Of a DNA stretch of 64,000 nucleotides, positions 1 through 64,000 are shown one piece after another. Within the stretch, counting starts at the first letter, position 1; each line of letters opens with the position of its first letter. Source of the DNA: an uncultured Negativicutes bacterium (lineage in GTDB: Bacteria; Bacillota; Negativicutes; Acidaminococcales; Acidaminococcaceae); assembly GCA_947074185.1 (NCBI GenBank), contig CAMTOO010000002.1, positions 1 through 64,000 of the forward strand. Reading direction: 5' to 3'. The translations under genes and the position numbers were made by a program. The notes under the pieces are model-generated. The model was given only the letters and a program-made list of their open reading frames with translations. It had not been told where the DNA came from and searched no databases.

Positions 1-43
1 AAAAACACCCTTAAATAAGTGCAAACAGCTAAGGGAGCTTGAA

Positions 44-532
44 TTAGTAAACAATCATATGTTCTGGGTCAAAATAAACAGTTGTTGTAACGAAAGCAAG
101 TTCATCGCAATGTGGGTATTGAGGGCAATAAACACACTCTTTCCAAACTTTTTGAGGCATCGTTTCTTTCGCTGTTTCGATATAATCACATTTCGCAAAG
201 AATCCTGGTTGATAGGTCAAAGTAAAAAACATTTTAGCACCTTTTTCAATGCCTTCTTCTTCCAAGAGTTTAACGATATTACGACCGATTCCTTTTGCTT
301 TATGATCAGGTGCAATAGCTAAGGAACGAATTTCTGCTAAGCGATTCCAAACAAAATGTAAAGCTCCGCAGCCTAGTAATTGTCCTTTTTCAACTGCAAT
401 AACATAATCTCTAAGATTTTCATAAATGCTATTTCTTGAACGTGGTAACATTAAACCTTCTTTAGCATAAGCATTCAATAATTTATGAATATTTTCTACA
501 TCATCAAAAGTAGCACGTCTATACGTAATCAT
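44..532 (-). CDS. argA: GNAT N-acetyltransferase, short ArgA-type (probable N-acetylglutamate synthase)
   Basis: The protein is a single GNAT domain of 162 residues. The acetyl-CoA loop HKAKGIGR lies near residues 77-84. The tail has a Cys-rich segment with Cys133, Cys136 and Cys141 just before CDELAF. The 'LAEIRSLAI' strand, 'FTLTYQPGFF' and the C-terminal Cys motif match the short stand-alone ArgA type, which makes N-acetylglutamate from glutamate and acetyl-CoA. I chose the ATG at 532 because the SD-like GAAGGTGG lies about 9 nt upstream; a GTG at 541 would abut the SD. A full arginine operon elsewhere in the window fits this role. Another small-molecule acetyltransferase is possible. Confidence 0.65.
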   Translation of the reverse strand: MITYRRATFDDVENIHKLLNAYAKEGLMLPRSRNSIYENLRDYVIAVEKGQLLGCGALHFVWNRLAEIRSLAIAPDHKAKGIGRNIVKLLEEEGIEKGAKMFFTLTYQPGFFAKCDYIETAKETMPQKVWKECVYCPQYPHCDELAFVTTTVYFDPEHMIVY

Positions 533-563
533 ATGATTCACCCACCTTCTAACTTGTTACTAT

Positions 564-592
564 ATCTTATCACTTATTGACTATCATGACAA
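564..592 (-). promoter_or_regulatory. Sigma-A-type promoter for the GNAT gene
   Basis: On the minus strand TTGTCA (592-587) and TAAGAT (569-564) are separated by 17 nt. They lie about 30 nt upstream of the 532 start codon, so the acetyltransferase is probably transcribed separately from the hydrogenase operon that ends at 607. Confidence 0.55.
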
Positions 593-606
593 CATATTTA
601 TACACT

Positions 607-1320
607 CTATTTCATTCGTTCTTTCAATAGATCCGCCGCAGCTAGTAATCCCACAATCATAGTACTTGGACGCGGTGGGCAGCCTGGTATATAAATATCT
701 ACAGGAACTACCTCAGAAACTGCGCCAACTATTGCATAAGTACTGCCATAGGTTTCGCCGCCTGCTGCACAAGCTCCACATGCCATAACTAAACGTGGTT
801 CTGGCATAGCTTCATAAGTCATTTTTAAGGCTTGCTCTAAGTTTCTCGTAACCGTACCAGTTACCATGATTAAATCAGCATGTCTAGGTGATGCTACAAA
901 GCTAACACCAAAGCGGTGTAAATCATAAATAGGATTGCTAAGAGCACCCATTTCAAAATCACAAGCATTGCAAGAGCCTGCATCAACATGTCTTACATTT
1001 AAGGAACGTCCTAACTTATTAGTAATTTCCTTTGCCACTGCAACTTGTGTAGCTGCGATAAATTCAGGTAACACATCTTCGTGACTATGACTTAAGCCTT
1101 GAGCTGCTCTTACGCACTCTCCGCAAAATAAACATTTTTTATAATCAATAGCATATTGGTTGCCATCAGTCTCAAAGGCTTTTGCTGGGCAAATAGTTTC
1201 ACATGCTCCTAACACATCACTAGTACCTTCTATTTTGCCACGCATGCGATCACTGCCAGTGGTAGATATATCTTCTGTAACTATTTTGTTTTTATAGATA
1301 CTTTCTAATACCTTAAACAT
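607..1320 (-). CDS. hyfI: Energy-converting hydrogenase small subunit with N-terminal iron-sulfur segment (HyfI/NuoB-like)
   Basis: This is the electron-transfer subunit of a group-4 membrane-bound [NiFe] hydrogenase, 237 residues. Residues about 105-235 form the NuoB/HycG domain with the four expected cluster ligands: Cys117 and Cys120 (SCNAC), Cys181 (ACGAC) and Cys214 (PGCPPRP). Residues about 35-75 form a reduced ferredoxin-like segment, with C40-x3-C44-P followed by C63-x2-C66-x2-C69, enough for about one [4Fe-4S] cluster. In E. coli the ferredoxin subunit (HyfH/HycF) is a separate two-cluster protein. It is the last gene of the operon, 9 nt after hyfG. Confidence 0.85.
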   Translation of the reverse strand: MFKVLESIYKNKIVTEDISTTGSDRMRGKIEGTSDVLGACETICPAKAFETDGNQYAIDYKKCLFCGECVRAAQGLSHSHEDVLPEFIAATQVAVAKEITNKLGRSLNVRHVDAGSCNACDFEMGALSNPIYDLHRFGVSFVASPRHADLIMVTGTVTRNLEQALKMTYEAMPEPRLVMACGACAAGGETYGSTYAIVGAVSEVVPVDIYIPGCPPRPSTMIVGLLAAADLLKERMK

Positions 1321-1329
1321 ATCTTCCTC

Positions 1330-2826
1330 CTAACGATCTATACAAGCATAACATAGCTCAAAACTTTTATTTATCAATGGAAAATCAGGAATAATATCCC
1401 CATTAGTTGCTATAGCAACACCAGGCCAATTAGGATAAGATGCACTACGTATAAAAATTCTGTCTATCTTTCCATTGTCATCTAAAGTAATCCAATGAAC
1501 ATTGTTTCCACGTGCTGATTCTGTAACACCCCAAGCTTGTCCCGCTTTCAAAGGCACTTCACAAATAAGTTGGACATCTAATGTCGTTCTCCATTTTTCA
1601 ATCAATTGACGAACAAGTTTTAAAGTTTCTTTAGTTTCTTCAATACGAACTTGAATACGAGCTTCTACATCTCCTACTTCTTTAGTAATTAAAGCAAAAT
1701 CTAATTCATCATAAATACCATATTTGAAATCTTTACGACTATCTGCTTTAATGCCTGAAGCTCTAGCACCTACGCCAACCATTGCTAAATCTTTTGCAGT
1801 ACTATAACGTAATATACCTGTAGTTCTTATTCTATCTTTAAACTCGTCTTGTTCTTCCATCATTTGTACAAGATCTAAGAATCCTTTTTCAACATCTTCT
1901 AAAGTTGCAAGTACTTGAGTTACTATTTCTTCTGTAAGATCAAATTTGACCCCACCAGGAATAAGCATGCCTCTTAAGAAACGATTACCTGTGACAACTT
2001 CATTACAACGCATAAGTAATTCTTTAAGTTTATTTCCTAAACTAATTGCTGGAGAAAAACCTACCCCAGCTGGTATATTTCCTAAATCACCTACGTGGTT
2101 ATAAAGTCTTTCCATTTCTAACAATAAAGTTCTAATAATTTCCGCTTTTTTAGGAACAGTTACACCTGCTATTTTTTCAACAGCTTGGCAATAACTCCAA
2201 GTATTAGCAATAGAGCATGCACCACAAATACGCTCCGCCATTGCTAAAGCTTCAAAAGGTGTTTTGCCTTCCATTGCTTTTTCAATACCTCTATGAGTAA
2301 AAAATAGCTTTGCATCTAATTGCAACATTGATTCCCCTGCTTGACTAAAACGAAAATGTCCAGGTTCAATAATACCTGCATGTATCGGACCTACAGGAAC
2401 TTCAAATAAGCCTTCACCTTTAGATACTGCCATTTCATATTCTCTAGTACCGCGTATTTGCTTATCTACGGGCTCTGTTTTTAAAAGAGGATGAAATCCT
2501 TCAGGAAAGTTTTCATGAAGCACTAGAGGCCTTAAATCAGGATGATTTTTTGGTTTTAAGCCGAACATATCAAAAATTTCTCTTTCATACCAAGCAGAAG
2601 CTGGTATTACTGAAGTAAGAGATTCATAAGAATCTTCATTTTTATCAAACTCTGCTTTTAATATATCAACGTCTCTTTTATCTGGATGAGCAAATAAGCA
2701 GTAGATGGCAAGTTTGCCACTAGTAGCTCTTTCATCTGCTCCAAACATAGCTAACAAGGCATGATTTCCGTTTTTATTTAAAATATTAGCGGTACCTTGT
2801 AACGCATCTGCTTTTACTTTAATCAT
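1330..2826 (-). CDS. hyfG: [NiFe] hydrogenase large subunit, fused 30-kDa/49-kDa type (HyfG/HycE-like)
   Basis: This is the catalytic subunit, 498 residues. Residues 1-125 resemble the NuoC (30 kDa) domain and the remainder the NuoD/hydrogenase large-subunit domain. The proximal motif is ERICGACSIANTW, with Cys201 and Cys204. The distal motif CYACIDR has Cys492 and Cys495 at the very C-terminus. All four Ni-binding cysteines are therefore present, which argues against a cofactor-free Ehr-type or complex I subunit. Two oddities: the usual L1 histidine is Asn208, and the protein ends at the Arg after which HycE-type precursors are cleaved, so no processing peptide is encoded. Its start overlaps the hyfF stop (ATGA). 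Confidence 0.88.
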   Translation of the reverse strand: MIKVKADALQGTANILNKNGNHALLAMFGADERATSGKLAIYCLFAHPDKRDVDILKAEFDKNEDSYESLTSVIPASAWYEREIFDMFGLKPKNHPDLRPLVLHENFPEGFHPLLKTEPVDKQIRGTREYEMAVSKGEGLFEVPVGPIHAGIIEPGHFRFSQAGESMLQLDAKLFFTHRGIEKAMEGKTPFEALAMAERICGACSIANTWSYCQAVEKIAGVTVPKKAEIIRTLLLEMERLYNHVGDLGNIPAGVGFSPAISLGNKLKELLMRCNEVVTGNRFLRGMLIPGGVKFDLTEEIVTQVLATLEDVEKGFLDLVQMMEEQDEFKDRIRTTGILRYSTAKDLAMVGVGARASGIKADSRKDFKYGIYDELDFALITKEVGDVEARIQVRIEETKETLKLVRQLIEKWRTTLDVQLICEVPLKAGQAWGVTESARGNNVHWITLDDNGKIDRIFIRSASYPNWPGVAIATNGDIIPDFPLINKSFELCYACIDR

Positions 2827-4319
2827 AACGGCATACCTCCAGTCAAGATTTTAACTGCATTATCTATTAGGTTATTCATATAAGCAATTTCACTTAGCCC
2901 TGCACTTACAACACAAGTCGCTAAAAGTAACGCTATTAAAACTGTTGTATCTATTGAATCTGGTAAATCTGCTTCTGCTGGGCGACGAGGTTTGCCGCAA
3001 AGCATTCTTACAGCATGATATAAAAGTCCAATCAATACTCCCGCTAAAAGTACAATTACTATTGCACCTGCAAGATTATAACCACTTTTAAAGAAAGATT
3101 CTAAAATATAAAATTTACTAAAGAATAGGCCCAAAGGTGGCATCCCTAGAATGCCTATTATACCCAATAACCAGAAAGTCGAAGTATGTGGAACTTGCGC
3201 CACCATACCATGAATACGCATCATATTTTTAGTTCTATATTCTTGAATTATTGTTCCTGCAATGTAAAATAATACAAATTTAATCAAGGCGTGATTAAAC
3301 ATATGTAATAAAGTAGCTTTTAATGAGAGCGTAGTGAATAAGCCTATACCAGCTACCATTAAACCAATGTTTTCTAAAGAAGAATATGCTAACATTCTTT
3401 TAATATCCCTTTGTACAACGACAAACGGAACTGCTACTGCAACTGTTAAGATAGCAAAAGTCAAAGAAAGCTGCGTAATAAATTCTAAGCCAACAGATGG
3501 CATTACTATTACTACATTACGTAAAAATACATAGATAGCACAAGTACAAAGTGCACCTGAAAGCATACCACTAGTTAAAGATGGCGCTTCTGAATACGCG
3601 TCTGGTAACCAAGAATGCATTGGAGCTAACCCTATTTTTGTACCGTAACCAACAAATAGGAAACAAAACGCTAACTTAGCTAACGCAGGATCTAAACTCG
3701 CTGCATTTTCATATAAATAGACCCAGTTTAGCGCGTGCAAAGAACCTATAGCAGTCGTTTGTGCATAATAGAGAATCAAGGTTCCTATGAATGCAAAACA
3801 AATACCTACCGTACAAACCATTACATATTTCCAAGCTGCTTCTAAAGCAGTTCTATTAAATTTGAAAGACACTAAAAGCGCAGATATAAGAGTTGTAGCT
3901 TCGATTGCTACCCACATTAAGCCTAAATTCTTAACGATTAATACTAAATACATGCACCACACAAAAGCTTGTGACAAGGCATAATATCTACCTATTAAAT
4001 CAGGGCTTTTACTTAAGTAGCCTCTACTACTATGTTCACGCTCTAAATAGGATTTGCCAATCCAAGCCATGGAAAAATACAATATTGTAATAATTATAAG
4101 CATCCACATACTTAAAGCATCTAAATAAAAATACTCTGTTGAGTAAGCATAATTACCATCATAAATAATACCTAAATAGATAATTGCTGCTGTTACAATA
4201 GTCGCTGTTACTCTATTCACCCAGTGAATTACATCCGTACTGAGTTTTTTGCTAAGAGCTACTAAAGCGCATAGTGCTGGTAAACTTAGGATAATATAAA
4301 AAACTGTTCTAGCGTCCAT
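2823..4319 (-). CDS. hyfF: Hydrogenase-4 membrane subunit F (NuoN/MrpD-like proton channel)
   Basis: This is a 498-residue polytopic membrane protein of the proton-translocating antiporter family shared with NuoL/M/N and HyfF/HycC. The middle carries the family's helix-loop signatures, for example 'GYGTKIGLAPMHSWLPDAYS' (Lys and His in the channel region) and 'KRMLAYSSLENIG'. It is close to the length of E. coli HyfF (526). It overlaps hyfG by 4 nt and follows hyfE by 4 nt, consistent with tight translational coupling in one membrane complex. The assignment to HyfF rather than HyfD rests on length and position between E and G. Confidence 0.85.
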   Translation of the reverse strand: MDARTVFYIILSLPALCALVALSKKLSTDVIHWVNRVTATIVTAAIIYLGIIYDGNYAYSTEYFYLDALSMWMLIIITILYFSMAWIGKSYLEREHSSRGYLSKSPDLIGRYYALSQAFVWCMYLVLIVKNLGLMWVAIEATTLISALLVSFKFNRTALEAAWKYVMVCTVGICFAFIGTLILYYAQTTAIGSLHALNWVYLYENAASLDPALAKLAFCFLFVGYGTKIGLAPMHSWLPDAYSEAPSLTSGMLSGALCTCAIYVFLRNVVIVMPSVGLEFITQLSLTFAILTVAVAVPFVVVQRDIKRMLAYSSLENIGLMVAGIGLFTTLSLKATLLHMFNHALIKFVLFYIAGTIIQEYRTKNMMRIHGMVAQVPHTSTFWLLGIIGILGMPPLGLFFSKFYILESFFKSGYNLAGAIVIVLLAGVLIGLLYHAVRMLCGKPRRPAEADLPDSIDTTVLIALLLATCVVSAGLSEIAYMNNLIDNAVKILTGGMPL

Positions 4320-4323
4320 TACA

Positions 4324-4953
4324 TCACCCCTTAAGCTTTCTCAACACATTTGTGTCGGTTGTTTTAAAGGATAGACGTAAATGAGATGTAAGAATTACAA
4401 GTACTACTACTGCAATCAAAACATCTAAAAATACACCTAATTCAATAACTAAAGGCAAACCTTCTGTCATCATAAGACCTAGAAGATAAATTCCATTTTC
4501 CATTGTAATTAAGCCAACCATCTGCATGATTGCACGTCTACGCATAACAATTAAATTCAATCCTGTTAAAATAACAAAGATTGAAGCTGCTAATATATCT
4601 CTTGCCGCAGTAGCTGGCAATACTTTATCGATAATCATATAACTTAAAAGTAAGAACAACGCACTTGCTGCAGTAGAATAGTTAACGTTAATGTTTGATT
4701 TTATTTCTGTCTCGTCAGTAATTTGCCCTACTAACCTAAGCATAATGTAAGGAATACAAACTACTTTAATAGTTAATGTCATAAGACTTGGGATAATAGC
4801 TTCAAAACCTTCTGCATGTTCAAACCCAACTACTAAACAAGCTATTGCAATAACTAAAGCTTGTAAACTCAAGCAGTAAATTGAACGTTTGAGATCCATT
4901 ATGCGAGTTTGAACAAAAACTATCAGTAAAAGTAAAATTACTAAATATTCCAT
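4324..4953 (-). CDS. hyfE: Hydrogenase-4 membrane subunit E
   Basis: This is a small hydrophobic subunit of about 209 residues, with roughly six membrane helices and an end resembling NuoK ('LGVFLDVLIAVVVLVILTSH'). HyfE is 216 residues in E. coli. The likely start is the ATG at 4953, with the purine-rich AAGGGGGAG about 5 nt upstream; an in-frame ATG 10 codons earlier lies inside hyfC and has no clear ribosome binding site. The position between the NuoH-like and NuoN-like subunits matches hyfC-(D)-E-F order. Confidence 0.85.
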   Translation of the reverse strand: MEYLVILLLLIVFVQTRIMDLKRSIYCLSLQALVIAIACLVVGFEHAEGFEAIIPSLMTLTIKVVCIPYIMLRLVGQITDETEIKSNINVNYSTAASALFLLLSYMIIDKVLPATAARDILAASIFVILTGLNLIVMRRRAIMQMVGLITMENGIYLLGLMMTEGLPLVIELGVFLDVLIAVVVLVILTSHLRLSFKTTDTNVLRKLKG

Positions 4954-4963
4954 ATTCTCCCCC

Positions 4964-5848
4964 TTACTGCGCCACGATAGCAAGAACTAATAAAATCATA
5001 GTAGTTGCTATGTAGACAGGCACTTTGAATAATCTCATTTTGTTATTTAAGGTTTCTATAATACTAACTGAAACTGCACTTAATAATACTTTTAAAACCA
5101 AAGGTAATTCTATTGGTAAATAAATCATACTAAATAACACTAAGAACATTGCTAGCTTAAACATACTAGTAAGGTGTATTAGCGATAATAGTCTTCCTGA
5201 ATATTCTAATAACATACATTCATGAATCATTGTAAGTTCTAAATGAGTATCCGGATTATCTACCGGTATACGGCTATTTTCAGCAATAAGAATTGCAAAG
5301 AATGCAATACAAGTTAAAACCGTCGCAACGCTAAATGCAACTCCCGTGTAGTCAAATGCCATGTTTCCGAGCATGGTACTTCCGCTACGCAAAAGATTCG
5401 ATAAAATCGCAAGCATAATTGCTGGTTCAACTAAAACTGAAATATAAATTTCTCTAGAACCGCCCATACCTCCAAATGCTGTTGCAGCATCCATAGAGGA
5501 AAGTGCCATAAAGAAACGTCCTATTGCTAAAATATATACAAATACGAATACATCACCAAATGCAACTTTACCACCTAGTAAATTAGGCAACATCAATGCC
5601 GCTAAGAAAGTAGTCGCAAAATATACGAAAGGCGCAATAATAAAGATGATGCTAGTTTCAGGAGTTAAGATTGTAGGCTTCCTCCACCATTTATAGACAT
5701 CTAAATATTCTTGGAATATAGATGACCCAATTCTATTTTGTAATCTAGCCTTAACCTTCTTAATAATGCCTGTAATTAGCGGAGCAAATGCTAACAATAA
5801 GAATGCTTGTAAGAATGAGTAACCTAAGTTTTGCATAATAATATCCAT
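4964..5848 (-). CDS. hyfC: Hydrogenase-4 membrane subunit C (NuoH/HycD-like)
   Basis: This NuoH-family integral membrane protein links the peripheral arm to the ion-pumping arm. It has about eight membrane segments and the loop regions 'ARLQNRIGSSIFQEYLD', 'PFVYFATTF' and 'NSRIPVDNPDTHLELTMIHE', the last being a signature of HycD/HyfC. I place the start at the ATG at 5848, which overlaps the hyfB stop as TGATG behind a GGGGGG tract, giving 294 residues; E. coli HyfC has 315. An in-frame ATG five codons upstream is possible. Confidence 0.88.
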   Translation of the reverse strand: MDIIMQNLGYSFLQAFLLLAFAPLITGIIKKVKARLQNRIGSSIFQEYLDVYKWWRKPTILTPETSIIFIIAPFVYFATTFLAALMLPNLLGGKVAFGDVFVFVYILAIGRFFMALSSMDAATAFGGMGGSREIYISVLVEPAIMLAILSNLLRSGSTMLGNMAFDYTGVAFSVATVLTCIAFFAILIAENSRIPVDNPDTHLELTMIHECMLLEYSGRLLSLIHLTSMFKLAMFLVLFSMIYLPIELPLVLKVLLSAVSVSIIETLNNKMRLFKVPVYIATTMILLVLAIVAQ

Positions 5849-7836
5849 CACATAGCCCCCCATACCAATACAATAATCAATGCAACCATTGCATAACCAA
5901 TGTAAAGACGAACACTACCCTGCTGAATTTTACGCAAAACAGATGCTGTCATTACTAAATGTTTTTGGAAAGGTGCATATAAACGTTCTGTAAATTGATC
6001 AGGAACAGCAAGTTTATATTGAACTTGTTTTCCGAAATAAGCGTTTTCTTTACGCAAGTAAATAGCTTCTCTTTTAGGTTTAAGCAAGAAAGAGAATGCG
6101 CGTCTTAAAGGTTTTGAAAAACCTGTTGCTGTATACTGTTGTCTTTCTGTTGGATAAGTACCACAATTCCAAGTAACATCTTGGTACACAAAAGAACCAC
6201 CGATTTTATATGCTAAATAAATAACTAAGAAAATCACTATTAAAGAAGAACCTAATAAAATAGGACTGAATATAGCATAGGAGCCTGTGCCGCCCCAAAT
6301 AATTCCGAAATTATCTGCCATTGTAGTATTAAATCTGCCACCACTAATTACACCTTGTAAGGTTTCAACTAATGGACCGGGAATAAAGCCTAACACCACC
6401 ACGAGAACTGTTTCTATGCCCATGCCTAGCAACATGAAGAAAGGCATCTCATGCGCTTTTTCTACAATGTTAGAACGAGATTTGCCTAAGAATGCTGTTC
6501 CGTATAATCTTACAAAACAACCTAATGCCAATGCGCCTGTTAAACCAAAAAGTAAAAAGGCTGCTGCAGCTAAAAGTCTTAATAAATGTCCATCTGCTCT
6601 AGTCGCTAAAGTGGCAAACCCTTGTAAAGTAAGCCATTCGCCTACAAATCCGTTAGTTAATGGCAAAGCAGCTAAAGCCATAGAACCAATCAATGTAAAG
6701 CAAGCGGTCCAAGGCATATATTTGATGAGACCGCCCATTTTCTCAATGTTTTTAGAACCAGTAGCATGCATTACTGCACCAGAAGCCATAAACATCAAGG
6801 CTTTCATAATAGAATGATTAAAAGAATGTACTAATGCGCCTGTGAAAGCTACCATTGCTAATCTTCCATAACCTATAGACATTAAGATCATCCCTGTGCC
6901 AATTGCAGAGAATATGATTCCCATATTTTCTACTGAAGAATACGCTAAAATACGTTTCATATCCTTTTCCATGATTGCATAAAGCACACTTAGGAAAGCG
7001 GATATAAGGCCTATAACTAATACTAAAATACCTTGCCATTCTACAAAGCCATTAAAGAATTGGAATACAAAACGCCCAAATCCATAAACAGCTATTTTAA
7101 GCATTACACCACTCATTAATGCAGATACATGAGTTGGTGCTGCTGGATGAGCATTTGGAAGCCAAACATGTAAAGGCACAAGTCCAGCTTTTAAAGCAAA
7201 TCCCATGAATGCCGCTACAAATGCGATGTTTTGCATTACAGGTGAAATTTTAGAACGAGCTAAATCAGCAAAAGTTAAACTATCTGCACCACTTGCAATT
7301 ATAAAGAAACCAATCATAATGGCTGCTGTACCTAAATGAGTCATTACTAAATATTGGAAAGCAGCACTCCAAGTTTCTTTCTTTTCAGATTCGTGATTAA
7401 CTAATAAGAATGAACTTACTGCCATTAATTCCCAAGTTAAAAGGAACGTGAAGGCATCTCCAGCTAGGAGTACACCTACCATTGACAATAAAAACACATT
7501 CCAAAGCCCACCTAATATTCTAAGACGTTTTCCTAGAAAAGCTTTGGCATAATCAATTGCATAAATACTAATTACAATTCCCGCAAGTCCTGTTAAACAT
7601 AAAAAAGCTGCACTCCAAGAATCTGCTTGTAAGGTATAAACACCCCAACCAGTATCTAAGAGCAACTCCTCAGAGGGCATCAGTAAATAAAAGGCAGCCT
7701 TATAAAGTACTAACCCACTTGCTACTATTGCACAAGCTTGTGCAATATAATGTGCCATTAATTCTATTTTTTTAGGTAATAACATTGTAATTGCGCCAAC
7801 ACAATATATTATTAGGGCCAGCAATAACAAATTCAT
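5848..7836 (-). CDS. hyfB: Hydrogenase-4 membrane subunit B (NuoL-like)
   Basis: This is the largest membrane subunit, a proton-antiporter-like protein of about 662 residues (E. coli HyfB 672). Antiporter motifs include 'GFALKAGLVPLHVWLPNAH' and 'KRILAYSSVENMG'. The C-terminal region has the HyfB tail 'WNCGTYPTERQQYTATGFS'. The start at 7836 has GGAG about 9 nt upstream; in-frame TTG, GTG and ATG codons lie up to 7857, so the N-terminus is uncertain by a few residues. It is the first gene of the operon. No second NuoL/N-type subunit like HyfD and no formate dehydrogenase are visible nearby. Confidence 0.85.
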   Translation of the reverse strand: MNLLLLALIIYCVGAITMLLPKKIELMAHYIAQACAIVASGLVLYKAAFYLLMPSEELLLDTGWGVYTLQADSWSAAFLCLTGLAGIVISIYAIDYAKAFLGKRLRILGGLWNVFLLSMVGVLLAGDAFTFLLTWELMAVSSFLLVNHESEKKETWSAAFQYLVMTHLGTAAIMIGFFIIASGADSLTFADLARSKISPVMQNIAFVAAFMGFALKAGLVPLHVWLPNAHPAAPTHVSALMSGVMLKIAVYGFGRFVFQFFNGFVEWQGILVLVIGLISAFLSVLYAIMEKDMKRILAYSSVENMGIIFSAIGTGMILMSIGYGRLAMVAFTGALVHSFNHSIMKALMFMASGAVMHATGSKNIEKMGGLIKYMPWTACFTLIGSMALAALPLTNGFVGEWLTLQGFATLATRADGHLLRLLAAAAFLLFGLTGALALGCFVRLYGTAFLGKSRSNIVEKAHEMPFFMLLGMGIETVLVVVLGFIPGPLVETLQGVISGGRFNTTMADNFGIIWGGTGSYAIFSPILLGSSLIVIFLVIYLAYKIGGSFVYQDVTWNCGTYPTERQQYTATGFSKPLRRAFSFLLKPKREAIYLRKENAYFGKQVQYKLAVPDQFTERLYAPFQKHLVMTASVLRKIQQGSVRLYIGYAMVALIIVLVWGAM

Positions 7837-7879
7837 TTGTGCCATCTCCACTTTCAAATTTCATTTTTAAAACTTAAAT

Positions 7880-7888
7880 ATTATACCA
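7880..7888 (-). promoter_or_regulatory. Extended -10 promoter for the hydrogenase operon
   Basis: On the minus strand TGGTATAAT lies about 45 nt upstream of hyfB. The -35 region is poor (TAGAAA at about 17 nt), as is common with TGN-extended -10 elements. I see no obvious operator for a formate- or redox-responsive regulator. Confidence 0.45.
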
Positions 7889-7924
7889 TATTTAAGCTAG
7901 TTTTTCTATCTTTACCATTCTAAT

Positions 7925-8803
7925 TTACTTAGGTATTTTAATTCTGCTATATACCTTCAAAGCGTTCTTGTAGAAGAACTCTTCATGATGCTTTACTGGT
8001 ATCAACTTTTTCATAACATCAACATAAGTAGGTATATTAATTAGTGGCCAATCGCTTCCATACATGATTTTTCCATAAACATTAGCATATTTAAGCCACA
8101 TATTCATATGGGCAAAGTAATCTTTGTGATAAGCTAAATACTCTTTGCTAGGAATCCCCTCCATTAATCCAGAAAGGTCGATATACACGTTCTCATTTTT
8201 GCCAGCAACTGTAATAGCATCTTGAACCCACGGATTACCTATATGGCAAATAACAAACTTAACATCAGGATGTTCTAAAGCCGCTTCATCTACTGTAAGA
8301 GGATGGGCATACTTTAGCTGACCTCTATTGCTTGCTGTTTCACCAGAGTGCATTGCAACTGGCACCTTATACTCTTTAGCAATCTCAAATAAAGGTTGAT
8401 GTCTCTTATCATTTAAGTAGACACTGTTATAGCCCATATAAAACTTAAGACCTAAACAATGTTTTTTATCATTCTTCAAATAGTATTCAAACTCTAAAGC
8501 TGTCTTTTCTGCATTTTTACTTGTAATATCTTCACTAGATACACCGAGGCAGTAACCAATGTTATCAGGAATCTTATCAAACTCCTCACTAACATCTCCG
8601 CCTAAATCTATAAGACGTGGCGGAACTCCACCAAATCTACTTGGTGCATCATAAGAATTTCCCATTGCAATTGCATAAACAATGTTATTTTCGTCGCAAA
8701 TCTTCTGCCAACCTTTAACACTATTGGTATGCCCTGCTTTACGAGCGATAGTTTTAAAATGGCTTATATTAAAATAATGCATATGCGCGTCAATAATTTT
8801 CAT
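7925..8803 (-). CDS. Amidohydrolase-2 family metal-dependent hydrolase (TIM barrel)
   Basis: This 292-residue protein is of the ACMSD/amidohydrolase-2 type. Metal-binding candidates are H7 and H9 (DAHMHYF), H152 (AMHSGET), H187 (ICHIGNP) and D251 (YGSDWP), all in the expected order on a TIM barrel. Family members decarboxylate or hydrolyse small cyclic acids; the substrate here cannot be read from sequence. It has its own promoter and stands alone between the hydrogenase operon and pheST. The ATG at 8803 follows AGGAGGTGCAAC. No signal peptide is seen, so it is cytoplasmic. Confidence 0.75.
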   Translation of the reverse strand: MKIIDAHMHYFNISHFKTIARKAGHTNSVKGWQKICDENNIVYAIAMGNSYDAPSRFGGVPPRLIDLGGDVSEEFDKIPDNIGYCLGVSSEDITSKNAEKTALEFEYYLKNDKKHCLGLKFYMGYNSVYLNDKRHQPLFEIAKEYKVPVAMHSGETASNRGQLKYAHPLTVDEAALEHPDVKFVICHIGNPWVQDAITVAGKNENVYIDLSGLMEGIPSKEYLAYHKDYFAHMNMWLKYANVYGKIMYGSDWPLINIPTYVDVMKKLIPVKHHEEFFYKNALKVYSRIKIPK

Positions 8804-8834
8804 GTTGCACCTCCTTAATTACTATAATATATCT

Positions 8835-8863
8835 ATTATACTACCACTGATGTAAGATTTAAA
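8835..8863 (-). promoter_or_regulatory. Promoter for the amidohydrolase gene
   Basis: On the minus strand TTTAAA (8863-8858) is followed after 17 nt by a perfect TATAAT (8840-8835). The -35 match is weak. It lies just downstream of the pheT terminator. Confidence 0.45.
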
Positions 8864-8872
8864 TAGCAAATA

Positions 8873-8905
8873 AAAATACACCTCAATTTTTTTGAGGTGT
8901 ATTTT
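8873..8905 (-). terminator. Intrinsic terminator of the pheST operon
   Basis: A 13-bp perfect inverted repeat (8873-8885 with 8893-8905) has a T-rich loop. On the minus strand it is followed by TTTTTATTTG. It begins 5 nt after the pheT stop. Confidence 0.85.
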
Positions 8906-8910
8906 ATATG

Positions 8911-11343
8911 TTATTTTCTAAGTTCTGCTTTGTATTCTGCTTCTACTTTTTCTACAACAGTTTTGATTACTTCATCAATTTCTACATCTGTTAAAGTACG
9001 ATCTTCTGCTTGGAAAGTAAGATTGAACGCCATAGATTTAGAGCCTTCTGCTACTTGTTTGCCTGTGTAAACGTCAAATACTTGTACTGCTTTTAAGAGA
9101 GCACCGGCATTTGCACGAATTACAGTTTCTAATTCACTCATAGTTACAGTTGTTGGTACTACTACCGCAATGTCACGAGACATTCCTGGGAATTTAGGTA
9201 AGTGTTTATATTTAGGAATTTTTATAGCTGCTTCTACAATTGACGCAACTTCTAATTCAAAAATATAAGTATCTTCAGGAACATCAAAGTTCGCTGCTAC
9301 TGTTGGATGAATTTCACCAAAATAGCCTACGATTGCTCCATTGTATTTGATACCACAACTTTTACCAGGGTGATAATAGTTTTGGCTTTCATAAACCAAT
9401 TCATAACCTTCTACTTGAAGTTCTGCTAATAAACCTTCTGCAACGCCTTTAATGTCATAGAAATCAACATTTTCTTTAGTAGCTGTCCAGTTTAATTCAT
9501 CACGTTTGCCAGTCATTACTGCGCATAACATTCTTGTTTCTACTGGGAACTCTTTAAGAGGAAGTGCTTTAGGAATATAGTTACGAGCAACTTCAAATAT
9601 TTTAACGCTAGCCACTTGGCGAGCTAAGTTATAAGCAGCTGTTGCTAATAAACTTGGCACCATAGTTGTACGCATTACTTTAAATTCATCACTAATAGGA
9701 TTCATGATTTCAATTACATTACGACGTGAATCATCTTGTGCTAATTCCAATTTGTCTAACATATTTGGATGAATGAAACTATAAGTCATAACTTCATTTA
9801 AACCAACAGAAACAAGATAATCTTCAATGCTATCACGAACATCTTCAACAACATCTTGACGACCTTGTACTAAAGGAAGCGCTGGCATATGAGATGCAAT
9901 TTTATCGAAAGAATGCATACGTGCGATTTCTTCACTAATATCAGCATCACAAGTTACATCATAACGCCAAGAAGGTACCGTAATAACTAGGTTATCTCCT
10001 TCTTCTACTACTTCAAATTGTACACTCTTAAGAATTTTAACCATTTCAGCTTTTGCGATTTCAACACCGATACGAGTGTTAATAGCTGCAGGGCTTACTT
10101 TAATAACAAATGGAGCTACTGGATTTGGATATGCATCTACAATCCCAGCTACAGTTTCACAACCTGCCACTTGTTCTAAAAGATATGCCGCTCTATTTAA
10201 TGCGTTATTATTAAGAACTGTATCAACACCGCGTTCAAAACGACCTGATGCTTCACTACGAAGTCCTAATTCTTTAGAAGTCAAACGGATTGATGTACCA
10301 TCAAAAGTTGCTGCTTCAAGCATAACATTAACTGTTGCATCAGTTACTTCTGTTTCTAAGCCACCCATTACACCGCCTAAGCCTACTGCATTTTTAGTAT
10401 CTGCAATAGTAATCATAGAAGGTTCTAAGTCTCTAGTTTGTCCATCAAGAGTAACAAGTTTTTCACCTTTATTAGCACGACGAACAATCAAAGTATGGTC
10501 TGCAACTTTATCATAGTCATAAGCATGCATAGGTTGACCAAGTTCAAGCATAACATAGTTAGTTACGTCAACAACATTGCTAATAGGACGCATACCGCAA
10601 GCACGCAAACGTTTTTGCATCCATTCAGGAGATGGTCCAATTTTAATATTTTTCAAAATACGAGCAGAGAAACGACTACATAAGTCTGCTGCTTCAATGT
10701 TAATTTTAGCCATCTCATTAACATTACCTGCAGCTTTTTCTGCTACATTCATTTCAGGCATTTTAAAGGTTGTATTTAACACAGCTGCTACTTCGCGTGC
10801 TAAACCAATAATATTGCTGCAATCACCACGGTTTGCTGTTAAAGAAATATCAAGTACAACATCATCTAAACCTAAAACTTCTTTAATATCTACGCCAATT
10901 GGTGTATCCGCAGGCAATATAAAAATGCCTTCTCTTTGTTCTGGAAGCAAAAGTTTTGCATCGATACCTAATTCTTCAGCACTGCAAAGCATACCAAAAG
11001 AATCAAGTCCACGCATTTTTGCTTTCTTAAGTTTCATACCGCTAGGCAAAGTAGAACCTACTGCTGCCACTGGTACAATATCATTTAATTTTACATTTTG
11101 AGCACCTGTAAGGATTTGCACGATTTCACCTGTGCCATAATCCATTTGACAAGTCCATAAATGATCGGAATCAGGATGACGTTCAATGTGAGTAACTTTA
11201 CCAGTTATTACACCTTCTAAACCTTCACCTAAGCGTTCTACTCCTTCAACTTCTAAACCAACACTAGTAAGTTTATCAGCCAATTCTTCAGGAGTAACAT
11301 TAATATCAACATATTCTTTAAGCCAACTAATAGACGCTAACAT
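8911..11343 (-). CDS. pheT: Phenylalanine--tRNA ligase beta subunit
   Basis: The protein is 810 residues, the normal bacterial length of about 800. It starts with MLASISWLKEYVDI, followed by the tRNA-binding domain (about 40-150, 'HPDSDHLWTCQMDYG'). Next come B3/B4 and B5 domains, the latter with 'RANKGEKLVTLDGQ' and 'ERGVD', and a C-terminal ferredoxin-fold anticodon-binding domain (about 715-810, 'PKFPGMSRDIAVVVP'). It forms the (alpha-beta)2 enzyme that charges tRNA-Phe; the beta subunit carries the editing and tRNA-recognition parts. It lies 15 nt downstream of pheS in the same transcript. Confidence 0.97.
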   Translation of the reverse strand: MLASISWLKEYVDINVTPEELADKLTSVGLEVEGVERLGEGLEGVITGKVTHIERHPDSDHLWTCQMDYGTGEIVQILTGAQNVKLNDIVPVAAVGSTLPSGMKLKKAKMRGLDSFGMLCSAEELGIDAKLLLPEQREGIFILPADTPIGVDIKEVLGLDDVVLDISLTANRGDCSNIIGLAREVAAVLNTTFKMPEMNVAEKAAGNVNEMAKINIEAADLCSRFSARILKNIKIGPSPEWMQKRLRACGMRPISNVVDVTNYVMLELGQPMHAYDYDKVADHTLIVRRANKGEKLVTLDGQTRDLEPSMITIADTKNAVGLGGVMGGLETEVTDATVNVMLEAATFDGTSIRLTSKELGLRSEASGRFERGVDTVLNNNALNRAAYLLEQVAGCETVAGIVDAYPNPVAPFVIKVSPAAINTRIGVEIAKAEMVKILKSVQFEVVEEGDNLVITVPSWRYDVTCDADISEEIARMHSFDKIASHMPALPLVQGRQDVVEDVRDSIEDYLVSVGLNEVMTYSFIHPNMLDKLELAQDDSRRNVIEIMNPISDEFKVMRTTMVPSLLATAAYNLARQVASVKIFEVARNYIPKALPLKEFPVETRMLCAVMTGKRDELNWTATKENVDFYDIKGVAEGLLAELQVEGYELVYESQNYYHPGKSCGIKYNGAIVGYFGEIHPTVAANFDVPEDTYIFELEVASIVEAAIKIPKYKHLPKFPGMSRDIAVVVPTTVTMSELETVIRANAGALLKAVQVFDVYTGKQVAEGSKSMAFNLTFQAEDRTLTDVEIDEVIKTVVEKVEAEYKAELRK

Positions 11344-11358
11344 ATTACTACTCCCTCC

Positions 11359-12384
11359 TTATTTAAATTGACGGATAAACCGTAAGTCATTTTCAAAGAA
11401 TAAACGTAAATCATCTATACCATATTTAAGCATAGCAATACGTTCAATACCCATACCGAAAGCATAGCCATTGATTTTTTCAGGATCATAGCCACTCATT
11501 TTTAATACGTTAGGATGAACCATACCACTACCTAATATTTCGAGCCAACCAGATTGTTTACATACGCGGCAACCTTTACCACCACAGATTACGCAAGAAA
11601 TATCAATTTCTGCACTTGGTTCAGTGAATGGGAAATAACTTGGACGTAAACGAATTTCTACAGTATTACCAAACATTTCTTTACAGAAAGTTTCTAACGT
11701 ACCTTTTAAATCAGCAAGACTGATGTTTTCACCAAGTACAAGTCCTTCAACTTGATGGAACATTGGTGAGTGAGTTGCATCATAGTCATTACGATAAACG
11801 GTACCTGGAGCAATCATACGAATTGGGCTGTTAGGCTCTCTAGATTGCATAGTACGCGCTTGAATTGGAGATGTTTGAGTACGTAGCAAGAACTCTTCAG
11901 TAATGTAGAAAGTATCTTGCATATCACGTGCTGGATGATCTTTAGGTAAGTTAAGCGCTTCGAAATTGTAATAATCATTTTCAATTTCAGGCCCTTCCAT
12001 AACTTCAAAGCCCATACGCATAAAGATTTTCTTAACTTCACGTAAAGTCAAAGTAACTGGATGTAAATGTCCAGCTGTTTGTTTACGACCTGGTAAAGTT
12101 ATATCAACTTTTTCAGTTTCTAATTTTTGTTTTAATGCACCCGCTTCAATAATTTCAGTTTTGGCATTAATAGCTTCTTCTAATTCACTTTTAACTTCAT
12201 TAACAATTTGACCAATGATTGGTCTTTCCTCTGCTGCAAGGGCACCCATACCGCGCAAAACTTCTGTCATAGGACCTTTTTTACCAAGGTACTTAACACG
12301 TAAGTCTTTGAGCTGATCTGGAGTGGTAACTTGATCAAGTTCAGCAAGAGCCTGATTTTTTAACTCGAGCAATTTTTCTTTCAT
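11359..12384 (-). CDS. pheS: Phenylalanine--tRNA ligase alpha subunit
   Basis: The protein is 341 residues. An N-terminal coiled-coil (about 1-95) precedes the class II aminoacyl-tRNA synthetase core with motif 2 around '[20 protein letters not shown]' and motif 3 '[17 protein letters not shown]'. It binds ATP and phenylalanine and forms phenylalanyl-adenylate. A CxxCxGxGCxxC-type cluster ('[12 protein letters not shown]') sits before motif 3, as in many bacterial PheS proteins. The gene is preceded by a Phe T-box leader and followed 15 nt later by pheT. Confidence 0.97.
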
Positions 12385-12400
12385 GACTTCCTCCTATAAA

Positions 12401-12656
12401 ATAAAAAACTTCCGCCCCTCTTAACGAAGGGGCGAAAGTGTTATTCCGCGGTACCACCCTAATTTGTACTCTTTTCAAGCTTTAACGCAGCAAACGCTCA
12501 ACCTACACATCATAAATGACTTCAGCCAAGGCACTCCCAAGTGAACTTCATCAATTAGTAAATGCAAAACTCACACCAATGTTTCGCTCTCTTAAAATCA
12601 CACCTTGATTACTCTCTTGTTCCTCGTGCTCTAAATACGGGACGTATATAATTAAC
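12401..12656 (-). promoter_or_regulatory. T-box riboswitch (Phe) upstream of pheST
   Basis: On the minus strand the antiterminator core AGGGTGGTACCGCGG sits at 12460-12446. A GC-rich terminator hairpin (CGCCCCTT/AGAGGGGCG, 12413-12434) follows, then TTTTTTATTTTAT. Upstream, GATGAAG-TTC-ACTTGGGAGTGC places a TTC (Phe) codon at 12545-12543 in the expected specifier context, followed by A. Binding of uncharged tRNA-Phe should favour the antiterminator and switch on the synthetase. The leader is about 250 nt. Stem I boundaries are approximate. Confidence 0.92.
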
Positions 12657-12662
12657 GAATTT

Positions 12663-12691
12663 ATTATAGCACATAGCTAGTTGCTATGCAA
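12663..12691 (-). promoter_or_regulatory. Promoter of pheST
   Basis: On the minus strand TTGCAT (12691-12686) and TATAAT (12668-12663) are separated by 17 nt. The expected start site near 12656 gives a transcript opening directly into the T-box stem I. The promoter fits in the 40 nt after the methyltransferase stop codon. Confidence 0.75.
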
Positions 12692-12700
12692 GAAATAATA

Positions 12701-13534
12701 CTATTTTTTATATTGGCGTTGGCGTAAGCTTTCATATAGAATTACGCCTGTTGCTACACCTACATTTAAAGATTCAGCACTACCTAACATAGGAATGAAT
12801 GCTTTTAAATCTGCTTTTTCTAATAAGGTTTCACTAATACCATTAGCTTCATTGCCCATAACTATAGCCAATTTTTCATCAAGATTAGTTTTATATAGAT
12901 CACTTGCCCCATCTAAACATGTAACAAGTGTCTTGTAGCCTTCAGATTTGCACCAAGCCAAGCAATCTACCTCATTCACATCACTCACTATAGGCAAATG
13001 AAATAAAGAGCCCATAGAAGCTCTCACGACTTTTGGAGCAAAAGCATCTACTGTACCATTTAAAAGAACAATACCTAAAGCACCTGCTGCATCTGCCGCA
13101 CGAATAATAGAACCTAAATTTCCTGGATCTTGAATCCTATCTACAACTACAACAGAAGCATTGGCAAAGTCTTTACCTTTAGAACTCACTACCTTTGCCA
13201 AGACTTTTCCAAAGTTATTCATTGTAACCTTAGGAATATCTGCAATAGCAATAATGCCTTGTGGTTCTTTAGTATCGCTAAGTTTTTCCATAACCTTAGT
13301 ATCTACTTCATAAAGGTCAGCACCATTTGCCGCCGCTTTATCTATCACACTTATTGTACGCACGTCACTTGTTACAGTATAAAACACCTTGCGAACAAGC
13401 CCGTAGTTAACAGCTTCTTCCACTGTTCGCAAACCTTCAACAAAGAACAATTCTTTTTCTTTGCGAAACTTCTTCAGTTTTAAGTTGTTTGCATCTTTTA
13501 TTTGATTGTTACTTACGCTAGTAATGCGTTCCAC
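12701..13534 (-). CDS. SPOUT (TrmH/SpoU) family 2'-O-ribose RNA methyltransferase
   Basis: The protein is 277 residues. An N-terminal substrate-binding domain ('KEKELFFVEGLRTVEEAV') is followed by the SpoU knot, with motif 1 'DRIQDPGNLGSIIRAADAAG', motif 2 'VMGNEANGIS' and motif 3 'IPMLGSAESLNVGVATGVIL'. It methylates ribose 2'-OH in rRNA or tRNA from S-adenosylmethionine; members of this group include RlmB-like and TrmH-like enzymes, and the exact site is not predictable. The start codon overlaps the ktrA stop, so it is the third gene of the ktrB-ktrA operon. Confidence 0.88.
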   Translation of the reverse strand: MERITSVSNNQIKDANNLKLKKFRKEKELFFVEGLRTVEEAVNYGLVRKVFYTVTSDVRTISVIDKAAANGADLYEVDTKVMEKLSDTKEPQGIIAIADIPKVTMNNFGKVLAKVVSSKGKDFANASVVVVDRIQDPGNLGSIIRAADAAGALGIVLLNGTVDAFAPKVVRASMGSLFHLPIVSDVNEVDCLAWCKSEGYKTLVTCLDGASDLYKTNLDEKLAIVMGNEANGISETLLEKADLKAFIPMLGSAESLNVGVATGVILYESLRQRQYKK

Positions 13535-14190
13535 TAAATAAATTCCTCCATTTTTTGAATTGCAGTATGTTCACCAATGAGAATAATCTCATCACCTTTA
13601 TTAAGTATTGTTGTAGGCCCAGGGTTAACAATTGTTTGACCACCGTGTTTAATACCTACAACGTTTACATTATATTCTTTACGCAAATTTGCTTCTGCGA
13701 GACTTTTCCCTTCAAAGATTGTTGGTACAATAATACTCATTAAACTTATATCATTAGACAATTCAATGTAGTCCATGATATTACTAGAAACAAGATTATG
13801 AGCAACACGTATACCCATATCTTTTTCTGAAAAAATAATTTTATCTGCGCCAACTTTTGCAAGCATTTTCCCATGTTGTGTATCAAGAGCTTTAGATACT
13901 ACTTCAGGAATACCGAATTCTTTACAAATCATTGTAGCCATTAAGTTTGCGCCTAGTTCACCTGCGCCAACAACTACAACATCAAAATTATCTATTCCTA
14001 ATGCTTTTAAATTTTTCTCTTCTGAAATATCCGCTGCTACAACATGAGTTAATTGTGCAGAAAGATCTTGCACAATATCTTCATCAATATCTACGCCTAA
14101 AACTTCATAACCTAATTCTGATAAAGTTATTGCAACACTTCTACCAAATTTACCTAGTCCTAAAACAGCATATTGTTTTTTTGTTCCCAT
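13534..14190 (-). CDS. ktrA: Ktr potassium uptake regulatory subunit (RCK domains)
   Basis: The cytoplasmic gating ring subunit has 218 residues. Residues 1-135 form the RCK_N Rossmann domain with the nucleotide motif GLGKFG and the acidic 'GVDIDED' end of strand two. Residues about 140-218 form the RCK_C domain. It binds ATP/ADP to gate KtrB. In Bacillus and Staphylococcus the RCK_C domain of KtrA/KtrC also binds c-di-AMP, whose synthase gene lies at 51375-52220; a link here is inference. It lies 8 nt downstream of ktrB. Confidence 0.92.
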   Translation of the reverse strand: MGTKKQYAVLGLGKFGRSVAITLSELGYEVLGVDIDEDIVQDLSAQLTHVVAADISEEKNLKALGIDNFDVVVVGAGELGANLMATMICKEFGIPEVVSKALDTQHGKMLAKVGADKIIFSEKDMGIRVAHNLVSSNIMDYIELSNDISLMSIIVPTIFEGKSLAEANLRKEYNVNVVGIKHGGQTIVNPGPTTILNKGDEIILIGEHTAIQKMEEFI

Positions 14191-14198
14191 GTTATCAC

Positions 14199-15566
14199 CT
14201 AACCTATCATTATATTTTCGTGAGGATATTTAATTTTATTATTTTTTTGTCTCATCCAAGATAATACAAAAGTTATAATTCCTACGCGACCTATAAACAT
14301 AGTCAAAACTAGTATTAATTTACCAAACACGTTCCAGTCATTTGTTATACCTATTCCTAGACCAACTGTAGCAAAAGCGGAAATAGTTTCAAATAAAACA
14401 TAGTGGTATGGGTGTTGCCCGCCATTTGCAATCAAAAGCATAAAGAAGGCCAAAATAACCCATATAATGGATAAAGTAAATATTGTTGTTGCTTTTGCAA
14501 TCATCGCCTGAGGAATACTTCTATCAAATACAATTACTTCTTTACCACCTCGTAAAGTTGCCCAAACAAATAATACGATTACAAGAAAAGTTGTTGTTTT
14601 GATACCGCCACCTGTTGAGGTTGGACTAGCACCGATAAACATAAGAAAGCCTATAAAACTTTGTGTTACAGAATTTAAACTAGCTAAATCAACTGTATTA
14701 AATCCTGCGGTACGAGCTGTAATAGATTGGAATAAAGATATTAAAACATCATCTTGCCCTGGTTTTATAACGGAAGTACTATATTCAAATAACCAAATTA
14801 ATATACCGCCTCCAAAGATTAAGATGGAATTTATAATGAGAACTAATTTTGAGTGAAGGGTTAGTTTATGCCAAGAAAATCTTTTGATTCGTAAATCTTC
14901 TAATACAGTAAAACCCATACTACCTACAATAATCAAGATCATAAAAATTAAATTTAATTGAATATCACTACTATAATTCACAAAGCTATTATAGTCGCCC
15001 ATCAAGTCGAAGCCTGCATTACAAAAAGCAGATATCGCATGGAAGAATCCATATGAAATACTTGTTGTACCAAATTCTGGCCAGAAATGAATAGTTAGTA
15101 ATACCCCAAAAACAAATTCTATTGCTAGAGTATATTTAATAACATTGATAGCAAGCTTTATTACACCACTAGGTTCATCTTGATTAAGAGATTCTTGAAT
15201 TCTAAGACGTTCTTTAAGGTTAATACGTTTACCTAAAGCTACACTGACAAGAGTTGTAAAAGTCATGATACCAAGCCCGCCTGCTTGTATTAATAGAATT
15301 AACACAAACTGTCCAAAACCTGTTAAATCATTTTTCGCATCTACAACCGTAAGCCCTGTAACACAAGATGCCGAGGTTGCTGTAAATAATGCATTAATAA
15401 AACTTAACCCTTCGCCATTAGTGGTTGCAAAAGGCAACATGAAAAGAATTGTGCCTGTAGTGATAAGCATCAAAAATGTTAATAACACTATTTGATTAGT
15501 ATGCAATCCCATAAACCACTTCATAAACTTAGTGGAAAAGACTTTTATCCAAAAGCTACGAGTCAC
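14199..15566 (-). CDS. ktrB: Ktr/Trk-type potassium transporter membrane subunit
   Basis: The protein is 455 residues and multi-spanning. It has the four pore-loop repeats of TrkH/KtrB, each with a selectivity glycine: 'SCVTGLTV', 'FCNAGFDLM', 'RTAGFNTVD' and 'ATVGLGIG'. It forms the Na+-dependent K+ channel of the Ktr system. The start is a GTG at 15566 behind GAAGGTG. It is the first gene of the operon with ktrA and the methyltransferase. Confidence 0.92.
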   Translation of the reverse strand: MTRSFWIKVFSTKFMKWFMGLHTNQIVLLTFLMLITTGTILFMLPFATTNGEGLSFINALFTATSASCVTGLTVVDAKNDLTGFGQFVLILLIQAGGLGIMTFTTLVSVALGKRINLKERLRIQESLNQDEPSGVIKLAINVIKYTLAIEFVFGVLLTIHFWPEFGTTSISYGFFHAISAFCNAGFDLMGDYNSFVNYSSDIQLNLIFMILIIVGSMGFTVLEDLRIKRFSWHKLTLHSKLVLIINSILIFGGGILIWLFEYSTSVIKPGQDDVLISLFQSITARTAGFNTVDLASLNSVTQSFIGFLMFIGASPTSTGGGIKTTTFLVIVLFVWATLRGGKEVIVFDRSIPQAMIAKATTIFTLSIIWVILAFFMLLIANGGQHPYHYVLFETISAFATVGLGIGITNDWNVFGKLILVLTMFIGRVGIITFVLSWMRQKNNKIKYPHENIMIG

Positions 15567-15612
15567 AAATTCACCTTCATTCCCTTTAGTTAATAAATTT
15601 CTATATAATCCT

Positions 15613-15641
15613 ATTTTAAACTTATTTTACCTAATGTGCAA
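15613..15641 (-). promoter_or_regulatory. Promoter of the ktrB-ktrA operon
   Basis: On the minus strand TTGCAC (15641-15636) and TAAAAT (15618-15613) are 17 nt apart. The leader between it and the GTG start is only about 40 nt, too short for a c-di-AMP (ydaO) riboswitch. Confidence 0.6.
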
Positions 15642-15642
15642 T

Positions 15643-15673
15643 AAAAAAGAGTTACTTCGTGTGAAGTAACTCT
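15643..15673 (-). terminator. Intrinsic terminator of infC-rpmI-rplT
   Basis: An 11-bp perfect stem (15648-15658 with 15663-15673) has a 4-nt loop and a TTTTTTATT tail on the minus strand. It begins about 14 nt after the rplT stop. Confidence 0.88.
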
Positions 15674-15686
15674 TTTAAAGTTAATC

Positions 15687-16040
15687 TTATAAAGCTGCTT
15701 TAGCTGCTTCTACAAGTTTAGTGAAAGCTGCTGCATCATTAATAGCCATATCAGCTAAAACTTTACGGTTCATTTCGATACCAGCTTTAGATAAGCCACA
15801 GATGAAACGACTGTAAGTCATTCCGTTTGCACGAGTTGCTGCGTTGATACGAGCAATCCATAAACGACGGAAATCACGTTTTTTAGCACGACGGTCACGA
15901 CGTGCATAAGATAATGCTTTCATTACGGTTTCGTTAGCTTTTTTGAACAATAAATGTTTAGCTCCACGATAACCTCTTGCTAATTTTAAAATCTTTTTAT
16001 GACGACGATGAGCAGTAACGCCCACTTTTACTCTAGCCAT
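15687..16040 (-). CDS. rplT: 50S ribosomal protein L20
   Basis: The protein is 117 residues, the normal length. The basic N-terminal helix '[19 protein letters not shown]' binds 23S rRNA. In Bacillus L20 represses its own infC-rpmI-rplT operon by binding the leader, and a matching leader is present here. It follows rpmI by 26 nt. Confidence 0.98.
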
Positions 16041-16066
16041 TTTTCATATCCTCCTATTATTACGTA

Positions 16067-16264
16067 TTAAGCGTAAGGCAACATTTTTGCTACGCGTTCA
16101 TGATCTGTTTTGTGAACAAGAGCTGCCTTACGTAAATTTCTTTTACGTGAAGGAGATTTATGTTCTAAAATGTGTTTTTTGAATGCTTTAGAACGTTTGA
16201 ATTCACCACTAGCGGTTTTTTTAAATCTTTTTGCAGCACTTCTGCGTGTTTTCATTTTAATCAT
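16067..16264 (-). CDS. rpmI: 50S ribosomal protein L35
   Basis: The protein is 65 residues and very basic, with the family core '[15 protein letters not shown]'. I chose the ATG at 16264, 8 nt after AGGAGG, which gives the usual length; a GTG one codon earlier is the alternative. It is the middle gene of the conserved infC-rpmI-rplT operon. Confidence 0.96.
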
Positions 16265-16281
16265 CACTAAATCCTCCTGGT

Positions 16282-16797
16282 CTATTTCTGTTTAGGCGCA
16301 ACAATCATAGTCATGTTTTTGCCTTCCAGTTTAGGTTTCTTTTCAACAACTACCATTTCTTCCAATTGAGCTGCCATTCTATCAAGCAATGCTTCGCCAA
16401 GTTCTGGATGACTTAATTCACGGCCACGGAACATAATTGTTACCTTAACCTTGTCTCCATCTTCCAAAAAGCGTACTGCATTTTTGAACTTTACATTGAA
16501 GTCGTGCTCCTCAATACCAGGACGCAACTTAACTTCTTTAATATCAAAGGTTTTTTGCTTTTTACGAGCTTCTTTATCGCGTTTTTGTTGCTCGTAACGG
16601 AACTTGCCATAATCCATAATCTTACATACAGGCGGTTTCGCTGTAGGAGCAATTTCAACCAAGTCTAAATCTTTTTCAATGGCAAGTTGTAAGGCGTCGC
16701 GATTGGACATTAATCCAAGTTGTTCGCCATCTTCTCCAACAACACGTACTTCGCGTGCTCGGATTTCTTCATTCATGCGCAAGTCTTCTTTGCTAAT
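16282..16797 (-). CDS. infC: Translation initiation factor IF-3
   Basis: The protein is about 171 residues with an N-domain ('[19 protein letters not shown]'), a lysine-rich linker near residue 75-85 and a C-domain ending in '[10 protein letters not shown]'. It binds the 30S subunit and proofreads start-codon choice. The start is of interest: an in-frame ATG at 16803 lies only 3 nt after GGAGG, whereas ATT at 16797 has 9-nt spacing and gives the N-terminus (M)[10 protein letters not shown], aligning with the AUU-started IF-3 of Bacillus. I therefore favour AUU initiation; if the ATG is used the protein has 173 residues. Confidence 0.95.
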
Positions 16798-16803
16798 AAC
16801 CAT

Positions 16804-16917
16804 TCACCTCCAAATAAATAAAAACGGGCAGACATAGTCCACCCGCAAAAATAATCTTATTCAACCCTGTCGAGCCTAGCTGCAAGGTGAGAAGCGGAGT
16901 GGCTTCTGCTTTGTTAC
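16804..16917 (-). ncRNA. infC-rpmI-rplT leader, L20-type attenuator
   Basis: On the minus strand an AGAAGC/GCTTCT hairpin (16907-16902 with 16895-16890) is followed by CTCACC, resembling the 23S rRNA mimic that L20 binds. Further down is an intrinsic terminator: a 9-bp stem (16825-16833 with 16837-16845, loop of 3) and TTTTTATTT. This arrangement matches the Firmicutes L20 leader, in which excess L20 promotes termination. Covariation was not tested. Confidence 0.78.
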
Positions 16918-16923
16918 TTAGCT

Positions 16924-16952
16924 ATAATACCACATAGTTTTATATGTGTCAA
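16924..16952 (-). promoter_or_regulatory. Promoter of infC-rpmI-rplT
   Basis: On the minus strand a perfect TTGACA (16952-16947) and TATTAT (16929-16924) are separated by 17 nt. It lies directly after the dac stop codon at 16957 and just upstream of the L20-type leader. Confidence 0.8.
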
Positions 16953-16956
16953 CACT

Positions 16957-17904
16957 TTATTTTTCACTAACTTTTTCTTCTTTTACCCTTTTCTTTTTAG
17001 CCTTAGCTGTTTTCTTTGATTTTTCCTTTGGCAATGTTTTTTCACCAACATCATTATAAACAGCCAGAGCATCAATAAAATGAGAACGCTTTGTCCTGTA
17101 TGTGCCAGGAGCTCCTGCAGTTACTAGAATATATTCTGTTCCGCCTATTTTAGCAAAACTTGCTAAACAAAGTCCTGCAGCTCTTGTGTAGCCCGTTTTT
17201 CCACCGAGCAATTCTCCATTAGTTACTTTTGGATTTGGTATAAATTTAAATATAGTACTTTCCATAGTAATTCTTTTTGGATGGGCTTTTGTTGGCGATG
17301 TTCTGTACTTATCAGTAGATATAATACGTTTTAAACGTTTATCTTTTAACACTTCTTGCAATAAAATCGACATATCTTCCACTGTGGAATATTGATTAGT
17401 ATTTGGCAAGCCAGTTGTATTAGTAAAATTAGTATTCTTCATGCCTAATTTTTTAGCTTTATCATTCATCATTGCTACAAAACGTTGTTCACTGCCTCCT
17501 ATTGCTCTTGCTAAAGTAATTGCTGCTTCAGCACCAGATGGAAGCATTACTCCATACAACAAATCCATAGGTTGCACTTTCTCATTAGCAACAAAACCTG
17601 CTGTAGATGCTCCTACTCTATTAAGATATGGGAATATATCAGCTGGAACTGTAAGATCTCGTTGCAAACGATTCATATGTTCAGATACTATTAGTCCAGT
17701 CATCATCTTAACCATAGATGCTGGGTATATCTTTCTATCACTATACTTTTTTGCAATCACCTTGCTAGTTTTTGCCTCTATCAAAATAGCTGTAGGACTG
17801 ATAATATTAGTTAAATCAACGTTTTTAAGGTCTTGTGCAAAACCTAAACTTGCATTAATTAAAAATGTGAGTAAAGCTACAACTACTAATAATATCTTTT
17901 TCAC
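16957..17904 (-). CDS. D-alanyl-D-alanine carboxypeptidase (PBP5/DacF family, short form)
   Basis: The protein is 315 residues with a signal peptide (about 1-23). The serine acyl-enzyme motif is S63-M-V-K66 and KTG is K236-T-G. The second active-site motif reads S123-G-A125 where SxN is canonical. The enzyme trims terminal D-Ala from peptidoglycan stems outside the membrane. It stops soon after the catalytic domain, in a Lys/Glu-rich tail ('KKTAKAKKKRVKEEK'), with no C-terminal beta domain or amphipathic anchor. It follows rlmI by 24 nt. Confidence 0.88.
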   Translation of the reverse strand: MKKILLVVVALLTFLINASLGFAQDLKNVDLTNIISPTAILIEAKTSKVIAKKYSDRKIYPASMVKMMTGLIVSEHMNRLQRDLTVPADIFPYLNRVGASTAGFVANEKVQPMDLLYGVMLPSGAEAAITLARAIGGSEQRFVAMMNDKAKKLGMKNTNFTNTTGLPNTNQYSTVEDMSILLQEVLKDKRLKRIISTDKYRTSPTKAHPKRITMESTIFKFIPNPKVTNGELLGGKTGYTRAAGLCLASFAKIGGTEYILVTAGAPGTYRTKRSHFIDALAVYNDVGEKTLPKEKSKKTAKAKKKRVKEEKVSEK

Positions 17905-17928
17905 TGGGATTCCTCGATTCGACTACAC

Positions 17929-19152
17929 TTAAATAACTTGGAAAATATAAAATTTTAAATAAAATGTTTCTGGAACATTCCAAAGTACTGGATGATCAGG
18001 AGATTGTTGTCTAACCTCCACTTGTCTTAAAGCTACACCTGCATCTTTTGCAGCATCTATAAGCATCTGTACAAAGTACTCATCTTTCATAAAGTGAGAA
18101 CAAGAGCAAGTTGCTAAATACCCACCACGTGGAAGCAGTTTCATTGCTTTCATATTTATTTCTTTATAACCTTGAGTTGCATTATGTACTGTAGCTCTTG
18201 ATTTTGTAAAAGCTGGTGGATCAAGAATAATAAAATCATACTTACGAGATTTGTTATCACATAGCTCTGTTAATAAATCAAAAACATTTGCTTGCTCTGC
18301 TTTCATAATATCTGCAACTTGATTTTTCTCTGCATTTAAATTTGCCATGCGCACTGCTTCTGCAGATATATCAATAGCTGTCACACTTGCTGCGCCAGCT
18401 TTTGCTGCATTAAGAGCAAAAGAACCTGTATGAGTAAAACAATCTAAAACATTTTTACCTTTTGCAATACGAGCTACTGCTTGGCGATTATATTTTTGGT
18501 CTAAGAAGAAACCTGTCTTTTGCCCATTTTCTACATCTACATCGTAAATAATATCATTTTCGACAATGCTTGTTACGGTATTTGAAGGTTCTGACAAGAA
18601 ATCAAGTTTATAAAACCCTTTATTTTCTTCCATGCCTTCTAATAAACGTATCTTAACATCATTACGTTCATAGATACCTTTTATATCTTCTCCCATTTCT
18701 TGTAAAACTTTTACTAACAATGGGAATATCACATCTTTGCGAACTTCTATTCCTAAGGATAAAGTTTGAGTAACTAGAAGGTCATTAAATCTATCTACCG
18801 TTAGCCCTGGAAACTGATCTGCTTCACCAAAAATCAAACGACAACATTTAAAATCTGCACCAGGCATTACTGTTTTTCGATAATCGAAAGCATAACGAAT
18901 TCGTCTTTCCCAAAAGGCTTCATCAAATTTATCATTAGCATTAGTAGAAATCAAACGAACTCTAATTTTAGAATTGTCATTCACAAAACCTGTGCCGATA
19001 TATCTACCTTTAGCTGTTAGTACATCTACTAAATCACCATTAGCATAAGTACCTTCGATATTTGTTATTTCATCTGCAAACACCCACGGATGGCCTTTTT
19101 TGGCTGCCTTTTCGCCTTTAGGTGTTATATAAAGCTTTGTATAAGAACGCAT
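17929..19152 (-). CDS. rlmI: Class I SAM-dependent rRNA methyltransferase, RlmI/PUA type
   Basis: The protein is 407 residues. An N-terminal PUA domain (about 1-80, 'LYITPKGEKAAKKGHPWVF') precedes an RlmI-like middle domain ('GEADQFPGLTVDRFND') and a C-terminal methyltransferase with 'VLDCFTHTGSFALNAA', the catalytic 'ILDPPAFTKSR' and 'CSCSHF'. It is predicted to methylate cytosine C5 in 23S rRNA. Whether it targets the E. coli C1962 site is not tested. It starts the operon with dac and is divergent from sfsA. Confidence 0.88.
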   Translation of the reverse strand: MRSYTKLYITPKGEKAAKKGHPWVFADEITNIEGTYANGDLVDVLTAKGRYIGTGFVNDNSKIRVRLISTNANDKFDEAFWERRIRYAFDYRKTVMPGADFKCCRLIFGEADQFPGLTVDRFNDLLVTQTLSLGIEVRKDVIFPLLVKVLQEMGEDIKGIYERNDVKIRLLEGMEENKGFYKLDFLSEPSNTVTSIVENDIIYDVDVENGQKTGFFLDQKYNRQAVARIAKGKNVLDCFTHTGSFALNAAKAGAASVTAIDISAEAVRMANLNAEKNQVADIMKAEQANVFDLLTELCDNKSRKYDFIILDPPAFTKSRATVHNATQGYKEINMKAMKLLPRGGYLATCSCSHFMKDEYFVQMLIDAAKDAGVALRQVEVRQQSPDHPVLWNVPETFYLKFYIFQVI

Positions 19153-19226
19153 ATATTACCTCTTAATTTCATATTTTTATAAACTATGATAAAATTATAA
19201 CATAAATTTTCTCTAAAGGAGATACT

Positions 19227-19931
19227 ATGAAATATAAAAATATACATAAAGGCAAATTTATTGCTAGACCTAATCGTTTTATCGCTCATGTAGAGATAGC
19301 TGGCAAGTTAGAAATTTGCCACGTTAAAAATACTGGGCGCTGCAAAGAACTACTTCAGGACAAGGTCACTGTCTATTGCGAAAAAAGTGATAATCCAGCT
19401 CGCAAAACTCTGTACGATTTAATCGCTGTAGAAAAGCCATTAACTTCTGGTAAGACTCCTAGTACTCTTTTAGTTAACATGGACTCTCAGGCACCAAATG
19501 CTGTGGTTAAAGAGTGGCTTTTAGCTGGCAATCTCTTTAAAAACATTACCTTTCTTAAAGGAGAGTATAAATACGGAAATTCTCGTTTTGATTTCTATGT
19601 AGAAACTAAGAAAGACAAAGTTTTTATTGAAGTTAAAGGTGTTACTCTAGAAAATAATGGTGTTCTTAGTTTCCCTGATGCCCCTACCGAGCGTGGCATC
19701 AAGCATCTTAACGAATTAGTCGAAGCAACTAAGAATGGATATAAAGCTTATGTTATCTTTGTAGTGCAAATGGATGCAGGCAAATACTTCACGCCTAATG
19801 ATACTACTCATCCTGCTTTCGGCGATGCACTGCGAGCTGCTGAAAAGGACGGTGTTAAAGTATTAGCTTATACTTGTAAAGTTACACCTGACACTTTAGA
19901 AATAGCTAAACCTTTAAAAATAAAACTGTAA
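19227..19931 (+). CDS. sfsA: SfsA family protein (DNA/RNA nuclease)
   Basis: The protein is 234 residues, the usual SfsA length, with an N-terminal OB-like domain ('RFIAHVEIAG', 'HVKNTGRC') and a C-terminal nuclease-like domain with 'SRFDFYVET' and 'VFIEVKGVTLENNG', the D...ExK arrangement of restriction-endonuclease folds. SfsA was first linked to maltose gene expression in E. coli; the physiological role is unclear. The ATG follows AAAGGAGATACT. It is one of the few plus-strand genes. Confidence 0.92.
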   Translation: MKYKNIHKGKFIARPNRFIAHVEIAGKLEICHVKNTGRCKELLQDKVTVYCEKSDNPARKTLYDLIAVEKPLTSGKTPSTLLVNMDSQAPNAVVKEWLLAGNLFKNITFLKGEYKYGNSRFDFYVETKKDKVFIEVKGVTLENNGVLSFPDAPTERGIKHLNELVEATKNGYKAYVIFVVQMDAGKYFTPNDTTHPAFGDALRAAEKDGVKVLAYTCKVTPDTLEIAKPLKIKL

Positions 19932-19936
19932 AAGAA

Positions 19937-19966
19937 AACTGCTACTGACAAATATCAGTAGCAGTT
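19937..19966. terminator. Bidirectional terminator between sfsA and the fumarase operon
   Basis: A 12-bp perfect inverted repeat (19937-19948 with 19955-19966) has a 6-nt loop. The plus-strand tail is ATTTTTATTTTATTT and the minus-strand tail TTCTTTTAC, so it can serve both convergent transcripts, better on the plus strand. Confidence 0.82.
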
Positions 19967-19970
19967 ATTT

Positions 19971-20540
19971 TTATTTTATTTTGCAATATTTAGGGATTTC
20001 TACTTTATATACATCGTTACCTTCGATATCTACTCCTACAATAGCAGGAAAATCTTTAACTTCATAACGACGAATAGCTTCTGGTCCTAATTCTTCATAA
20101 GCAATCATTTCTTCACCTTTAATGGACTGAGCAATTACTGCTGCTGCGCCACCAATAGCAATGAAATAAACCGCTTTATTTTTTACACATGAGTCGATTA
20201 CTTCTTGGCTACGAGTACCTTTGCCAATCATACCACGTAAACCATGAGCAAGAAGAGCTGGTGTGTATTTATCCATACGACCACTAGTTGTAGGGCCGGC
20301 TGAACCAACTACTTCACCTGGTTTAGTTGGTGCTGGACCAACATAATAAACAATGTTATCTTCTAAATCAAAAGGTACACCTTGCTCTTTTTCTAATGCT
20401 TCATACATGCGTTTATGCGCAGCATCACGTGCTGTATAAATATAGCCGGATATTCTAACAACGTCTCCTGCTTTTAAATCTTTAACTGCTTCTTCCGTTA
20501 AAGGAGTAGTAATATATTTAATGTTTCCTTCGTTACTCAT
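19971..20540 (-). CDS. fumB: Fumarate hydratase class I, beta (C-terminal) subunit
   Basis: The protein is 189 residues, corresponding to the Fe-S hydro-lyase C-terminal domain. Signatures include 'GDVVRISGYIYTARDAAHKR', 'VVGSAGPTTSGRMD' and 'GKGTRS'. With the alpha subunit it forms the oxygen-sensitive [4Fe-4S] hydratase converting fumarate and malate. L(+)-tartrate dehydratase shares the same two-subunit architecture; the neighbouring malic enzyme favours fumarase. The alpha gene ends 11 nt upstream. Confidence 0.88.
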   Translation of the reverse strand: MSNEGNIKYITTPLTEEAVKDLKAGDVVRISGYIYTARDAAHKRMYEALEKEQGVPFDLEDNIVYYVGPAPTKPGEVVGSAGPTTSGRMDKYTPALLAHGLRGMIGKGTRSQEVIDSCVKNKAVYFIAIGGAAAVIAQSIKGEEMIAYEELGPEAIRRYEVKDFPAIVGVDIEGNDVYKVEIPKYCKIK

Positions 20541-20551
20541 ATTCTTACCTC

Positions 20552-21397
20552 CTATAATACTATCTCAGCTCTACGAGCTGCGTGACAATTTAGATTTACT
20601 GCACATGGCAAGCCACCAATATGAGTTGGTGCATATTCAATATTTACTGCTAAGGCTGTTGTTGTTCCACCTAAACCAGATGGTCCAACACCAGTTTTAT
20701 TTATTTCTTCAAGTAATTTCTTCTCTAGTTGTTCATATTTAGGATTGTCATTGTGTTCCCCGATATTTCTGCTTAAGGAAAATTTTGCAAGTTCTGCAGC
20801 TTTTTCCATGTTACCGCCAATACCAACACCTACTGTAATAGGAGGACAAGGATTAGGACCTGCATTACGAACTGTTTCAACAACAAACTTGATTATCCCT
20901 TCTACACCATCGGCAGGTTTAAGCATTCTTAAAGCACCCATATTTTCACTGCCACAACCTTTTGGAGAAATGATAATATGAACTTTATCCCCTGGTACAA
21001 TGTTGCAATGAATAATTGCTGGTGTATTATCACCCGTATTTTTTCTATCAAATAAAGGATCATCAACTGAGGATTTACGTAAATAACCTTCCGTATAACC
21101 TTTAGCTACACCTGCATTAATAGCTTCATAAAGATCTCCATCTGTAAAATGAACTTCTTGACCAATATCTATATACACTACTGTTAAACCAGTATCTTGA
21201 CACAAAGCCACACCTTTTTTCTTTGCAAGCTCTGCATTTTCGATAATAGTTCCTAAAATTTCACGTCCTAATGGTGATGCTTCAGTATCAACTGCACCTT
21301 TCAATTTAGCAAGTACGCCTTCTGGCAAGTAATAACAAGCATCCATGCATAGCTTAGCAATTGCTTCTTTGACTTCTTTAACCTTCATTTCACGCAT
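20552..21397 (-). CDS. fumA: Fumarate hydratase class I, alpha (N-terminal) subunit
   Basis: The protein is 281 residues, the catalytic Fe-S domain. Cysteines likely to hold the [4Fe-4S] cluster lie in 'ALCQDTGLTVVYID', 'SPKGCGSENMG' and 'GPNPCPPITVGVGIGG', in the order seen in class I fumarases. The enzyme is cytoplasmic and suits an anaerobe. Either ATG of MREMKV may be used; GGAGGAG precedes both. It lies about 75 nt after the malic enzyme gene, with a hairpin between them. Confidence 0.9.
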   Translation of the reverse strand: MREMKVKEVKEAIAKLCMDACYYLPEGVLAKLKGAVDTEASPLGREILGTIIENAELAKKKGVALCQDTGLTVVYIDIGQEVHFTDGDLYEAINAGVAKGYTEGYLRKSSVDDPLFDRKNTGDNTPAIIHCNIVPGDKVHIIISPKGCGSENMGALRMLKPADGVEGIIKFVVETVRNAGPNPCPPITVGVGIGGNMEKAAELAKFSLSRNIGEHNDNPKYEQLEKKLLEEINKTGVGPSGLGGTTTALAVNIEYAPTHIGGLPCAVNLNCHAARRAEIVL

Positions 21398-21419
21398 GTG
21401 TTACTCCTCCTTATAAAAT

Positions 21420-21447
21420 AAGGGAAACAGCAAAAGCTATTTCCCTT
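21420..21447 (-). terminator. Hairpin between the malic enzyme and fumarase genes
   Basis: Arms of 12 nt (21420-21431 with 21436-21447) pair around a 4-nt loop, and the minus strand continues ATTTTATAA. The T-run is modest, so partial read-through into fumarase is likely; it may set expression ratios rather than stop transcription fully. Confidence 0.65.
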
Positions 21448-21472
21448 AAATTTCTTCATCTTTTGCCAACTA

Positions 21473-22717
21473 TTAATTATTAGCTAATCTTTTTGCTGTA
21501 TTTTCTCTAACTACTTCTGGATCAATTGTAATACGAGCTACACCAGTTTCCATAGCAGCTTTTGCTACCGCTGCAGCAACCGCAGGAGCAACACGTTTGT
21601 CAAAAGCACTTGGAACTACATAGTCATCACGTAATTCTTCTTCTGGAATTAAGTAAGCGATTGCATTAACTGCAGCAACTTTCATTGCTTCGTTAATTTC
21701 CTTAGCACGAACATCAAGGGCACCGCGGAATACTCCAGGGAATACTGTTACGTTATTTACTTGGTTAGGACTATCACTACGGCCTGTACCAGCAACACGA
21801 GCTCCAGCTTCTTTTGCATCATCATACATAATTTCTGGCACTGGGTTTGCAATAGCAAATACGATTGCATCTTTTGCCATACTCTTAACAATATCTTTTG
21901 TGAAAGCATTAGCAACAGATACACCTACTAAAACATCTGCGCCTACTGCTATTTTGTCTAATGTTCCATGAACTTTATCTTTATTTGTAACTTTAGAAAG
22001 TTTCAATTGCATTGGATCTAAAGTATCTTCAATGTGTTCTTGAACTCCATCATAAAGTGCACCTTCACGAAGCATGAAAATAAGGTTTTCTGCACCCATA
22101 GATAAGAATAATCTACCAATAGCAGATCCAGCTGCACCGCAACCATTTACAATAATTTTAGCTGTTTTAATATCTTTCTTTACTAAACGTAATGCACTTA
22201 CAACACCTGATACAGCTGCAATTGCAGTACCATGTTGATCATCATGGAACACTGGGATGTTCATGATTTCTCTTAATCTATCTTCGATCTCGTAACATTT
22301 AGGAGATGAAATATCTTCTAAGTTAATACCAGCAAAAGTTGGTTCGAGAGCTCTTACTATTTCAATAAATTTATCTGGATCTTTTTCATCAATACATACA
22401 GGAATTGCATCAACATCACCAAAATGTTTGAACAATACACCTTTACCTTCCATAACAGGCATTGCTGCCGCTGGTCCGATATCACCTAATCCTAATACGC
22501 GAGTTCCGTCTGTACAAATACCTACCATATTACCACGACAAGTATATGCAAATGAAAGTTCTTCATTTTCTTTAATATCTTTACATGGTTCTGCTACACC
22601 TGGTGTGTAGGCTACAGATAAATCATAACCATCCTTTAAAGGTACTTTACAAGCTACCTCAAGTTTACCTTGGTTTTCTAAATGCAATTTGATTGCTGCG
22701 TCTCTTATTGTCGTCAT
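21473..22717 (-). CDS. NAD(P)-dependent malic enzyme
   Basis: The protein is 414 residues, the size of the short bacterial malic enzyme. The N-terminal domain has 'VAYTPGVAEPCKDI' and 'GDIGPAAAMPVMEGKGVLFK'; metal-binding residues fall in 'GINLEDISSPKCYEIE' and 'PVFHDDQHGTAIA'. The Rossmann motif is 'IIVNGCGAAGSAIGRL'. It oxidatively decarboxylates malate to pyruvate, or works in reverse. Together with the downstream fumarase it connects fumarate, malate and pyruvate. Cofactor preference is not clear. Confidence 0.94.
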   Translation of the reverse strand: MTTIRDAAIKLHLENQGKLEVACKVPLKDGYDLSVAYTPGVAEPCKDIKENEELSFAYTCRGNMVGICTDGTRVLGLGDIGPAAAMPVMEGKGVLFKHFGDVDAIPVCIDEKDPDKFIEIVRALEPTFAGINLEDISSPKCYEIEDRLREIMNIPVFHDDQHGTAIAAVSGVVSALRLVKKDIKTAKIIVNGCGAAGSAIGRLFLSMGAENLIFMLREGALYDGVQEHIEDTLDPMQLKLSKVTNKDKVHGTLDKIAVGADVLVGVSVANAFTKDIVKSMAKDAIVFAIANPVPEIMYDDAKEAGARVAGTGRSDSPNQVNNVTVFPGVFRGALDVRAKEINEAMKVAAVNAIAYLIPEEELRDDYVVPSAFDKRVAPAVAAAVAKAAMETGVARITIDPEVVRENTAKRLANN

Positions 22718-22754
22718 ATTAAATCCTCTCCTTTGAGTATTTTTTTACAACTTA

Positions 22755-22783
22755 ATCTTAATGTATCGCCAGTACCATTTCAA
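22755..22783 (-). promoter_or_regulatory. Promoter of the malic enzyme gene
   Basis: On the minus strand TTGAAA (22783-22778) and TAAGAT (22760-22755) are separated by 17 nt. It lies about 40 nt upstream of the ATG. The stretch 22784-22849 upstream is A-rich on this strand, possibly an UP-like element, with no gene. Confidence 0.6.
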
Positions 22784-22849
22784 CTTTTTGCAGGTATTTT
22801 TTTTGTTTTTTCGTTTTTCGAGAGTGTTTTTGTAACCTTCTTTACAATA

Positions 22850-23332
22850 TTACAATTTTATAATTTTCGCCTCTGGTTTTTTATTTGCTTGCAATTCTAA
22901 AACCGCAAAACTTTCACCAGTTTCTGAACGTGGTAATACTGGGCTTCCAGGATTAATGAGCAAAACATCACCATACCACTTTACGAGTGGTACATGGGTG
23001 TGTCCAAAAACTACAATTTCCATTTCTAACTTTCTTGCCCACCAAGCTAATTCTGCTTCGCCATTTTCATGCAAATACTTATTGCCATGAGTAACCCAAA
23101 TTTTATGACCTTCTAAAGTAATATATTCATCAGGTTTTTCATCTTTAGTTACTATGCGATCACAGTTTCCCAAAACACTAATTACTGGAAGTTTAGTTTC
23201 AAGGCGTAGAAAATTACTATCTGCTGCATGATCACCTGTATGTAACCAATATTCAACTGGTGGTGCACTAGCTAATACCTTACGCATAGCAGGTAAGCTA
23301 CCATGTGTATCTCCTACAATTCCTATTCTCAT
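22850..23332 (-). CDS. YfcE/MJ0936-family metallophosphoesterase
   Basis: The protein is 160 residues. Metal-binding motifs of the calcineurin-like fold are in order: 'GDTHGS' (residues 7-12), 'HTGDHAAD' (near 36), 'GNCD' (near 56), 'WVTHGN' and 'VVFGHTH'. The family contains phosphodiesterases active on small or artificial esters; the natural substrate is unknown. Its start lies 1 nt after the rdgB stop, so the two are translationally linked, as in many Firmicutes. Confidence 0.88.
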   Translation of the reverse strand: MRIGIVGDTHGSLPAMRKVLASAPPVEYWLHTGDHAADSNFLRLETKLPVISVLGNCDRIVTKDEKPDEYITLEGHKIWVTHGNKYLHENGEAELAWWARKLEMEIVVFGHTHVPLVKWYGDVLLINPGSPVLPRSETGESFAVLELQANKKPEAKIIKL

Positions 23333-23333
23333 T

Positions 23334-23918
23334 TTATTTCTTCCAATTTGCTAATAAATTTTTTATTGCTTTGCTTCTATGACTAACTGAGTTTTTTTCT
23401 TCAGGTGTTGCTTCACCAAGTCCCATGTGCAATTCTGTTGACCAGAACAAAGGATCGTAACCAAAGCCTTCTGTACCTAATGGTTCATGTAAAAGCATGC
23501 CATCACAGCTTCCTTCAGCTTCTTTTAAAATTTTACCAGTAGGATCAGAAACAGCTAATGCACATCTAAAACGACATGCTCTATGTACTTTAAATTTCAT
23601 TCTATTAATCAAAGCTTCATTGTTTTCTTCGTCTGTTGCTTCTTCACCTGCAAATCTAGCAGAACGGACACCAGGAGCACCATCAAGAGCTTTTACCTCT
23701 AATCCAGAATCATCAGCTAAACAAGGTAAGCCCAAAGCTTTAGCGTAATATGCAGCTTTCAACTTTGCATTTGCTGCAAAAGTCTTGCCAGTTTCTTCGG
23801 GCTCTTCGATTTTATCGAAATCCGCTAAAGAAACTATTGTTATACCTGAATCCTTCATTAAGTCTTGAAATTCCCCTACCTTACCCTGATTATGTGTTGC
23901 GATAACTAATTTTTCCAT
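23334..23918 (-). CDS. rdgB: XTP/dITP pyrophosphatase (RdgB/HAM1 family)
   Basis: The protein is 194 residues, the standard length. Signatures are 'ATHNQGKVGEFQDLM' at the N-terminus, 'LADDSGLEVKALDGAPGVRS' in the middle and 'FGYDPLFW' and 'SHRSKA' near the C-terminus. It hydrolyses non-canonical purine nucleoside triphosphates to monophosphates, keeping them out of DNA. It is preceded 30 nt upstream by the deacetylase gene. Confidence 0.95.
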   Translation of the reverse strand: MEKLVIATHNQGKVGEFQDLMKDSGITIVSLADFDKIEEPEETGKTFAANAKLKAAYYAKALGLPCLADDSGLEVKALDGAPGVRSARFAGEEATDEENNEALINRMKFKVHRACRFRCALAVSDPTGKILKEAEGSCDGMLLHEPLGTEGFGYDPLFWSTELHMGLGEATPEEKNSVSHRSKAIKNLLANWKK

Positions 23919-23948
23919 AAAAATACTCCTGTCGAATTTTATATTTTC

Positions 23949-25262
23949 TTAAAGTTCTTCAATAATCCCTGTTTCAATATCTTGCACTAATACGTATTGT
24001 GCTTGTCTGCCTTTTTTTGCTTGTAATGCCTTATCATAAGCCACTTGTCTGCATTTAGGGCAAATACCTCTATGTAAGACTATTATGTAGGCGTTTTGAC
24101 TACCAAATCTGGTATTTGTAGCATCTGTTTTAATGCTCATATATCCTTCGCAATCATTACAGTAATGTATTGTCTCGATTTGTTGTTCTCTAATACCTTC
24201 TTCATCATAATAGATATTCTTTTTACGACTAAAAGTATTACCACAAGCTTTTAATAACTTCTCTCTTGTAATATCTCTTTCATCCCAAAGACGTCCAACC
24301 TGCGTAACGAGTTCGTCTACACGTTCATTACAACGTTTATCTTGATGTCTTAAATCACTTCTATCAGGCTCTAGCACTTGACTGTAATCAAGCCCTGCCA
24401 TTGCTAAAATGATGCCTGTATTAACATAAGGCAATGCACCTTCAACAGAATAACCACCTTCAAGTACTGCAATATCTGCATTAATCTTCTTATTCAAACT
24501 AGCATAACCTTGAGCAGTAACATTCATAGATGCCAAAGGATCGCTAAAATGATTATCTTGACCAGCTGAATTCACAATAATATCTGGTTTGAACTCATCT
24601 AAAATGCGAGCAATAAGATTATCATAAAGTCTGTGAAGTCCTTCATCACCAGTACTTGGAAGTAATGGCAAGTTAATGTTGGTTCCCCATGCTCCTGGAG
24701 TACCAGCTTCTTCTACAAATCCTGTCCCTGGGTAAAGAGTTCTACCATCTTGATGAAAAGATATATAAAGAGTATTTGGATCATGATAAAAAACATCTTC
24801 AGATCCATCACCATGATGTACATCTGTATCAATTACTGCAATACGTTTCACACCATAAGCACTACGTAAATATTCTACCATAATTGCCTCAATGTTGATA
24901 GTGCAAAAACCACGAATTCCATGAACAACTCTCATAGCATGATGACCTGGAGGTCTTACCAAGGCAAAAGCTTTTTTAGTTTCACCTTTCATTACTGCAT
25001 CTGCTGCCACAAGACAACCACCTGCAGAAGTTAAATGTGCTGGCGTAATAAGTTTTCCAATATTAGGTACACCTATATGTGCACGTTGCAAGTCGCAAAT
25101 TTCAGCTAGACGAGGACGATATTCTTTTATGCAAGGCAAATCAAAAATACCTTCTTCTACCAATTGATCCCTTGTATATAAAAGTCTTTCTTCTCTTTCA
25201 GGATGTCCTGGACTAATAAGCCAATCGAAAGCAGGAAAAAATACTAATCCTAAATTTTTCAT
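23949..25262 (-). CDS. Histone deacetylase-family hydrolase with C-terminal zinc ribbon
   Basis: The protein is 437 residues. Residues 1-295 form an HDAC/acetylpolyamine deacetylase domain with 'RPPGHHA' (His107, His108), 'DTDVHHGDG' (Asp147 and His149 as Zn ligands), a catalytic-type Asp241 in 'DNHFSDPL' and Tyr271 in GGYS, so the active site looks complete. Residues about 365-405 add a CxxC...CxxC pair (Cys368, 371, 401, 404), a probable zinc ribbon not usual in this family. Substrates of bacterial relatives include acetylpolyamines and acetyl-lysine proteins. Its ATG overlaps the stop of the upstream hydantoinase gene. Confidence 0.85.
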   Translation of the reverse strand: MKNLGLVFFPAFDWLISPGHPEREERLLYTRDQLVEEGIFDLPCIKEYRPRLAEICDLQRAHIGVPNIGKLITPAHLTSAGGCLVAADAVMKGETKKAFALVRPPGHHAMRVVHGIRGFCTINIEAIMVEYLRSAYGVKRIAVIDTDVHHGDGSEDVFYHDPNTLYISFHQDGRTLYPGTGFVEEAGTPGAWGTNINLPLLPSTGDEGLHRLYDNLIARILDEFKPDIIVNSAGQDNHFSDPLASMNVTAQGYASLNKKINADIAVLEGGYSVEGALPYVNTGIILAMAGLDYSQVLEPDRSDLRHQDKRCNERVDELVTQVGRLWDERDITREKLLKACGNTFSRKKNIYYDEEGIREQQIETIHYCNDCEGYMSIKTDATNTRFGSQNAYIIVLHRGICPKCRQVAYDKALQAKKGRQAQYVLVQDIETGIIEEL

Positions 25263-26902
25263 TAGAATACTACCTCCCTTCCTTCAATCGGAAATAAAAT
25301 ACCTGGTTGTAATTGCATTCTTAGATAAATAATTTCTCCTACTTCGTAATAACTATGCATAGTATGAAAATATTCAGAAGCAATTACTTCAGCCTTTTGT
25401 TTGCTGATACCTAGTTCTGCACATTTTTTATCTAATTCTTTTTCAAGTATATCTGTTGCTTTTGCTAACCCAAAACCTGATGGAATGCGTTCATGTATGT
25501 CACTTTCAGGAATGATATAAAAGCCTTCTGTTGTGTCAGCACGTAAAGATGCCGATAGGGTTGGTTTTGCTAAAGCTGCACCGATTGCGTTAGCAACCAT
25601 ACCACCAGTTGGAATCGAGGTAGACAAATTAAGTCTATCTCCCAAAGCATCGATTAACCCTGTTGCTCCGCCACCTACTCCAATGATTTCTGACGGCACA
25701 AACTCTGTTCCTTTTACAACATCATCAACTGTATAAACTGGTTGAATGCTCCATTCATAAAGCATCTCCGCTATAACTTTTTCAATAGTCACAAGTGCAA
25801 CTTCCAAAACTTTTTTGGCTACTTCTTCAACGGTTTCGTTAGCATCAGCGAACTGTTTTAAAGCTTCACAAGCCTTATCGTAATTACCATAGTCAACTAA
25901 TTTAAGTACCACTAAAGCATCTGCAAGCGCTGGTTTAGTGCCACCAACTGCCATAGATGGTCCGAATCGTTCTGGTCCAACAGTAAATCCACCACTCTCT
26001 TTTCTTATAATGCTATCGCCACCAATACCTACTGATCTCATGTGGAAAGCTCTAGCTGCAGTCGGATAACCATTGATGCTAGCACCATTCTTAGCCAAAA
26101 GTGGTTTACCGTTTTCCCAAAAAGCAATGTCTGTCGTTGTTCCGCCTACATCAAAAGAAATGCAATTTACTTTTGGTGGTGTTAATGCCATTATTCCTAA
26201 GACACTTGCTGCTGGTCCTGTAAAAATACTATCTACTGGTTGTTTTTGAATAGCAGTAATTGGCAATGTTCCACCATCTGCTTTTAGTATTTGCACTGGA
26301 GCAGTAATATTGCGTTCTTTTAAACTGTTTTCTATATGCTTACAAAAGTCATCAAAAGTATCTGCTACCGTCGCAGAGTAATAAGCTGAATTAGTACGTC
26401 TAATGAAATTCAATTCACCAGATAATTCAGAACCTAAAAATATTTTTTCAGCTTTTTCTTTTATGGTATTAGCTAGTAAATGTTCATTTTCAGGATTCCG
26501 CACAGAAAACTTACCAGATATAGCTACATTCTTTTCTTTAACTTGTACTTCTTTAGTGCCTGCAGGTGCTGTTATCTTACCTCTATGATCCACATAACCA
26601 GTAATAATTTGTGGCTCGATAGGAAAACTTGTTTTTATATTCATACCTGGTCCTGGCATAACAATTAAATCTACAGGTGAAGTTTTGCCTTCAGTAAGAG
26701 CATTGGTAACAATAGTACTAGAAATAACAACTCTTTCAATAGTTTCTACAGGTTGATTTTCTAACACTTTGTCTAAAACAGCTAAAATACCTTTCAAAAC
26801 CTCTCCATGAGTAGTCGTAGATTTCCCTTGTGCTAAAATAACTTTATCTTTAATTAAAACTGCATCCGTATAGGTTCCGCCTACATCAATTCCTAATAAC
26901 AT
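25262..26902 (-). CDS. Hydantoinase/oxoprolinase family protein (HyuA-like)
   Basis: The protein is 546 residues, of the ATP-dependent ring-opening family. The N-terminal actin-like phosphate loop 'GIDVGGTYTDAVLI' begins at residue 4, and a second ASKHA motif 'CISFDVGGTTTDIAF' lies near residue 245. The 'GVGGGATGLIDALGD' adenosine motif follows. Relatives open hydantoins or 5-oxoproline, or carboxylate ketones (acetone carboxylase beta). No HyuB-like partner is adjacent; instead the gene is fused by a start-stop overlap to a deacetylase. It is the first gene of a four-gene run. Confidence 0.82.
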   Translation of the reverse strand: MLLGIDVGGTYTDAVLIKDKVILAQGKSTTTHGEVLKGILAVLDKVLENQPVETIERVVISSTIVTNALTEGKTSPVDLIVMPGPGMNIKTSFPIEPQIITGYVDHRGKITAPAGTKEVQVKEKNVAISGKFSVRNPENEHLLANTIKEKAEKIFLGSELSGELNFIRRTNSAYYSATVADTFDDFCKHIENSLKERNITAPVQILKADGGTLPITAIQKQPVDSIFTGPAASVLGIMALTPPKVNCISFDVGGTTTDIAFWENGKPLLAKNGASINGYPTAARAFHMRSVGIGGDSIIRKESGGFTVGPERFGPSMAVGGTKPALADALVVLKLVDYGNYDKACEALKQFADANETVEEVAKKVLEVALVTIEKVIAEMLYEWSIQPVYTVDDVVKGTEFVPSEIIGVGGGATGLIDALGDRLNLSTSIPTGGMVANAIGAALAKPTLSASLRADTTEGFYIIPESDIHERIPSGFGLAKATDILEKELDKKCAELGISKQKAEVIASEYFHTMHSYYEVGEIIYLRMQLQPGILFPIEGREVVF

Positions 26903-26989
26903 TTACTCACCACCTAATAAATTTTAATAAAATAGATAATATGTTATAATTCGACAAAATCGCTTTGAAACCCTGCTATAAACAACAAT

Positions 26990-27015
26990 AACAGACAGGC
27001 ATAAACCTATCTGTT
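26990..27015 (-). terminator. Terminator after the 27032-28654 operon
   Basis: A 10-bp stem with one G-T pair (26990-26999 with 27006-27015) has a 6-nt loop. The minus-strand tail ATTGTTGTTTAT is only moderately T-rich. The hydantoinase start lies about 90 nt further on. Confidence 0.65.
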
Positions 27016-27031
27016 ATCAATTTACATGTAT

Positions 27032-27565
27032 TTAATTTTCTTCAACAAATTTTTTAAGTTCTTTTGCAGTTAAAGTAAACACTTTTTTCTCAGAATATAA
27101 ATCTTCTCTGCCACGCAATTCTAAAATGATAGCAATATCCACATTAGGCATGCCTAAAATTGCTGCACGCATAGACTTGTTGTTTTTTGGTGTTGCTTCA
27201 AAAGTAAGACGTAACTCTCCTTCTGAACTTGCTTTTACAATAAATGCTTCGAAGTAATCATCTCCTCTTGGCACATTAAGTAAATTTACTTTACCTCTAA
27301 TTTGTAAGTCAGCATATTGTTCTTCAGGCAAATATACTCTAGTATAAGCATCTAGAATAACGCCTTCTTCACCACCAACATTTTTGTATGGCACTTCAAT
27401 TTCAAAAATCATAATCTTTTCAGACATCTCTAAAAGTTTAGCTTTTGTTCTATCATCTTGCATAACTTCAATTTTTTCTTTAGGTTGGCGCCAAATATAA
27501 ATAACAATTGCTGCAGCACCTAAAACTATAATCCAAAATAATATTTTAAATAAGCCTATAATCAT
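27032..27565 (-). CDS. Membrane-anchored protein of unknown function
   Basis: I do not recognise a family. The protein is 177 residues. Residues 1-25 are one hydrophobic helix followed by WRQPKEK, so it is probably an N-in, C-out anchor. The rest is a soluble, beta-rich region with 'DAYTRVYLPEEQYADLQIRG' and a C-terminal basic/acidic tail. The Ile/Val-rich pattern suggests a beta-sandwich, but that is a guess. It follows the F420 ligase-like gene by 11 nt, and together with the thioesterase forms one operon. Confidence 0.6.
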   Translation of the reverse strand: MIIGLFKILFWIIVLGAAAIVIYIWRQPKEKIEVMQDDRTKAKLLEMSEKIMIFEIEVPYKNVGGEEGVILDAYTRVYLPEEQYADLQIRGKVNLLNVPRGDDYFEAFIVKASSEGELRLTFEATPKNNKSMRAAILGMPNVDIAIILELRGREDLYSEKKVFTLTAKELKKFVEEN

Positions 27566-27576
27566 AATATGCTCCT

Positions 27577-28218
27577 TTACGCTTTGCGATAATTTTTAAT
27601 AATACAAATAGGTGTTTTTTGGCTACCATTACCAAAAGGGTTATCAATAAGAATTGAAGCTACCTTATCTGCATCAACTCCCTTAGATACACCTAACACC
27701 GCAGAACGTTTTAAATCATTTACGTCAGCTACCGCTGCACCATAACAATCACAAGCTTCTGTAATATCTTCTGCAACTTTCTTAGGATTCTCTGGTCCAT
27801 AAACAATATGTTTATCATAAGGTGGCATAGTTCCAGTAACATCATCAATTAAACGTCCTTGATAACCTACCGTTTCATAGAATACGCCTGCTTTGCCTCT
27901 TAATTTACCTAAAACCCCTAAAACAAAGCCTTTTAATACGTTTTGAGTTCCTTCTGCGTCAATAAGTGCTTGCATAGTATACCAACCACTTATACTTCCA
28001 ACAGCTGGGAAAAAATGACACAAGGTTTTCGCAACAATACCAGGTTTTATATTTTGATGACGAATTGCTTTGCCCTGCGTAATAGCTACTACACTTTCAG
28101 CTACACAAACAACGTCATTTGGACCTATTTGATTTTTGCCATATTCTAAAATCGCTTCACAAATATCATCATGTTCAGTTAGAATACGCGTTGGTACAGG
28201 AACTATTTCGTATTTCAT
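27577..28218 (-). CDS. CofE-like (F420-0:gamma-glutamyl ligase family) protein
   Basis: The protein is 213 residues and matches the CofE fold family: 'VPVPTRILTEHDDICEAI' near the N-terminus, 'NDVVCVAESVVAITQGK' (residues about 38-55), 'DVTGTMPPYDKHIVYGPENP' in the middle and 'VADVNDLKRSAVLGVSKG' late. True CofE adds glutamates to coenzyme F420. No F420 gene is visible here and Negativicutes are not known to make F420, so the substrate is open. It lies between a thioesterase and a membrane protein in one operon. Confidence 0.75.
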   Translation of the reverse strand: MKYEIVPVPTRILTEHDDICEAILEYGKNQIGPNDVVCVAESVVAITQGKAIRHQNIKPGIVAKTLCHFFPAVGSISGWYTMQALIDAEGTQNVLKGFVLGVLGKLRGKAGVFYETVGYQGRLIDDVTGTMPPYDKHIVYGPENPKKVAEDITEACDCYGAAVADVNDLKRSAVLGVSKGVDADKVASILIDNPFGNGSQKTPICIIKNYRKA

Positions 28219-28243
28219 ATACTCACCTCATATTGTTAATATA

Positions 28244-28654
28244 TTATTTTTCTTCTTTATAAACTTTATTAATCTTATCAAACCATTTAGCATCTAAACG
28301 GACTATCTTACCTTTTTGATCAGTAAAAAGATTTCGCGTAAATCCTTCAACGCATACTGCTCCATCACTTAACCGAATTACTTTATAACTAAAATCCATT
28401 TTAGCTTTATTAAATGCAACCATTGTAGTTTGCACTTCAAACTCATCATCAAAAATGCAGGAATTCATGTATTTAGCTTGAATTTCAGTAATTGGACAGA
28501 CAATATCTTCATTCATTAAGTCGAGTATTTCTACACCACATTGGCGCAAATATGAGACTCTTCCCATTTCAAACCATCTTAAATAGTTGGCATGATGCAC
28601 TACACCCATCATATCAGTTTCAACAAAACGTACTCTATCTCTAATTGTTATCAT
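28244..28654 (-). CDS. YbgC-type acyl-CoA thioesterase (hotdog fold)
   Basis: The protein is 136 residues. The catalytic segment 'ETDMMGVVHHANYLRWFE' (residues about 13-30) has the D-x2-G-x-V/H-x-N pattern of 4-hydroxybenzoyl-CoA/YbgC thioesterases; the usual Asp is in place. It hydrolyses acyl-CoA esters of unknown chain type. It is the first gene of the operon, 25 nt before the CofE-like gene. Confidence 0.88.
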   Translation of the reverse strand: MITIRDRVRFVETDMMGVVHHANYLRWFEMGRVSYLRQCGVEILDLMNEDIVCPITEIQAKYMNSCIFDDEFEVQTTMVAFNKAKMDFSYKVIRLSDGAVCVEGFTRNLFTDQKGKIVRLDAKWFDKINKVYKEEK

Positions 28655-28709
28655 TATTGCACCTCAAAATCCTGTTAGAGCTAATTAATATAAATCAACA
28701 TACTATCTA

Positions 28710-28738
28710 ATTATACCAAACCTTACCTCTTTTTTAAA
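28710..28738 (-). promoter_or_regulatory. Promoter of the thioesterase operon
   Basis: On the minus strand TTTAAA (28738-28733) and an extended TGGTATAAT (-10 at 28715-28710) are 17 nt apart. It is back to back with the tRNA promoter on the other strand. Confidence 0.55.
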
Positions 28739-28755
28739 TACTAAAGGCAAAATAA

Positions 28756-28784
28756 TTGATAGCTTACTAAAACTATGCTATAAT
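28756..28784 (+). promoter_or_regulatory. Promoter of tRNA-Arg
   Basis: TTGATA (28756-28761) and a perfect TATAAT (28779-28784) are separated by 17 nt. Transcription should start near 28791, about 16 nt before the tRNA. Confidence 0.75.
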
Positions 28785-28806
28785 TTGCCTTGCAACAACT
28801 ATATAT

Positions 28807-28881
28807 GCGCCCGTAGCTCAGTGGATAGAGCATCAGCCTCCGGAGCTGTGTGCGGCGGTTCGACTCCGCCCGGGTGCTCCA
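28807..28881 (+). tRNA. tRNA-Arg (anticodon CCG)
   Basis: A cloverleaf of 75 nt can be folded: 7-bp acceptor (GCGCCCG with CGGGTGC, one G-T), 4-bp D stem GCTC/GAGC, anticodon loop CTCCGGA with CCG, 5-bp T stem GGCGG/CCGCC with loop TTCGACT, discriminator T and encoded CCA. The outer pair of the anticodon stem is T-T. CCG reads CGG arginine codons, which are rare in this AT-rich DNA. It has its own promoter and terminator. Confidence 0.95.
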
Positions 28882-28889
28882 AAAAATAA

Positions 28890-28916
28890 CCCTGCAAACT
28901 TAATTTGTCTGCAGGG
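28890..28916. terminator. Terminator after tRNA-Arg, shared with convergent pdxK
   Basis: A stem of 7 bp (28890-28896 with 28910-28916) is followed on the plus strand by TTTTATTTATT and on the minus strand by TTATTTTTT. It lies between the tRNA and the end of the pyridoxal kinase gene and can act in both directions. Confidence 0.75.
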
Positions 28917-28925
28917 TTTTATTTA

Positions 28926-29732
28926 TTATTTTCTCCAAGCTGCGTGGTCTAGCGCACCACCATATTCATTTAATTTGAAAGATGCTTTTAATGCTGCACC
29001 AACAAATTTACCAGCATTTTCTACTGCTTCTTTCACAGACATACCTTTTGCTAAACCAGCAGTAACTGCTGCTGAGAAAGTACAGCCAGCACCATGGTTA
29101 TAACAACCGATAATCTTAGGCTGGCGATTAAAGATAAATTCTTTACCATCATATAGTAAATCAATAGCTTCTTCACCAAAAATTCTATCGCCTGCTTTTA
29201 TAACTACATTTTTAGCACCAAGTTCTTTTATACGACCTGCTGCTTCTTTCATGTCTTCTAAAGTTATAATGCTTTCCATATCTGCTAAATAAGCCGCTTC
29301 AATAGTATTTGGCGTTATTACATCAGCACGCTTTACTAGTTCACCCTTAATTGCCGCTGCTGCTTCTGGCACCATGATAGTTTCCACACCTTTGCATACC
29401 ATAACAGGATCAATAACAACATTTTTTAATTTATATTTATCTATAGATGCTGCAATTAGATGCACTAATTCTGCACTACCAAGCATCCCTGTTTTCATAG
29501 CATCAACGCCTATACCTTCACATACAGTAATAATTTGTTTTACTATCAAATCCACTGGAATTGGATTTACTTCATGATACCATTCTTCACGTGGATTTTG
29601 CGCAACAATAACTGTTAGAGCCACCATTCCATAAACACCATATTCTTGAAATGTCTTTAAATCTGCTTCTAAGCCAGCACCTCCACTAGTATCAGAACCA
29701 GCAATTGTTAAAGCTTTATAAAGATTACTCAT
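28926..29732 (-). CDS. pdxK: Pyridoxine/pyridoxal kinase (ThiD-related ribokinase fold)
   Basis: The protein is 268 residues. The N-terminal 'ALTIAGSDTSGGAGLEADLK' and the C-terminal anion-hole motif 'NHGAGCTFSAAVTAGLA' are typical of the ThiD/PdxK group. The segment 'FQEYGVYGMVALTVIVAQNP' and 'GIGVDAMKTGML' follow Bacillus PdxK more closely than ThiD, so I prefer a vitamin B6 kinase, though hydroxymethylpyrimidine-phosphate kinase activity cannot be excluded. No thiamine genes are adjacent. It is monocistronic. Confidence 0.82.
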   Translation of the reverse strand: MSNLYKALTIAGSDTSGGAGLEADLKTFQEYGVYGMVALTVIVAQNPREEWYHEVNPIPVDLIVKQIITVCEGIGVDAMKTGMLGSAELVHLIAASIDKYKLKNVVIDPVMVCKGVETIMVPEAAAAIKGELVKRADVITPNTIEAAYLADMESIITLEDMKEAAGRIKELGAKNVVIKAGDRIFGEEAIDLLYDGKEFIFNRQPKIIGCYNHGAGCTFSAAVTAGLAKGMSVKEAVENAGKFVGAALKASFKLNEYGGALDHAAWRK

Positions 29733-29866
29733 ATATTGACCTCCGCATCCTTTTAATAAAAACCTGTGCCCTAATTATAGCAAAGTTTTAGAAAAAATAA
29801 AAAGGACAGTTTTTAAAAAAAATATGCCATTTCTGTACTTGTTTTTATATATTTTTTGCAAACAAA

Positions 29867-29891
29867 AAGGACAGATAAAATATCTGCCCTT
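29867..29891 (-). terminator. Terminator of the pseudopilin gene
   Basis: A 10-bp stem with one G-T pair (29867-29876 with 29882-29891) is followed on the minus strand by TTTTTGTTTGC. It starts 5 nt past the stop codon. Confidence 0.8.
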
Positions 29892-29895
29892 AATT

Positions 29896-30705
29896 TTAGT
29901 TATGGAATACATTATCCATTAAAAGAACTTCTCCACTTGCTCTAACTTGTGACATTACAGCATCAATATATGTTGTAGACGAAGAAGTATCTTTATAAAG
30001 ATTAGCTAAATTAATTCCACTAGAAGAATAGTGCCATTTACCAGTAGTGCTATCAAATACATAGTTAGCATTCCATGGTTGCCCTGTATTAGAAACTGCA
30101 TATACAAGAGTTTCTCCTGAAGGCAATAAATAAAACATTATAGTCTGAGCTTGTCCTGCAGTATTTGTTACTACATCCCAAGAATAATCTTGTAAATATA
30201 AGTTACGGAAAGCAGAGTTATTCGTTACTTGATATTGAGTAATTCCTGCATCACTTAGTGCTTGCGCATTCCAAGTACCATCTGGATTTTTGAAACTATC
30301 TAAAATACCTATCACGCGACCAATAAGCTCCTCAGCTGTATTATCTTGGATACGTAGATGTGCATTGTGTTCTTCAATAGAACATAATATTTGCTCACTT
30401 CTAGCAGTTGCACTATATTCACCTAAAGACGGGCAAACAGGAATGAAAGCAAGATATTTACGATCAGCATTAATTGTTTCAAGGTCTGCAAAAAATTGAG
30501 CGAAAGTATAAGGTGAGCTTTCCTTTATTTGATAGATAGGATAAACACGTTCGATTATTTTTCTGTTTGCGATGCACGTACTTGTTTTAGCATCTTCTAC
30601 AGCATTTATAATTCTTGTAATAACTAGTCCCGATAAAATAAAGATTATGCACACACAGATAATTACTTCAATTAAAGTAAAACCCTCTTGATATTTTTTC
30701 CTCAC
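29896..30705 (-). CDS. Orphan type IV pilin-like (pseudopilin) protein
   Basis: The protein is 269 residues from a GTG start at 30705, which has GGGAGG 7 nt upstream. It gives the leader MRKKYQEG followed by FTLIEVIICVCIIFIL, a class III prepilin signal with G/F cleavage, Glu+5 and a hydrophobic helix. The upstream in-frame ATG at 30744 would give a longer leader and lacks this ribosome binding site. The remaining 240 residues are soluble, with two or three cysteines and a Ser/Tyr/Asn-rich C-terminus, and match no pilin I recognise. No prepilin peptidase, ATPase or secretin gene is nearby. Confidence 0.75.
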   Translation of the reverse strand: MRKKYQEGFTLIEVIICVCIIFILSGLVITRIINAVEDAKTSTCIANRKIIERVYPIYQIKESSPYTFAQFFADLETINADRKYLAFIPVCPSLGEYSATARSEQILCSIEEHNAHLRIQDNTAEELIGRVIGILDSFKNPDGTWNAQALSDAGITQYQVTNNSAFRNLYLQDYSWDVVTNTAGQAQTIMFYLLPSGETLVYAVSNTGQPWNANYVFDSTTGKWHYSSSGINLANLYKDTSSSTTYIDAVMSQVRASGEVLLMDNVFHN

Positions 30706-30850
30706 TTCTATTCCTCCCTTCTTTACAGTTTTCATTTTTTTCACATTTTAATTTTATCATATTTCTTAATATATGTAAATAAACAACAAGCATTTTATCA
30801 CATTTTTTTTAACTATTCAATTAATTCTTATAATTTAAAATATACAATAA

Positions 30851-30877
30851 AAAACTGTAGCAAAAAGCTACAGTTTT
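30851..30877 (-). terminator. Terminator of the gamma-glutamyltransferase gene
   Basis: An 11-bp perfect stem (30851-30861 with 30867-30877) has an AAAAA/TTTTT loop. The minus-strand tail is TTATTGTAT directly after the stem's T-rich arm. It begins 5 nt past the ggt stop. Confidence 0.82.
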
Positions 30878-30882
30878 TATTG

Positions 30883-32487
30883 TTACCAGACTGCTATAAA
30901 ACCATCTGCTCTAGGCTCAGTTGCACCAACTAAAGTATCGTCTTCAGTACGTAAAATAATTTGACCTCGTCCAAATTCAGTAAAATCTTCTTTTACTACT
31001 ACATTATGCCCTCTTCTACGTAACCCCTCCGCTAATGCTTCATGTCCTATTTCTAATTCAACGTCCTTTTCTTTAGTCCATTGCCACCTTGGAGCATCAA
31101 GTGCTTCTTGCGGATTGAGGCCAAACTTAATCATATTCATTATAACTTGTACATGACCTTGAGGTTGCATAAACCCGCCCATAACACCAAATGGTCCAAC
31201 AGCTTTATTATCCTTTAATAAAAATCCTGGAATAATTGTATGATAAGGTTTTTTATCAGGCTCTAAATAGTTATCTGCAGCACTATCGAGACTAAAACAA
31301 TTACCACGATTATTAAGCGCTATTCCATATCCTGGGACAACAATACCTGAACCAAATCCTTTATAATTACTTTGAATGAAAGAAACCATATTACCTTCTT
31401 CATCAGCTGTAGCTAAATAAATTGTTCCGCCACAATTAACATCTATTGGTTTTGGCATTAAAGCAGTTTCCCCAATTTCTTTACTACGCTTAGTTGCATA
31501 TTCATCACTTAGCAAAAACTCTACTTCTGTTTTCATATGTCTTGAATCAGCTATATAAGTTTTTCCGTCTGTAAAGCCTAATTTCATAGCTTCTAATTGT
31601 TTATGTACAGTTTCTTCTGAATCTCTAGTATCAAATTCGAATTTACTTAAAATATTTAAAGTCATCAAAGCAACAATTCCGTGTCCATTAGGAGGAATCT
31701 CGCAAACTTCATAACCTTGATAATTTGTTTTTATAGGTTCTACCCATTCAGCTTTATAGCTAGATAAATCGTCTTTGCGAATACACCCACAAGTTTGTTG
31801 TGAAAAAGCATCTATAGCATCTGCAATTTCACCTGTATAGTAAGCCTCACAATAAGATTTTGCTAATAAACGTAAAGTTTTAGCATGATTTGGTAGCTTT
31901 ACTATACTACCTGCTTTAGGTATACCATTATCAAAGAATGTTTCAAAAAACGGTTTGAACTCTTCTTGTCCTTTATATTTTTCAAAAGTTTTATAAGATT
32001 CTGCCCATAAAAAGCTAGTTATTGGTTGCAAAGCAAATCCATTTTCTGCTAGATCAATTGCAGCTTCAAAAAGTTCTTCAAAAGGCAATTTGCCAAAACG
32101 TTTATGGATTTCTGCCCAAGCTGAAGGGGCACCAGGAACAGTTACAGGTAACCATCCTCTATCCGGCACTTCATCACTAGCACCTTTCCCCTTAACATGT
32201 TCTGCGGTAAGCAATTTAGGAGCATGCCCACTACCATTTAATCCATGTAATTTATCTTTTACCCATACTAATGCAAACGCATCACTTCCAAGACCATTGC
32301 TTGTAGGTTCTAAAATAGTCATACAAATAGCTGTTGCTATAGCCGCATCAATTGCATTGCCACCTTTTTTTAAAATATCTAAACCTGCTTGTGCTGCTAA
32401 TGGTTGCGTTGTGCACACCATTCCTCTCTTGCCATACACAAGACTTCTTCGGGAAGGATAATTAGAAGATATTGCATTAAATTTCAT
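30883..32487 (-). CDS. ggt: Gamma-glutamyltransferase family protein (YwrD-like, no signal peptide)
   Basis: The protein is 534 residues and belongs to the Ntn-hydrolase gamma-glutamyltranspeptidase family. The large-subunit region carries 'GGNAIDAAIATAICMTILEP'. The probable autocleavage nucleophile is Thr357 in CGGTIYLATAD (numbered from the first ATG), aligning with Thr391 of E. coli Ggt. 'GFGSGIVVPGYGIALNN' and 'VMGGFMQPQGHVQV' follow. No signal peptide is present, unlike the periplasmic or secreted enzymes, so a cytoplasmic role in gamma-glutamyl peptide or glutathione-conjugate turnover is inferred. The ATG at 32487 is 7 nt after GGAGG. It is divergent from the amidohydrolase at 32668. 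Confidence 0.85.
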   Translation of the reverse strand: MKFNAISSNYPSRRSLVYGKRGMVCTTQPLAAQAGLDILKKGGNAIDAAIATAICMTILEPTSNGLGSDAFALVWVKDKLHGLNGSGHAPKLLTAEHVKGKGASDEVPDRGWLPVTVPGAPSAWAEIHKRFGKLPFEELFEAAIDLAENGFALQPITSFLWAESYKTFEKYKGQEEFKPFFETFFDNGIPKAGSIVKLPNHAKTLRLLAKSYCEAYYTGEIADAIDAFSQQTCGCIRKDDLSSYKAEWVEPIKTNYQGYEVCEIPPNGHGIVALMTLNILSKFEFDTRDSEETVHKQLEAMKLGFTDGKTYIADSRHMKTEVEFLLSDEYATKRSKEIGETALMPKPIDVNCGGTIYLATADEEGNMVSFIQSNYKGFGSGIVVPGYGIALNNRGNCFSLDSAADNYLEPDKKPYHTIIPGFLLKDNKAVGPFGVMGGFMQPQGHVQVIMNMIKFGLNPQEALDAPRWQWTKEKDVELEIGHEALAEGLRRRGHNVVVKEDFTEFGRGQIILRTEDDTLVGATEPRADGFIAVW

Positions 32488-32667
32488 TTTCATTCCTCCT
32501 ATTTAAAATATTACTTTCTTTACATTTTCATATTTTTTATTTATGTATCTAGACTTTTGTTTGCCCTAATAAAATCTTTATGCTACCATACAAATATATT
32601 AACATAAAAATATTCTAAGTGCTATTTTATAATATTTTTTAAATAAAAAACAAAATGGAGGTAACTT

Positions 32668-34080
32668 ATGAACTGTGATTTATTGATTAAAAATGGATAT
32701 GTGGTAGATTATGCTACTAACACTGAGGGAATTTATGATATCGCTGTTACTGGCGGTAAAATCACTGCTATGGAACAATCCCTTAACTACACTGCAAATC
32801 AAACTATTGATGCAGAAGGAAAATTAGTAGTTCCTGGACTTGTTGACATGCATGTCCATGCATCTGCTTGGCTTGGCGGTTATTATGGTCACGAGATGTT
32901 AATTAAGGCTGGTGTTACTAGCGCACTTGATATGTCTGGCCCTGGTAAAAGTGTTTTTGAAATAGCTCGCGATCATGGTGCTGGTGTTAATCTTGCAACC
33001 ATTGAGTATATGCGTCCTGGACATACAGTAAAAACAGAAGATCCATCTACTGAAGAATTAACTGATTTAATTTCTAAACTTCTTACAGAAGGTTCTATCG
33101 GCATCAAACTTCTAGGCGGACATTATCCGCTAACTCCTGAAGCAACTTCTCGCGCGATTAAAGTTGCAGGAGAGCTTAATGCTTATACTGCTTTCCACGC
33201 TGGCACTACAGCTCACGGTTCTAATATAGAAGGTATGCTAGAAGCAGTTGAACTTGCTGATGGCTATCCACTTCATTTGGCACATATTAATGCCTATTGC
33301 CGCGGTCTTATAAAACCTGCAATGGAAGAAACTCAAATGGCTTTGACAGCTTTAGCAAATAACCTCAACATTTCCTGCGAAGCATATCTTTCTCCATTTA
33401 ATGGAACTAGTGCTGAAATCGTAGACGGTATGGCAGGCAGTCTTGTTACTCGCCGTTGCTTAAAAACTGGCGGTTATTCTGAAGATGCTGCTGGTATGGA
33501 AAAAGCAATCCTTGAAGGTTGGGCACAAATCAATTTACCTCAAGGCGATGAAGTTGTCCTTGCTACAGGTGCTGTAGCTCGCGATTACTGGAAATCTAAA
33601 GATACTGATGTTACTGTTAGTTTTACAGTTAATCCAATTACCCCTCGTGTTGAAATCGCTACTGCTAAAGGTGCTAATGGTAAATTTTTAGTAGATGCAA
33701 TTAGTACAGACGGCGGCGGAATTCCTCGTAATGTTTTAATCCCTGCTGGTTTAGCACTTGTTGATTTAGGTGGACTCACTTTAAAAGAATTCGTTGCAAA
33801 AGTAAGTTATAACCCATCTCAAATTTTAGGCTTAGTCTCTAAAGGTTCTCTAGCTGTTGGTAAAGATGCTGATATTACAATCATCAACACTCACACTAAA
33901 GAAGCTTATGCAACTATAGTAAATGGTACAGCTTGTTACTTAGACGGTAAACTTAACAAACAAAAAGGTAAAATCATTACTACAGCAGCTGGCGCCGATT
34001 ATATTAAAAACTTTGGTTTAGAACCATTAATAGTTAATATTTCTGAAAGCAGCCTCTTTACTAAAAAAGCAAGATCTTAA
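32668..34080 (+). CDS. Amidohydrolase superfamily protein (dihydroorotase/hydantoinase-like)
   Basis: The protein is 470 residues. Metal-site residues are in order: H62 and H64 (DMHVHAS), K147 in IGIKLLGGHY (candidate carboxylated lysine), H177 (FHAGT), H203 and H206 (HLAHIN) and D348 (STDGGG). An N-terminal beta sandwich precedes the barrel and the C-terminal 'GKDADITIINTHTKEAYATI' completes it. Such enzymes cleave cyclic amides or N-acyl groups. The substrate is not predictable. It lies back to back with a gamma-glutamyltransferase, so a shared substrate class is plausible but unproven. Confidence 0.8.
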   Translation: MNCDLLIKNGYVVDYATNTEGIYDIAVTGGKITAMEQSLNYTANQTIDAEGKLVVPGLVDMHVHASAWLGGYYGHEMLIKAGVTSALDMSGPGKSVFEIARDHGAGVNLATIEYMRPGHTVKTEDPSTEELTDLISKLLTEGSIGIKLLGGHYPLTPEATSRAIKVAGELNAYTAFHAGTTAHGSNIEGMLEAVELADGYPLHLAHINAYCRGLIKPAMEETQMALTALANNLNISCEAYLSPFNGTSAEIVDGMAGSLVTRRCLKTGGYSEDAAGMEKAILEGWAQINLPQGDEVVLATGAVARDYWKSKDTDVTVSFTVNPITPRVEIATAKGANGKFLVDAISTDGGGIPRNVLIPAGLALVDLGGLTLKEFVAKVSYNPSQILGLVSKGSLAVGKDADITIINTHTKEAYATIVNGTACYLDGKLNKQKGKIITTAAGADYIKNFGLEPLIVNISESSLFTKKARS

Positions 34081-34090
34081 CATAAATAAA

Positions 34091-34124
34091 AAACTGCATC
34101 CTAACTTATGTTAGGGTGCAGTTT
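34091..34124. terminator. Bidirectional terminator between the amidohydrolase and chromate transporter genes
   Basis: A 15-bp inverted repeat (34091-34105 with 34110-34124; one G-T or mismatch position) has a 4-nt loop. Tails are TAATTT on the plus strand and TTTATTTATG on the minus strand. Confidence 0.82.
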
Positions 34125-34128
34125 TAAT

Positions 34129-34695
34129 TTACATACATAAAAATGTGTATAAACACAAACCTAAAACACCTGAAGCAAATAATGTTCTTATTGTTCCAAA
34201 TTTATATCTAATGGCTATCCAAGCTAAAACAAAAATCAAAAATCCAATCTTATCAAAATCCATAACTTCTACTGGCAATTTTTCTGTGTTCCACAATGCC
34301 AACAAAAAAATCCCCACACCAGCACTACCAATTAGTGCTACCACTGCTGGTCTTAATCCATTTAGTACTCCTCTAATAGCGCCTATATCACCATATTTAT
34401 AATACAAATAAGCTAAAGTTAATACTATCACTACTGATGGTGCTACAAATCCAAGTGTAGCAACAATAGAGCCTGGAATTCCTGCTACTTTACTACCTAC
34501 AAAAGTTGCTGCATTTACCCCAATAGGTCCAGGTGTCATTTGAGATATAGTAAATATATCAACAAACTCATTCATCGTTAACCAACCATGTTTATCTATA
34601 ACTTGTGCCTGAATAAGAGGCATGGAAGCATAGCCACCACCTATACAAAATAAACCTACTGTTGCAAAACTCCAAAATAGTTCAAAATAAATCAT
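34129..34695 (-). CDS. Chromate transporter family protein, half-size (second of pair)
   Basis: The protein is 188 residues with about five to six membrane helices. The family core 'FCIGGGYASMPLIQAQV' and 'ISQMTPGPIGVNAATFVG' is present. Short CHR proteins work as pairs of half-size subunits that together equal ChrA. They are often called chromate exporters, but in anaerobes without chromate exposure the natural substrate is unknown, possibly other oxyanions. It follows its partner by 15 nt. Confidence 0.85.
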   Translation of the reverse strand: MIYFELFWSFATVGLFCIGGGYASMPLIQAQVIDKHGWLTMNEFVDIFTISQMTPGPIGVNAATFVGSKVAGIPGSIVATLGFVAPSVVIVLTLAYLYYKYGDIGAIRGVLNGLRPAVVALIGSAGVGIFLLALWNTEKLPVEVMDFDKIGFLIFVLAWIAIRYKFGTIRTLFASGVLGLCLYTFLCM

Positions 34696-34710
34696 TTTGT
34701 ATCCCCTTCC

Positions 34711-35304
34711 TTAATTATATTCAGGTTTCTGCATAAGCAAGAATCCTATTATCGCATCTACTAAAATAATATACATGATATTGACATTAAAGAAATAAGA
34801 AGCAATGAATGACCCTGCCATTATTAATAGTGGTAATATTAATTTCTTCTTTATTTGCTTAACCATTAAATCTAATACCACATCTAAAATAAGTGCTGCT
34901 ACACCGCATTGCATACCTTTTAAAACCATCCTTACGTAGGGGTTAGTAGAAAAGGCATCGTAACAGTAAGAAATTGCTGTAAGGGTAATTAACGGCGGTA
35001 AGATTGTAGCTGTTAAAGCTACTATCATACCTTTTAATCCACCCATACGATAGCCCATAATAATTGCTGCATTAGCTGCAACTACACCTGGTGCAGATTG
35101 TGCTATGGCAACTAAATCAAGAGATTCTTTTTCATCTAACCATTTATATTCATCAACAAATTTTGCTTTCATTAAAGGTATCAAAACAAAGCCTCCACCA
35201 ACAGTAAACGCACTGATTATAAATGTAGACTTAAAAAGTTCCCAGTAAGATACTGGTTTTTTTTCAGTTGTCTCTACTATACTTTCTTTATTAACCCGGT
35301 TCAT
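34711..35304 (-). CDS. Chromate transporter family protein, half-size (first of pair)
   Basis: The protein is 197 residues with an N-terminal cytoplasmic stretch of about 25 residues and then the CHR core 'FTVGGGFVLIPLMKAKFVDE' and 'IAQSAPGVVAANAAIIMG'. The duplicated GGG and APG/TPG motifs in the two halves are oppositely diverged, typical of paired short-chain CHR proteins. It is the first gene of a two-gene operon, divergent from the hydroxy-acid dehydrogenase at 35408. Confidence 0.85.
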   Translation of the reverse strand: MNRVNKESIVETTEKKPVSYWELFKSTFIISAFTVGGGFVLIPLMKAKFVDEYKWLDEKESLDLVAIAQSAPGVVAANAAIIMGYRMGGLKGMIVALTATILPPLITLTAISYCYDAFSTNPYVRMVLKGMQCGVAALILDVVLDLMVKQIKKKLILPLLIMAGSFIASYFFNVNIMYIILVDAIIGFLLMQKPEYN

Positions 35305-35407
35305 CTTTTCACCTCAATGTTATAATCTATTTTTTTATTGTACCATATTTTTTATTTTCGTGTTAAAATATCTTATCAATAAAATGAAATTTTGGAGGAA
35401 TTTTATT

Positions 35408-36427
35408 ATGGATATGAAGACTCTTAAAAAATTAGGCAGAGAGCATTTTGGCTCTGCATGTAGACTTTGCGCTAATTGCGACGGTAAAGTTTGCGCTGGT
35501 GAAATCCCAGGTGCTGGCGGTGTTGCTAGTGGAGCTTCCTTTAAAAACAATTTTGAAGATTTAGCTAAAGTGCAATTGCGCTTGCGCATTGTTCACGAAG
35601 TTCATAAACCAGATTGTTCTTTTGATTTATGGGGACACAAACTCGCTATGCCAATCTTGGCAGCTCCTATTGGTGGCATTCAATTTAATTGGAATAACTA
35701 TATTAATGAAAGCGAATATTGCAAACATGTTATTGCTGGTTGCAAGATGGCAGGGGCTATGGGCATGACTGGCGATGGCAAAATGCCAGAAATATATGGT
35801 GAAGGAATCGAAGCTATTGTTGAATCAGGTGGTTTTGGTATTCCAACTATAAAGCCTCGTCCTAATGAATTAATTATTGAAAAAGCTGCTATTGCTGAAA
35901 AAGCTGGCGCTGTTGCAGTTGCTGTTGACGTTGATGCTGCTGCACTTATTAATATAACTTCTAGTGGACAACCTGTTGGTCCAAAAAGTTTCAATGAATT
36001 AGTTGAACTCAAGAAAAACATTAACTTGCCTCTTATTATTAAAGGAGTTATGGATCCAGAAGATGCTCTTGCTATCGCAGAAGCTGGTATTGATGGCATT
36101 GTAGTTTCTAACCATGGTGGTCGTGTATTAGACCATACTCCTGGTACAGCTGCTGTACTTCCAGCTATTGCAAAAGCATTAGAAGGTAAAAATATGACTA
36201 TTTTTGTGGATGGTGGTATTCGTACTGGTTTTGATGTTATCAAAATGCTTGCATTAGGTGCTGATGCTGTTCTTGTTGGCCGTCCTGTTACACAAGCTGC
36301 TGTTGGTGGTGCAGAAGGCGTTGCTTGCCTTATGAATCACCTCAAATCTCAAATGGAAGCTGGCATGATTATGACTGGCTCTCAAACTCTTGCTGATATT
36401 ACTGATAGAGTTATTTATAAAGGCTAA
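35408..36427 (+). CDS. FMN-dependent alpha-hydroxy-acid dehydrogenase family protein with N-terminal Cys cluster
   Basis: The protein is 339 residues from the ATG at 35408, with GGAGG 9 nt upstream; the earlier ATG at 35360 lacks a ribosome binding site. The TIM barrel carries the FMN-enzyme signature SNHGGRVLDHTPG, 'VDGGIRTGFDV' and 'GADAVLVGRP', as in lactate and glycolate oxidases. An N-terminal cluster C18-x2-C21-x2-C24-x4-C29 could hold an iron-sulfur centre and distinguishes this anaerobe subfamily from LldD. The substrate is likely a 2-hydroxy acid. Confidence 0.82.
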   Translation: MDMKTLKKLGREHFGSACRLCANCDGKVCAGEIPGAGGVASGASFKNNFEDLAKVQLRLRIVHEVHKPDCSFDLWGHKLAMPILAAPIGGIQFNWNNYINESEYCKHVIAGCKMAGAMGMTGDGKMPEIYGEGIEAIVESGGFGIPTIKPRPNELIIEKAAIAEKAGAVAVAVDVDAAALINITSSGQPVGPKSFNELVELKKNINLPLIIKGVMDPEDALAIAEAGIDGIVVSNHGGRVLDHTPGTAAVLPAIAKALEGKNMTIFVDGGIRTGFDVIKMLALGADAVLVGRPVTQAAVGGAEGVACLMNHLKSQMEAGMIMTGSQTLADITDRVIYKG

Positions 36428-36436
36428 TCTAAAAAT

Positions 36437-36469
36437 AAAGAACCTAAACCGCTAAGGTTTAGGTTCTTT
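36437..36469 (+). terminator. Terminator of the hydroxy-acid dehydrogenase gene
   Basis: A 14-bp perfect stem (36437-36450 with 36456-36469) has a 5-nt loop and a TTATATTT tail on the plus strand. On the minus strand the tail TTATTTTTAG could also end the decarboxylase operon. Confidence 0.85.
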
Positions 36470-36493
36470 TTATATTTAAGAGGAGATAAATGT

Positions 36494-36877
36494 TTAATCG
36501 TTTGTCTTTTCAAATAATACTTCAATCTGTTTTAACAACCCTTTAGTATTGATTTCAAATGTATTAATATCATCTAAACTTGCAGTGTCCAGGTGCAAAC
36601 CTACAGATACTAAAACACGTGTATTTAATTTAGAAGATAGTTGTAGCGCCGCTTCTCTCGCTACTAAATCTTCTTTATGTCCAACTACGCATAATACAGA
36701 TGCACTAGCTGAAATATTTCCGTCTTGGCGCAAACTAGGTCGAGGTATACCTAACGCTACTGCTCCAATATGTTCTACACCACCGCCAATAACTACTACG
36801 ACATCTTTCCCACAAGACGTAATTATTGCCGTTACCTTGCATTTACCATCACCAAAACTTACTGTTTTAGAAAGCAT
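36494..36877 (-). CDS. lpdD: LpdD-like prenylated-flavin decarboxylase accessory protein
   Basis: The protein is about 127 residues from the ATG at 36877, 1 nt after the ubiX stop; the earlier ATG at 36919 lies within ubiX. 'VVVVIGGGVEHIGAVALGIP' and 'ASASVLCVVGHKED' match the LpdD-type protein that accompanies gallate/protocatechuate decarboxylases and is proposed to act as a flavin chaperone. LpdD itself is not catalytic. It is the last gene of the operon. Confidence 0.82.
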   Translation of the reverse strand: MLSKTVSFGDGKCKVTAIITSCGKDVVVVIGGGVEHIGAVALGIPRPSLRQDGNISASASVLCVVGHKEDLVAREAALQLSSKLNTRVLVSVGLHLDTASLDDINTFEINTKGLLKQIEVLFEKTND

Positions 36878-36878
36878 G

Positions 36879-37442
36879 TTATTCACATCCTTCCCAAGGA
36901 ACAAAATCTTTAAACTCAATATTAAACTGCATCAATATTTTTCCTATGATATGATTGACTTGTTTTTCAACTGAGTTTGAGCCATTATAAAAAGTTAACA
37001 TAGGAGGTATCACTATACAACCATTATCAGCCGCTTCTTTAATGTTTCTCAAATGAATTCTACTCATTGGCATTTCTCTAGGAACAATAACTACTTTACG
37101 ACCTTCTTTAATACAAACATCTGCTGCACGAATTAGAAGATTAGTTGCATATCCTGAGGCAATACCTGAAACTGTTTTCATACTACACGGAATAACTACC
37201 ATGCCATCAGTTTTAAAGGAGCCACTAGAGATACTTGCTGCAAGATTTTTATTACTATGCACCACATCTGCTAATACTGTTACATCATCTATTAAGATCT
37301 CTGTTTCACATTCAAAGTTTTTTATGGCGCCTTCTGTAAGAATTAAATGTGTTTCTATTTCAGGAATTTGCTTAAGTACTTTAAGCATGTGATAACCCAT
37401 TACTACTCCGCTTGCTCCAGAGATACCTATTATTAGACGCAT
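36879..37442 (-). CDS. ubiX: UbiX-type flavin prenyltransferase
   Basis: The protein is 187 residues. The FMN-binding 'IIGISGASGVVMGYHML' at the N-terminus and 'PCSMKTVSGIASGYATNLL' and 'VPREMPMSRIHLRNI' identify UbiX/PAD1. It prenylates FMN to make the prFMN cofactor used by UbiD enzymes; the UbiD gene is two genes upstream in the same operon. I chose the ATG at 37442, 8 nt after AAGGAG, over a GTG at 37451. Confidence 0.93.
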   Translation of the reverse strand: MRLIIGISGASGVVMGYHMLKVLKQIPEIETHLILTEGAIKNFECETEILIDDVTVLADVVHSNKNLAASISSGSFKTDGMVVIPCSMKTVSGIASGYATNLLIRAADVCIKEGRKVVIVPREMPMSRIHLRNIKEAADNGCIVIPPMLTFYNGSNSVEKQVNHIIGKILMQFNIEFKDFVPWEGCE

Positions 37443-37463
37443 ATAACTCACTCCTTACCCTAA

Positions 37464-38204
37464 TTATTTTACTAATGGAACAATATAGTTAATCCAAGCA
37501 TAATGGAATGGCATAACAAGTACCATTGCTGGTATCATATTACCAATCGGGAACACTTTGATTCCACAAATTCTAAGACCAGTTGCAAACATTAAAATAC
37601 CACCGCAAGCTGAGAAATCAGCTATCATTTCTGGAGTTGTAAGTGGCATAATAGTTCCAGCTAACAAGAAAAGACTCATTGTAACCGCCACTTGTGGAAT
37701 AAATACCGCTGCTACTATATAACCCAAAGTAGTTGCGAAAATAGCTGCTGTAAAGAAATCTAATATTGATTTCGTGAATAAAATCGTATGATCACCGGTC
37801 AACCCTGATTCTAATGCACCATAAATACCAGTGCCGCTTGCTGCAAAAAGGACTATAATACTAATTAATTTTTCCATATATTCATTACGATCTTCAATAT
37901 TAGAAGTATTAGGAAAAATTGCACCAATAGGCCCCTCGAATTTACGAGCCCCCCAAGCAATACCTTTTTCCATATAAATCCATTCACCTATTGCAGTACC
38001 AATAATAATTGCAAAAATAACTGCAGGTAAAATTTTCATTTTCATGATTGTTGCAATACCCATAGAACAAGAAGCTAAACCAAAAATTAAACCTAAACTA
38101 GTTTTAATTCTTTCTGGAATTAAATGTCCAAAACAAGCACCTATCAAACCACCTAAAATTACTGCTGCTCCATTAACTACTACACCTAAAGGAAAATATG
38201 TCAT
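37464..38204 (-). CDS. DUF554 family membrane protein
   Basis: The protein is 246 residues with about seven membrane helices, matching DUF554 (E. coli YqgA type): 'GVVVNGAAVILGGLIGACFG' at the N-terminus, the 'GTAIGEWIYMEKGI' segment and 'ATGLRICGIKVFPIGNMIPA' near the end. The family function is unknown. It lies between lpdC and ubiX, 22 nt before ubiX, so it is co-transcribed with an aromatic-acid decarboxylase. A role in transport of the substrate or product is an inference from position only. Confidence 0.88.
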   Translation of the reverse strand: MTYFPLGVVVNGAAVILGGLIGACFGHLIPERIKTSLGLIFGLASCSMGIATIMKMKILPAVIFAIIIGTAIGEWIYMEKGIAWGARKFEGPIGAIFPNTSNIEDRNEYMEKLISIIVLFAASGTGIYGALESGLTGDHTILFTKSILDFFTAAIFATTLGYIVAAVFIPQVAVTMSLFLLAGTIMPLTTPEMIADFSACGGILMFATGLRICGIKVFPIGNMIPAMVLVMPFHYAWINYIVPLVK

Positions 38205-38257
38205 TTCAACACCTCATTTTCATATATGGGCAGGGATTAACCCTGCCCTATTATCTT

Positions 38258-39736
38258 CTATTTAAAATCAGGCAACCATTTTGTTGGGTCAACTTCCATA
38301 AACTTAGCTCTATGGAAACGGCCTTTTTCATTATAAGGTACAGTTGCATCATAAATAACTTTACATGCAATACCATGGTCACGAATTGTCCAACTACAGC
38401 TAGAATCATTAGAAGGATCAAGTGGATGACAGCGTACACCCGGAATAGTTACAATATCCACATCCGCTTGCATACGAGTAGTCATTGCCCAAAGAACATC
38501 ATTCATATCAAAGATATCAACATCTTCATCTACCAAAATAACTTGTTTTAATTCAGGGAACGCACTAAATGCTAAAAGTGCTGCTTGGCGTTGACGACCT
38601 TCATCAGAAGGAACTCCTTTTTTGAATTGCATTACTGCTAAGAATTTACCGCCGCCAGGAGATGCTGCATAAACATTTTGCAATCTACCAGGCATAGCAC
38701 GTTCTACCATATCAATGATAGATGCTTCTGTTGGAATACCAGCCATATTAACATGTTCTTCAGATGGTCCAATACAAGTTTGCATAATTGGATTTTTTCT
38801 AGTAGTAACTGCTTTTACTTTAATTACTGGTAACGCTTCATTAGCTGGTCCAGTATAACCTGGGAATTCTGGCATTGCCTTGCCTGTATTTGTGTTAATA
38901 TCTTCACGAATACGAGTTTCTACAAGTAATTCACCTTCAATAACATATTCAGCATTAGCAATACATTTTGCATTTACACTAACGCAATCGGTAAGTTCAA
39001 CAGCTTTTCCGCGAATCGCACCAGCAATAGATAATTCATCAAATCCAAATGGAGTTGTTGGTGGTTCAAAGCAAGCCGCGATTTCAATAGCAGGATCAAC
39101 ACCAATGCTAATAGAAATAGGAAGTGGTTTTCCAAGAGCTTCTGCTTTTTCACGCATTGCACCTAAGTGACGCGCACCTGGAGTGAAGAACATTGTAATT
39201 TCATCTTTAGATTGAAGACATAAACGATGAATTGTTACATCAGATTCACCAGTTTCTACATCAGATGCATAACACATGCCTAAAGTAATGTAAGGGCCAG
39301 CATCTTCTGGTGTATTAGTTGGTGCTGGAATTAATTTACGAATATCAAAACCTTCATCAGTTGCTTTATAAACAACTTCTTGGCATTTAGCTTTATCATT
39401 AGGAATAGTTACAGGAAGAATTGCATCTTTAACCGCATCCTTGAGCATGAAGCCAACTTTTTCATATGTAGAACCTAACATCGCTGCTACACGTTTGCGA
39501 TCTGCAAGTAGACCAATAACAACTTTTGCGTCTGGATGACCTTTTACTTTATTAAACATCATTGCTGGGCCAAGTTTTGTCGGACGAGCTACAGTACCAC
39601 CTGCACCTACGTGACGATACACACCAGCAAGTTCTGCTGAAGGATCAACTTCTACATCAGTTGATACTAGTTGACCAGGCATAGTTTCTAACAATTCTAA
39701 TGCTGATCTTAAATCAATAACTTCTTTCTTTGCCAT
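38258..39736 (-). CDS. lpdC: UbiD-family aromatic hydroxy-acid decarboxylase, LpdC (gallate decarboxylase) type
   Basis: The protein is 492 residues, of the prFMN-dependent UbiD family. It resembles Lactobacillus plantarum gallate decarboxylase LpdC over its length: 'TDVEVDPSAELAGVYRH', 'KATDEGFDIRKLIPAPTNTP', 'FEPPTTPFGFDELSIAGAIR', 'REDINTNTGKAMPEFPGYTG' and 'VDEDVDIFDMNDVLWAM' (recognised from memory). The active-site Glu region 'YVIEGELL' is present; the usual EGPFGE loop is replaced by AMPEFPG, as in LpdC. It should decarboxylate gallate, protocatechuate or a similar acid. ATG 39736 has GGAGG 8 nt upstream. Confidence 0.92.
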   Translation of the reverse strand: MAKKEVIDLRSALELLETMPGQLVSTDVEVDPSAELAGVYRHVGAGGTVARPTKLGPAMMFNKVKGHPDAKVVIGLLADRKRVAAMLGSTYEKVGFMLKDAVKDAILPVTIPNDKAKCQEVVYKATDEGFDIRKLIPAPTNTPEDAGPYITLGMCYASDVETGESDVTIHRLCLQSKDEITMFFTPGARHLGAMREKAEALGKPLPISISIGVDPAIEIAACFEPPTTPFGFDELSIAGAIRGKAVELTDCVSVNAKCIANAEYVIEGELLVETRIREDINTNTGKAMPEFPGYTGPANEALPVIKVKAVTTRKNPIMQTCIGPSEEHVNMAGIPTEASIIDMVERAMPGRLQNVYAASPGGGKFLAVMQFKKGVPSDEGRQRQAALLAFSAFPELKQVILVDEDVDIFDMNDVLWAMTTRMQADVDIVTIPGVRCHPLDPSNDSSCSWTIRDHGIACKVIYDATVPYNEKGRFHRAKFMEVDPTKWLPDFK

Positions 39737-39819
39737 AATTAAAACCTCCATTTTATAAAAAATTTGTGAGCACCTGCTCTTTTAGCACTTTCTTTTTGGA
39801 CTAGGTCCTTTCAATTTGA

Positions 39820-39850
39820 ATGATATTCTATAAAGTAAGAATACAGTCAA
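39820..39850 (-). promoter_or_regulatory. MerR-type promoter with operator, controlling the lpdC operon
   Basis: On the minus strand TTGACT (39850-39845) and TATCAT (39825-39820) are separated by 19 nt rather than 17. The spacer holds a perfect 6-bp inverted repeat, TATTCT (39843-39838) and AGAATA (39829-39824), with 8 nt between. Long spacers with dyads are characteristic of promoters activated by MerR family regulators, which untwist the DNA. The MerR gene ends 63 nt upstream of the -35 in the same direction. Confidence 0.75.
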
Positions 39851-39867
39851 GAACTTTTTTCAAAAAA

Positions 39868-39903
39868 AATAAAGCATCTTCTAAAATCAGAAAATACTTT
39901 ATT
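39868..39903 (-). terminator. Terminator of the merR gene
   Basis: A stem of about 15 bp with a few mismatches (39868-39882 with 39889-39903) is followed on the minus strand by a run of eight T. It lies 10 nt past the regulator stop and separates it from the lpdC promoter. Confidence 0.82.
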
Positions 39904-39912
39904 GAGAATCAT

Positions 39913-40743
39913 TTATTTTTTGCGTTTTATCGGGATTTGTAACATACAAAAATCAAGACTTTTTTGCTCACGATAAAAAGTTGTATCTAATAAACATATA
40001 TCTATCACATCACCAATAACTTCATAACCTTTTCCTTCGATCCAATCAAGCAATCTATCCACATGCTCGAAATCATAAGGCATCCCGTACTTATACATAC
40101 AGGCATATTCTCCTGTTGGAACTTCTACTACATCTTCTATATTATGTGTTTCAGGCGGTAAGAATATACATGTAGCAATACCATTTTCATAGTCCCGTTT
40201 CACTGCATTTTTTTTTCTAATCATAGATCCGAATCCACTAGATGGCACCATTTCTTTTGCAAATACTTTTTTCCATAGCGCCATTAAAGTAGTATGTAAA
40301 TTTTCTTTAGTAATTGGTTTTATATACTCTTGTACAATCATACTACGTGCCGCAATACACTTAACAAAAGGTTCTTTTATATTTACGGCATTAGCATCTA
40401 CAGCTTCTTCATAAATATCTATTCTTTGTGATATAGACTCTCTAATTTTATTTAATTTATTCATTTCACGAACTATTTTACTTTTTTGAGCCCTTAATAA
40501 TTCCATTTCTTTTTCTGGACAACGTTCTTGAAAGTGCTCTACTATATCTTTCAAACTTACCCCTACCGACTTTAAAAAGCATATTTCTCTTAAATACGGA
40601 ATTTGTCTTCTACTATAGTAACGATATCCATTTTCATCTACTTCGCGTGGTTTAAACAAATCAATTTCATCATAATAAATTAAAGTTTGTCTTGTTATGC
40701 CATGTAGTTTAGCCATTTCACTTATTGCAATTAAGTTAGTCAT
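39913..40743 (-). CDS. MerR family transcriptional regulator with GyrI-like effector domain
   Basis: The protein is 276 residues, with a MerR winged helix (about 1-75: 'AISEMAKLHGITRQTLIYYDE', 'EVDENGYRYYSRRQI'), a dimerization coiled coil (about 76-120) and a C-terminal GyrI-like/BmrR ligand domain (about 130-270). The layout resembles multidrug and aromatic ligand sensors such as BmrR. The promoter just downstream has a 19-bp spacer and a dyad, so it probably activates lpdC-DUF554-ubiX-lpdD in response to an aromatic acid. ATG 40743 follows AAAGGAGATATAC. Confidence 0.88.
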   Translation of the reverse strand: MTNLIAISEMAKLHGITRQTLIYYDEIDLFKPREVDENGYRYYSRRQIPYLREICFLKSVGVSLKDIVEHFQERCPEKEMELLRAQKSKIVREMNKLNKIRESISQRIDIYEEAVDANAVNIKEPFVKCIAARSMIVQEYIKPITKENLHTTLMALWKKVFAKEMVPSSGFGSMIRKKNAVKRDYENGIATCIFLPPETHNIEDVVEVPTGEYACMYKYGMPYDFEHVDRLLDWIEGKGYEVIGDVIDICLLDTTFYREQKSLDFCMLQIPIKRKK

Positions 40744-40800
40744 GTATATCTCCTTTCCATGCCTTTAGCAACAATTTTATATATTTATTTTAACATAAAA

Positions 40801-40861
40801 AAAGGTGTATAGTAACTATACACCTTTCATAAAAAATAGTAGCCAAAATTGGCTACTATTT
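40801..40861 (-). terminator. Two tandem terminators after thrS
   Basis: Two perfect hairpins stand in series: 40834-40846 with 40849-40861, next to the thrS stop, and 40804-40812 with 40816-40824. Each is followed by a T-run on the minus strand (TTTTTTATG and TTTTTTTATG). They isolate thrS from the regulator gene that begins 58 nt further on. Confidence 0.82.
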
Positions 40862-40868
40862 TTATTTA

Positions 40869-42779
40869 TTATATCTTTTCAGCAATTTCTTTTTGAATCA
40901 TTTCGATAAAGGCATCTACTTTCATTGCCCCTATATCACCTTCGCCACGACGACGAACTGCAACTGCACCTTCTTCAATTTCCTTATCACCAATTACGAG
41001 CATATAAGGAACTTTTTGCATTTGCGCTTCACGAATTTTATATCCGATTTTTTCGCTACGATCATCAAGATGAACTCTCATTCCTAAATCAAACAATTTC
41101 TTTTCAAGATCTTTTGCATAATCTAATTGTTTGTCAGTAATAGGTAAGATTCTAACTTGAGTTGGAGCAAGCCAAGCTGGGAAAGCTCCTGCATAGTTTT
41201 CAATCAAGATACCAATAAAACGTTCGATACTACCATATACAACTCTGTGGATCATAACTGGACGATGTTTTTGTCCGTCTTCACCAACATAAGTTAAATC
41301 AAATTTTTCAGGTAATTGCATATCTAATTGGATAGTACCACATTGCCAGGTACGGCCAATTGAATCTTTTAAATGGAAGTCGATTTTAGGACCATAGAAT
41401 GCTCCATCACCTTCATTTACAATATAAGGAAGATTACAGTCTTCAAGTGCTTCTCTTAAACCGTCAGTTGCAATTTCCCAACTTTCATCATCACCCATTG
41501 AATCTTCTGGACGAGTGGAAAGTTCTGCATGATAAGTTAAGCCAAAAGTTGCATATACTTCATCAAACAAGGAAATTACATTTTTAATTTCACTTCTAAT
41601 TTGACTTGGCATCATAAAGATATGAGCATCATCTTGAGTAAAATTACGTACACGGAACAAACCATGTAATGCACCTGAAAGTTCATGACGATGCACTAAA
41701 CCAAGTTCACCAGTACGAATCGGAAGTTCGCGATAGCTATGAGGTTTAGTTCTGTAAACTAGCATACCACCTGGGCAGTTCATTGGTTTGATCGCAAAAT
41801 CTTGTTCATCAATTTCTGTGAAATACATATTATCACGGTAATGATCCCAGTGACCACTACGTTCCCATAATGAACGATTTAAAATAATTGGGGACATGAT
41901 TTCTTCATAACCATATCTACGGTGAACTTCTCTCCAATATGTAACAAGCTCATTTCTAACTATCATGCCATTTGGATGGAAGAACGGGAAACCAGGGCCT
42001 TCTTCTTGAATACTAAATAAATCAAGTTCTCTACCAAGTTTTCTATGATCGCGTTTTGCAGCTTCTTCAAGCATTAATAAGTAAGCATCTAATTCTTCTT
42101 TTGTTGCAAACGCAGTACCATAAATACGTTGTAGCATTTTATTTTTTTCATTACCACGCCAATATGCGCCAGCAATACTTTGAAGTTTGAAAGCTTTCAC
42201 TCTGCCTGTAGATGGGCAATGTGGACCTGCGCAAAGGTCTGTAAAATCTCCTTGAGTGTAAGTACTAATAATTGCATCTTCTGGCAAATCATTAATAAGT
42301 TCTACTTTATATTTTTCACTTTCAGCTGCGAATTTTGCTAATGCATCTGCACGAGGTAATTCGTAACGTTCCAAAGGAATGTTAAGTTTAATAATTTTGT
42401 TCATTTCTTTTTCGATAGCAACTAAATCTTCTGGAGTGAAAACATGCTCGCTATCAATATCATAATAAAAACCATTTTCGATTGCTGGACCAATAGCAAA
42501 TTTTACACCTGGGAATAAGTGCTGAATTGCTTGTGCCATAATATGAGATGCAGTATGTCTAATTGCATGTAACCCTTCTGCACTTTCAGGCACAATGAAT
42601 TCTACTTCTGCATCATTTTCTAACACATCAGATAAATCACGATTTTTGCCATCTACTACAGCAAGCAAAGCTGTCTTGCCTAATTTTTGAGAAAGAGATT
42701 TTGCAATTTCCAACAAAGTTGTTCCTGCTGCAACCTCTTTTACACTCCCATCTTTTAAAATCACTTTTACATTTGACAT
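40869..42779 (-). CDS. thrS: Threonine--tRNA ligase
   Basis: The protein is 636 residues, the normal length. An N-terminal TGS domain (about 1-60), the second-additional editing domain (about 70-240, 'HTASHIMAQAIQHLFPG'), the class II core with motif 2 ('FRVRNFTQDDAHIFM') and motif 3 ('HRVVYGSIERFIGIL'), and the anticodon-binding domain (from about 530) are all seen. The Zn-binding Cys in 'KPMNCPGG' is present. Expression is under a T-box leader. Confidence 0.98.
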   Translation of the reverse strand: MSNVKVILKDGSVKEVAAGTTLLEIAKSLSQKLGKTALLAVVDGKNRDLSDVLENDAEVEFIVPESAEGLHAIRHTASHIMAQAIQHLFPGVKFAIGPAIENGFYYDIDSEHVFTPEDLVAIEKEMNKIIKLNIPLERYELPRADALAKFAAESEKYKVELINDLPEDAIISTYTQGDFTDLCAGPHCPSTGRVKAFKLQSIAGAYWRGNEKNKMLQRIYGTAFATKEELDAYLLMLEEAAKRDHRKLGRELDLFSIQEEGPGFPFFHPNGMIVRNELVTYWREVHRRYGYEEIMSPIILNRSLWERSGHWDHYRDNMYFTEIDEQDFAIKPMNCPGGMLVYRTKPHSYRELPIRTGELGLVHRHELSGALHGLFRVRNFTQDDAHIFMMPSQIRSEIKNVISLFDEVYATFGLTYHAELSTRPEDSMGDDESWEIATDGLREALEDCNLPYIVNEGDGAFYGPKIDFHLKDSIGRTWQCGTIQLDMQLPEKFDLTYVGEDGQKHRPVMIHRVVYGSIERFIGILIENYAGAFPAWLAPTQVRILPITDKQLDYAKDLEKKLFDLGMRVHLDDRSEKIGYKIREAQMQKVPYMLVIGDKEIEEGAVAVRRRGEGDIGAMKVDAFIEMIQKEIAEKI

Positions 42780-42820
42780 AACAAACTCCTCCTAAAATAT
42801 ATACTTAAATTTTATAAGAC

Positions 42821-43075
42821 AAATAAAAAAACCCGTCCTTCTGGAAAAGGGACGAGATTATCGCGGTTCCACCCTAATTAATTGCTAAGCAATTCTCTTA
42901 AGTACCAGTAACGTTGGCAGACGGCTCTTCTTACTCACGAATGTTTTCCAAAGGCAGTTTGAAGGTGGTTTATCTCTTGCCATAACTCATCACTCTCAGC
43001 CTTGGTGATGTTTTCTGTAAGTATCCTGCAACAGCGTTTCCTTCGCATTACTTTTTACTATATTCTTCTATGTAC
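42821..43075 (-). promoter_or_regulatory. T-box riboswitch (Thr) upstream of thrS
   Basis: On the minus strand the antiterminator core AGGGTGGAACCGCGA lies at 42875-42861. The terminator hairpin (42832-42838 with 42850-42856) is followed by TTTTTTATTT. Upstream, GATAA-ACC-ACCTTCAAACTGC gives a candidate specifier codon ACC (Thr) at 42969-42967 followed by A. The leader is about 250 nt. The specifier is ambiguous between two adjacent ACC triplets. Confidence 0.9.
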
Positions 43076-43080
43076 CTAAA

Positions 43081-43108
43081 ATTATACCACTATTAGTTTC
43101 TATGTCAA
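43081..43108 (-). promoter_or_regulatory. Promoter of thrS
   Basis: On the minus strand a perfect TTGACA (43108-43103) and a perfect TATAAT (43086-43081) are separated by 16 nt. The transcript opens into the T-box leader. Confidence 0.78.
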
Positions 43109-43138
43109 GTACAGTTTAAGTAAAGATTTAACATTATT

Positions 43139-43167
43139 TTGCAGATTTTTTTCAAATATTATATAAT
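43139..43167 (+). promoter_or_regulatory. Promoter of the DUF4127 gene
   Basis: TTGCAG (43139-43144) and TATAAT (43162-43167) are separated by 17 nt. The ATG at 43200 follows within about 25 nt of the expected start. It is divergent from the thrS promoter. Confidence 0.65.
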
Positions 43168-43199
43168 GTATATTGTAATTCGAAATGAGGATGTTATAA

Positions 43200-44789
43200 A
43201 TGTTTAAATTTTTGCTTAAAGTTTTTATTGTAATTAACTTAATATTTTTTAGTATAACTCAAGCAGAAGCCAAAAAATCAAACACGATTCTTTTTATTCC
43301 ACTTGATAATAGACCTGTGTGCGACTCTTTCTCTGCTCAAGCTATGGAATCGGCTAATTTTACGATTCTTATGCCACCAGATCAATTTCTAGCATCCCGT
43401 ACTAGAGGTGCGAACTCTGCAGAACTTTGGAAATGGCTTGAAAAAAATGCCAATAAAGCTGATTCTGCAGTTATTTCAACTGATGCATTAATCTATGGAG
43501 GTCTAGTAGGTTCAAGAACACATAATTTTACAGCAGCTGAACTTAATGATAAAGTAAAACGTTTCCAAGAGTTAACTAAACAAACGGACATTAAAATCTA
43601 TGGCTTCTCTACTATAATGAGAACGCCTACTGCAAGTTTCGGTAATGTTGAACCAACTTATTATACTGATGTTGGTCCTGCAATTTTCGCCTATTCTCAA
43701 CTTTATGACAAAGGTCATTTTAGAGTTGATTCTTTTCCTGAAAAAATTCGTCGTTTAACTATAGAACGTAATTTACGCAAAGATAATCTTGGTGACTGGC
43801 TTACAAGACGTGAGAAAAACTTTGAAATTAATCAAAAATTAGCATATCTTTCTCGCACAGGCAGTTTCCATTATTTTGCAATTGGTAAAGATGATAATGC
43901 GCCTAGATCCCATACTCATATGGAAGGGCAACTTCTTGCTCTTAGAAACATGGATTTAACTGCAAAAGATTTCCAAATACTTCCTGGCGTAGATCAACTT
44001 GGTTTATTATTATTAACTAGATCAGTTATGGATAACAGGAATCTAAAGCCTACGATTTATCCATTCTATGTAGATGGCGTTGGTCCTAATACCATTCCAC
44101 AATATTCTGATATGACTTTAGGAAAATCAGTGCCCCAACAAATTATTGCAGCTGGCGGTATTGTTGCAAATAGCATTGCTGGCGCTGACATCATCCTTGC
44201 TCTTAACACTCCTTATGATGGCATTATGCAAGATACAACAGCACCATCTAATCAGTTCTTTGCTTCACCTGAAAACAAACGTTACATTGGATTATTAAAA
44301 GGCTTATTGCTAAATAATAAATCTATATCTTTAGCTGATATAGCCTACTCTAATGGTGCAGATAATGGTTTTATGAACGAAGTTGCTAAACAAGGTCTTC
44401 TAACAAAACTAGTTGCCTATAACGGTTGGAATACTGCTGATAATACAGTCGGATTTGCTATTGCGCAAGGCATCTTAGCTCCTATGACTACCAAAGATAA
44501 TCAACTTCAATTAATGCGTGAACGCGTTATAGATGATTGGTACTACCAAGCTAATGCAAGACGTGAAATCAATAAAATTTTAGCAGAAAAACAACAAACT
44601 ATTTATCGTTTTAACTTAGGTTCTCACGCAGAACAATTCCGTAAAGAAGCTTTTCGTATTACTAAAGATTTAGCGGCTAAATATGATTTAACCGAAAACA
44701 CAGTATTTAATCTTACCTTCCCATGGAACAGATTGTTCGAAGCTGAAGTAACAGATATTCATCTCGACCGTAATAAACGTCGTAAATAA
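43200..44789 (+). CDS. Exported DUF4127 family protein
   Basis: The protein is 529 residues with a signal peptide (about 1-24, ending AEA-K), so it acts outside the cytoplasmic membrane. It belongs to DUF4127, a family common in Negativicutes and of unknown function. Conserved blocks shared with the paralog at 62801-64000 include 'GKDDNAPRSHTHMEG', 'GVDQLGLLLL', 'DIAYSNGADNG', 'YNGWNTADNTVGF' and 'RVIDDWYYQAN'. The Asp, His, Glu and Asn residues in these blocks could form a metal or sugar site, but no activity is known. Confidence 0.85.
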   Translation: MFKFLLKVFIVINLIFFSITQAEAKKSNTILFIPLDNRPVCDSFSAQAMESANFTILMPPDQFLASRTRGANSAELWKWLEKNANKADSAVISTDALIYGGLVGSRTHNFTAAELNDKVKRFQELTKQTDIKIYGFSTIMRTPTASFGNVEPTYYTDVGPAIFAYSQLYDKGHFRVDSFPEKIRRLTIERNLRKDNLGDWLTRREKNFEINQKLAYLSRTGSFHYFAIGKDDNAPRSHTHMEGQLLALRNMDLTAKDFQILPGVDQLGLLLLTRSVMDNRNLKPTIYPFYVDGVGPNTIPQYSDMTLGKSVPQQIIAAGGIVANSIAGADIILALNTPYDGIMQDTTAPSNQFFASPENKRYIGLLKGLLLNNKSISLADIAYSNGADNGFMNEVAKQGLLTKLVAYNGWNTADNTVGFAIAQGILAPMTTKDNQLQLMRERVIDDWYYQANARREINKILAEKQQTIYRFNLGSHAEQFRKEAFRITKDLAAKYDLTENTVFNLTFPWNRLFEAEVTDIHLDRNKRRK

Positions 44790-44793
44790 AATA

Positions 44794-44819
44794 AAGGTCA
44801 CTACAAATGTAGTGACCTT
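44794..44819. terminator. Bidirectional terminator between the DUF4127 gene and yajQ
   Basis: An 11-bp perfect inverted repeat (44794-44804 with 44809-44819) has a 4-nt loop. The plus-strand tail is CTTTTTTTG and the minus-strand tail TATTTTATTT. Confidence 0.85.
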
Positions 44820-44828
44820 CTTTTTTTG

Positions 44829-45320
44829 TTAGCGCATATTTACAAATTGTAAATCTACTCCGAAATCATCGCCTTTTAAAAGTTGAATAACTGCTTGCAA
44901 ATCATCTTTTTTAGCGCCAGTTACACGCACTTGATCATCTTGCATTTGAGCTGTTACTTTTAATTTAGATGCTTTAATTGCAGCAATAATTGCTTTTGCT
45001 TTTTCTTTTGGAATACCTTGTTGAATAGTTACAACTTGTTTCACTGTACCTTTTGCTGCTGGTTCAATTTTACCTGGGTCCAAACAACGTAGTGGTAATT
45101 CTCTTTTAGCCATACGTACACGAAGCATGTCTAGAATTGCCCCTAATTTGTATTCGTCTTCTGCAGCAAGTTTCAACTCATTGTCAGCAAGTTCGAGTTC
45201 TGCAACGCTTCCTCTAAAATCAAAACGTTGTTCAAGCTCTTTTTTTACTTGATTAACACAGTTGTCCATCTCTTGCTTTTCGATTTGGGATACTACGTCA
45301 AAAGAACTATCTTTAGCCAT
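44829..45320 (-). CDS. yajQ: YajQ family nucleotide-binding protein
   Basis: The protein is 163 residues, the family's normal length, with 'DSSFDVVSQIEKQEMDN' at the N-terminus, 'RFDFRGSVAELEL' and the C-terminal 'LKGDDFGVDLQFVNMR'. YajQ proteins have two RNA-recognition-like folds and bind nucleotides; a Xanthomonas member binds c-di-GMP. A role here is unknown. It starts 21 nt after the glmS stop, so it is probably co-transcribed. Confidence 0.93.
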   Translation of the reverse strand: MAKDSSFDVVSQIEKQEMDNCVNQVKKELEQRFDFRGSVAELELADNELKLAAEDEYKLGAILDMLRVRMAKRELPLRCLDPGKIEPAAKGTVKQVVTIQQGIPKEKAKAIIAAIKASKLKVTAQMQDDQVRVTGAKKDDLQAVIQLLKGDDFGVDLQFVNMR

Positions 45321-45341
45321 ATGTTGTCCTCCTTGTTTTTA

Positions 45342-47168
45342 TTATTCTACCGTTACTGATTTAGCAAGGTTTCTTGGTTTATCTACATCACAGCCACGAG
45401 TGAGTGCTGCATAGTAAGAAAGTAATTGTAATGGAAGTACTGCTAAAAGTGGAGCTAAGAATTTATTGGTTTTTGGAATATAGATAACATGATCTGCTTC
45501 TTTACCAATTTCTTCATCACCTTCTTGGGCAATTGCAATTACAACTGCATCACGAGCTTTAACTTCTTTCAAATTACTGATTGTTTTAGCATATACATCT
45601 GATTGTGTTGCTAAAACAATAACTGGTACACCTTCAACAATAAGAGCTAAAGTACCATGTTTTAATTCACCAGCAGCATATGCTTCTGCGTGAATATAAG
45701 AAATTTCTTTAAGTTTTAAAGCGCCTTCCAAAGCTACTGCATAATCTAAACTACGTCCAAGGAAGAATGCGTCTTCGCAACTACCATATTGTGTTGCGAA
45801 TACTTTAATTTGATCAACATTTTCTAATGTTTGATGAATTTGTTCTGGGATATCTTGTGCTGCAAGGGTAAGTTCCTTAGCAAGTTTTGGATCTAAGGTT
45901 CCGCGTAAAGTGCCTACATAAACACCTAACATAAACATAACAAGTAATTGAGTTGTATATGCTTTTGTAGATGCTACTGCAATTTCAGGTCCAGCATAAG
46001 TATAAACTACTTGATCTGCTTCACGTGCCATAGAAGAACCAACTACGTTAGTAACTGCTAAAGTACGAGCGCCTAAACGTTTTGCTTCACGAAGTGCTGC
46101 TAAAGTATCGCTTGTTTCACCAGATTGACTTACAACAATCAAGAGACTATTTTCATCAACCAATGGATCTCTATAACGGAATTCACTTGCAATATCTACT
46201 TCTACAGGAATTCTCGCAAATTTTTCTAAGTAATATTTACCAACAAGACCTGCATGATATGCTGTACCACAAGCTACAATAAAGATTTTGCTAATGCCAG
46301 CAAATTCTTCTGGCGTCCAATTTAACTCATCGAATTTAATTGGTTCTTCACCATGAATGCGACCTGTCATTGTATCACGCATAGCTTTTGGTTGTTCGTA
46401 AATTTCTTTAAGCATGAAATGTTCAAAACCGCCTTTTTGAGCAGCTTCTGCATTCCAATTTACTTCGAATACTTTTTTACTAATCGGAGTACCTTTAATA
46501 TCTTGTACCCAAACACTATCTTTTGTTACTGTAGCAATTTCACCATCACTCATAATATAAGTTCTACGAGTATGATCGATAATTGCTGGAATATCTGAAG
46601 CGATGAAATTTTCCCCTTCGCCAAGACCAATTACCAAAGGATTATCTTTTTTTGTACAAATAAGTTTATCAGGATCTTTTGCAGACATGAAAACTAAAGA
46701 ATAAGAACCTTCAATAATCTTTAAAACTTCTTTTACAGTTGCTTCAAAGTCGCCATTGTAAAGGTCTGCCATTAAATGAGCAACTACTTCTGTATCTGTT
46801 TCTGATACAAATTTATGACCTTTAGCAATAAGTTCTTCTTTTAATTTCATATAGTTTTCGATAATACCATTATGAACTACTACAAAATCTCCACTATCGT
46901 CTGTATGTGGATGAGAATTTCTATCTGATGGACGACCGTGTGTTGCCCAACGAGTATGACCGATGCCCATAGTTCCTTCAGGCATATGACCTTTTACTTT
47001 TTCACGCAATGCATCTAAGCGTCCTACACATTTTTCAACAGTTATATGTCCTTCATTATAAACTGCTATACCAGCAGAGTCATAACCACGATATTCTAAC
47101 TTACTCATTCCATCTAATAAAATTGGTGTTGCTAATTTAGTTCCTATATAACCAACGATTCCGCACAT
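45342..47168 (-). CDS. glmS: Glutamine--fructose-6-phosphate aminotransferase (isomerizing)
   Basis: The protein is 608 residues. The N-terminal glutaminase domain begins MCGIVGYIG, so Cys2 is the nucleophile, followed by 'GIGHTRWATHG'. Two SIS isomerase domains (about 290-420 and 460-595) follow, with 'VSQSGETSDTLAALREAK' and the C-terminal 'DKPRNLAKSVTVE'. It makes glucosamine-6-phosphate, the first step to UDP-GlcNAc for cell wall. A glmS ribozyme in its leader should shut it down when the product builds up. GlmM, the next enzyme, is encoded upstream. Confidence 0.98.
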   Translation of the reverse strand: MCGIVGYIGTKLATPILLDGMSKLEYRGYDSAGIAVYNEGHITVEKCVGRLDALREKVKGHMPEGTMGIGHTRWATHGRPSDRNSHPHTDDSGDFVVVHNGIIENYMKLKEELIAKGHKFVSETDTEVVAHLMADLYNGDFEATVKEVLKIIEGSYSLVFMSAKDPDKLICTKKDNPLVIGLGEGENFIASDIPAIIDHTRRTYIMSDGEIATVTKDSVWVQDIKGTPISKKVFEVNWNAEAAQKGGFEHFMLKEIYEQPKAMRDTMTGRIHGEEPIKFDELNWTPEEFAGISKIFIVACGTAYHAGLVGKYYLEKFARIPVEVDIASEFRYRDPLVDENSLLIVVSQSGETSDTLAALREAKRLGARTLAVTNVVGSSMAREADQVVYTYAGPEIAVASTKAYTTQLLVMFMLGVYVGTLRGTLDPKLAKELTLAAQDIPEQIHQTLENVDQIKVFATQYGSCEDAFFLGRSLDYAVALEGALKLKEISYIHAEAYAAGELKHGTLALIVEGVPVIVLATQSDVYAKTISNLKEVKARDAVVIAIAQEGDEEIGKEADHVIYIPKTNKFLAPLLAVLPLQLLSYYAALTRGCDVDKPRNLAKSVTVE

Positions 47169-47199
47169 ATGCGTATCCTCCTAAATTTTATTACCAATT

Positions 47200-47352
47200 T
47201 CTACTTGTTAAACATTTTGTTCGATGCGTTACCGCAGTTTTTGTAGTTTAACTTATGGTCTGTAGCATAACCAAGAGGCACCCGCTGACAATTCGATTAA
47301 CCTCTTCCTCGTTCACCAAGTCCTTAAGGACTGGCACTTGCGCTTTTCATAT
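47200..47352 (-). ncRNA. glmS ribozyme (glucosamine-6-phosphate-activated self-cleaving RNA)
   Basis: The minus strand upstream of glmS has the core AAAAGCGCAAGTGCC, with the expected cleavage between A47344 and G47343. Then come GAACGAGGAAGAGGTTAATC, GAATTGTCAGCGGGTGCC, TCTTGG and the P4 pairing GTTAAAC/GTTTAAC (47252-47246 with 47213-47207). The order and motifs match the ribozyme class. Product binding should trigger cleavage and decay of the downstream message. Exact helix ends were not computed. Confidence 0.88.
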
Positions 47353-47424
47353 TATGTGCTCTCCTATGCACACAATATGCCGCGTAGGCTTGGCATCCCC
47401 CGCGGCACATCATTGTATACTAAT

Positions 47425-47453
47425 ATTTTACTATATTTATGCGTGCTGGTCAA
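47425..47453 (-). promoter_or_regulatory. Promoter of glmS-yajQ
   Basis: On the minus strand TTGACC (47453-47448) and TAAAAT (47430-47425) are 17 nt apart. The roughly 250-nt leader before the glmS start contains the ribozyme and, upstream of it, a GC-rich hairpin around 47370-47408. Confidence 0.7.
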
Positions 47454-47486
47454 ATGACTAACAACATCTTGTGTTTTTTGTTTCAA

Positions 47487-48830
47487 CTACTTTTCTAGTT
47501 CTTTAATAACTACTTCGGAAATAGCATCTGCAATTTCTTCTAACTGTCCTTGATTTGGCCCTTCTGCCATAATTCTAATTAATGGTTCTGTTCCAGAAGC
47601 TCTAACTAAAATTTGACCATTATCACCTAATACATCTTCATACTTTTTAATAACATCTTTTATTGCTTGATTTTCATCCCAACCATGCTTATCTTTTACG
47701 CGTACATTAACAAGAATTTGCGGGAATTTTTCCATGTATTTTGCCATTTCAGATAGTGGCTTATTGTTTTTAACCATAGCTCCAAGTAGTTGTACTGCAG
47801 TTAAAATACCATCTCCTGTTTTAGCATATTCAGAGAATATAATATGCCCAGACTGTTCACCACCTAAGTTATAACCATGTTTTATCATTTCCTCTAAAAC
47901 ATAACGGTCACCAACACCAGTCTTAACAGTTTGTCCACCAAACTCTTTGAAAGCTTTATGTAAACCAATGTTACTCATTACAGTTGTAACAAGCATATTA
48001 TCTTTTAATTTCTTTTTCTTCAAGAGTTCTAATGCGCAAATAAGCATCATTTGATCCCCATCAAGAGTTTCACCATTTTCATCTACTACTAAACATCTAT
48101 CAGCATCGCCATCGTTAGCAATACCTACTTGTGCTCCAACTTCTACCACTTTCTTTTGAAGTGCTTCCATATGAGTTGAACCACAATTATTGTTTATATT
48201 AATTCCATTTGGGCTATCAAAAATACTAATAACTTCTGCACCTAACATTCTTAAAATTGTAGGAGCAATAACACTATTAGCACCATTAGAACAATCCATT
48301 ACTACTTTTAAACCATTTAATTTAGAAGGTGCACTCTTTACTACATGGTCGATGTATAACTTATCTAAACCTGTTTCGATTATCACTTCGCCAACTGAAG
48401 ATCCTTCAGGGGCTTTACTGTAATCGATATCACTATTAACAATGTTTTCTATTTCATCCTCAACGGAGTCAGGAAGTTTATGCCCTGTTTGGAAAAAGAA
48501 CTTGATCCCGTTATCCTCAAAAGGATTATGTGATGCAGAAATAACTACCCCTGCATTAGCTTTAACTTGTTCAGTTAAAAACGAAACTGCTGGTGTAGGC
48601 ATAACTCCTAAAAGGTGTGCATTTCCGCCTGCACTACAAATACCTGCTGCAAGTGCAGATTCAAGCATTGTACCTGAAAGACGGGTGTCTCTCCCAATAA
48701 TAATTTTTGGTTCGCTAACTTCACGACCAAAATATTTAGCCGCTGCTCTTCCTAATTTATAAGCTAATTCAGGTGTAAGTTCTGTGTTAGCAACACCACG
48801 AACACCATCTGTTCCAAATAAACGTGCCAT
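47487..48830 (-). CDS. glmM: Phosphoglucosamine mutase
   Basis: The protein is 447 residues. The catalytic phosphoserine loop 'VVISASHNPFEDNGIK' (near residue 100), the Mg loop 'NDGDADRCL' and the sugar loop 'GGEQSGH' are present, and the C-terminal 'RASGTEPLIRIMAEG' binds phosphate. It converts glucosamine-6-phosphate to glucosamine-1-phosphate. The ATG at 48830 follows GGAGG at 5 nt; a TTG at 48842 is unlikely. It is the last gene of the cdaA operon. Confidence 0.97.
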   Translation of the reverse strand: MARLFGTDGVRGVANTELTPELAYKLGRAAAKYFGREVSEPKIIIGRDTRLSGTMLESALAAGICSAGGNAHLLGVMPTPAVSFLTEQVKANAGVVISASHNPFEDNGIKFFFQTGHKLPDSVEDEIENIVNSDIDYSKAPEGSSVGEVIIETGLDKLYIDHVVKSAPSKLNGLKVVMDCSNGANSVIAPTILRMLGAEVISIFDSPNGININNNCGSTHMEALQKKVVEVGAQVGIANDGDADRCLVVDENGETLDGDQMMLICALELLKKKKLKDNMLVTTVMSNIGLHKAFKEFGGQTVKTGVGDRYVLEEMIKHGYNLGGEQSGHIIFSEYAKTGDGILTAVQLLGAMVKNNKPLSEMAKYMEKFPQILVNVRVKDKHGWDENQAIKDVIKKYEDVLGDNGQILVRASGTEPLIRIMAEGPNQGQLEEIADAISEVVIKELEK

Positions 48831-48845
48831 GTATTCCTCCAAGTT

Positions 48846-50462
48846 TTAATTAAAAGGTTTATATTTTTTCATTATTGCTCGCGCCACATGATATCCATCT
48901 AATGCTGCGCTCATAATTCCGCCTGCATAACCAGCACCTTCACCGCAAGGATATAAACCTTGGTGAGTAACTGATATAAAAGTTTCTCGATCACGAATGA
49001 TGCGAAGAGGTGCGGAGGTTCTTGTTTCAACACCAGTCAAGATGCCTTGTGAACCAGCAAAACCTTTTATTTTTTCATCAAAAGATAATATTCCATCTCT
49101 TAAAGTTTTTACAACATAATTTGGTAATACTTTAGATAAATCATAAAGCGTCACATTTGGTTTGTAGGTAGGTATTTCAAAATCCCCGTCTACTTCGCTA
49201 AGTTTAGGTTCCTCGCCATCCAAAAAGCTTTTTACGTTTTGTGCGGGTGCATAATAATTACTTCCACCAGCTTCAAAAGCTAACTTTTCATATTTACGCT
49301 GAAACTCTATTCCAGCAAGAGGACTATCACCAAAATCTGCTGGAGTAACATTTACTACTAAAGCACTATTTGCTACACCGGAATCTCTATGGTACATACT
49401 CATTCCATTAACGACTACACCGCCTTCTTCTGAAGAAGACGCAACCACTTGTCCACCTGGACACATGCAAAAGGAATATGCCGTACGACTTTTATCTTTA
49501 TTATGATATACCAAAGCGTAATCTGCTGCACCTAATTTAGGATGTCCAGCAAATTCGCCATATTGCGCTTTATCTATAACTTCTTGTGGATGTTCTACTC
49601 TAAGCCCAATTGCAAAAGCTTTCGCTTCCATACCTACATTTCGTTCATGTAAAACTTTGTAAGTATCTCTTGCGCTATGACCACAAGCAACAACCACTAT
49701 ATCAGTCATTAGTTTTTCATCGTTATTAATTACTACACCCTTTACTTGTAAGCCTTCTAGGATGAAGTCTGTTACTTTACTTTGATATCTTACTTCCCCG
49801 CCATGAGCTTCAATGTCTTTTAAGATATTAGTTACCATAGCGCGTAATTTATCAGTACCTACATGAGGTTTATGTTCTGCTAGAATTTCTTCTGGCGCAC
49901 CTGCTTTTACAAATGTTTCTAGGATGTCATTAGTTATAGGATCATTAACTCTTGTAGTTAATTTTCCATCAGAAAAAGTCCCTGCTCCTCCTGCACCAAA
50001 TTGAACATTACTTTCCGGATTAAAAACACCTTTCTTCCAAAAGGTTTCTACATCTTTTAAACGGTCATATACTGGTTTACCGCGTTCTAACAAAATCGGC
50101 TTATACCCATTTCTAGCAAGTTCAAGTGTTGCAAGCAAACCTGCAGGCCCTGCCCCTAGAACAACCGGCCTTGCAGCAAGCACGCTGTCACCATATTCTG
50201 GTGGCACTGCTTCTTTTTTTATGTATTCACTAACATCATTAGATGTTAATACTTTTTTTAAAATATCTTTTTTTAAATCTACTTCTGCAATAACATGATA
50301 GTTTAAAAAAATCTCATTTTTCTTTCTAGCATCTATTGCTTTACGAATAACTTGCACGGTTTTAATGGAGGTTTTCCAAATGTCTAGTTTCCTTGCAAGA
50401 GCATCTTCTAAAGAAACTTCTTGCCGCAAAGATATTCGTACATTATTAATTTTTAATTGCAT
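48846..50462 (-). CDS. FAD-dependent oxidoreductase of the COG2509 type
   Basis: The protein is 538 residues. An N-terminal domain of about 95 residues ('INNVRISLRQEVSLEDAL') precedes a Rossmann FAD fold with 'PVVLGAGPAGLLATLELARN' and 'RGKPVYDR', and the signature 'SNVQFGAGGAGTFSDGKLTT'. The C-terminal 'PCGEGAGYAGGIMSAALDG' completes the family pattern. The function is unknown; relatives look like dehydrogenases or tRNA-modifying flavoproteins. It is inserted between cdaR and glmM in an otherwise standard operon; both flanking gaps are short (1 and 15 nt). Confidence 0.85.
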   Translation of the reverse strand: MQLKINNVRISLRQEVSLEDALARKLDIWKTSIKTVQVIRKAIDARKKNEIFLNYHVIAEVDLKKDILKKVLTSNDVSEYIKKEAVPPEYGDSVLAARPVVLGAGPAGLLATLELARNGYKPILLERGKPVYDRLKDVETFWKKGVFNPESNVQFGAGGAGTFSDGKLTTRVNDPITNDILETFVKAGAPEEILAEHKPHVGTDKLRAMVTNILKDIEAHGGEVRYQSKVTDFILEGLQVKGVVINNDEKLMTDIVVVACGHSARDTYKVLHERNVGMEAKAFAIGLRVEHPQEVIDKAQYGEFAGHPKLGAADYALVYHNKDKSRTAYSFCMCPGGQVVASSSEEGGVVVNGMSMYHRDSGVANSALVVNVTPADFGDSPLAGIEFQRKYEKLAFEAGGSNYYAPAQNVKSFLDGEEPKLSEVDGDFEIPTYKPNVTLYDLSKVLPNYVVKTLRDGILSFDEKIKGFAGSQGILTGVETRTSAPLRIIRDRETFISVTHQGLYPCGEGAGYAGGIMSAALDGYHVARAIMKKYKPFN

Positions 50463-50463
50463 A

Positions 50464-51378
50464 TTAATCCTTTTCTACAGTAAGACTAATAGATACTGTA
50501 TCTGTATTTGAAGTTACACCCTCTGGAAGTTTCAACTTTGCTTCTACGCGAGTGCTATTTTGTATTTTAATAAGATCAACAGATTCTGTTTCTATTTTTT
50601 CTATTTTACTAATCACAGATGGCATACCTGTAACTGTAACAAATTCAGGACTAATTAAAGTAGCGGTTACCTTGCCATTAATAACATTGCCTAAGGTATC
50701 CATTTCTACAGGAATATCTTTACTTTCAATTTTAGGATTAATAACGAATTCTACGTGAATTTCATTAGGATCAAGGCTAATATCTTTAACTTCTACTCCA
50801 TCATTGCCTACTGGTGTTAATCCAGCAACAGTTGAGAAACTTGTTGTACGACCAGATATATCAATTGATGCTTGAATACTCTTTATTAACTCAATTCTAT
50901 GAGCAGCACCTTTTACATTAACTTCTGCAGGAATTGGTGCATGATTGCCTAATTCATAGTCATCTGACAAAGCACCTTTTAAATCTACTACAACTGGCAT
51001 TGCTACTGTTTTTACATCATCAACAAAAATTTCTACGGTACGCGGGCTTATTTCAATAACATCACCTTGGTCAAATATAACACGTACACTTTCTGTATTT
51101 TGACCTGTTTTAACTTTATCTAAGTCTAAATAAGCCATAATATTAGATGCTTTTAGTTCACCTAAAACAGCTCTTGGACCACGCACTCGTACATTAACCG
51201 TTGAAGGTGCATTAAATACTTGTTTATGTGCACTTAAATTACTCATCTGCAAATCAACAACATAGCTACGCTCAATCATAGGATTTTGATCACCCATAAC
51301 ATAAATCCAAAGAAAGCATGCTAAAAAAACAGATACTATTTTCGCTATTAATTTATCTTTTTCAAAAAAACTTCTCAT
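50464..51378 (-). CDS. cdaR: YbbR-domain protein, regulator of diadenylate cyclase
   Basis: The protein is 304 residues with an N-terminal membrane helix (about 12-28, 'IVSVFLACFLWIYV') and three extracellular YbbR repeats. 'LWIYVMGDQNP' is typical of CdaR. In Firmicutes CdaR binds CdaA and tunes c-di-AMP synthesis. It overlaps the cdaA stop by 4 nt. Confidence 0.9.
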   Translation of the reverse strand: MRSFFEKDKLIAKIVSVFLACFLWIYVMGDQNPMIERSYVVDLQMSNLSAHKQVFNAPSTVNVRVRGPRAVLGELKASNIMAYLDLDKVKTGQNTESVRVIFDQGDVIEISPRTVEIFVDDVKTVAMPVVVDLKGALSDDYELGNHAPIPAEVNVKGAAHRIELIKSIQASIDISGRTTSFSTVAGLTPVGNDGVEVKDISLDPNEIHVEFVINPKIESKDIPVEMDTLGNVINGKVTATLISPEFVTVTGMPSVISKIEKIETESVDLIKIQNSTRVEAKLKLPEGVTSNTDTVSISLTVEKD

Positions 51379-52220
51379 TTCTTATTACCTCGGAAGTTCA
51401 AGAATTTTTCTTTCCAATCTTCAGCAATGGAATTGTTATGAAGCATAATAGCATTGCGCAATAGTTCTTTTACATCATCAGCATGTAAGAATCTTTGTAA
51501 TTCTCCATTTTTAGCTAAAGATATAACGCCTGTTTCTTCACTGACAATAATTATTAGTGCATCAGATTGTTCGGAAATACCTATAGCAGAACGATGTCTA
51601 GTACCAAGTTCTTGACTCAAGTTACGTGCATCGGTTAGTGGCAACAAGCAACTTGCTGCTACAATTCGTTTACCTCTAATAATAACTGCTCCATCATGAA
51701 GCGGAGTATCTTTTTCAAAAATGTTTAATAAAAGCCCTTCGCTAACGAGACCATCTATTAATACACCTGTTTCTATACGCTCTTCTAAACCAATTTCACG
51801 TTCAAAAACTATTAGTGCACCTAGTTTGCGTTGACTCATTACAACAACTGCACCAGTGACATCACTAACGACTTCTTCTAATTCTTGTTCATCAAGTTCT
51901 GTAGACTTTCTAAACAATCTACCTCTACCAATTTGTTCCAAAGCTCTTCTAAGTTCAGGTTGGAATACAACTGGTAAAGCAACCATTAAGACAGTCATAC
52001 TTTTTTCTAAAATCCAGTTAATTACGTGTAAGTTTAACCACTTACTTAAAAACATAAAAAATACAAGCACAAACAAGCCCTTCGCAAGAGCTGCAGCACG
52101 TGTATTTTTGAGCATCAAATATAGATGATACAAACAAAACGCTACAAGGAGCGTGTCTATAATATCTAATATTCCTATTGTATTTAATAATCCTTGTAAT
52201 TGTACTAGCAAAAAAGTCAC
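51375..52220 (-). CDS. cdaA: Diadenylate cyclase CdaA
   Basis: The protein is 281 residues. Three N-terminal membrane helices (about 10-85) precede the DAC domain with the catalytic D176-G-A motif (PLHDGAVIIRG) and R208-H-R motif (GTRHRSAIGI). It makes c-di-AMP from two ATP. The start appears to be a GTG at 52220 with only a weak ribosome binding site (AAAGCTGGTG), so a slightly downstream TTG is possible. It opens the operon cdaA-cdaR-FAD protein-glmM, coupling c-di-AMP to wall precursor synthesis. Confidence 0.95.
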   Translation of the reverse strand: MTFLLVQLQGLLNTIGILDIIDTLLVAFCLYHLYLMLKNTRAAALAKGLFVLVFFMFLSKWLNLHVINWILEKSMTVLMVALPVVFQPELRRALEQIGRGRLFRKSTELDEQELEEVVSDVTGAVVVMSQRKLGALIVFEREIGLEERIETGVLIDGLVSEGLLLNIFEKDTPLHDGAVIIRGKRIVAASCLLPLTDARNLSQELGTRHRSAIGISEQSDALIIIVSEETGVISLAKNGELQRFLHADDVKELLRNAIMLHNNSIAEDWKEKFLNFRGNKK

Positions 52221-52258
52221 CAGCTTTATTCAAATTTGGCTTATAAACCATTTAAATA

Positions 52259-52287
52259 ATTATACCAAAAAACACCTCATCTAACAA
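52259..52287 (-). promoter_or_regulatory. Promoter of the cdaA-glmM operon
   Basis: On the minus strand TTGTTA (52287-52282) and an extended TGGTATAAT (-10 at 52264-52259) are separated by 17 nt. The -35 lies in the loop of the argH terminator, so the two operons share this DNA. Confidence 0.7.
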
Positions 52288-52302
52288 TATAGATGAGGTG
52301 TT
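52271..52302 (-). terminator. Terminator of the arginine operon
   Basis: A 12-bp perfect stem (52271-52282 with 52291-52302) has an 8-nt loop. On the minus strand it is followed by TTTTGG. It begins 5 nt past the argH stop and overlaps the cdaA promoter. Confidence 0.85.
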
Positions 52303-52306
52303 AATA

Positions 52307-53719
52307 TTAAATTTTTTTGCGTAAGTCTTCTAATTTTACTTCTTGCTTTTTAATTATTTCGTCACCCATAGCAAACTGCTTTTCGTTTTCACTAAATGCA
52401 GGGCCACCATAAGATACACGAGCTGCTACACAATTTTCTGGAATCAAAATTTCAAGCAAATCTGCTTCAAACAAATCTGAGAATTTTTGATATTCTTCCA
52501 AAGAAATTTCTGGAAGAAATTTTCCATTAGTAATTGCATAAGCAACGCATTTTCCAACTACTTCATGAGCTTGACGGAAAGGCAAGCCTTTTCTTACAAG
52601 ATAGTCAGCTAAATCAGTCGCGTTAGAAAAATCTTTACTAACTGCTTGTTCCATTGCTTCAACATTAACTGTCATAGTAGCAATCATTTCGCTATAAACA
52701 GCTAAGCTAAATTTAATAGTATCAACAGCATCAAAGAAGCCTTCTTTATCTTCTTGTAAATCTTTATTATAAGTAAGCGGAAGCCCTTTAGCAGTTACTA
52801 ACATTGCTTGTAAATGTCCATATACACGTCCTGTTTTACCACGAACAAGTTCTGCGATATCAGGATTTTTCTTTTGTGGCATCATAGAAGAACCAGTTGC
52901 AAAAGCATCATCAAGTTCAATGAAACCAAATTCTGTGCTAGACCATAAACAAATTTCTTCACTTAGTCTGCTTAAGTGCATCATAAGCGTAGCTGCGAAG
53001 GATAAAAATTCAATAACATAATCTCTATCACTTACTGCGTCCATGCTATTTGCATAAACAGTACCAAAGTTTAATTCTTCTGCTACAGCAAAACGATCAA
53101 TAGGAAAAGTTGTTCCTGCAATTGCACCTGCGCCTAAAGGCATCATATCTGCCCCTGCCCAAACTCCTTCTAACCTACGAAAATCTCTTTGCAACATATT
53201 AAAATATGCTAATAAATGATGGGCAAAGGTAATAGGTTGAGCACGTTGCAAATGAGTATAACCAGGCATTAAAGTCTTGTTATGCTTCTTAGCTACTGCA
53301 AGTAAGGATTCTTCAAACTTAACAAGTAGTTCTGCAATTTCTACAATTTCTCTTTTCATATACATATGCATATCAAGAGCAACTTGGTCGTTACGACTAC
53401 GTGCAGTATGAAGTCTTGCACCTGCTGCGCCAATACGTTCAGTTAGACGTGCTTCAATATTCATGTGAATATCTTCTAAAGCAACTTCAAAAGAAAAATT
53501 TCCTGCCTCAATATCTTTTAAGATTGCCTCAAGACCTGCAACAATTTCTGTCACATCCTCTTGTGGAATAATACCGCATTTACCAAGCATTTTAGCGTGT
53601 GCGATACTTCCACGAACATCCTCATGATATAACCTTTTATCAAACTCGATAGATGCATTAAATACATCTACAAGTTCGTTAGTATTTTTACTAAATCTAC
53701 CGCCCCAAAGCTTTGCCAT
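52307..53719 (-). CDS. argH: Argininosuccinate lyase
   Basis: The protein is 470 residues. The fumarase/aspartase superfamily signature '[12 protein letters not shown]' (near residue 280) holds the catalytic serine, and '[14 protein letters not shown]' and '[13 protein letters not shown]' bind substrate. It splits argininosuccinate into arginine and fumarate; the fumarate can feed the fumarase encoded at 19971-21397. Its ATG overlaps the last base of the argG stop. Confidence 0.98.
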
Positions 53720-54942
53720 TATTTCAAGTTACCTTTTTTCATTAAAGCTCTTACAGTTAGAGGCAAACCGAATAATGTAATGAAGCCTGTAGCATCGGAT
53801 TGATCATAAACTTCATCTTCACCAAATGTTACATATTCTTGACTGTATAAGGAATATGGAGATTTTGCACCAGCACTCATTATGTTACCTTTGTAAAGTT
53901 TAATTCTAACTGTACCAGTAACAGTTTCTTGAGTTTCGTTAACGAAAGCATCCATAGCTTCACGAAGAGCAGAGAACCATTTACCATCATATACGAGTTC
54001 CGCATATTTAATTGCAAGTGTTTCTTTATAGTGATAAGTATCACGGTCTAAGCAAAGGTTTTCAAGTTCGTTATGTGCATAATACACGATAGAACCTGCT
54101 GGAGTTTCATAAACACCACGGGATTTCATACCAACAAGACGGTTTTCAACCATATCGCAGATACCAACACCATTTCGAATACCGATAACGTTTAATGCTT
54201 CAACTAAAGTTGCAGGGCTCATTTTTTCGCCATTTAATGCAACTGGAACACCTTTTTCGAATTCTAATTCAAGATATTCTGCTTTATCAGGAGCTTTTTC
54301 AGGAGTATTAGTTACAATGAAAAGTTCATCTTTTGGAGCATTCCATGGATCTTCAAGATCAGAACCTTCATGGCTTAAATGCCACATATTGCGGTCCATA
54401 GAATAGTCATGAGATTTACTTACTGGAATTGGAATATTGTGTGCTTCAGCATAATCGATAGCATCTTCACGGGAACGAATATCCCATTCACGCCAAGGAA
54501 CAATTACTTGGATGTGTGGTGCAAGTGCATGTACGGAAAGTTCAAAACGAACTTGGTCATTACCTTTACCAGTAGCACCATGAGCAACTGCATCAGCGCC
54601 TTCTTGTTCAGCGATTTCAACTAATTTTTTAGCAATTAATGGACGTGCAAAAGAAGTACCTAATAAGTATTTCTTTTCATAAATAGCGCCTGCTTTTACA
54701 CAAGGCCAAACATATTCACTAATGAATTCTTCTTTTAAATCAAGAATGTAGCATTTGCTAGCGCCAGATTTAATAGCTTTATCATGAACAGGATTTAGTT
54801 CATCACCTTGTCCAAGATCTGCTGTAACTGCGATTACTTCACAGTTATTGTAGTTTTCTTTAAGCCAAGGAATAATTACAGATGTATCCAAACCTCCACT
54901 ATAAGCTAATACTACTTTTTTAATGTTTTCCTTTTTTACCAT
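53719..54942 (-). CDS. argG: Argininosuccinate synthase
   Basis: The protein is 407 residues. The PP-loop ATP motif '[16 protein letters not shown]' begins at residue 13. '[15 protein letters not shown]' and 'SYSLYSQEY'-like C-terminal segments are as expected. It joins citrulline and aspartate with ATP. The 117-nt gap to argF is longer than others in the operon, so a second internal promoter is possible. GGGAGG precedes the ATG. Confidence 0.98.
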
Positions 54943-55059
54943 TTTTACTGCCTCCCAATAATACTATTTATAAATTTTTAAAATCAATTTAACATGCGTT
55001 TAAGTATATCACAACGCTCACTAAATTAAAATATTTTAAACTAATGTATACCGTATATT

Positions 55060-56001
55060 TTATAAGTTTTCCTCACTCATAAGAAGTGCCATAATAGCTT
55101 TTTGTACATGCAAGCGATTTTCAGCTTGATCAAAAATTACTGATTGTGGTCCTTCCATTACATCTTCTGTGATTTCTTCACCGCGATGTGCTGGCAAACA
55201 ATGAAGTACAATTGCTTCTGGTCTTGCTACAGCAAGTAATTCTTTGTTGATTTGATAACTACCAAGAACTTTTTTACGTTCAGCAAATTCTTCTTCTTGA
55301 CCCATACTTGCCCATACATCTGTATAAAGCACGTCTGCACCTTTTGCAGCTTCAAGCAAATTTTCTTCAACTGTTATCTTAGCACCAGTCATTGCTCCAT
55401 CTTCTTGAGCAAGTCTTAAAATTTCAGGATCTGGTTGATAACCTTTTGGGCTAGCACAAACCATATGCATACCAACTTTTGCACATGCAAACATAAGTGA
55501 ATGCGCCATATTATTACCATCACCAACATAAACTAATTTACGCCCTTTAAGAACTTTTTGGTGTTCCATAATAGTGAATATATCAGTTAATGCTTGGCAA
55601 GGATGTAATAAATCTGTTAAGCCATTGATTACTGGAATAGTTGCATACTGAGCTAATTCTTTAACTTCATCGTGAGAAAAAGTGCGAATCATAATTCCGT
55701 CTACAAAACGACTAAGTACACGAGCTGTATCACGAACTGGCTCTCCTCTACCTACTTGAGAAGCAGAGTCAGATAAGTATATCGGATGTCCGCCCAATTG
55801 ATGAAATCCTGTTTCAAAAGAAACACGAGTTCTTGTAGAGGCCTTAGAAAATATCATTGCCAAAGTTTTTCCTTTGCAATATTCGTGAGGCTCACCATTT
55901 TTTTGTTTTCTTTTTAGTTTTCGTGCTACATCTAAGATGGTAGCAACTTCACCCACAGATAAATCATGGATAGATAATAAATCTTTACTATTTAAGCCCA
56001 T
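55060..56001 (-). CDS. argF: Ornithine carbamoyltransferase
   Basis: The protein is 313 residues. Carbamoyl-phosphate binding 'FSKASTRTRVSFETG' (near residue 52), 'HPCQALTDIF' and the ornithine/catalytic 'LHCLPAHRGEEIT' are present. It makes citrulline. Its placement among biosynthetic genes favours the anabolic role over an arginine deiminase role. It starts 18 nt after argD. Confidence 0.97.
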   Translation of the reverse strand: MGLNSKDLLSIHDLSVGEVATILDVARKLKRKQKNGEPHEYCKGKTLAMIFSKASTRTRVSFETGFHQLGGHPIYLSDSASQVGRGEPVRDTARVLSRFVDGIMIRTFSHDEVKELAQYATIPVINGLTDLLHPCQALTDIFTIMEHQKVLKGRKLVYVGDGNNMAHSLMFACAKVGMHMVCASPKGYQPDPEILRLAQEDGAMTGAKITVEENLLEAAKGADVLYTDVWASMGQEEEFAERKKVLGSYQINKELLAVARPEAIVLHCLPAHRGEEITEDVMEGPQSVIFDQAENRLHVQKAIMALLMSEENL

Positions 56002-56019
56002 TTTTAAAACCTTCTACTC

Positions 56020-57210
56020 TTAAAATTTAGCTAACGCTTTATCAAGTGTAGCTATAACGATATCAATTTCTTCTTCACTAGTAATAAGTGGTGGTACAAA
56101 GCGAAGTACATTTACAGATGTGCAATTAATAATTACTTTATCTGCTAAACAAGCTTCTGCCACTTCTCTGCCTGGTTTAGTTAGTTCCATGCCTAATATT
56201 AAACCTTCACCACGAACATCTACTACTTTATCGCTATATTTTGCTTGTAATTCTTTTAGTTTATCTTTAAAGTAAGCGCCTTTTTTAGCTACTTTTTCTG
56301 GAATGTTTTCTGCTTTCATTGCTGTAAGAGCTGCAAAAATTGCTGCGCAAGCAAGTGCATTACCACCAAAAGTAGAACCATGATCGCCAGGTGCAAATAC
56401 TTTTGCATATTTATCATCTACAGCAAAGCCACCTAACGGGAACCCTCCACCAATACCTTTTGCAAAAGTTATGATATCTGGCTTAACACCGGATAACATG
56501 TAAGCAAACCATTTGCCTGTACGACCAACACCTGTTTGGATTTCATCATAAATTAGAAGAGCATCATATTTATCACATAATGCGCGAACACCTGCTAAAT
56601 ATCCTTCTGGTGGAACATGAACGCCACCTTCACCTTGAATCGGTTCTAATAAAACCGCGCATACATCTTCGCTCATCATAGCTTCTAAAGCTGCCAAATC
56701 ACCATAAGCAACAAATTCATGCCCTGCTGGTAATGGTCCATAGCCTTCTTGATAATGAGGATTGCCTGTTGCTGCTAATGTATCAAAAGTACGTCCATGG
56801 AAAGAATGATTTGCAGAAATAATTTTATATTTATTAGGATTTTTACCAATACCATATTTACGTGCTAATTTCATTGCACCTTCATTAGCTTCAGCACCGC
56901 TATTAGAGATGAATACTTTATCAAAGCCTGTAACTTCACTAATAACTTTAACTGCTTTTGCTTGTATATCTGTATAATAAAGGTTTGAACAATGCATGAG
57001 TTTACCTGCTTGTTCAGAAATTGCTTTTACTAATACAGGATGAGCATAACCTAAAGCATTTACTGCAATACCTGCTAAAAAGTCTAAATAAGCATTTCCT
57101 TCTGTGTCATAGAGATAGCAACCTTTACCATGAGTAAATGCTACTTGGTATCTAGCAAAAACCGGCAAATAATATTTATCGGTTTCAGATATAATTGTTT
57201 TTTGATCCAC
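56020..57210 (-). CDS. argD: Acetylornithine aminotransferase
   Basis: The protein is 396 residues, a class III PLP aminotransferase. The Schiff-base lysine is in 'IITFAKGIGGGFPLGG' (near residue 252), with 'YDEIQTGVGRTGKWFAY' before it. It converts N-acetylglutamate semialdehyde to N-acetylornithine and may also serve in lysine synthesis as N-succinyl-diaminopimelate aminotransferase. It sits between argB and argF. Confidence 0.96.
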   Translation of the reverse strand: MDQKTIISETDKYYLPVFARYQVAFTHGKGCYLYDTEGNAYLDFLAGIAVNALGYAHPVLVKAISEQAGKLMHCSNLYYTDIQAKAVKVISEVTGFDKVFISNSGAEANEGAMKLARKYGIGKNPNKYKIISANHSFHGRTFDTLAATGNPHYQEGYGPLPAGHEFVAYGDLAALEAMMSEDVCAVLLEPIQGEGGVHVPPEGYLAGVRALCDKYDALLIYDEIQTGVGRTGKWFAYMLSGVKPDIITFAKGIGGGFPLGGFAVDDKYAKVFAPGDHGSTFGGNALACAAIFAALTAMKAENIPEKVAKKGAYFKDKLKELQAKYSDKVVDVRGEGLILGMELTKPGREVAEACLADKVIINCTSVNVLRFVPPLITSEEEIDIVIATLDKALAKF

Positions 57211-57234
57211 TATTATCCCCTCAATTCTAATCTA

Positions 57235-58125
57235 TTAGTAAATTGCTTTTACTACTTCTGTACCAATACCTTCATCACTGAAAATTTCTGTAAGGATGGT
57301 ATGTTCTGAACGACCATCAATGATATGTGCTTTTTTAGCACCACCAGAAAGAGCTGTAATACAAGCTTTAACTTTAGGAATCATACCGCCATCAATATTT
57401 CCGCGAATAATAAGTTCTTGAGCTTTTTCAAAACTTAAAGTAGAAATAAAGCTGCTTTCATCTTTATAGTCAGAGTAAATACCTTTTACATCTGTAAGAA
57501 CTAATAATTTTTCTGCATTTAAAGCACCGGCGATTTCGCCAGCTACACTATCTGCATTAATGTTGTAAGTTTCGCCATTATTACCAACGCCAGTTGGAGC
57601 GATTACAGGGATATAACCAGCATCTAAAAGAACTTCAATTAATCCTGTATTAATTGCTTCTACGTTACCAACAAAGCCAATATCAACTAAATTAACTTCG
57701 CCATTTTCATAAACATCTGCAAGGTGTTTTTTAGCTTTAATCAAACTAGCATCTTTACCATTAAGTCCTACAGCGCTACCGCCGAGTACGTTAAGTCTAG
57801 CAACCAAATCAGTATTGATTTTACCAACAAGAGCCATCTCTGCAAGGCCAACACTTTCTGCATCTGTAACACGAAGACCGCTTACAAATTCAGATTTTTT
57901 GCCAGCTTTAGCAAGCATCATTGTGATTTCTGGGCCACCGCCATGTACAACAACTGGTCTAAGTCCAGCGCATTGCAAAAATACGATATCTTGTAATACT
58001 TTATCTTTAATTTCTTCGTTAATCATAGCATTCCCGCCATATTTAACTACAACTGTTTTACCTTTAAAGTCCCTCAAATACGGTAATGCTTCCACCAAAG
58101 TTTTAATTTGTTCGTTACCTAACAT
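57235..58125 (-). CDS. argB: Acetylglutamate kinase
   Basis: The protein is 296 residues. The amino acid kinase fold has 'VVVKYGGNAM' and 'RPVVVHGGGPEIT' near the N-terminus and 'GGMIPKVKACITAL' late. An N-terminal helical extension of about 20 residues ('MLGNEQIKTLVEALPYLRDF') precedes the core; such an extension is found in arginine-inhibited hexameric kinases, so feedback control by arginine is likely. It lies 39 nt downstream of argJ. Confidence 0.97.
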   Translation of the reverse strand: MLGNEQIKTLVEALPYLRDFKGKTVVVKYGGNAMINEEIKDKVLQDIVFLQCAGLRPVVVHGGGPEITMMLAKAGKKSEFVSGLRVTDAESVGLAEMALVGKINTDLVARLNVLGGSAVGLNGKDASLIKAKKHLADVYENGEVNLVDIGFVGNVEAINTGLIEVLLDAGYIPVIAPTGVGNNGETYNINADSVAGEIAGALNAEKLLVLTDVKGIYSDYKDESSFISTLSFEKAQELIIRGNIDGGMIPKVKACITALSGGAKKAHIIDGRSEHTILTEIFSDEGIGTEVVKAIY

Positions 58126-58164
58126 AGTAAAATCCTCCTTGAAATATATTAATTTTATTTTTAT

Positions 58165-59370
58165 TTAAGTATGATACTCACCATTAATTTTTACATATTC
58201 GTAACTAAAATCACAAGTCCATACGGTTGCTTCTTCTTTACCTACGCCTAAATCAATAGTAAGTGAGATATCATGTTCACTCATAACAGGAGCAAGTTTT
58301 TCTAATGCAACATTACAATTCATGCCACTTTCTACGAGTCTAATATTTCCAATTTCTAAATTAACTTTAGAAGAATCCATCTCTGCTCCACTATAACCAG
58401 CAGCACAGACGATGCGTCCCCAGTTTGGATCTTGTCCAAAGAACGCTGTTTTTACTAATGGAGATTTTGCAATAGCCATAGCTGCTGTCTTTGCATCTTC
58501 CCAAGTTGCAGCACCTACTACATTAACTTCTAAAAACTTAGTAGCACCTTCACCATCGTGAGCAATAAGCTTTGCTAATTCTTGTGCACAAGCAAGCATC
58601 AAATCATATACTGCTTGATAGTCTGGATGCTCTTCAGAAATAATGATTTCATTTTCTGCTAATCCATTAGCTAAGATGATCATTGTATCATTTGTACTCG
58701 TATCACCATCAACTACAACCATATTGAAAGATTTATCAGCAATCTTTTTGGTCATTGCTTTTAAAACGTCTGGCGCAATAGCAGCATCAGTAGTTAAGAA
58801 GGTAAGCATAGTTGCCATATTTGGATGAATCATCCCAGCACCTTTAGCAATACCGGCTACTGTAACCGTTTTGTCGTCTATAATCGTTTCGTAACCTACA
58901 TGTTTGATAAAAGTATCTGTAGTTTGAATTGCTTTCGCACAATCTTCGCCGCCTTCTTCGCTAAGAACTTCTTCGGCAGCAACAAAACCTGCTTCAATTT
59001 TATCCATTGGCAAGAATTGACCAATAACACCAGTAGAACAAACATATACAGAATTTGGTTCTAAATCCAAAAGTTCTGCAGCAATAGCTTGCATCTTACG
59101 AGCATCTTCAAGTCCTTGTTCGCCAGTACATGCATTTGCACAACCAGAGTTAATTGCAATTGCTTGAACATATGGATTTGCAGCAACTTCTCTACTTACA
59201 AGAACTGGAGCTGCACACATTTTATTTTGAGTAAATACAGCGCCAGTTGCTGCTGGCACAGTACTATAAATTAATGCTATATCATGGTTGCCACTTACTT
59301 TGATTCCAGCTTTAACACCAGCTGCTTCAAAGCCTTTTGGCGAAGTTACCCAACCATCTATTTTTTTCAA
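58165..59370 (-). CDS. argJ: Bifunctional ornithine acetyltransferase/N-acetylglutamate synthase
   Basis: The protein is 401 residues. The autocatalytic cleavage site 'GMIHPNMATMLTFLTTD' gives Thr187 as the new N-terminal nucleophile of the beta chain. It moves the acetyl group from acetylornithine to glutamate, and bifunctional members also use acetyl-CoA. The end is the usual 'FSYEYVKINGEYHT'. It lies 16 nt after argC. Confidence 0.97.
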   Translation of the reverse strand: MKKIDGWVTSPKGFEAAGVKAGIKVSGNHDIALIYSTVPAATGAVFTQNKMCAAPVLVSREVAANPYVQAIAINSGCANACTGEQGLEDARKMQAIAAELLDLEPNSVYVCSTGVIGQFLPMDKIEAGFVAAEEVLSEEGGEDCAKAIQTTDTFIKHVGYETIIDDKTVTVAGIAKGAGMIHPNMATMLTFLTTDAAIAPDVLKAMTKKIADKSFNMVVVDGDTSTNDTMIILANGLAENEIIISEEHPDYQAVYDLMLACAQELAKLIAHDGEGATKFLEVNVVGAATWEDAKTAAMAIAKSPLVKTAFFGQDPNWGRIVCAAGYSGAEMDSSKVNLEIGNIRLVESGMNCNVALEKLAPVMSEHDISLTIDLGVGKEEATVWTCDFSYEYVKINGEYHT

Positions 59371-59386
59371 TTTCAGTCCGCCTTTC

Positions 59387-60421
59387 TTATGGGTATATTG
59401 GCATATGTTTAAGTCCAGTATTTTCCTCTAAACCAAACATAACATTCATATTTTGAACAGCTTGTCCAGCTGCGCCTTTTACCAAGTTATCTAAAACACT
59501 CATTACAATAATTTTACCAGTTCGTTTATCTAAGCTCCAACCAATATCCACATAGTTAGAAGCACGAACATCTTTGATTTCAGGGCATGCACCCAAACCT
59601 CGAAGCCTGATAAAATATTCATCTTTATACATATTTGTAAAAGCATCTGCTACTTGTTGTTCAGTAACGCCTGGTTTTAATTGCGCATAACAAGTTGCTA
59701 AGATACCTCTATCAACTGGTAATAAGTGAGGCGTAAATTGAATAATTACAGGTTCTCCTGCAAATTCACTATAAACTTGCTCTATTTCAGGAGTATGACG
59801 ATGATTTGCAACGCCATAAGCATGAAAATTTTCATTTACTGAACAATAAAGACTTCCAAGTTTCAAGCCTCTTCCAGCACCTGTCGTACCAGATTTAGCA
59901 TCTACCACAATCCCTTTTGTCTCTATTAAACCAGCTTTAATAAGTGGCACTAAAGAAAGAATGCTACAAGTTGTATAACAACCAGGATTAGCAACTAAAT
60001 TAGTTCCCTTTACTTGATCTCTGTAAAGCTCGGTTAATCCATATACTGCTTTTGTATCTGGATCTTCATGAGTAGTTTTATACCATTCTTCAAAAACTTT
60101 AACATCTTTAAAGCGGTAATCTCCACCTAAATCAATAATCTTTACATCTTTATTTTTAAGAGTTTTAGCAATTTTCATTGCATGCCCATGAGGCAAGGCA
60201 ATAAAAATAACATCACTAGCATCTGCAATTTTATTCAAATCTTCCATACTAGTTAATTCTTTTTCAATGCGCCCTTTTAAATGAGGATACATAGTAGCAA
60301 TATTCTCACCGGTACTACTTTCAGATGTAATGTAACTTATCTCGGCTTCTGGATGTCCGTCCAAAAGTCTAAGTAACTCTGCACCCGCAAAACCGGTTGC
60401 TCCAATAACGCTTGCTTTCAT
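59387..60421 (-). CDS. argC: N-acetyl-gamma-glutamyl-phosphate reductase
   Basis: The protein is 344 residues from the ATG at 60421, behind AAGGAGAGG; a longer reading from 60484 would start upstream of the promoter -10 and is unlikely. The Rossmann start is 'KASVIGATGFAGAELLRLL' and the catalytic cysteine is in 'VANPGCYTTCSILSL'. It reduces N-acetylglutamyl phosphate with NADPH. It is the first gene of argC-J-B-D-F-G-H. Confidence 0.97.
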   Translation of the reverse strand: MKASVIGATGFAGAELLRLLDGHPEAEISYITSESSTGENIATMYPHLKGRIEKELTSMEDLNKIADASDVIFIALPHGHAMKIAKTLKNKDVKIIDLGGDYRFKDVKVFEEWYKTTHEDPDTKAVYGLTELYRDQVKGTNLVANPGCYTTCSILSLVPLIKAGLIETKGIVVDAKSGTTGAGRGLKLGSLYCSVNENFHAYGVANHRHTPEIEQVYSEFAGEPVIIQFTPHLLPVDRGILATCYAQLKPGVTEQQVADAFTNMYKDEYFIRLRGLGACPEIKDVRASNYVDIGWSLDKRTGKIIVMSVLDNLVKGAAGQAVQNMNVMFGLEENTGLKHMPIYP

Positions 60422-60454
60422 AATGTCCTCTCCTTTTATTATTAATATTTTATA

Positions 60455-60484
60455 ATTATACATTATTCTTGCATAAATTTGCAA
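60455..60484 (-). promoter_or_regulatory. Promoter of the arginine operon with candidate ArgR operator
   Basis: On the minus strand TTGCAA (60484-60479) and a perfect TATAAT (60460-60455) are 18 nt apart. The inverted repeat TTGCA-N6-TGCAA (60469-60484) overlaps the -35 and spacer; its core TGCATAAATTTGCA resembles the ARG box (TGAATAAAAATTCA) in 11 of 14 positions. Binding there would block RNA polymerase. No argR gene is in the window. Confidence 0.6.
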
Positions 60485-60556
60485 TACTTTTTTTGACTAC
60501 TTTCAATAGGAAACACTAACCCTATTATAACTAATATTTTACACCTTATTCACTAG

Positions 60557-60601
60557 TTTGGCAAAGGTTTTTTGACATATTTTCTTCTTAATTTTGCCAA
60601 A
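60557..60601. repeat. Perfect 9-bp inverted repeat upstream of the glycosyltransferase
   Basis: TTTGGCAAA (60557-60565) and its complement TTTGCCAAA (60593-60601) are exact inverted copies, with 27 nt between. The second copy covers the -35 of the mtgA promoter. The spacing of about 36 nt centre to centre (3.4 helical turns) could fit an operator pair or a weak hairpin. I cannot assign a regulator. Confidence 0.5.
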
Positions 60602-60622
60602 TCGTTCTTTTCTTGATAAAAT
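60594..60622 (+). promoter_or_regulatory. Promoter of the peptidoglycan glycosyltransferase gene
   Basis: TTGCCA (60594-60599) and TAAAAT (60617-60622) are separated by 17 nt. The ATG lies about 60 nt further on, after GAAAGGAATTTT. Confidence 0.55.
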
Positions 60623-60682
60623 AGAGAGGAATTGTTATTTAGTACGATATTTTTTTAATATATTAGCTAAGAAAGGAATTTT

Positions 60683-61552
60683 ATGAGAACTCGTATTTTT
60701 ATACTAACAGTCTTGGTGATTGCAGGTTGTTTTGCATATTCAGCATTTGAAAGTTCTTTACCGAGCTTTATGCGTACATCTGATCCATCTATCAAAGGTT
60801 CTATCAATACTGTTACTACAACAACTAAAGAAATCGGTAAAATGTCTAAAGATGCTGCGGAAAAAGCTGTAAAAGCTGGCAAAGAAGCAAAAGATGATGC
60901 TGTTCCTTTTATGGAAAAAATTCAAACCATTATTTATATAGAAGAAGCTGTTGCTAATAAAAAGAAAGAAGTAGATTGGGTACCATTAGATGATATTCCA
61001 AAAATTACTCGTGATGCTCTTTTAGCAATAGAAGACCGTAATTTTTACGAACACGGTGGCATTGACATGAATGCTATCATGCGTGCAAGTTTAGTCAATC
61101 TTACTTCTGGTGGTGTTGTAGAAGGCGCAAGCACAATAACACAACAATTAGTTAAGAATATATTTTTAACTAGCGAACAAAGTTATTCACGCAAGATTCA
61201 AGAAGCTATCTTATCCTTTAGATTAGAACAAAAATTTACTAAAGACGAAATACTAGAAATGTATTTTAATACTACATATTTTGGTGCTGGTACTTATGGT
61301 ATAAAAGAAGCAAGTAAAACTTATTTCAACAAAGATCCTAAAAATTTAACATTACCTGAAAGCTGTGTAATAGCGGCTCTTCCATATGCTCCTTCAGCTC
61401 TCAACCCACTCGAAAATCCAGATGGTTGTGGTAAACGTGCTAATCTTGTTTTAACTAGTATGCAAAAAGCAAATTTTATCACTCAAAAAGAGGCTGAAGC
61501 AACTCGCATTAACGGTGCATATCTTAGCAATGATACCTTTGTGAAATTCTAA
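60683..61552 (+). CDS. mtgA: Monofunctional peptidoglycan glycosyltransferase (GT51)
   Basis: The protein is 289 residues. The GT51 motifs are in order: 'AIEDRNFYEHGGID' with catalytic Glu117, 'GASTITQQLVKN', 'RKIQEAILSFRLEQKFTKDE' and 'YFNTTYFGAGTYGI'. It lacks a transpeptidase domain. Residues about 45-80 are charged and probably helical. The N-terminus is MRTRIFILTVLVIAGC; the IAGC fits a lipobox with Cys16, so it may be a lipoprotein rather than anchored by a plain helix. It polymerises lipid II outside the membrane. Confidence 0.9.
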   Translation: MRTRIFILTVLVIAGCFAYSAFESSLPSFMRTSDPSIKGSINTVTTTTKEIGKMSKDAAEKAVKAGKEAKDDAVPFMEKIQTIIYIEEAVANKKKEVDWVPLDDIPKITRDALLAIEDRNFYEHGGIDMNAIMRASLVNLTSGGVVEGASTITQQLVKNIFLTSEQSYSRKIQEAILSFRLEQKFTKDEILEMYFNTTYFGAGTYGIKEASKTYFNKDPKNLTLPESCVIAALPYAPSALNPLENPDGCGKRANLVLTSMQKANFITQKEAEATRINGAYLSNDTFVKF

Positions 61553-61558
61553 AAAAAT

Positions 61559-61587
61559 AAACTCCTATCTATATTAGATAGGAGTTT
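61559..61587. terminator. Bidirectional terminator between mtgA and the AICAR transformylase
   Basis: A 12-bp perfect inverted repeat (61559-61570 with 61576-61587) has a 5-nt loop. Tails are TTATTTTTT on the plus strand and ATTTTTTT on the minus strand. Confidence 0.87.
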
Positions 61588-61597
61588 TTATTTTTTA

Positions 61598-62773
61598 TTA
61601 ATGATGGAATAATCTTAAACCTGTAAAGGCCATTGCAATATTATATTTATCGCAAGTTTCGATAACATTATCATCTCTAATAGAACCGCCAGCTTGAGCA
61701 ATATAATCTACACCACTTCTATGTGCACGTTCAATATTATCGCCAAATGGGAAGAATGCATCACTTCCAAGAGATACGCCATGCAATTCTTTAATCCAAG
61801 CTTTCTTTTCTTCTCGTGTAAATACTTCAGGTTTTTCAGTGAAAAACTGCTGCCAAACACCATCTGCAAGTACATCTTCACAGTCATCAGAAATATATAC
61901 ATCAATAGTATTATCTCTGTCAGGACGACGCATTTCTGCTTTAAAAGGCAACGCAAGAACTTTTGGATTTTGACGCAACCACCAAATATCTGCTTTATTA
62001 CCAGCAAGTCTTGTGCAATGTACACGAGATTGTTGCCCAGCACCTATACCAATTGCTTGCCCATCTTTAACGTAACAAACAGAATTGGATTGAGTGTATT
62101 TTAAAGTAATTAAAGCAATCAATAAATCTCTCTCAGCTGCTGCTGGGATTTCTTTATTTTTAGTAGGACGTTCTTGTAATAAATCTTTAGTGATTTTAAC
62201 ATCATTTCTACTTTGTTCAAAAGTAATACCAAATACTTCTTTCACTTCGATTTCTTCAGGCACATAGTTTGGATCAATTTTTATTACATTATAAGTACCT
62301 TTACGTTTTTCTTTTAAAATAGCTAATGCTTCATCTGTATAACCTGGAGCAATAACACCATCAGATACTTCTCTAAAAAGAAGTTTTGCAGTTGCTTCAT
62401 CACAAACATCGGATAAAGCAACAAAATCACCATATGAAGACATTCTATCTGCTCCTCTTGCACATGCATATGCAGTTGCAATAGGAGTTAATTCTAAATC
62501 ATCCACATAATAGATCCTTTTTAATGTTTCACTAATATCAGTAGCAACAGCAGCACCTGCAGGACTAACATGTTTGAAAGATGTAGCTGCTGGAAGTCCA
62601 GTTGCTTCTTTAAGTTCCTTAACTAATTGCCAACTATTTAAAGCATCCAAAAAGTTAATATAACCTGGTCTACCATTTAATATTTCGATAGGCAACTCTT
62701 CGCCATTTTTTTTGTAAATTTTTGCAGTAGCCTGATTAGGATTACATCCATATTTTAGAATAAATTCTTTCAC
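61598..62773 (-). CDS. Stand-alone AICAR transformylase (PurH C-domain-like)
   Basis: The protein is 391 residues and matches the AICARFT part of PurH but lacks the N-terminal IMP cyclohydrolase domain. The catalytic Lys-His pair is K67-H68 in TSFKHVSPAGAAV; 'ALITLKYTQSNSVCYVKDGQ' and 'GAGQQSRVHCTRLA' bind folate and nucleotide. It formylates AICAR with 10-formyl-tetrahydrofolate. A separate cyclohydrolase or full PurH must exist elsewhere. It follows the DUF4127 gene by 27 nt and may share its transcript. Confidence 0.9.
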   Translation of the reverse strand: MKEFILKYGCNPNQATAKIYKKNGEELPIEILNGRPGYINFLDALNSWQLVKELKEATGLPAATSFKHVSPAGAAVATDISETLKRIYYVDDLELTPIATAYACARGADRMSSYGDFVALSDVCDEATAKLLFREVSDGVIAPGYTDEALAILKEKRKGTYNVIKIDPNYVPEEIEVKEVFGITFEQSRNDVKITKDLLQERPTKNKEIPAAAERDLLIALITLKYTQSNSVCYVKDGQAIGIGAGQQSRVHCTRLAGNKADIWWLRQNPKVLALPFKAEMRRPDRDNTIDVYISDDCEDVLADGVWQQFFTEKPEVFTREEKKAWIKELHGVSLGSDAFFPFGDNIERAHRSGVDYIAQAGGSIRDDNVIETCDKYNIAMAFTGLRLFHH

Positions 62774-62800
62774 GCTATTCCTCCTTAAGTTTGAGTAATA

Positions 62801-64000
62801 CTATTTGCTAACTCTAGTTACCTCTACTTCAAACATTCTATGCCAAGGTAGAGAGTATTTGTATTGATCAATCATATCTGTTCCAATAAATGTTTCTGCT
62901 AAATCATGTATATCTTCATTTAAAATATCTTCCACTCTTTTTTGCACTGGAGCAGGCATTAATTGATTAGGAAGTCCTTCAGGCCAAATTATCTCTCTAT
63001 AAATTTTGCCTCTAACGTTGGATTGATATGCCCAATCATCTAAATAACGTTTTGCAATAAGGTTATATCTGTCTTCTAATTCCATTTTCCTAGAAAGCAA
63101 GCCTTGTCCTAAGGTGAAGCCTAAGGAATTTCCTGCCGTATTCCAGCCACTATAAGAGCTGATATTCCAGCGTAAAGCACCTTCACGCAAAGCGTTTATA
63201 AGTCCATTATCTGCACCATTACCAAATGCTATATCAGCAACCGCTACTGGTTTTTTATCAGCAAGAGCTTTTTTAATATCATTCATGAAACCTTTTTGAT
63301 ATGGTTTGAGTTCCTGTGTATTGAACTCAGTATTTGCTTCATGAGTAATACCTTTTAAAGGTGTATTAATTGCTAATACTAAATCAGCAATATTTCTATT
63401 TCTAGTAGGAATACCACCTGCTGCTAATATATGTTCGCGAGCACTTACTGCTACGGTATCATCTTCATAAGTAGGTATTGTTTCGCCACCTTTGCCTTTT
63501 GCATATAAAACTTCTACAAAAGGATATTCATAATTAAGTTTATTTACCGCACGGTTTAAAAGAATCAAGCCTAATTGGTCAGCACCAGAGAAAAAGCGTA
63601 TACGTTCTTTTGGTAACTCTGTAACTAAAATATCCATAGCACGAGCTTCTTTGTGAGCTTGAGAATATGGCGCTGTATCATCTCTACCAATAAGCATATA
63701 GTCAAAATCTCCTGTTTCTACACCATGAAGCAATAGTTCTGTTGTAGAAAAGTTTAATTCTCTTCTGTCAAACATATCTTTAAGATATTCACTTGGAATT
63801 TCTTTCTTAAGTGCATCTAATTCTTTTTTCTCTTTGCGTTTAATTTCTTTTAAATCTTCTTTATCAAGTAGTTCGCCTAAACGGAAAATCTTTCTTCCCC
63901 ATTCGCCATAGTAAATAGGTTCTACTGGAGCTGAACTAGCTCTAGGCGATCTCATGATAGTTGTAAAAATATAAACATTAGGATTATTATTCCCTGCATT
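62801..64000 (-). CDS. DUF4127 family protein, N-terminal part outside the window
   Basis: The gene is partial: the reading frame stays open from the ATG at 63955 to the window edge, and residues before that Met ('NPNVYIFTTI' then MRSPRASS) align with 'DIKIYGFSTIMRTPTAS' of the paralog at 43200. About 399 residues are visible. Shared blocks are 'GRDDTAPYSQAHKEA', 'GADQLGLILL', 'DIAFGNGADNG', 'YSGWNTAGNSLGF' and 'RYLDDWAYQSN'. It has a Lys/Glu-rich insert ('IKRKEKKELDALKKE'). The function is unknown. Confidence 0.85.
   Translation of the reverse strand, partial: NAGNNNPNVYIFTTIMRSPRASSAPVEPIYYGEWGRKIFRLGELLDKEDLKEIKRKEKKELDALKKEIPSEYLKDMFDRRELNFSTTELLLHGVETGDFDYMLIGRDDTAPYSQAHKEARAMDILVTELPKERIRFFSGADQLGLILLNRAVNKLNYEYPFVEVLYAKGKGGETIPTYEDDTVAVSAREHILAAGGIPTRNRNIADLVLAINTPLKGITHEANTEFNTQELKPYQKGFMNDIKKALADKKPVAVADIAFGNGADNGLINALREGALRWNISSYSGWNTAGNSLGFTLGQGLLSRKMELEDRYNLIAKRYLDDWAYQSNVRGKIYREIIWPEGLPNQLMPAPVQKRVEDILNEDIHDLAETFIGTDMIDQYKYSLPWHRMFEVEVTRVSK

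Follow-up and report, generated by a model that had tools for sequence, protein, structure and literature searches.

The window that we analyzed, a stretch of 64,000 nucleotides from an uncultured Negativicutes bacterium, carries what we judge, with reasonable confidence, to be a single MerR-controlled operon for removing CO2 non-oxidatively from a hydroxybenzoate of the catechol type (protocatechuate or gallate), in which a membrane protein of the DUF554 family would serve as the transporter. Four observations bear on this reading: the gene content of the operon, the promoter that it shares with related operons, the recurrent linkage of DUF554 to the decarboxylase gene lpdC, and the replacement of DUF554 by a DASS transporter in sister operons.

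The genes lpdC, DUF554, ubiX, and lpdD form, in that order, one transcription unit on the minus strand (Table 1), with intergenic gaps of 53 bp (lpdC/DUF554), 21 bp (DUF554/ubiX), and 1 bp (ubiX/lpdD). The original prediction had described four co-directional, closely spaced genes at these places, and only the start of lpdD required correction; it is most likely the ATG at 36877 rather than the TTG at 36919, which lies inside ubiX. The terminator that ends the unit is common to lpdD and a convergent FMN-dehydrogenase gene, and terminator-like stems lie at 40800-40863, between merR and thrS. A hairpin at the same position between lpdC and DUF554 recurs, with unrelated sequences, in many Bacillota loci.

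Table 1. Features of the lpd operon and its surroundings (positions within the window)
Feature	Coordinates	Strand	Description
merR	39913..40743	-	BmrR-like transcriptional regulator, 276 aa; MerR_1 match; upstream of lpdC
lpdC promoter, MerR-type	39820..39850	-	TTGACT (39850-39845), 19-bp spacer, TATCAT (39825-39820)
lpdC	38258..39736	-	UbiD-family 3,4-dihydroxybenzoate/gallate-type decarboxylase (predicted), 492 aa; Pfam UbiD_N, UbiD, and UbiD_C all above cut-off
Hairpin GGGCAGGG-loop-CCCTGCCC	38228..38248	-	Between lpdC and DUF554; no T run after it in the operon direction
DUF554	37464..38204	-	YqgA-type membrane protein, 246 aa; PF04474, 211 bits (cut-off 25.1); proposed hydroxybenzoate transporter/exchanger
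ubiX/lpdB	36879..37442	-	Flavin prenyltransferase, 187 aa, makes prFMNH2; NF004685, 226 bits (cut-off 188); TIGR00421, 199 bits (above cut-off)
lpdD	36494..36877	-	prFMNH2-binding chaperone, 127 aa; PF21758, 108 bits (cut-off 27)
Bidirectional terminator	36437..36469	.	14-bp stem and T run; 3' of lpdD, ends the unit

The three-domain UbiD architecture of the window LpdC, together with the catechol-binding residues of AroY, places it among the AroY/LpdC-type UbiD decarboxylases. It resembles the AroY protocatechuate decarboxylases (PDB 5ny5, 5o3n, and 5o3m; PMC5656893) both in these residues and in overall sequence (60% identity to 5ny5); its substrate class is a prediction. Exchange of Arg188, Glu289, His327, Lys363, or His436 abolished the activity of AroY, an enzyme that acts on protocatechuate and also on gallic acid (PMC5656893); the equivalents of all these residues are kept in the window LpdC, while a position printed as Arg181 in the same paper could not be placed. 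The profile NF041204, for VdcC-type hydroxyarylic acid decarboxylases, gave the window LpdC only 458.6 bits against a cut-off of 650. A profile built from relatives of the window LpdD matched the solved LpdD structures (8pzh, 8po5, and 8p4w; E about 1e-13), which assigns the protein to the LpdD family, known to bind prFMNH2 as a chaperone and to deliver it (PMC10865409).

The regulator upstream of lpdC is a BmrR-like MerR protein: it has a MerR DNA-binding domain, it aligns over residues 6 to 251 with BmrR (1exi and 1r8e; E about 1e-13), and it precedes a promoter whose spacer is 19 bp long, a length characteristic of promoters that MerR proteins activate. The extent of this alignment makes a ligand-binding domain likely, probably one for an aromatic or lipophilic effector. 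The same merR gene precedes lpdC in relatives, and an alignment of 14 merR-lpdC gaps (the window and 13 relatives) reveals a common element, TTGAC[TC], a 19-bp spacer, and a -10-like hexamer, with a partial dyad within the spacer across the 14 loci. This promoter stands before operons that carry DUF554, operons that carry a DASS transporter, and operons that carry neither. We also considered the palindrome GGACCTAGTCC in the merR-lpdC gap as an operator and rejected it; it occurs in the window alone among the aligned relatives, and what is conserved in this gap is the TTGACT-N19 promoter.

The window DUF554 matches PF04474 over the whole protein, above the curated cut-off. We define here a YqgA-type subfamily of DUF554 by the signature S123-G124-T125-G126, R211, P232, and W237 and by placement outside the ordinary DUF554 clade; the window protein has both the signature and the placement. 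All signature residues are present in 78 of 78 YqgA-type sequences and are rare or absent at each position in 18 ordinary DUF554 proteins, and the tree splits the YqgA type from the sampled ordinary DUF554 with a support of 95. Escherichia coli YqgA nests inside the clade of UbiD-linked DUF554 proteins. Several long branches meet in this tree, so its deep placements are less secure. The second DUF554 of the window genome (contig 41) is of the ordinary type, which in several Negativicutes, this genome among them, adjoins gidB/parA/parB-like genes.

The AlphaFold model of the window DUF554 is helical (pLDDT 85), and its helices 106-121 and 124-136 meet beside the SGTG motif. Transporters often bind their substrates at broken helices that have small polar loops, and this modeled junction may be such a site; we offer it as a lead rather than a test. 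A Foldseek search of the model against the PDB returned no match at an E of 0.1 or below, such that the predicted fold resembles no solved structure or transporter there; the top hit, a ZIP transporter (E of 0.12, TM of 0.28), is not significant and was set aside as unusable. A sequence search against the PDB found nothing, and neither Pfam, in which DUF554 was the sole match, nor the PDB fold search places the protein in the DASS/IT superfamily. A literature search on the function of DUF554 and YqgA found nothing relevant.

By scanning genome contigs for LpdC we collected 79 loci, in about twenty of which a DUF554 gene adjoins lpdC or ubiX. These span Negativicutes, Clostridia, Bacilli, Erysipelotrichia, and the alpha-, beta-, and gammaproteobacteria, with two main arrangements, lpdC-DUF554-ubiX (Bacillota) and lpdC-ubiX-DUF554 (Pseudomonadota); the DUF554 gene is nearly always on the same strand as lpdC and downstream of it, with small gaps. 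A profile of the linked proteins found the YqgA type in 13 of 380 Negativicutes genomes, and among the eight genera that hold it the gene is linked to lpd in six and unlinked in two. Of the 30 top-scoring copies in a sample of 198 enterobacterial genomes, 19 adjoin lpdC or ubiX (one of them only beside a ubiX fragment); the remainder comprise six speC-linked copies of yqgA, one beside an amidohydrolase gene, and four elsewhere. The cassette also travels on plasmids of Enterobacter, Klebsiella variicola, Rahnella, Neorhizobium, and E. coli. Few E. coli genomes have it (2 of 5,426), and the E. coli plasmid cassette also holds idi and a PF07519 tannase gene; tannase genes lie near other lpdC genes too. 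The rarity of DUF554 beside UbiD, which the original prediction had named as counting against a transport role, holds for DUF554 as a whole but not for the YqgA-type subfamily. That DUF554 adjoins lpdC by chance is improbable, and the arrangement recurs in many lineages. The subfamily is not confined to UbiD loci, for some copies adjoin no decarboxylase gene (G024/G036, G566, one Negativicutes genus, and several enterobacterial copies), and these suggest that some members may serve other substrates.

The chief new evidence on the role of DUF554 is what stands in its place elsewhere. In Phascolarctobacterium, Veillonella, and other Negativicutes, the slot between lpdC and ubiX is occupied by a gene for a 461-aa DASS/Na_sulph_symp transporter, a member of the ion-transporter (IT) superfamily, in operons with the same MerR, the same promoter, and an LpdC that is 80 to 85% identical to that of the window. 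The tree of LpdC proteins places the window in a clade with support of 95/100, as its sole DUF554 bearer; the other labelled members are DASS bearers in six cases out of six, and a second mixed clade (support of 100) joins two DUF554 bearers (G130 and G131) with two DASS bearers (L075 and L100). The window DUF554 has its nearest relative in G201 (77% identity), whereas the window LpdC is nearest to those of DASS-type operons (86%), which indicates separate histories for the two genes. DUF554 and DASS never occur together within 1.5 kb of an lpdC gene, against 4.9 such cases expected (p of 0.0015, with kinship not corrected for). One metagenome-assembled genome (L008) holds both, in separate sub-operons. 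Many lpdC loci have neither close by, and MFS transporter genes adjoin other lpdC genes. The window genome itself holds, on contig 27, a second ubiD operon with a divergent LysR gene, a VdcC-type ubiD (NF041204, 721.7 bits against the cut-off of 650), DASS, ubiX, and lpdD.

We can now outline how the operon would work. By analogy with their characterized relatives, UbiX would make prFMNH2, LpdD would carry it to LpdC, and LpdC would remove CO2 from the aromatic acid, taking up a cytoplasmic proton. DUF554, which holds the slot of a DASS/IT-superfamily anion transporter in the sister operons and would on that account transport the same compounds, would import the acid and perhaps export the uncharged phenol in exchange; proton motive force would be gained if the exchange is electrogenic, as has been proposed for Lp_2943 with LpdBCD in Lactiplantibacillus plantarum. 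The operon joins a decarboxylase with a membrane protein and may be a precursor/product-exchange decarboxylation system, with the exchanger role suggested by the DASS replacement. The activity of DUF554, its substrate, its direction, and its energetics are all predictions from sequence and gene context. The original prediction, a role for DUF554 in moving the acid or the phenol derived from it, has gained support beyond gene position from the linkage in distant taxa, from DASS in the same slot, from the MFS genes at other lpdC loci, and from a hydroxybenzoate decarboxylase beside DUF554 in Klebsiella, although transport itself is something that we still infer.

In the Klebsiella case, a YqgA-type DUF554 gene (53% identity) follows an amidohydrolase gene whose product most resembles the gamma-resorcylate and 2,3-dihydroxybenzoate decarboxylases, which are prFMN-independent and unrelated to UbiD. 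The pairing is confined to a single lineage; Pantoea and Paraburkholderia homologues of the amidohydrolase (two records) have no DUF554 nearby. It points to the handling of substrate or product rather than to the supply of cofactor. Linkage to two unrelated decarboxylase families also speaks for a DUF554 that handles the by-product common to decarboxylations, CO2/bicarbonate or protons, instead of the aromatic compound, a live alternative that we nonetheless consider improbable. Enterobacterial yqgA adjoins the ornithine decarboxylase gene speC, and an indolepyruvate-decarboxylase-like gene follows one enterobacterial copy; speC and yqgA, however, are divergent neighbors whose single chromosomal site is inherited, and the speC link therefore counts once. 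CO2, moreover, crosses membranes freely, and the slot is otherwise held by organic-anion-type (DASS) or MFS transporters.

The Klebsiella pairing weighs in the opposite direction on the idea of DUF554 as a membrane-bound helper in the prFMN system, one that supplies a metal, a flavin, or a prenyl phosphate, or else an oxidant with which the cofactor matures. In favor of such a helper are the proximity of DUF554 to ubiX and lpdD, the idi gene beside some enterobacterial cassettes, and the best, if weak and nonsignificant, fold match to ZIP metal transporters, given that UbiD needs a metal to bind prFMN. The sister operons, however, have the same ubiX and lpdD with DASS instead of DUF554, and together with the prFMN-independent Klebsiella decarboxylase they make a cofactor role the less likely one; ordinary lpd operons without DUF554 are also common. 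We therefore rate a helper as decidedly unlikely. We assign a similarly low probability to a DUF554 that only exports the toxic phenol (pyrogallol or catechol) while the acid enters by another route. The phenol must be released whatever the route of entry, and a MatE-family efflux gene lies beside some lpdC operons (L037), but DUF554 is replaced by a family of anion importers and the operon holds no second import gene. That DUF554 is a mere passenger without a role in decarboxylation is very improbable, for although unlinked copies of the subfamily exist, the linkage is found again in different phyla and in two gene orders, on the same strand and with small gaps, and on the DUF554 tree the linked copies group together far more than they do under label shuffling (8 changes against 32).

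Returning to DUF554 as the transporter of the operon, we extend the proposal to the whole subfamily only speculatively. It is possible, though we would not count on it, that YqgA-type DUF554 proteins are secondary transporters of an unrecognized family, that their fold is unlike solved structures, that they exchange hydroxybenzoates for the decarboxylated phenols and so help to generate proton motive force, and that E. coli YqgA descends from this family. The bacterial uptake of gallate and related plant phenolics is poorly known, and the window DUF554, from a gut-type bacterium, is a promising candidate for a new phenolic-acid transporter family. If the proposal is true, the uncharacterized DUF554 family would be given a class of substrates and a way to test it directly, there would be a first functional lead for E. 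coli YqgA, and the conversion of tannins and phenolic acids by gut anaerobes would gain a missing transporter. As far as the searched literature shows, both the YqgA-type DUF554 as a probable transporter and its exchange with DASS appear to be new.

The operon as such is a variant of a known decarboxylation system. The occurrence of lpdC, lpdB, and lpdD together, which the original prediction took to be unusual, is ordinary; the three decarboxylase genes are clustered as sgdCBD in Streptococcus gallolyticus (PMC4218992), as they are in the window and at many of our loci, and the published description of that cluster mentions no DUF554 gene. L. plantarum shares with the window a UbiD-type decarboxylase, UbiX, LpdD, a membrane protein gene beside lpdC, and probably the substrate class. 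It differs in that lpdBD lies over 1 Mb from lpdC (PMC4218992) and the membrane protein is of the IT superfamily, whereas the window has one operon, DUF554, and a MerR-type regulator. The L. plantarum gene in question, lp_2943, is induced 73-fold by gallate and has been proposed to encode the gallate transporter; resting cells given gallate build a membrane potential and a pH gradient, and the authors of that work propose an electrogenic uptake of gallate, most probably in exchange for pyrogallol (PMC4600210). E. coli YqgA belongs to the same subfamily as the window protein and bears the same signature, but its gene adjoins speC, outside any hydroxybenzoate operon, whereas the window DUF554 lies within an lpd operon. 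Lastly, the lpdC-DASS-ubiX-lpdD operons of Phascolarctobacterium, Veillonella, and other Negativicutes (L003, L004, L006, and L085 to L087) match the window in MerR, promoter, and gene order and differ in carrying the 461-aa DASS gene where the window has DUF554; if DUF554 is indeed a transporter, the two versions are a natural pair in which two unrelated transporters can be compared on one job.

A stable hairpin occupies the same position after lpdC and before the transporter gene, whether that gene encodes DUF554 or a DASS-family anion transporter, in many Bacillota loci (the window and the comparison loci L003, L006, L009, L010, L011, L075, L085-L087, L096, and L100). The position is constant across these loci, while the hairpin sequences themselves are unrelated. 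This element may set unequal mRNA amounts for lpdC versus the genes downstream.

The genome from which the window derives (G000) harbors two ubiD operons, the second of which is of the VdcC type and carries a DASS transporter. In Phascolarctobacterium faecium (L003), merR-lpdC is tandemly duplicated, and a shortened DASS gene stands behind the first of the two copies. Beyond the operon in the window, a chromate-transporter-family pair is separated from it by a terminator and the convergent FMN-dehydrogenase gene.

Coordinates of features in the window and in comparison loci
Feature	Location	Context
Hairpin	window 38228-38248	between lpdC and DUF554
Two short single-domain chromate-transporter-family genes	window 34129-35304	operon's strand, just past operon
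VdcC-type ubiD operon	L116 4563-8669, contig 27 of G000	ubiD, DASS transporter, ubiX, lpdD, divergent LysR
Tandem merR-lpdC duplication	L003 6176-14721	

A contig filed under Accumulibacter (L005) encodes an LpdC 82% identical to the Negativicutes LpdC of the window and is probably mis-binned. In some enterobacteria (L172, L187, L190, and L201), the cassette is followed by an isopentenyl-diphosphate isomerase gene, either idi or a gene with an Idi-like N-terminus, which may be a source of the prenyl donor for prFMN, the UbiD cofactor.

Ordinary DUF554 genes in several Negativicutes (L117, L127, and L134) adjoin gidB/parA/parB-like chromosome-partition genes. A YqgA-type DUF554 gene directly follows an amidohydrolase gene in Klebsiella pneumoniae (L173 and L180) and in L209; the decarboxylases of gamma-resorcylate and 2,3-dihydroxybenzoate are relatives of this amidohydrolase. 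Nested within the UbiD-linked DUF554 clade is the E. coli-type YqgA, whose gene adjoins speC (L207, L208, L210-L213, and L176-L178).
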